The notes under the pieces are model-generated. The model saw only the letters and a program-made list of their open reading frames with translations, was not told the origin of the DNA and did not search any database. Of a DNA stretch of 19,396 nucleotides, positions 1-19,396 are shown in pieces. The translations under genes were made by a program, and so were the position numbers. Every line of letters starts with the position of its first letter. Position 1 is the first letter of the stretch. Source of the stretch: Verrucomicrobiota bacterium (lineage in GTDB: Bacteria; Verrucomicrobiota; Verrucomicrobiia; Chthoniobacterales; UBA10450); contig QHPM01000278.1 of assembly GCA_003219095.1 (NCBI GenBank), positions 1-19,396 of the forward strand. The letters run 5' to 3'.

Positions 1-207
1 GACAATGCGCGCGGTTCCGCGCTCGAATCTGCCGCTTGTCTCGACGTAATGATCGCGAAACAGTTTGTCGAGACAAACGATGTCCAGACTGGCAAGACCA
101 TGCTGGTAAAGATGGTCTCAATGTTGTTCGGATTAATCCGTGCTAATTCGGAAGTGCGCGTTTTCGAATCGACTGAGCACTACGGCGACGGAAGCGAAGA
201 GGAATAG
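1..207 (+). CDS. Four-helix bundle protein (S23/IVP type), 3' end only
   Basis: Frame 1 is open from the left edge to a TAG at 205-207 and encodes the last 68 residues of a protein whose start lies outside the window. The visible part has the helical C-terminal pattern of the small four-helix bundle family (TIGR02436, once called the 23S rRNA intervening-sequence protein): an ARGSALESAACLDV helix, then a helix of the form GKTMLVKMVSMLFGLIRA, then an acidic tail. Family members are about 115-130 residues, so roughly half the gene is present. No biochemical function is established for the family. It lies directly before a livF gene, which suggests it was inserted into a liv transporter operon. 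Too short to be certain, but the pattern is recognisable. Confidence 0.7.
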   Translation, partial: DNARGSALESAACLDVMIAKQFVETNDVQTGKTMLVKMVSMLFGLIRANSEVRVFESTEHYGDGSEEE

Positions 208-236
208 GAATAAGAGTAGGATTAAGAATAAGATTG
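201..236. repeat. Degenerate hexamer tandem repeat (RGRNTA-like)
   Basis: Six consecutive hexamers read ggaata, ggaata, agagta, ggatta, agaata, agattg. The repeat begins at the stop codon of the four-helix bundle gene and ends just before the GTG start of livF. It is purine-rich and could stand in for a ribosome-binding region, but there is no well-spaced Shine-Dalgarno core. Confidence 0.6.
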
Positions 237-241
237 TTGTC

Positions 242-952
242 GTGCTAGAACTAAAAGATCTCTGCGTCAGTTACGGGTCGATCAATGCGCTCCAGGAAGT
301 CACCCTCAAGGTCGACCAGGGCAGCATCGTCACCTTGATCGGCGCGAATGGCGCCGGGAAATCCACCACCCTGCGCACCATCTCGGGGCTGCTGCGGAAA
401 CGGCGCGGCAGCATTCGCTACGAGAACGAAGAAATCGGGCAGGAACCGCCGCACCGCATCGTCGCTCGCGGCATCTCCCAGGTGCCGGAAGGCCGAATGA
501 TTTTCTCCAACCTGACCGTGCGGGAAAACATGTTGATGGGTGCGTACCTGCGGAAGGATCGGAACAAACTCAGCAAAGAATTCGATTTCGTTTTTTCCAT
601 TTTCCCGCGCTTAAAGGAACGCGAACGCCAGGTAGCCGGCACCCTTTCCGGCGGCGAACAACAAATGCTCGCCATCGGTCGCGCCCTCATGAGCAAACCA
701 CGGTGCCTCATGCTCGACGAACCATCCCTTGGTATCGCGCCAATTTTGGTGAAAACGATCTTTCAAAAAATCGTCGAAATTAATCAATCGCTGGGCATCA
801 CAATTCTGTTGGTGGAACAGAACGCGAACCTTGCGCTCGAAGTTTCCAACTACGGCTACGTCCTCGAGACCGGCCGAATTATCTTGCACGACAAATGCCC
901 GGCCCTGCGCACAAACGAGCAAGTGAAAAGCGCCTACCTCGGCGGCGCCTGA
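242..952 (+). CDS. livF: Branched-chain amino acid ABC transporter ATP-binding protein, LivF type
   Basis: Predicted cytoplasmic ATPase of a high-affinity branched-chain amino acid (or related HAAT-family) importer, energising uptake together with LivG, LivH and LivM, which are not in the window. The 236-residue length is normal for LivF. Walker A (GANGAGKST) is at residues 34-42, the ABC signature LSGGEQ at 135-140, and Walker B (CLMLDE) at 155-160 followed by PSLGIAP, which is typical of LivF. The C-terminus ends in YLGGA, also typical. The frame is open upstream to 140, but the homologous part begins at the GTG at 242, because the upstream codons are just the translated hexamer repeat. No good Shine-Dalgarno sequence is seen. 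The family call is secure; the substrate is inferred, since urea or amide transporters (UrtE-like) share this architecture. Confidence 0.9.
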   Translation: MLELKDLCVSYGSINALQEVTLKVDQGSIVTLIGANGAGKSTTLRTISGLLRKRRGSIRYENEEIGQEPPHRIVARGISQVPEGRMIFSNLTVRENMLMGAYLRKDRNKLSKEFDFVFSIFPRLKERERQVAGTLSGGEQQMLAIGRALMSKPRCLMLDEPSLGIAPILVKTIFQKIVEINQSLGITILLVEQNANLALEVSNYGYVLETGRIILHDKCPALRTNEQVKSAYLGGA

Positions 953-1125
953 ATTACCGCCGGCCATCAGCCTGAATGGCTATGTCCTTCGATTGCTGCA
1001 AAGAGAGGAAGAAAGGTCAGTCCGCTTTTTGCACTAATTGCTCTCTCAGAAAATCACTGTTCCGCATGTTCCGGGCCTTTGCAGCACACAATCACCTTCC
1101 ACAGCGCAGTTCTATAAATCGTTAG

Positions 1126-1857
1126 CTAGTTACTCCAACTGGCGCCGCCGAAACCCTCGCCGGGGCTGGCGCCGCCGAAAAGTTTTTCGCCGCGCTCCCG
1201 GAGCCTTTGTGATTTCGCCAACGATTCGCGATAGGCCGCGGCTTTGTGCAAATCTTCCGGCGATAGATCGAGAGCACGCAATACTTCCGCTTCGTCGCGC
1301 GAAAGTTCTGACCGGTTCGCTCGTTCCTGGAATTTCGCCAGTGTCTGCGCAAGATCATCGCCATTCGACGCGCGAAAAACATTCAGCATCCGTTGGAAGG
1401 TGAGATGAAACGGGACGGTGGCGACATCGATCGTCCCGTCTGATTCCGAAGCTAACGGCATCATCACTTCGTTGCCCGTAGCAACGCTATTCCAGGTCTC
1501 CGGCGGCGCGTAATAGCCAAGCTCGACCGAATAGGTCTCGCCGGGCTCGAGCTCTTCGATGGCGCAACTTCCACTCATCGGCTCGACCGCGATGGTTTTT
1601 TCATTCCCGTTTTGCCGAATCCGCACATGGGCACAGCGATCAACCGGTAAGCCTTTGGCGAAGGCCACTGGCCAATCCACGCTCCAGCAGACGAAAAGCG
1701 TCCGCGGATCGCGCGCTATTGCGACCAGCAGCGGCTTGCCAAAATACACTGGCAACTCCGTCAATTGGTCTACGTCTCGTCGAGACAACGATGACGAGGT
1801 CACCGGGCCTTCCGAGATTTTGTAGCCACTCAACGGATCCGAGGAACTTTTTGCCAT
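1126..1857 (-). CDS. DUF4912 domain-containing protein
   Basis: A 243-residue protein of unknown function. Residues about 34-125 carry the DUF4912 pattern: LPVYFGKPLLVAIARDPRTL followed by a short aromatic strand (FVCWSVDW), then strand-rich sequence ending in a YSVELGYY segment. The rest is predicted helical and charged (residues about 150-225). The C-terminus is low-complexity, GGASPGEGFGGAS, encoded by two copies of a 15-bp sequence. No signal peptide or membrane segment is seen. It starts at an ATG at 1857 and is divergent from the lipid kinase gene, with 92 bp between the two starts, so that gap must hold both promoters. It is transcribed towards livF and appears monocistronic. I do not assign a function. 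Confidence 0.8.
   Translation of the reverse strand: MAKSSSDPLSGYKISEGPVTSSSLSRRDVDQLTELPVYFGKPLLVAIARDPRTLFVCWSVDWPVAFAKGLPVDRCAHVRIRQNGNEKTIAVEPMSGSCAIEELEPGETYSVELGYYAPPETWNSVATGNEVMMPLASESDGTIDVATVPFHLTFQRMLNVFRASNGDDLAQTLAKFQERANRSELSRDEAEVLRALDLSPEDLHKAAAYRESLAKSQRLRERGEKLFGGASPGEGFGGASWSN
1139..1180. repeat. 15-bp direct repeat within the 3' end of the DUF4912 gene
   Basis: The sequence ctggcgccgccgaaa occurs at 1139-1153 and again at 1166-1180. The 27-nt period is a multiple of three, so the repeat keeps the frame and duplicates FGGAS in the protein tail. Confidence 0.7.
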
Positions 1858-1949
1858 GTCGAGCGCTTTTCAATCATTGATCCCCGCGCGAGGCAAGCGC
1901 AAAAGGGCGCGTTGCTTCATTCGCCCAGGCGGCGCAATGTCGCAGTGCG

Positions 1950-2828
1950 ATGCGAACCTGCATCATTCTCAATCCAATCGCCGGCGGGGTGAAGAACATC
2001 GACGCGATTCGAGAACGCTTGGGCGGGTTAAACCCCGAACGCTTTTGCATCAGCGAACAAACGGGTGACGCGGAAAAATTCGCGAGGGAAGCTTCGGACT
2101 TCGACCTGGTCGTATCGGCGGGCGGCGATGGAACATTAAACGAAGTGGTGAATGGGATCGCTCGGGGAGGTTGCAATGCTGCTCTTGGGATCTTGCCACT
2201 CGGCACCGGGAATGATTTCGCGCGAACTCTCGAAGCGCCAACTAATCTCGAAACCGCGATCGAACGGATCCTGGCTGGTAAAATCCGCGCAATCGATCTG
2301 ATACGCGTGACCAGCGATTGCATCTGCTACTTCGTAAATGTTTCCTCAGGCGGATTCAGCGGCGTGGTTGGCGAAAAACTCACGCCGGAAATGAAACACA
2401 CGTGGGGCCCGCTCGCCTATTTGCGCGGGGCGGCCGCGGCGTTTTCCGAGCTGCGCGGATACGCGACGAAGGTGGCGCTGGACGACGCCGAAGCTCTCGA
2501 CCTTGATCTTTACAATGTAGTCGTCGCCAACGGGCGTTACGTGGCTGGCGGGATCCCGATCGCGCCTGAAGCCGATATTGCAGATGGATTACTCGACATC
2601 GTGCTCATTCCCGAGCGTGGGCCGGCCGAGCTCGCAATTTTGGCGGCGCAGATTCTCGTCGGCAAACACTTGTCCTCCGACGCGATCGTTTTTCGTCGCG
2701 CCAAAAAAATCGCTATCAGTTCAAGACCGGGAATGTGGTTTAACGTCGATGGCGAATTAATCGGGAATGAACCGGCAACTTTCGAGTTGCTGCCGCAAGC
2801 ATTGCGGTGCGTAGTCGGAGCAGCGTGA
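1950..2828 (+). CDS. YegS/BmrU-type lipid kinase (diacylglycerol kinase catalytic domain)
   Basis: Predicted ATP-dependent kinase of a lipid (diacylglycerol, sphingosine-like or similar) acting at the inner face of the membrane. The 292-residue length is typical of this family. The N-terminal ILNPIAGG strand-loop is at residues 6-13, the nucleotide-binding GGDGTLNEVVNG motif at 58-69, and PLGTGNDFA at 83-91. The C-terminal beta-sandwich half contains NGRYVAGGIPIAP and ADGLLDIVLI, followed by a strand with the sequence WFNVDGE that is conserved in the family. The ATG at 1950 places ILNP at the expected distance from the start. Its stop overlaps the start of the next gene by 4 bp (GTGA), indicating translational coupling. 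The substrate cannot be told from sequence. Confidence 0.92.
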   Translation: MRTCIILNPIAGGVKNIDAIRERLGGLNPERFCISEQTGDAEKFAREASDFDLVVSAGGDGTLNEVVNGIARGGCNAALGILPLGTGNDFARTLEAPTNLETAIERILAGKIRAIDLIRVTSDCICYFVNVSSGGFSGVVGEKLTPEMKHTWGPLAYLRGAAAAFSELRGYATKVALDDAEALDLDLYNVVVANGRYVAGGIPIAPEADIADGLLDIVLIPERGPAELAILAAQILVGKHLSSDAIVFRRAKKIAISSRPGMWFNVDGELIGNEPATFELLPQALRCVVGAA

Positions 2829-3304
2829 AGGGGAAAATCCTTAGTCTGGAAGAGCTGGCCGAGGAATCGCGGCAATTGCGCTCCATGGGCAAGCGAGTGG
2901 TCGCGACCAATGGTTGCTTCGATATTTTGCATGTCGGTCATGTGCGTTACCTGGCGGCTGCGCGAAAACTCGGCGAGGTTCTCGTGGTCGGCTTGAACGG
3001 GGACGACTCGGTGCGGCAGCTCAAAGGCGAAGGCCGGCCCGTCAATCCTGAACATGATCGGGCGGAGGTCCTGGCCGCGCTCGAGTCGGTTGATTACGTG
3101 ACGATCTTTCCCGAATTGCGGGCGACAAACTTCCTGCGAGCAGCGCAGCCGGCGATCTATGCCAAGGGCGGCGATTATACGGCCGATACGCTGGACCTCG
3201 AAGAACGCGCGGTTTTGGAAAAATTCGGAACGAAGATTGAGATCATTCCGTTCGAGCAAGGTTACTCGACCTCGCAGTTGCTAACGAGAATTGGGAAAGC
3301 GTGA
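2825..3304 (+). CDS. RfaE2/HldE C-terminal-like nucleotidyltransferase (heptose-1-phosphate adenylyltransferase type)
   Basis: A stand-alone cytidylyltransferase-fold enzyme of 159 residues, close to RfaE domain II, which adenylates D-glycero-beta-D-manno-heptose 1-phosphate for LPS core heptose synthesis. The nucleotide-binding segment is TNGCFDILHVGHVRYL (residues 28-43), with the catalytic HVGH at 36-39. It continues with GLNGDDSVRQLKGEGRPV, a YAKGGDYT strand, and a C-terminal YSTSQLLTRI that matches the family's STT/S helix. A GTG at 2807 is also in frame, but the GTG at 2825 has GGAG 5 nt upstream and gives the usual family N-terminus, so I chose 2825. No kinase domain (HldE-N) is seen here. 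A related cytidylyltransferase role is possible. Confidence 0.85.
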   Translation: MKGKILSLEELAEESRQLRSMGKRVVATNGCFDILHVGHVRYLAAARKLGEVLVVGLNGDDSVRQLKGEGRPVNPEHDRAEVLAALESVDYVTIFPELRATNFLRAAQPAIYAKGGDYTADTLDLEERAVLEKFGTKIEIIPFEQGYSTSQLLTRIGKA

Positions 3305-3930
3305 TGATCAAGATCGGTATTCTCGGATCGGGCAAAGGATCGAACTGCCGCGCCATTCTCCAAAGCATTCGCGACGGTAAATTAAACGCGGAAGCGACCG
3401 TCGTAATTTCCGATGTATTGGATGCGCCGATTCTCGAGATCGCGCGCGAGTTCGGGGTGGCGAACGCCTACCTCCCGCCCGGGCATTTTCGGACGCGGCT
3501 CGAGCCGAGGGTCGAAGCGCAACTGGTCGAGATGTTGCAGGAGGCCGAAGTGGAGGTTGTGGTCCTGGCTGGTTTCATGCGGGTGTTGAAGGAGCAGATG
3601 CTGGCAGCCTACCCCCGCCGAATTGTCAATATTCACCCATCGCTCCTGCCAAAATTCCCGGGTCTGGAAGCATGGAAACAGGCGCTTGCAGCTAACGAGA
3701 AATGGACAGGCGTGACCGTTCATTACGTGGACGAGCAGGTCGATCACGGCGACATCATCGCACAACGCAAAGTCCCGGTGATGAGCGACGATACCCACGA
3801 GTCATTGCACGCGCGCATCCAGGAAGTAGAACATGTTCTTTACCCTGAGGCGCTCGAGCAGGTATTCCGGAAAAAATACGCAGTAGTTAGCTCACCACAG
3901 AGAGCACCGAGGACACAGAGACAAGACTAG
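3304..3930 (+). CDS. purN: Phosphoribosylglycinamide formyltransferase (GAR transformylase)
   Basis: Transfers the formyl group of 10-formyl-THF to GAR, the third step of de novo purine synthesis, in the cytoplasm. The GAR-binding GSGKGSN loop is at residues 8-14. The catalytic asparagine and histidine fall in VNIHPSLLP (N109, H111), and the catalytic aspartate in EQVDHGDII (D147). Length is 208 residues, against about 190-215 for the family. The ATG at 3304 overlaps the preceding TGA by one base; a GTG at 3301 is a possible alternative start. The last dozen codons (SSPQRAPRTQRQD) come from an intergenic repeat rather than family sequence, so the ancestral stop was probably just upstream. Third gene of the lipid kinase-RfaE2-purN unit. 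Confidence 0.95.
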   Translation: MIKIGILGSGKGSNCRAILQSIRDGKLNAEATVVISDVLDAPILEIAREFGVANAYLPPGHFRTRLEPRVEAQLVEMLQEAEVEVVVLAGFMRVLKEQMLAAYPRRIVNIHPSLLPKFPGLEAWKQALAANEKWTGVTVHYVDEQVDHGDIIAQRKVPVMSDDTHESLHARIQEVEHVLYPEALEQVFRKKYAVVSSPQRAPRTQRQD

Positions 3931-3972
3931 ACTTCCGAGATATTCCTCTGGGGGCTTTGCTCTCTCTGTGGT
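3894..3972. repeat. CACAGAG-type inverted repeat in the purN/gpsA convergent junction
   Basis: The left arm accacagagag (3894-3904) and right arm ctctctgtggt (3962-3972) are perfect 11-bp inverted repeats. Between them lies gaggacacagag, a further partial copy of the same unit. The element starts inside purN and ends just beyond the gpsA stop region, so it can fold on either strand and could act as a bidirectional terminator. The motif resembles dispersed intergenic repeats of many environmental bacteria, from memory rather than a search. Confidence 0.65.
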
Positions 3973-3982
3973 TTAAATGACG

Positions 3983-4978
3983 TTAGAGCCGTTCCGCCTT
4001 GGGATCGCGGCCAAGCAATTCCTGCATCGCAAAAAGGAGCGGCTTGCCCTGGTAGAGGACAGCGTAGATTTGATCGATGATCGGCGTTTCAACGCCGAGG
4101 CGACGCGCGCATTCGAACGCGCTTTTGGCCGTCGGTATTCCTTCCGCCACCATTTTCATATCTGCCTGGATCTGGGCCAGCGTTTCGGCGTGGCCCAGCC
4201 GTTCGCCTACCCCCCGATTGCGGCTGTGTTTGCTGAAGCAGGTCGCGATCAGATCGCCCACCCCGCTCAGTCCGTAGAAGGTGCGCGCGTTTCCACCCAT
4301 CCTTGTGCCGAGACGCAACAATTCGGCCATTGCGCGGGTGACGAGCGCGGCTTTTGAGTTGTCGCCAAGGCCAAGTCCGTCACTGACGCCGGCCGCAATC
4401 GCGAAAACATTCTTGAGCGCGCCGCCCAGCTCAATGCTGACCACATCGTCACTGGTGTAAATGCGAAAATGTTCGCTCCCGAGAAAGCGTTGCAACTCAA
4501 TCGCATAATTCTCGTTAGCACAGCCAATTACCGTCGCGGTCGGCAGGCCGCGAACAACCTCCAGCGCCAGATTTGGTCCGGACAAAACCGCTACCGAATT
4601 TGAAGGGAAGAGCGTTGACAAAATTTCGCTCATCCGCATTCCGCTGCCGTGCTCAATTCCTTTTGTGCAACTAAGCAGCACAGCACTTTCTTTGACAGCA
4701 GCGTCGCAGACAAGCGTGGCGATTTCGCGCAGGGCGGTGGATGGAGTGACGAAAACTATGAGATCGGCCTCAACGCAGTCGCTGAGCTCGTGCGTGGCCT
4801 GAATGTTGTCCGGCAATTGAACGCCCGGCAGATATTCCGTGTTCTCTCGCGAACTCTGCACCCGGCTGATGCGGGCGGCGTTGTTGCCCCAGAGCGAAAT
4901 GGGGCGGCCATCCTTCGCCCACAACGCCGCCAGGGCGGTCCCCCAGCTTCCACCACCGATGATGACCGTATTCTTCAT
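3983..4978 (-). CDS. gpsA: Glycerol-3-phosphate dehydrogenase [NAD(P)+]
   Basis: Reduces dihydroxyacetone phosphate to sn-glycerol 3-phosphate, the backbone precursor of phospholipids. The 331-residue length is normal. The Rossmann loop GGGSWGTA is at residues 8-15. The substrate-binding region GGALKNVFAIAAG carries the catalytic lysine (K189), followed by GLGDNSKAALVTRAMAE (203-219) and GLSGVGDLIATCFSKHSRN (236-254), all characteristic of GpsA. A mild oddity is SGPNLALEV (133-141), where many homologues have an SGPSxAxEV form. The ATG at 4978 overlaps the plsY stop as ATGA, so it is translationally coupled to the gene supplying the next step. It is the last gene of the six-gene minus-strand run. 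Confidence 0.96.
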   Translation of the reverse strand: MKNTVIIGGGSWGTALAALWAKDGRPISLWGNNAARISRVQSSRENTEYLPGVQLPDNIQATHELSDCVEADLIVFVTPSTALREIATLVCDAAVKESAVLLSCTKGIEHGSGMRMSEILSTLFPSNSVAVLSGPNLALEVVRGLPTATVIGCANENYAIELQRFLGSEHFRIYTSDDVVSIELGGALKNVFAIAAGVSDGLGLGDNSKAALVTRAMAELLRLGTRMGGNARTFYGLSGVGDLIATCFSKHSRNRGVGERLGHAETLAQIQADMKMVAEGIPTAKSAFECARRLGVETPIIDQIYAVLYQGKPLLFAMQELLGRDPKAERL

Positions 4979-5580
4979 TTTCGATCAAAGCGCGGCTCGC
5001 ACCCCTGGAGCAAGCGCACGATATTGCTGCGATGCCTGAAAATTATCAGAGCTGCGATCAATGCGCTAAATCCTAAAACGATTGGATCCACCGCATTTCC
5101 CAAGAGCCAGGCGCTAAGGGGCAAGGCAACCGCAGCTACGATGGAAGCTAACGAGACGAAGCGAAAAACGAAAAAGGTCGCAACCCATACAATAACAGCG
5201 ATGAACGTTGCCACCGGCAATAGTCCGAGGCAGGCGCCAGCGGCTGCGGCCACCCCTTTTCCACCGCGAAATCGAAGCCAGACAGGAAAGGAATGGCCGA
5301 CTACAACGAACAAAGCGGCAATGATTCCGATGAGGTAGCCGGTGGACGGGTCGAAGTGGGTGAGCCAAAGCGCAAATCGAACAGCAAGGAAACCTTTTAG
5401 AACATCGGCGACAAAAACGGCGTAACCATATTTCTTCCCGAGAACACGCAGCGTATTTGTTGCACCGATGTTGCCGCTGCCGTGCTGCCGGACATCAATG
5501 CCGGCGATTCGACCAGCGATGAAACCGAATGGGATGGATCCAAGAAGATAAGCAACCAGGGCCGCGGCGAAATAGATCAC
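4975..5580 (-). CDS. plsY: Acyl-phosphate:glycerol-3-phosphate acyltransferase
   Basis: Integral membrane enzyme that acylates glycerol 3-phosphate with acyl phosphate to give lysophosphatidic acid. Of 201 residues, all three conserved loops are present: GSIPFG at 14-19, GSGNIGATN at 34-42, and GHSFPVWLRFRGGKGVA at 95-111. They are separated by hydrophobic segments (about 1-22, 55-75, 80-97, 112-150 and 155-180) as expected for a multi-span PlsY. The start is GTG at 5580, directly abutting the mnmG stop (5581-5583). Its TGA overlaps the gpsA ATG. gpsA makes its substrate, so the pairing is functional as well as positional. Confidence 0.95.
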   Translation of the reverse strand: MIYFAAALVAYLLGSIPFGFIAGRIAGIDVRQHGSGNIGATNTLRVLGKKYGYAVFVADVLKGFLAVRFALWLTHFDPSTGYLIGIIAALFVVVGHSFPVWLRFRGGKGVAAAAGACLGLLPVATFIAVIVWVATFFVFRFVSLASIVAAVALPLSAWLLGNAVDPIVLGFSALIAALIIFRHRSNIVRLLQGCEPRFDRK

Positions 5581-7437
5581 TCAGAACGGTTTACCATTTA
5601 GCCAAATATCCAGGATAGATAAATCGGCGGCGGTTATTCCCGGGATGCGTCGTGCGGCTTCGAGCGAGGTTGGGCGAAACCTTCTCAGCTTTTGCCGGCT
5701 TTCGCTACGCAAGCCGGGAACAACGTTAAAGTTGAAGCCGACGGGGATAGTGCGGTCGGCGCGCGACTGTTCGTGGGTAACGCGCTTTGTTTGTTGAGCC
5801 AGGTATCCTGCGTATTTCATTTCAACGAGCAGATGGCGCCAGATTGAGTGAGGCGCCATGGCGAGCACCTCGGGCACCAGTTCACCCAGGTTGAAAAGCG
5901 GATCCTTCAGAGCTTGACGCAGAGGCCGACCATCAACTTGAATGCCGTCAATTGCGCCTTCGAGCGAAGCAATGGCCTTCCGTTTCCGACGGAGGCTATC
6001 CATTCGGTCCTTGCCGACTAACCCGATTCCTGCGCCCAACTCGGTCAAACGCAAATCCGCATTGTCTTCGCGGAGCGCCAGGCGGTTTTGCGCCCGACTG
6101 GTAAACATTCTATATGGCTCATCCGTTCCCCGCGTCGTCAGATCATCGATTAGAACGCCGATGTAACTGATTTTTTTCGGAAGCGTGAACGAATCGCGAT
6201 TTTGCGACTTTAAGGCGGCGTTAATTCCTGCAATCAAGCCTTGTCCGGCAGCTTCTTCGTAGCCGGAGGTGCCGTTAATCTGGCCGGCGAAATACAAGTT
6301 TTCCACGAGCTTCGTCTCGAGTGTTGGGTGGAGTTGGGTCGGCGGGAAATAATCGTACTCGACGGCATAGCCTGGCCGGATAATTTCAGCGCGCTCGAGT
6401 CCGGGAATGGACCGCACCAGCGATAGCTGGACGTCGAAGGGCAAACTGGTAGAGATACCATTGACGTAGACTTCGCTGGAATGGCGGCCTTCGGGCTCGA
6501 GGAAAATGGGGTGTGAGTCTTTATGGGAAAATCGGACAATTTTGTCCTCGATTGAGGGACAATAACGCGGCCCGGTGCCTTGAATCCTATTCTGATATAA
6601 TGGTGATCTATGGAGATTTGCACTAATTATTTCGTGAGTTTGGGGGGTAGTCTGCGTTAACCAACAGGGAAGCTGTTCCACGTGGAACAAACCCGATTCG
6701 TCGAAATTGAGCGTAAACGATTCGCCCTTCTCACGCGTCACCTTGTTTAGGAAAGAAAGCCGCTGTGCCGGCTCGTCCCCCTCTTGGGTCTCGAGTGAAC
6801 CGAAATCGATCGAATTACTATTTAGCCGACACGGCGTCCCAGTCTTAAAACGGCCCGCTTCGAATCCGAGGTCCCGAATGCTGTCGCTTAGTCCCGACGC
6901 GCTGTCGGCCATCCGGCCGCCAGGCTTGGATTGTTCGCCTACGTGCAACAGTCCCCGCAAAAATGTGCCAGCCGTGATCACGACCGATTTTGCCCGAATC
7001 TCAATCCCTAAATCCGTCGTCACGCCGAGGACTCTTCCATCAGCAACGACAAGCGTGCCCGCGCTCCCCTGCAACAATCGAAGATTCGGCGTCTTTTCGA
7101 GGATGGCCTTTAGCCGAAACTGATAGGCTTTCTTGTCACACTGGACCCGCGTCGCCCAGACCGCTTCGCCTTTGCTCCGGTTGAGCACGCGGAATTGAAT
7201 TCCGGTTGCGTCCGCATTAATTGCCATCGCGCCGCCCAGCGCATCTATTTCTTTGACAATATGACTCTTGGCCGACCCACCTATCGCCGGATTGCATGAC
7301 ATCTGGCCAATGGTATCCAGATTTTGTGTCAGCATTAGCGTGCGACAGCCAAGACGTGCTGCTGCCAAGGCGGCCTCGATCCCAGCGTGACCGCTGCCAA
7401 TAATCAGAACGTCTATCGGATCAGAGAGTATGAACAT
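5581..7437 (-). CDS. mnmG: tRNA U34 5-carboxymethylaminomethyl synthesis enzyme MnmG (GidA)
   Basis: FAD-dependent subunit of the MnmEG complex, which installs cmnm5U at the wobble position of certain tRNAs. The 618-residue length is standard. The FAD-binding GSGHAG is at residues 14-19, then the conserved [11 protein letters not shown] (44-54). Mid-protein [28 protein letters not shown] and [18 protein letters not shown] are family hallmarks, as is the C-terminal [10 protein letters not shown]. The ATG at 7437 lies 17 bp inside the 3' end of cdd. At residues 250-255 (LFHVEQ) the DNA is a perfect 16-bp parS palindrome, just before the conserved LPCW strand, so this codon run is under double constraint. 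mnmE and rsmG are not in the window. Confidence 0.97.
6674..6689. promoter_or_regulatory. parS centromere-like ParB-binding site inside mnmG
   Basis: The sequence TGTTCCACGTGGAACA is a perfect 16-bp palindrome and matches the chromosomal parS pattern TGTTNCACGTGNAACA at every fixed position. Chromosomal ParB/Spo0J proteins load onto such sites to form the partition complex, usually near the replication origin. It lies in the coding sequence of mnmG. parA and parB are not in the window. A 16-base exact match would be very unlikely by chance in 19 kb. Confidence 0.9.
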
Positions 7438-7831
7438 TTTTCAGAATTCCGCGCTTTGGATCCGGAAGAAGACGAGATAGATTCTCGATTTTGCGGTCGC
7501 CGCGTAACGTTGCGCTAACGATAATCAGATCCGGAGAAAATTCAGCCAGGAATTGCCGGCAAGCACCACAAGGCACAATCGGTTCGATCGTATCGGCAGC
7601 TACGGCGATCGCGACAAATTCCCGCTCTCCCGCCGCAACTGCGCTACCAATGGCGATTCGCTCCGCGCAAATCGTCAGGCCGTACGAGATATTTTCGATG
7701 TTGCTGCCGGCGAAGATGGCGCCCGATTTACATTGAACAGCCGCTCCAACGGCGAATCTAGAATATGGCGCATACGCTTTTAGGCGTCCCTTAATTGCGC
7801 TTTGAATTAAATTATCAAATTGCGTATCCAT
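7421..7831 (-). CDS. cdd: Cytidine deaminase
   Basis: Zinc enzyme that deaminates cytidine and deoxycytidine to uridine and deoxyuridine in pyrimidine salvage. The 136-residue length fits the small tetrameric class. The catalytic motif CAER (C55, E57) and the second zinc motif PCGACRQ (C88, C91) are both intact, as are the substrate-binding [12 protein letters not shown] (20-31) and [17 protein letters not shown] (42-58). It starts at an ATG at 7831, 20 bp after the TVP38-like gene stop, with an AT-rich leader and no clear Shine-Dalgarno sequence. Its 3' end overlaps mnmG by 17 bp in another frame. Confidence 0.95.
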
Positions 7832-7851
7832 CTATAGATAAAGTAGTTAGC

Positions 7852-8547
7852 TCAATTCCTCCGAAGAAGACGTAGCGCGATGCGTCCCACCAAGGCCAGA
7901 ATCGCCAGGGAAACGAGCAGCCCAGCGCCCCAGACCCAATATTCGTACGCTCGCGGATGGGTCTGGCCGCGAGCGAGGCGCAGGCCCAATTGTCCCAACG
8001 TTCCAAGATAAGCGTAAAGAAAGAGCCCCGGCGCCTGTCCAATCGCGATCCAGATCATGCACGTGCGAAACCGAATTTTGGTCAGGCCGTATAAGTAATT
8101 CATCAAGCTGGTGGGAAAAAGCGGATGCAATTGGCTGAGAAGAATGAGTTTCCAGCCTTCGCGTTCCACCGCCGGTTCCAGCGCGTGGAGGCTCTTCGAT
8201 CTTTCGAGACGACGTTGCAGCCAGCGCCGTCCGATGGTTCGGCCAATCAAAAATGAAATGGCAGCACCAGTCACGTTGCCAATTAGCGCAATCAGGAATC
8301 CCCACCATAAACCAAAAAAAAATCCGCTGCCGATACTCAGGATCCCGCCCGGCAGCAGCAATACATTACAGCAGGCGTAAAGGATCGGGTAACAAATCGC
8401 GCTCCAAACTCCCCAACGCATTACCCGTTGCTGAATCATGGCCAGAATTTCTGGCACCGGAAAAAAGTTCCACAGCGCAATAACGAGAGCGATCGCGCCG
8501 GCAGCGGCGAAAAACTGAAACCAGACGACGCGGTTTGTTTTTTTCAA
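7852..8547 (-). CDS. TVP38/TMEM64 (VTT/DedA-like) family membrane protein
   Basis: A 231-residue integral membrane protein with a VTT (SNARE-associated) domain. Hydrophobic segments are at about residues 8-28, 47-66, 68-101, 135-175 and 203-226. The central LPGGILSIGSGFFFG (65-79) followed by GNVTGAAISFLIGR (90-103), and the later LHPLFPTSLMNYLYGLTKI stretch, are characteristic of the family. Related DedA/VTT proteins are implicated in lipid flipping or scrambling and envelope homeostasis; the role here is unknown. The start appears to be TTG at 8547 (a CTG three codons upstream is the only other candidate), 21 bp after the preceding stop, so it is probably co-transcribed with the neighbours. 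Confidence 0.9.
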   Translation of the reverse strand: MKKTNRVVWFQFFAAAGAIALVIALWNFFPVPEILAMIQQRVMRWGVWSAICYPILYACCNVLLLPGGILSIGSGFFFGLWWGFLIALIGNVTGAAISFLIGRTIGRRWLQRRLERSKSLHALEPAVEREGWKLILLSQLHPLFPTSLMNYLYGLTKIRFRTCMIWIAIGQAPGLFLYAYLGTLGQLGLRLARGQTHPRAYEYWVWGAGLLVSLAILALVGRIALRLLRRN

Positions 8548-8568
8548 GAACGCCAGACCATCTGCGCG

Positions 8569-10389
8569 TCACATCTCGCGCGCAAATCGGGCTAGCTCGC
8601 AGGTCGAATCGAAGTGTAGGAAAGGAGTAATCAAATAAATGCCGGGAAATTCTGAGCCGACCGCAAAGACGATCTCGCGCGCAATTTCCATTCCAGTAGC
8701 GGCGGCATTTTCGAGTGACGAATCTGCCATTCGCTTTCGGACGCCGTCGGGAACAATGATGCCCGGTACTTCGTGATGCAGGAACTCGGCCTGACGCGCG
8801 CTCATCAGCGGCCAAATACCAATGAAAATCGGGATGTTTAAGTGCGCCGTCCGCCGTTTTGTTTCTTCCACCAGGCGCGCGTCGAACACCGGCTGCGTCA
8901 TGGCAAATTGCGCGCCCGCGGCGACTTTGCGCTCGAGCCGGTTGACCTGCGAATCCAGACTTTTCGCGTTCGGATTGAAAGTGCAACCGATCACAAATTG
9001 CGTTCGCGCCTTGAGCGACTTGCCGGCGTGACTGAACCCCTCATTCATTTTTCCAATGATCGAAATCAATTCGATCGAGTTCACATCATAGACTGACGAC
9101 GCACCCGGATGATCGCCGACGCGGGCCGGATCGCCGGTCAGCGGGAGGACGTGACGCATGCCGAGCGCAGCCATGCCCAGCAGCTCGCTCTGCAAACCGA
9201 GCACGTTTTTGTCGCGACAACTCAAATGCAGGAGCGGAGTGATGCCAAATCGCTCTTTCAACATCGCGCCGACCGCGAGATTGCTGACGCGCAAAATCGC
9301 CAATGAGTTATCGGCCAGCGTGATCGCGTCGCAACCGGAGCGGACGAGTTCCTGCGCACCACGAAAGTATTTTTCCAGGGCGAGTGTCTTTGGCGGGTCG
9401 AGCTCGCAAATGATCACGCGTTTTCCGGCGGCGATTTTATCGAGCAAACTTTCTTCCGGGGCGGCGATCACGTTCTTTGCCGGCGGCGGCGTGACAGCGG
9501 TGACACGAACGGCCTTCGATTTCACTGGCTTCAGGTCCGCGATCGCCTTCGAAATCGCGGCGATCGTGCGCGGGTTTGTCCCGCAACAGCCGCCGATCAA
9601 CCGCGCGCCTTCGGCGACCATTTCGCGCGCGGCCTGCGCGAAGTAATCCGGCGCGGCGTGGTAGATAAAACGACCGTCCGTATATTTTGGATAACCGGCA
9701 TTGGGATAAGCCGCGAGCAATCCATCGAGGGGAATTCGCTGGAGCAGTTGCACAGTCGCGTGCGGACCGTTCATGCAATTTACGCCGGTAATTTGCACTC
9801 CCAGACCGCGAAGTTTGCGAAACGCATCAATAATTGGGACGCCCGACGCCAGTCGTCCTTCCGGTTCGCACGCAAAGGAGCAAATTGTTGTGCAATCGCT
9901 CAGCGACTTCTTAGCTTCCAGCGCAATCTGCATCTCGACGTCATCCATGAACGTCTCCAGAAAAATCAGGTCCACGCCCCCGTCGAGCAGTGCCTGGATC
10001 TGTTCGTGAAAACAGTGGGCGCGATCGATTCGGCGCTCGTCCGCTTCCAGCGCACTGATCCCAAGCGGCCCGACGCTACCGGCAACACAGACATCTTTTC
10101 CCGCGGTAGTCTCTTTCGCCAGCTTCGCCGCAGCGCGATTGAATTCGCCCACACGATCTTCGAAACCAAAACGAGAGAGCCGGGCTGCGTTCGCGCCGAA
10201 GGTGTTTGTCTCAATCACACGGGCACCGGCTGCAATGTAATCGCGATGAATCGCACGCACCCGATCCGGGTCACTTACGCAAACTTCCTCGAGACAAGAC
10301 TCCATCGGCAGACCCTGATCGAGCAGGAGGGTTCCCATCGCGCCGTCGCCGCAGACGATACGTTCCTGAAGCTCATCGAGGAGGTTCAT
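8569..10389 (-). CDS. Bifunctional homocysteine S-methyltransferase / 5,10-methylenetetrahydrofolate reductase
   Basis: A 606-residue fusion. Residues about 1-290 are a zinc-dependent homocysteine S-methyltransferase, with GDGAMGTLL at the N-terminus, the first zinc cysteine in GVNCMNGP (C205) and the second motif GGCCGT (C268, C269). Residues about 320-606 are an MTHFR barrel, starting with IICELDPPKT and containing LPLTGDPARVGDHPG and CTFNPNAKSLDSQVNRLERKV-type sequence, which reduces methylene-THF with a flavin. The same fusion is known from Bacillus YitJ and links methyl-group generation to methionine synthesis. Start ATG is at 10389. No SAM riboswitch is recognisable in the 120 bp upstream, and the Shine-Dalgarno sequence is weak. 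First gene of the six-gene minus-strand run. Confidence 0.95.
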   Translation of the reverse strand: MNLLDELQERIVCGDGAMGTLLLDQGLPMESCLEEVCVSDPDRVRAIHRDYIAAGARVIETNTFGANAARLSRFGFEDRVGEFNRAAAKLAKETTAGKDVCVAGSVGPLGISALEADERRIDRAHCFHEQIQALLDGGVDLIFLETFMDDVEMQIALEAKKSLSDCTTICSFACEPEGRLASGVPIIDAFRKLRGLGVQITGVNCMNGPHATVQLLQRIPLDGLLAAYPNAGYPKYTDGRFIYHAAPDYFAQAAREMVAEGARLIGGCCGTNPRTIAAISKAIADLKPVKSKAVRVTAVTPPPAKNVIAAPEESLLDKIAAGKRVIICELDPPKTLALEKYFRGAQELVRSGCDAITLADNSLAILRVSNLAVGAMLKERFGITPLLHLSCRDKNVLGLQSELLGMAALGMRHVLPLTGDPARVGDHPGASSVYDVNSIELISIIGKMNEGFSHAGKSLKARTQFVIGCTFNPNAKSLDSQVNRLERKVAAGAQFAMTQPVFDARLVEETKRRTAHLNIPIFIGIWPLMSARQAEFLHHEVPGIIVPDGVRKRMADSSLENAAATGMEIAREIVFAVGSEFPGIYLITPFLHFDSTCELARFAREM

Positions 10390-10509
10390 GGTGTGAATGC
10401 CGGATTACGGTGACGCAGCGCGGCCGTCAACTTACTTGGCAGCGGCCGGCGGCTTGCATCGCCAAACGCGGCGCTCCTTCAACGAACCGCAGACTCGCCA
10501 GCCAACGCT

Positions 10510-10617
10510 TCAAGGCAGGATCGCGAATACGCGCGCGGGAAAACCGGACCCGCCTTTTGGTTTTGGGAAACTGACGACGACGATCGCGCCGACCTCCGGC
10601 ACTTGATCAAGATTCGT
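10510..10617 (-). pseudogene. Frameshifted 3' remainder of the cyclase-family gene
   Basis: In the frame next to the cyclase ORF, minus-strand codons from 10617 down to a TGA at 10510-10512 encode TNLDQVPEVGAIVVV, then SFPKPKGGSGFPARVFAILP. This is the normal C-terminal strand and tail of this hydrolase family. Removing one T from the TTT run (plus-strand AAA at 10618-10620) would join ...YQIELL directly to TNLDQVP... in frame. It is therefore a displaced part of the neighbouring gene, not a separate gene. Confidence 0.85.
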
Positions 10618-11386
10618 AAAGCAGTTCGATCTGATAATGGTTGGTCCGGAGGATGTAGGCTTCCAGCGAATAATCATCTTTCGTTGTCGCTGATCCCGGA
10701 TCGGTATCGGTTGTTTCGTGACCGGAGGCGGTAATTTTGCATTCCTCATAAAGATATTTCAGCGCCGGCAAACTCCAACCGGGATAATGCGCGACGCCTT
10801 TTCCGTCCTTGTTCGCCATCTTCTCGGCGTCCGGCCAGCGCTTCGACCAGTCGGTTCGCATGGCAACAAACGCGCCCGGAGGAATTTTCCCGTGGTCTGT
10901 TTCCCATTTTCTCACGCGCTCAAACGTGAGCGTGTAGTCAGCGTTCTTTACGCACTCTTGATGAACGTCGATGCATACCAGCGGCAGAATCATTTCCTTA
11001 AGCTCGATTTGATCGACGGTGCGCAGACCTTTATGAAAATGCGCCGGTGGATCCACGTGTGTTCCCCATTGCCCGACATGAGTAAAGATCTCAGCAAAAA
11101 ATCCATCGCCTATCATGCCCGGTTGCCTTTCGTACCAGTAAATCGTCTGGCGTTGTTCGTCCGGAAAACCAGACCAATGCGGAATTCCGGGCGCGAAGTC
11201 ATGGGTAAGATCGACAAACTTTTTGCTGGCCAGAATCTTTTGCAGATCGATCAGCGAGATTTCTGGCAACGGTTCACGCGCCAAAGCGCGGGCCGGACCA
11301 GTCCAAAATGGGCTGCTCAAAATCGCAACAGCCAGTCCCCGGCTCAGGAGCGAAATTTTCACACCGATGCTGTTAGCCGATTGCAT
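10607..11386 (-). CDS. Cyclase-family (kynurenine formamidase-like) secreted hydrolase, truncated by frameshift
   Basis: Predicted metal-dependent hydrolase of the cyclase/KynB fold, exported by an N-terminal signal peptide (ISLLSRGLAVAILSSPFW... with a likely cleavage after ARALA, near residue 36). The metal-binding motif GTHVDPPAHF is at residues 108-117, with Q at the position where many members have the first His (HxGTHxDxPxH). A second conserved element, GHETTDTDPG, is at 222-231. The open frame ends after 259 residues at YQIELLYES, about 35 residues short. The missing tail lies in the adjacent frame to 10510. Start ATG is at 11386, divergent from the methyltransferase gene with a 203-bp gap. 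The true substrate is unknown. It may be inactive if the frameshift is real. Confidence 0.8.
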   Translation of the reverse strand: MQSANSIGVKISLLSRGLAVAILSSPFWTGPARALAREPLPEISLIDLQKILASKKFVDLTHDFAPGIPHWSGFPDEQRQTIYWYERQPGMIGDGFFAEIFTHVGQWGTHVDPPAHFHKGLRTVDQIELKEMILPLVCIDVHQECVKNADYTLTFERVRKWETDHGKIPPGAFVAMRTDWSKRWPDAEKMANKDGKGVAHYPGWSLPALKYLYEECKITASGHETTDTDPGSATTKDDYSLEAYILRTNHYQIELLYES

Positions 11387-11589
11387 AAGAGGAAGCGAAC
11401 AACTTCCAATAACTCACAACAAAAAGCGCCTGCCTTTCGGTGATGGGCAGATTGCAGCCGTCCGCGGCGATTTTGTTCACATTCTTTTTGCCGGAAGCAT
11501 GGGAGGAGAAATGGCAGCGACTGCCTTGTTATTGGCGCGATGAAGATGAAGAATTCATTTGAATCACACCTAAAAATAACAGAGAGGCT

Positions 11590-12339
11590 GTGAACAAATC
11601 GCTGGACCGCGAAATGAATCAACTCGCCAAACCGATCATGCCATCAGCGGCAACAATCGCGGTTTCCGAACCAAAACCCGTTAATGCACGCGAGAAAGCC
11701 GATAATCTGTTTGAGAGAGCGGCATGGATTTACATTTTTTGCCGCGAAAAAGTTTTCCGCGATGATACCGGGCGAATAATTCGTGCGTTTTGGCCCGCCG
11801 GGGAACCACCGGCGAGTTCCAAAGTAATGGAGCTTGGCTGTGGCCCGGGGTTTTATGCCCGTACCCTGGCATGGCGGTTTCGGCAAATCTCGGTTCTTGG
11901 AGTCGACAGCTCGAAGGAGCTAGTGAAATACGCGCGTGAAAAAGCAATGGAGAAGGCTTTGTCCAACTGTGCTTTTGAGTGGGGAAATGTCCTCAATCTT
12001 TCGCAACCGGATAATTCCTTTAGCCAATTGGTCGCTTCTCGTCTTTTCACAATTTTGCCGGAACGAGAACGCGCCGTCGCTGAAATATTTCGTGTTCTGA
12101 ATTTGGGAGGCAAATGTTTCGTGGCCGAGCCGCGCTTCGCTTTTTCGGCGTCGATCCCCTTGTTAACAATGCGGGTACTCGCCCGCGTAAATGGATGCTC
12201 GCGCCAATATGGAGAGCCAATAAAGGCTACAGTCCTTCCGTATCGCCGTTTTTGTGCGTTGTTCGCTACCCAGCCGTGGTCGCGAATGAAAACCTGGCGG
12301 GTTGGCCGTTACCAGTACGCGCTCTGCGAAAAGGGTTGA
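11590..12339 (+). CDS. Class I SAM-dependent methyltransferase
   Basis: About 249 residues with a Rossmann methyltransferase core: motif I VMELGCGPGFYA at 79-90, an acidic motif II strand VLGVDSS at 102-108, and a post-core FRVLNLGGKCFVAEP strand typical of UbiE/Methyltransf_11 enzymes. The C-terminal WRVGRYQYALCEKG also fits such enzymes. No membrane segment is seen. The start is uncertain: GTG 11590 has AGAGAGG only 2 nt away, while ATG 11614 is in frame but has a weak site. The acceptor cannot be named. It lies 33 bp or more upstream of the DUF2064 gene and probably belongs to the same glycan-related run. Confidence 0.82.
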   Translation: MNKSLDREMNQLAKPIMPSAATIAVSEPKPVNAREKADNLFERAAWIYIFCREKVFRDDTGRIIRAFWPAGEPPASSKVMELGCGPGFYARTLAWRFRQISVLGVDSSKELVKYAREKAMEKALSNCAFEWGNVLNLSQPDNSFSQLVASRLFTILPERERAVAEIFRVLNLGGKCFVAEPRFAFSASIPLLTMRVLARVNGCSRQYGEPIKATVLPYRRFCALFATQPWSRMKTWRVGRYQYALCEKG

Positions 12340-12372
12340 CGCGAGCGTTTGCGCAACGCAGAGGACGCGCGA

Positions 12373-12528
12373 ATGCATCGCGTTCTCGATCGGCAACGGG
12401 GGAACCAAGTTTCCACAGGCCAATGTGCGCTCGCAATCATGACAAAAGTGCCACGGGCGGGGGCAGTGAACACGAGGTTATAACCACCGCTTACGCCCAG
12501 GGAAGCAGCCGAACTCAACATTTGTTTC
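12373..12528 (+). pseudogene. N-terminal part of the DUF2064 GT-A gene, cut by an in-frame TAA
   Basis: From the ATG at 12373 (or 12439) the frame encodes ...CALAIMTKVPRAGAVNTRL, then TAA at 12481-12483, then PPLTPREAAELNICFLRDI, which runs straight into the downstream ORF. The pieces on both sides of the stop are consecutive parts of the family's N-terminus (a strand ending in a KTRL-type loop, then PPLTPEEAA-type helix), with no frame change. A CAA to TAA change would explain it. The conserved Lys before TRL is Asn here. Confidence 0.8.
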
Positions 12529-13143
12529 TTGCGCGACATCGCCGCTGCGATCTCGGAAGCGGGGGAACACTCAAAGGGCGTTGGCGTTTTTACTCCCGCG
12601 CGCAGTGAAAAGGAGTATGCGGATATCTTGCCAGTTGATTTCGATTTGATTCCACAACGTGGCGATGGATTTGGCGAGCGATTAATCAATGCAGCCGACG
12701 ATTTGCTCCATGTCGGTTTCGAATCCTGCTGCCTGATTAATTCGGATAGTCCAACCGCGACGACGGACGCTTTTCGCGAGGCGGTGAGACAATTGCAGGG
12801 CGCAGGCGATGGCATCGTGCTCGGGCCCTCCGATGATGGCGGTTATTATTTGATTGGGATGAAAAAATTTTATCGCCACCTTTTCCAGGAGATCGACTGG
12901 AGCACGGAGCGGGTCTTTGCTCAGACGCTGGAACGCGCGCGCGAGATCGGATTGAACGTGCATCTCTTGCCGAAATTTTATGATGTAGACAATGGAGCGA
13001 TGCTTCGGCGTTTGTGCGAGGAATTGCTGGGGGCAAATTCGCGCGGTGCGGTCGCGCCCGCGACCAGCAAATTTTTGTCGCGGCTAATTACGCGCGAAGG
13101 GCGGGAACGAATCTGGCCGGCGCCCGCCTCTACCATAGAATGA
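12529..13143 (+). CDS. DUF2064 / TIGR04282-type GT-A glycosyltransferase, remaining C-terminal ORF
   Basis: The 204-codon ORF (TTG at 12529) contains most of a DUF2064 GT-A fold protein. It has CCLINSDSPT (the acidic strand corresponding to GTDSP), GPSDDGGYYLIGM, a motif diagnostic of the family, and the C-terminal YDVDNGAML. It lacks the first strand and nucleotide-binding loop, which lie upstream of the in-frame TAA at 12481, so a protein started at 12529 would probably not bind nucleotide sugar. Family members are often placed in arsenosugar or surface-glycan contexts; neither is shown here. The stop overlaps the epimerase ATG (ATGA at 13140-13143). Treat as a likely pseudogene unless the stop is an assembly error. 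Confidence 0.75.
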   Translation: MRDIAAAISEAGEHSKGVGVFTPARSEKEYADILPVDFDLIPQRGDGFGERLINAADDLLHVGFESCCLINSDSPTATTDAFREAVRQLQGAGDGIVLGPSDDGGYYLIGMKKFYRHLFQEIDWSTERVFAQTLERAREIGLNVHLLPKFYDVDNGAMLRRLCEELLGANSRGAVAPATSKFLSRLITREGRERIWPAPASTIE

Positions 13144-14258
13144 AACGCGCTCTCGTTACTGGCGGTGCCGGCCTGATTGGCTCTCATGTGGCTGATTTGC
13201 TGGTGCGCAAAGGCTGGCAGGTGCGGATTCTCGATAACCTTGAGCCGAACACGCATAAACGCGGCAGGCCGCCCTGGATCAACCGCGACGCCGAATTTGT
13301 GCAGGGCGATTTGCGCGATCATGCCACGATTGAGCGCGCGCTTTCTGGCATCGATATCGTTTTTCATCAGGCGGCCTACGGCGGTTACATGCCGGAAATG
13401 GCAAAATACGTGCAGGTGAATTCACTGGGCACCGCGCAAATGCTCGAACTCATCCGCGAGAAGAATTTTCCGATCAAAAAAGTTATCGTCGCCAGTTCGC
13501 AAGCAGTTTACAGCGAAGGCGCGGGTGAATGCCCGAAGCACGGTCTCGTTTTTCCAAAGGTTCGGCCGGTGGAACAACTGCAACGCGGCGATTGGTCGGT
13601 GCGCTGCCCGCTCTGCAATGAACCGACCACGAGCGTGCCGACGCCCGAAGAGGCACCGGTTGGCGGAGAAACAGTTTATGGATTAACGAAAGTCGATCAG
13701 GAAAAGCTGGCCTTGCTCTGGGGAAGGCAAGTCGGGATCCCGACGGTGGCGCTGCGTTATTCCTGTACCTACGGACCGCGACAATCGATCTTCAATCCAT
13801 ACACCGGCGTGATCGCGATTTTTTGCACCCGCTTGGTCAATAAGCTGCCCCCGGTCTTTTATGAAGATGGGGAACAGACACGCGATTTTTCTTTCGTTGA
13901 GGACATCGCGCGCGCAAATTTGCTCGCCGCTGAAACCGACGCGCTCGATGGCCTGCCAGTTAACGTCGGGAGCGGCAAAGGCGTGACTATGCGTGAGATT
14001 GCACAGCGCGTTTCGGATGCGCTCGGAATAACAATCGCGCCGGAAATTAACGGCGAATTTCGTCCTGGCGAAATGCGGCATCTCATCAGCGGGACGGATA
14101 CAATTCGGGCTGCGGGATATGTCCCAGAGGTCGATCTGGGTGAAGGGCTCGGCCGCTACCTCGATTGGATTCGCGGGCAAGCCGGCGTGCGCGATTATTT
14201 CAGCGAGGCCGCGGAAATTTTGCGGAACAAAGGTATCGTTCATCGCGTCCGGATATGA
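13140..14258 (+). CDS. NAD-dependent nucleotide-sugar epimerase/dehydratase with a Cys/His insertion
   Basis: A 372-residue extended SDR. The NAD loop GGAGLIGS is at residues 8-15, the catalytic serine region ASSQAVY at 118-124, and the YxxxK pair at Y180/K184. Later RYSCTYGPRQ and the FSFVEDIARANLLA segment are typical of GalE/RmlB-like epimerases. Between the serine and tyrosine motifs there is an insertion (about 126-176) containing CPKH (C131, H134) and CPLC (C156, C159), which may bind a metal. A similar insertion occurs in dTDP-L-rhamnose 4-epimerase-type enzymes, which is my best but unproven subfamily guess. ATG 13140 overlaps the previous TGA, and the stop overlaps the next ATG, so three genes are coupled. 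Confidence 0.9.
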   Translation: MKRALVTGGAGLIGSHVADLLVRKGWQVRILDNLEPNTHKRGRPPWINRDAEFVQGDLRDHATIERALSGIDIVFHQAAYGGYMPEMAKYVQVNSLGTAQMLELIREKNFPIKKVIVASSQAVYSEGAGECPKHGLVFPKVRPVEQLQRGDWSVRCPLCNEPTTSVPTPEEAPVGGETVYGLTKVDQEKLALLWGRQVGIPTVALRYSCTYGPRQSIFNPYTGVIAIFCTRLVNKLPPVFYEDGEQTRDFSFVEDIARANLLAAETDALDGLPVNVGSGKGVTMREIAQRVSDALGITIAPEINGEFRPGEMRHLISGTDTIRAAGYVPEVDLGEGLGRYLDWIRGQAGVRDYFSEAAEILRNKGIVHRVRI

Positions 14259-15070
14259 TGACTCGCGAAGAAATTATCCTGTCGCACATCAAGCGCGACG
14301 GGTTGGGCTTAGAGATTGGTGCGGGCTGCGCTCCGCTGGCGCCGAAAAAGCAGGGCTTTCGTGTTCATGTGCTCGACCATTGTGACAAAAACGCGCTGAT
14401 CGAAAAATATCGGCCGCATGGGATCGACGTCGAAAATATCGAGGAGGTCGATTTCGTTTGGGATGGCCGGCCTTACACCGAGCTCATCGGTCGCCGCCAC
14501 GTTTACGATTGGATCATCGGCTCGCACGTGCTCGAACACACCACCGACCTGATCGGGTTCCTCAATGATTGCGATTCGCTCTTAAAAAAAGATGGCGTCC
14601 TCTCGCTGGCGGTGCCCGACAAGCGCTACTGTTTCGATCGCTTTCGACCCCTCACCGGCATCGGGCGGGTCATCGATGTCGCGCGCAACCCGCAGAAAGT
14701 TCATTCGGCGGGAACAGCGGCCGAATATTTTCTTACCGTCGTACGCAAAGGCGATCGAATTGCCTGGGACGCAAAGGAGAAAGGCGAGTTCAAGCTTGTG
14801 CATTCATTGGAGCAAGCGAAACAAGCGATCCGCGATGTGGGCGAGCGCGGGAGTTATCTCGATGTCCATGAATGGTGTTTCACCCCGGCTTCCTTTCGGC
14901 TGATGATGCGCGACCTGTTTGAGCTTGGATTCATTCAGCTCAAGGAACTGGCGTTTCATCTATCGCAGGGCTCGGAATTTTACATCGCGCTCTCGCGCGC
15001 GGGTGCGTTGCCGCCAGGCACCCGATTGGAATTGCTAGAGCAGATTCTTCTCGAACAATCGGTTACCTGA
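14255..15070 (+). CDS. SAM-dependent methyltransferase in glycan locus
   Basis: A 271-residue methyltransferase of the LEIGAG type. Motif I GLEIGAGCAPLAP is at residues 18-30, an acidic strand VHVLDHCDK follows, and the post-core strand has GSHVLEHTTDLIGFL with DSLLKKDGVLSLAVPDKRYCFD, a pattern of class I enzymes that modify sugars or small polar groups. Two adjacent ATGs (14255 and 14258) are possible; 14255 gives the ATGA overlap with the epimerase stop. The C-terminal third contains DVHEWCFTPASFRLMM, which is conserved in related uncharacterised methyltransferases from memory. It ends 6 bp before the glycosyltransferase start. The substrate is unknown; a sugar nucleotide or lipid-linked glycan fits the context. 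Confidence 0.87.
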   Translation: MMTREEIILSHIKRDGLGLEIGAGCAPLAPKKQGFRVHVLDHCDKNALIEKYRPHGIDVENIEEVDFVWDGRPYTELIGRRHVYDWIIGSHVLEHTTDLIGFLNDCDSLLKKDGVLSLAVPDKRYCFDRFRPLTGIGRVIDVARNPQKVHSAGTAAEYFLTVVRKGDRIAWDAKEKGEFKLVHSLEQAKQAIRDVGERGSYLDVHEWCFTPASFRLMMRDLFELGFIQLKELAFHLSQGSEFYIALSRAGALPPGTRLELLEQILLEQSVT

Positions 15071-15076
15071 TTTAAG

Positions 15077-15763
15077 GTGTGGATTTCCGTTGTCATTCCA
15101 GCTCTGAATGAAGAAGAGCCGATCGCGGAGGTGGTGCGTGAAGTAATCGCGACGGAAATTCCGCGCGAAGCCGTCGTCGTTGACAATGGCAGTACAGACC
15201 AAACGGCGGAACGCGCCAGAAACGCGGGAGCAAGAGTCGTTTGGGCGCCACGCGGATACGGTCGCGCCTGTGCGGCGGGCGCAGCGGCGGTTTCCCAGGA
15301 ATGCGATTTGATCGTGTTTCTCGATGGCGACGGCAGCGACGTTCCCGGTTTCATTCCGACTCTAGTTGAGCCGATCATCAGCGGTACGCACGACTTTGTC
15401 ATTGGTTCGCGCTCCCGCGGGAAACGCGAGCCCGGTAGCATGAACGCGCAGCAAATTTTCGCGGGACATCTCGCGGGGTTTTTGATTCGCACGCTTTACG
15501 GGGTGCGCTACACCGACATGTGTGCGTTCCGCGCTATCCGCCGCGGCTCGCTCGAGAAGCTCGCAATGCGCGAAGAAACCTACGGTTGGAACCTTGAGAT
15601 GCAGATGAAAGCGGCCCGCGCCGGTTTACGCATTCTCGAAATCCCGGTTGATCATCGATGCCGCAAAGGCGGGGTCTCGAAAGTTTCCGGAACATTGCGC
15701 GGGACTTTCGTGGCAAGTTTTCGGATTCTGGCGACCTTTTTGAAAATTGCGCTCGAGCGATAA
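15077..15763 (+). CDS. Family 2 glycosyltransferase (DPM1-like)
   Basis: A 228-residue cytoplasmic GT-A enzyme. The N-terminal WISVVIPALNEE (2-13), VVVDNGSTD (33-41), the metal-binding FLDGDGSD (81-88) and the VIGSRSRGKREPGSM segment are all family hallmarks of GT2 enzymes that use polyprenyl phosphate or lipid acceptors. There is no C-terminal transmembrane pair, unlike some GtrB/ArnC relatives; the last helix (SFRILATFLKIAL) is amphipathic. The start is GTG at 15077, with a weak upstream purine-rich site (TAAGG). Last gene of the coupled run; a structured gap follows. The donor and acceptor cannot be determined. Confidence 0.93.
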   Translation: MWISVVIPALNEEEPIAEVVREVIATEIPREAVVVDNGSTDQTAERARNAGARVVWAPRGYGRACAAGAAAVSQECDLIVFLDGDGSDVPGFIPTLVEPIISGTHDFVIGSRSRGKREPGSMNAQQIFAGHLAGFLIRTLYGVRYTDMCAFRAIRRGSLEKLAMREETYGWNLEMQMKAARAGLRILEIPVDHRCRKGGVSKVSGTLRGTFVASFRILATFLKIALER

Positions 15764-15765
15764 GG

Positions 15766-15825
15766 GTGCCTGCTGGTTGCAAGACGCCGTCGAAGGATTC
15801 GGCACAGCGGCGAGCGATCAGGCAC
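15766..15825. other. Nested stem-loop after the glycosyltransferase gene
   Basis: Three stems are nested: gtgcctg (15766-15772) with caggcac (15819-15825), cgccg (15785-15789) with cggcg (15808-15812), and cgaa (15791-15794) with ttcg (15798-15801). It begins three bases after the GT2 stop. It could be a structured terminator or a folded RNA. No U-tract follows, so a simple intrinsic terminator is not supported. Confidence 0.4.
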
Positions 15826-15850
15826 GTCTGGTCTGCTAGGCGATAGTAAT

Positions 15851-15869
15851 CGACCGCCAAGAGCGGTCG
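15851..15869. other. Perfect 7-bp hairpin between gt2 and the molybdopterin oxidoreductase
   Basis: Arms cgaccgc (15851-15857) and gcggtcg (15863-15869) enclose a 5-nt loop. It is followed by gccccacccc, not a T-run. The rest of the 184-bp gap shows no open reading frame with family resemblance. Confidence 0.5.
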
Positions 15870-15947
15870 GCCCCACCCCAAGATGGCTGTGCTACACGCA
15901 GCCAGCGCTTGGCATAAGCGTCTCTACAGCTCATAGTCGCACGAGTT

Positions 15948-17510
15948 ATGATGAGCCGATCCAAAGCAGCGCTTTGCGGTCTCCTCGCCGGTCTGGTTGC
16001 CGGAATCGCCATGACATTGGTGATGCTTTTGCTGGCGTGGATCTTTCAAATTGCGACTCCGCTGGTGATCCTGGGCGATCGCCTCAGCGTTTTCATTTCA
16101 CCGAAACCGTTCTTTTGGATCATGGGCCGCGTCGGCGGCTACAACCATTTGAAACAGCTCGGCGTCAGTTCCTCGATGTTCGGCCAAATCCTGCTCGGCG
16201 CGATGGGCGGGATGGTTTATGGGCTCATTCTTCGCAAACGCCAGCGCATTGAGTATCGCTGGAGCTTTCTCATTTTCGTGGCGCTGCCGTTAGTGGTTAG
16301 TGCCGTTCTGCTCTGGCCGGTACTCGGGACCCATTACGGGGGAATGCCAATCGACGCGGCGCGTTTGATCACGCTGCTGGGACTGGCGATTTCGTTTCTC
16401 TTCTTCGAACGCACCCTTGTGCTTGGTTTTGCTTTTCTAACGAGTCGTGGGCCAGCGAAGACCCCGGGCCCTCCTGAATTTACGCCGCACCTGGACCGGC
16501 GCGCATTTTTATTGGGAACGCTGGGCCTTCTCCTTGCGGGCGGAGGCGCCGCCATCGCGCGCAAACTCTTTCGCATCGCGACCTTCAGCTATGACGGCAC
16601 GCAATACAAAGGCGCGGGCCTCCAGGCGATTACCCCGAACGAGCAGTTCTATTGCGTGACTAAGAACGTAGTCGATCCGAGGGTGGACGGAGGCCTCTGG
16701 CATCTCGAAGTGACCGGCCTGGTACGCCATCCACACACCTACCGGCTGCTGGATTTCAAGACTATGGAGATGGTCGATCAGGAAACGACTTTAATGTGCA
16801 TCAGTAACGGACTCGACGCCGGACTGATGAGTAACGCAGTTTGGCGCGGGATCCCGATGGCAGATTTGTTGGAGGCAGCCTCTCCACTTCCCGGCGCGGA
16901 AAGAGTGCGGCTGCACGGCGTTGATAACTACACCGACACGGTTCCGTTCCAGAAAGCAATGGACCCGGCCACGCTGGTCGCCTTGATGATGAATGGAGTG
17001 AAGTTACCGGATCGACACGGCTTTCCCGCCCGCGCCATCGTGCCCGGTTATTTCGGCGAAAAACATGTGAAATGGCTCACTCGCATCGAAGTGACGAAAG
17101 CAGACGCGAAGGGTTTCTACGAGGCCCAGGGCTGGGGTCCGAATTTCATCGTTCCCACGCGCTCGCGCATCGACGTTCCTTATAACGAATCGTGGATTAA
17201 GTTGGCTGATGCGGCGAAGGGCATTCCGGTCAAAGGCGTCGCTTACGGCGGGGCACGAGGAATCTCCCGGGTGGAATTCAGTGCGGACGACGGCGAAAGT
17301 TGGGATGACGCTCAGATCGATTATCCGGGCACCAAATTAACCTGGGCGCTCTGGAGTTTTAACTGGGAGCCGGAAGATGGCGACGATTACACGCTGGTTG
17401 TGCGTGCGGCCGATGGCGAAGGCAAAGTACAGGAATTCGAAGAGAACCGTGCATTTACTTCCGGGATCACCGGTTTTCACAAGATTGTCGTTCACATTTT
17501 TGCTCATTGA
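15948..17510 (+). CDS. Membrane-anchored molybdopterin-dependent oxidoreductase (sulfite oxidase-fold)
   Basis: A 520-residue protein. Residues 1-165 contain four or five hydrophobic segments (about 8-36, 75-95, 105-125, 138-165). A linker follows, then DRRAFLLGTLGLLLAGGGAA (183-202), a twin-arginine-like second export element. Residues about 225-395 are the oxidoreductase molybdopterin domain: GLWHLEVTGLV, TTLMCISNGLD with the probable molybdenum-ligand cysteine C284, and GFPARAIVPGYFGEKHVKWLTRI. Residues about 400-520 form the C-terminal beta-sandwich dimerisation-type domain, with a GGARGISRVEFSADDGESW strand pair. The substrate is unknown; a sulfite or protein-methionine-sulfoxide-like oxidoreduction is possible. 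ATG 15948 is followed at once by a second ATG. Confidence 0.9.
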   Translation: MMSRSKAALCGLLAGLVAGIAMTLVMLLLAWIFQIATPLVILGDRLSVFISPKPFFWIMGRVGGYNHLKQLGVSSSMFGQILLGAMGGMVYGLILRKRQRIEYRWSFLIFVALPLVVSAVLLWPVLGTHYGGMPIDAARLITLLGLAISFLFFERTLVLGFAFLTSRGPAKTPGPPEFTPHLDRRAFLLGTLGLLLAGGGAAIARKLFRIATFSYDGTQYKGAGLQAITPNEQFYCVTKNVVDPRVDGGLWHLEVTGLVRHPHTYRLLDFKTMEMVDQETTLMCISNGLDAGLMSNAVWRGIPMADLLEAASPLPGAERVRLHGVDNYTDTVPFQKAMDPATLVALMMNGVKLPDRHGFPARAIVPGYFGEKHVKWLTRIEVTKADAKGFYEAQGWGPNFIVPTRSRIDVPYNESWIKLADAAKGIPVKGVAYGGARGISRVEFSADDGESWDDAQIDYPGTKLTWALWSFNWEPEDGDDYTLVVRAADGEGKVQEFEENRAFTSGITGFHKIVVHIFAH

Positions 17511-17537
17511 ACGCACGTTATCGCGCCCCCGCCGGTC

Positions 17538-17625
17538 GTCATTCCGAGCCACCGCGAGGGACCTCACGATTGTCTTCTCGAACGTTTGCGAGGTCCCTCG
17601 GTCGCCACGGCGACCTCGGGATGAC
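17538..17625. repeat. Palindromic intergenic repeat (GTCATTCCGAG...GAGGGACCTC family)
   Basis: The outer arms gtcattccgag (17538-17548) and ctcgggatgac (17615-17625) pair at 10 of 11 bases. The inner arms gagggacctc (17556-17565) and gaggtccctc (17590-17599) pair perfectly. A smaller stem, gtcgcc/ggcgac, sits at 17601-17614. The loop is 24 nt. It occupies most of the gap between the oxidoreductase and the carboxylate-amine ligase and could end transcription from the former. Confidence 0.75.
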
Positions 17626-17659
17626 AATGCGGGATTATTAGCACAACATTGCTGACACC

Positions 17660-18811
17660 ATGAGCGCCAAAGATCACGTCTTCACGCTCGGGATCGAGGA
17701 GGAATTTGCCATTGTCGATCCCGAGTCGCGGGAGTTGCGCTCACACATTCACGAAATTCTCGAAGACGGCAAAGTTACACTTAAGGAGCAGATCAAGCCC
17801 GAGATGCACCAGTCGGTGGTTGAGCTGGGCACGGAAATTTGCCGCGACATCGACGATGCCAGGAATCACGTAACCGAGCTGCGCAGTCGTCTGGCCGCGC
17901 TGGCCGGGCGCAGCAAGCTCAAGATCGCGTCGGTCGGCACGCATCCTTTTTCACATTGGCGCGACCAACTCATTACGCCGGGCGAGCGTTATCAGGAAAT
18001 TGTGCGCGACATGCAATTGCTGGCCCGGGCTAATCTCATCTTCGGGTTGCATGTGCATGTGGGGATTCCCGATCGCGAAACCGCCATCCACGTGATGAAT
18101 CAGGCGCGGTACTTCCTGCCTCACATTTACGCGCTCTCGGTTAACTCGCCTTTTTGGATTGGGCACGACACCGGATTGAAAGGTTATCGGCTGAAAGTGT
18201 TCGAGCGTTTTCCGCGCACCGGCATCCCCGATTCCTTCGAATCGCTTTCCGAGTACAACGATTACTGCAAACTGCTGGTCAAAACCGGTTGCATCGATAA
18301 CGCCAAGAAAATTTGGTGGGATATCCGCCTTCATCCTTTTTTCGACACGCTAGAAGTTCGGGTATGCGACGCCCAGAGCCGGGTGGACGATACCCTCGCT
18401 ATCGCCGCGCTTATCCAGGCGTTGATTTCGAAATTGCACAAGTTGCTCCGGCAAAATGTCACGTTCCGGATTTATCGGCGTCGTTTGCTCGATGAAAACC
18501 GCTGGCGCGCCTCGCGTTATGGAATCGATGGCAAGCTTATCGATTTCGGCAAGGAACGCGAAACGGAGACGCGCAGCCTGATTCACGAGTTCATCGAGTT
18601 CGTGGCCGATGAAGTAGCCGAGCTGGGCAGCCGGCGCGAGATGAACCACATCGAGCGGATTTTACATGAAGGCACGGGCGCAGACCGGCAGCTTGCAGTC
18701 TGGGAACGGACCCACGATATCAAAGCGGTCGTCGATCACATCGTCGCCGAGACCTACGAAGGTTTAAGCGAAGTAGAGCTGGCGGCAAAAGCAATCGTTG
18801 CGGAAGCATAA
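17660..18811 (+). CDS. Carboxylate-amine ligase, YbdK (GCS2) family
   Basis: A 383-residue member of the glutamate-cysteine ligase family 2 (YbdK-like). Residues 10-18 carry LGIEEEFAI with the metal-binding glutamates, and GLHVHVGIP at 129-137 carries the paired histidines H131 and H133. WWDIRLHPFFDTLEVRVCDAQ and a C-terminal REMNHIERIL segment are also family features. YbdK has weak glutamate-cysteine ligase activity in vitro; the physiological role is unclear, so I do not call it a glutathione gene. ATG 17660 comes right after the palindromic repeat. Apparently monocistronic, with related repeats on both sides. Confidence 0.92.
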   Translation: MSAKDHVFTLGIEEEFAIVDPESRELRSHIHEILEDGKVTLKEQIKPEMHQSVVELGTEICRDIDDARNHVTELRSRLAALAGRSKLKIASVGTHPFSHWRDQLITPGERYQEIVRDMQLLARANLIFGLHVHVGIPDRETAIHVMNQARYFLPHIYALSVNSPFWIGHDTGLKGYRLKVFERFPRTGIPDSFESLSEYNDYCKLLVKTGCIDNAKKIWWDIRLHPFFDTLEVRVCDAQSRVDDTLAIAALIQALISKLHKLLRQNVTFRIYRRRLLDENRWRASRYGIDGKLIDFGKERETETRSLIHEFIEFVADEVAELGSRREMNHIERILHEGTGADRQLAVWERTHDIKAVVDHIVAETYEGLSEVELAAKAIVAEA

Positions 18812-18826
18812 ACGTAACTTTGACAG

Positions 18827-18870
18827 AATCCCTCGGTCCGAGCCGGACTGGCGTTTTCGCTCGGGATGAC
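18827..18870. repeat. Half-element of the same repeat family downstream of ybdK-like gene
   Basis: The segment begins aatccctcgg and ends ctcgggatgac (18860-18870), identical to the right outer arm of the element at 17615-17625. Inside it is a hairpin gtccg/cggac (18836-18848). It fills most of the gap before the convergent SDR gene. Confidence 0.6.
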
Positions 18871-18890
18871 CGTTAGTGGGAATCAGCCTC

Positions 18891-19396
18891 TCACCACGGA
18901 ATTACTTTGCGGTCCTGCAAAAATTTGCCCGTGAGATTTTGCGGGGCTTCGGCCGCGAGCCAGACAATTCCATCCGCCCCTTCTTCGACCGAGCGAGTTG
19001 CGTTAGCTCCGCCCATATCGGTGCGAACCCAGCCCGGACAAACTGAATTCACCGCGAATTTCGGCAGGGCAGCCGCAAGCTGCGAAGTCACGCCGTTCAA
19101 CGCCGTTTTCGAAACGCAGTAAACCGGCGACCAGCCATCCGCGCCATCGTGCAATTGTCCGCCGCTGCTCGAGACATTGACGATGCGCGGCGCCAAAGAT
19201 TTCGCGAGCATCGACTGAAATGCTTGTGCGACCATTAGCGGCCCAAGAGTATTGGTGCGGATCGTGTTCTCGAATTGTTCCGGTGTTGCTTTCAAGATCG
19301 CATCATCGCCATCAACGATGATGCCAGCGTTATTCACCAGCACGTCGAGATGGTCCGCCGCTTTTGCTAATTCCGCCGCAGCTGCGCGGATGCTTA
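18891..19396 (-). CDS. SDR-family oxidoreductase, C-terminal part (5' end outside the window)
   Basis: The frame is open from the right edge to a TGA at 18891-18893, giving about 168 residues of a classical short-chain dehydrogenase. LVNNAG is the conserved N-N-A-G strand, VNVSSSGGQL carries the catalytic serine, YCVSKTALN carries the Tyr and Lys of YxxxK, and VCPGWVRTDMGG is the typical PG motif. The N-terminal cofactor loop (TGxxxGxG) is beyond the window. A GTG at 19341-19343 is only an internal Val in DVLVNNAG, so it should not be taken as the start. The short C-terminal tail after the PG motif fits the carbonyl-reductase-like group. The substrate is unknown. Confidence 0.92.
   Translation of the reverse strand, partial: SIRAAAAELAKAADHLDVLVNNAGIIVDGDDAILKATPEQFENTIRTNTLGPLMVAQAFQSMLAKSLAPRIVNVSSSGGQLHDGADGWSPVYCVSKTALNGVTSQLAAALPKFAVNSVCPGWVRTDMGGANATRSVEEGADGIVWLAAEAPQNLTGKFLQDRKVIPW

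Follow-up and report, generated by a model that had tools for sequence, protein, structure and literature searches.

A putative chromosomal parS site carried within the mnmG coding sequence of Verrucomicrobiota

Background

Can a chromosomal centromere be housed in the coding sequence of a conserved enzyme? The question is raised by a palindrome of the parS type in the mnmG (gidA) gene of a Verrucomicrobiota bacterium (Verrucomicrobiia, Chthoniobacterales, UBA10450). The window analyzed here is the whole 19,396-nt stretch of contig QHPM01000278.1 (assembly GCA_003219095.1), and the site was compared across the source genome, the genus, the order, the phylum and a set of genomes from other phyla.

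Results and discussion

The palindrome and its host gene

A motif scan of the whole window found the exact 16-bp palindrome TGTTCCACGTGGAACA once, within the mnmG coding sequence as originally predicted (Table 1), and this is the sole match in the window even at up to three mismatches. In 200 shuffled windows, the mean number of such loose matches was 0.10, with at least one match in 17; a perfect match is far rarer. A published parS survey (PMC10197239), in the excerpt available, used TGTTTCACGTGAAACA with two mismatches allowed. The window site is two mismatches from this sequence, within the parS consensus as excerpted.

Table 1. Features of the window around the candidate parS site
Feature	Position	Strand	Basis or remark
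gpsA-type glycerol-3-phosphate dehydrogenase	3983..4978	-	3' of plsY
plsY	4975..5580	-	directly 3' of mnmG
mnmG (gidA), tRNA uridine-34 modification enzyme, parS host	5581..7437	-	TIGR00136, 771.6 bits
mnmG codons 251–255, encoding FHVEQ	6673..6687	-	constrained as DNA; codons for F, V and E almost invariant, those for H and Q more variable
parS, perfect 16-bp palindrome TGTTCCACGTGGAACA	6674..6689	none	motif scan and base-wise conservation in 82 relatives
parS core GTTCCACGTGGAAC	6675..6688		inside TGTTCCACGTGGAACA
mnmG residues 235–250, insert absent from E. coli MnmG	6688..6735	-	pairwise alignment to 3cp2
cdd, cytidine deaminase	7421..7831	-	overlaps mnmG start

On the minus strand the site reads as L250 (TTG), F251 (TTC), H252 (CAC), V253 (GTG), E254 (GAA) and Q255 (CAG). 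In an AlphaFold2 model of MnmG (26-row alignment A1, mean pLDDT 86.2), residues 245–247 and 250–252 form two short strands, and the peptide encoded by parS may therefore belong to a small hairpin. The MnmG proteins of isolates AV101, AV106 and AV114 are 89–90% identical to that of the window, and the host is probably a soil Verrucomicrobium. Elsewhere, the window encodes a bifunctional homocysteine S-methyltransferase/methylenetetrahydrofolate reductase (8569–10389; NF006396, 743.6 bits) and a molybdopterin oxidoreductase (15948–17510; Pfam PF00174 and PF03404) whose extra N-terminal segment was judged by eye as probably membrane-bound.

The source genome (G000) is a draft of 2.38 Mb in 377 contigs, 74.4% complete, and its missing part could hold further parS sites. 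A scan for the 16-mer and its variants, which had been proposed as a check, returned a single copy at up to two mismatches, the one inside mnmG; the reversed control pattern likewise gave one match. Because the assembly is incomplete, this count leaves uniqueness in the source genome unproven.

Conservation of the site at the DNA level

Within the order, 111 of 117 genomes (the source genome included) had a match to mnmG, and 90 mnmG genes were fetched and aligned. The 16-mer was found at up to one mismatch in 94 of the 117 genomes, mostly in one or two copies and at most in five, as against three genomes for the reversed control pattern. At the homologous place in the 90 genes there were no mismatches in 16, one in 48, two in 17 and three in one. 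The remaining eight genes, six from family f7 and two from family f8, had 4–8 mismatches and were dropped from the codon test, which used 82 rows. Loose matches can arise by chance, as they did in the shuffled windows, but a chance palindrome is ruled out as virtually impossible by a match that is perfect, that has a counterpart at the homologous position of 82 of 90 relatives (up to three mismatches) and that extends through the phylum.

The codons under the site show little variation. F251 is TTC in all 82 rows, V253 is GTG in 81 of 82, and E254 is GAA in 81 of 81, the remaining row having a lysine. Histidine 252, present in 79 rows, is encoded by CAC in 61 of them and by CAT in 18, a change that spoils the symmetry of the palindrome in many relatives; for Q255, 68 rows have CAA and 14 have CAG. 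No other of the 249 conserved degenerate columns is as invariant as those of F251, E254 and V253. On a tree built without the site, F251 and E254 had no changes and V253 had one, while the remaining conserved columns for these three amino acids had 16–38; H252 had 15 (19–23 in other H columns) and Q255 had 12 (19–26 in other Q columns). Residue 250 is free, with 14 different amino acids, yet the third base of its codon is G in 76 of 82 rows (93%); across 57 columns of comparable variability, the commonest third base reached 62% at most. Base by base, position 1 of the 16-mer varies freely, with T in 27 of 82 rows, and position 8 has C in 63 of them; the conserved unit is therefore approximately the 14-bp core plus A16.

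By codon columns, by changes on the tree and by residue 250, the DNA is conserved beyond what coding needs, which indicates that selection is acting on the DNA of the site in addition to the protein. The original prediction had claimed a dual constraint, by protein and by centromere. The frozen F, V and E codons and the third base of residue 250 bear this out, and the comparison of the same codons in mnmG of relatives, also suggested there, found the parS codons kept. The pattern that would speak against such a constraint, FHV.Q retained with decayed parS codons, was seen among the 90 aligned genes in only two 0.9-Mb genomes without a detected ParB.

These two genomes (G079 and G088, family f8) are single contigs and 99% complete. 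They keep FHVKQ and FHVRQ, while the 16-mer shows four and six mismatches, and a ParB search of both genomes detected none. A member of the same genus, G095, has ParB and a perfect site. The pair may represent genome reduction accompanied by loss of the partition protein. The genus also has members of 1.9 and 2.5 Mb. Family f7 shows another kind of loss: ParB is present, the mnmG site is gone and the peptide is mostly gone as well. Four of the six f7 genomes have the motif elsewhere at up to one mismatch, and two have none. By the translations, named by eye, this motif has cdd- and msrA-like frames nearby in G102 and G087; in G078 and G094 the neighboring frames resemble secA. The losses in f8 and f7 thus suggest that the codon constraint vanishes once ParB, or the role of the place, vanishes.

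Could MnmG simply need the peptide, with the palindrome a mere by-product? FHVEQ is found in 78 of the 90 order-level genes, Q255 is invariant in alignment A1, and the model places residues 250–252 in a beta strand. A need for the peptide is contradicted, however, by the nearly frozen F, V and E codons, by the G that ends the codon of a free residue, by other families that read CSTWN or VPRGT off the same DNA, and by the drifting codons under a persistent FHV.Q in the two genomes without a ParB match. The synonymous data refute it as the sole cause, which makes this explanation highly improbable, though a need for the peptide may act in addition to selection on the DNA.

ParB and the distribution of the site in the phylum

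The source genome encodes one protein with a ParB_N match (G000:C115, locus L002; 98.7 bits), of the chromosomal type and on a contig other than that of mnmG, so the chromosomal parB gene whose absence would have counted against the site is present. Aligned to Caulobacter ParB, the protein carries the equivalents of both parS-reading residues, R173 and G201, which qualifies it as the cognate ParB of the same genome. Both residues are described as absolutely conserved among ParB orthologues in the excerpted text of PMC7383237. The reading frame of L002 opens after an in-contig TAG stop and is without approximately 60 N-terminal residues of the ParB of relatives; a frameshift or an assembly fault may be the cause. 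The original prediction also placed the window in the origin-proximal partition region of a chromosome. A linked parAB is unsupported: parB is 124 kb from mnmG in one relative (G074) and approximately half a chromosome away in another (G201).

In the phylum set of 144 genomes, 138 had a match to mnmG and 110 mnmG genes were examined, with the frame taken from the previous stop. Genomes were considered ParB-positive if their best ParB_N match was below 1e-20. An in-frame site at up to one mismatch was found in 78 of 88 ParB-positive genes (72 with an exact copy) versus one of 22 others; ten ParB-positive genes had no such site. Six of the 22 other genomes had weak ParB_N matches (1e-6 to 1e-11), which were taken as other ParB-like proteins. 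If any ParB_N match is counted as positive, the figures become 78 of 94 versus one of 16. G188 is the sole ParB-negative genome with the site. It belongs to family f17, the other 13 examined members of which are ParB-positive, and its parB may be absent from the draft assembly only.

The contrast between ParB and site is weak evidence because ParB losses are few and clustered. ParB status changes four times on the tree, and most ParB-negative genes form one clade. In four independent pairs differing in ParB, the site differs likewise in one and not at all in three. A Fisher test of ParB against the loop site (68/20 vs 1/21, p 2.5e-10) was set aside as evidence, given the few ParB changes on the tree.

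The site has a preferred seat in the protein. In 68 of the 88 ParB-positive genes it falls in the loop bounded by the KTGTP and PCW motifs, while 10 of the 15 members of family f15 have it near codon 547–556 instead. Loops bearing parS are 58–127 aa long. The loops of the 22 non-ParB-positive genes are 46–51 aa, except for three of 60–61 aa (two f8 genomes and G188). ParB-positive genes without a loop site have loops mostly of 60–63 aa, plus one each of 50, 98 and 271 aa, and loop length therefore fails as a sole separator of the ParB groups. Of 116 sites in the phylum, 96 are read as FHVE, 10 as CSTWN and 10 as VPRGT, and 33 of the genes hold two or three copies. On this sequence evidence, three frames and multiple copies are hard to explain by the protein. 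The alignments also indicate more than was originally predicted, namely that the site is phylum-wide and usually seated in an enlarged MnmG loop.

A scan of named genomes used a pattern that favored the FHV[EK]Q frame and mnmG-like spacing. Among the matches listed (80 loci), 53 have the site in mnmG, 51 of them titled as Verrucomicrobiota or its groups, one as 'PVC group' and one as 'Betaproteobacteria'; given the bias of the pattern and a count taken on the matches listed, this distribution across phyla is a biased sample. The 'Betaproteobacteria bacterium' (L185/G282) has an mnmG of the Verrucomicrobiota type with a parS in the loop (MnmG 56% identical), and the record is probably misnamed.

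Additional sites in and near mnmG

Of the 90 aligned relatives, 28 have a second parS (up to two mismatches) 5' of the mnmG start. The distance to the start is mostly 14–113 bp, and 0.45–1.3 kb in three cases. The window and its genus have no second parS before the mnmG start. Among the sites listed, the second parS overlaps the first base of the start codon in L070, L071, L074, L076, L080, L085, L088, L094, L099 and L103. A role for this copy as a ribosome-binding site was considered and dropped, as its GGAA is just one base from the ATG.

In family f2, both copies in each of two genomes (L010 in G073, L117 in G083) share the same unusual base change and look as if they had been changed together. 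A ParB search of G073 found none. In family f12, three genes (L108, L110 and L111) have an extra parS-like site with two mismatches near codon 416–426, in addition to the parS near codon 250–260.

The palindrome might instead serve another protein, such as a CACGTG-binding regulator, or act mainly in controlling mnmG expression through ParB. In the ten relatives just listed, the second copy shares its last base with the mnmG start codon (the A of ATG), a position at which binding could influence expression. This explanation is nevertheless very unlikely. The sequence fits the parS consensus of the excerpted survey, 21 of the 22 genes from genomes lacking a strong ParB match do not have the site (though these represent few lineages), there are usually one to three copies at one genomic place, and copies occur in three frames and, in some relatives, outside mnmG.

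Copy number and position on whole chromosomes

The 16-mer was sought at up to one mismatch in 27 genomes, some of them complete, and was found in 24; G020, G110 and G115 have none anywhere at this threshold. Seven have exactly one copy, in mnmG: G201, G133, G235, G212, G156 and G185, each a single contig, and G234, in two contigs. All copies are in mnmG in G240 (two) and G194 (three), and the second copy is approximately 1.7 kb or less from the first in G191, G204 and G252. In family f15, the second copy is 4.6–5.7 kb away in G136, G148 and G226, and G121 and G165 have two and three copies, none of them in mnmG. A search of 20 of these genomes for the other type of parS, TGTTTCACGTGAAACA, with one mismatch allowed, found none. 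The site is thus few in number and clustered, with one copy in the source genome and one to three in the complete relatives that have any.

These counts bear on a further alternative, that the site is a true but minor parS and the main centromere is in the missing part of the source genome. The assembly is only 74.4% complete and some relatives have two to five sites. Against this, all 11 genomes searched within the genus, the source genome included, have one copy at up to one mismatch (drafts 76–96% complete, the source genome 74%), and six single-contig genomes of the same class have their single site in mnmG. A minor role is therefore unlikely. Judging by its relatives, the mnmG parS is likely to be the main centromere of the organism represented by the window, and across most of the phylum it probably serves as the main centromere or the sole one.

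GC skew, which bears on the origin-proximal place originally predicted, was clear in one of the four genomes sampled, G201 (4.73 Mb, single contig C1). Sampled skew was negative at 0.1–2.09 Mb and positive at 2.1–4.2 Mb, and the switch of sign places an origin-type turn at ca. 2.05–2.10 Mb, near mnmG at 2.15 Mb. The dnaA gene (position 31) and parB (4.68 Mb) are both on the terminus side. In G133, the skew turns somewhere in the stretch from 3.3 Mb to the end of its 4.32-Mb record, a coarse placement, with mnmG at 4.24 Mb and dnaA at 2.29 Mb. In G191, a coarse turn is at ca. 0.85–0.93 Mb, with mnmG at 1.03 Mb and dnaA at 1.06 Mb. The skew of G212 is too weak to place the origin. The M. infernorum origin has been placed 250 nt from dnaA, according to the excerpted text of PMC2474590.

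Comparison with other phyla and known systems

A set of 26 genomes titled as other phyla, all chosen for holding the parS motif, gave 17 with a match to MnmG. In 11 of the 17, a site at up to two mismatches lay no more than ca. 60 bp from one end of the mnmG frame or the other, a share that is biased because the genomes were picked for holding the motif. A site inside the gene beyond the first ca. 15 codons was found in none of these 17 motif-selected genomes. The length from motif to motif was 47–48 aa in eight of ten genomes and 57 and 59 aa in the other two; the same measure is 65 aa in L381, a gene of the Verrucomicrobiota type. The Verrucomicrobiota site thus shares its gene neighborhood with the parS sites that flank mnmG in other phyla, but unlike them it is within the gene, in a longer loop. 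Of the two arrangements, the one with parS next to the gene looks the older on these sequences.

The site resembles the chromosomal parS of Bacillus subtilis, Caulobacter and Pseudomonas in being a 16-bp palindrome of the same consensus, with a ParB gene and few copies, and in being near the origin in G201, the one relative with clear skew. It differs from chromosomal ParABS sites in being inside mnmG, unlinked to parB and, in several chromosomes, the sole copy found. Noc is a relative of ParB that binds palindromic sites (NBS) and acts in nucleoid occlusion. NBS sites are likewise palindromic and bound by a related protein family, but the one ParB_N protein of the source genome has the ParB-type residues R and G rather than the Q173/R201 equivalents of Noc.

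Sites inside genes have precedents in B. subtilis and Caulobacter, including parS-359 within parB of B. subtilis, according to excerpts of the published accounts. Among the literature matches listed, drawn mainly from open papers, none describes a phylum-wide seat of parS in one enlarged protein loop. The parS survey of Livny et al. 2007 reportedly may list single mnmG sites. With parS in genes already known, the new part would be that a single enlarged loop of one enzyme houses it across a phylum.

Conclusions

The 16-mer is very probably a functional chromosomal ParB-loading site carried within the mnmG coding sequence, a reading for which codon-level conservation, the ParB of the source genome and copy number all argue. 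By analogy with known ParABS systems, we infer ParB binding, clamp loading and segregation at the site. On binding the palindrome, ParB dimers would load CTP, close into clamps and move by sliding to adjacent DNA; the complex seeded in mnmG would then be moved by ParA and would recruit SMC. The gene would be transcribed and translated through parS, giving a normal enzyme with a small hairpin that bears FHVEQ.

A broader history is also favored, with somewhat less confidence. In most Verrucomicrobiota, the centromere may have been taken into mnmG, where the loop would have lengthened to accommodate parS in one to three copies and in any frame; as the main or only parS, it would have kept its place at the origin as parB, and even dnaA, relocated. 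Absorbed into mnmG and kept at the origin, the centromere and the enzyme gene would on this account have become one indivisible element.

If true, this would provide an annotatable centromere for a whole, little-studied phylum, and an origin marker superior to dnaA in at least some members, such as G201 with its dnaA on the terminus side. It would also be a case of centromere DNA moulding a conserved enzyme, in which one synonymous recoding could delete the only detected parS of a chromosome and leave the protein unchanged.
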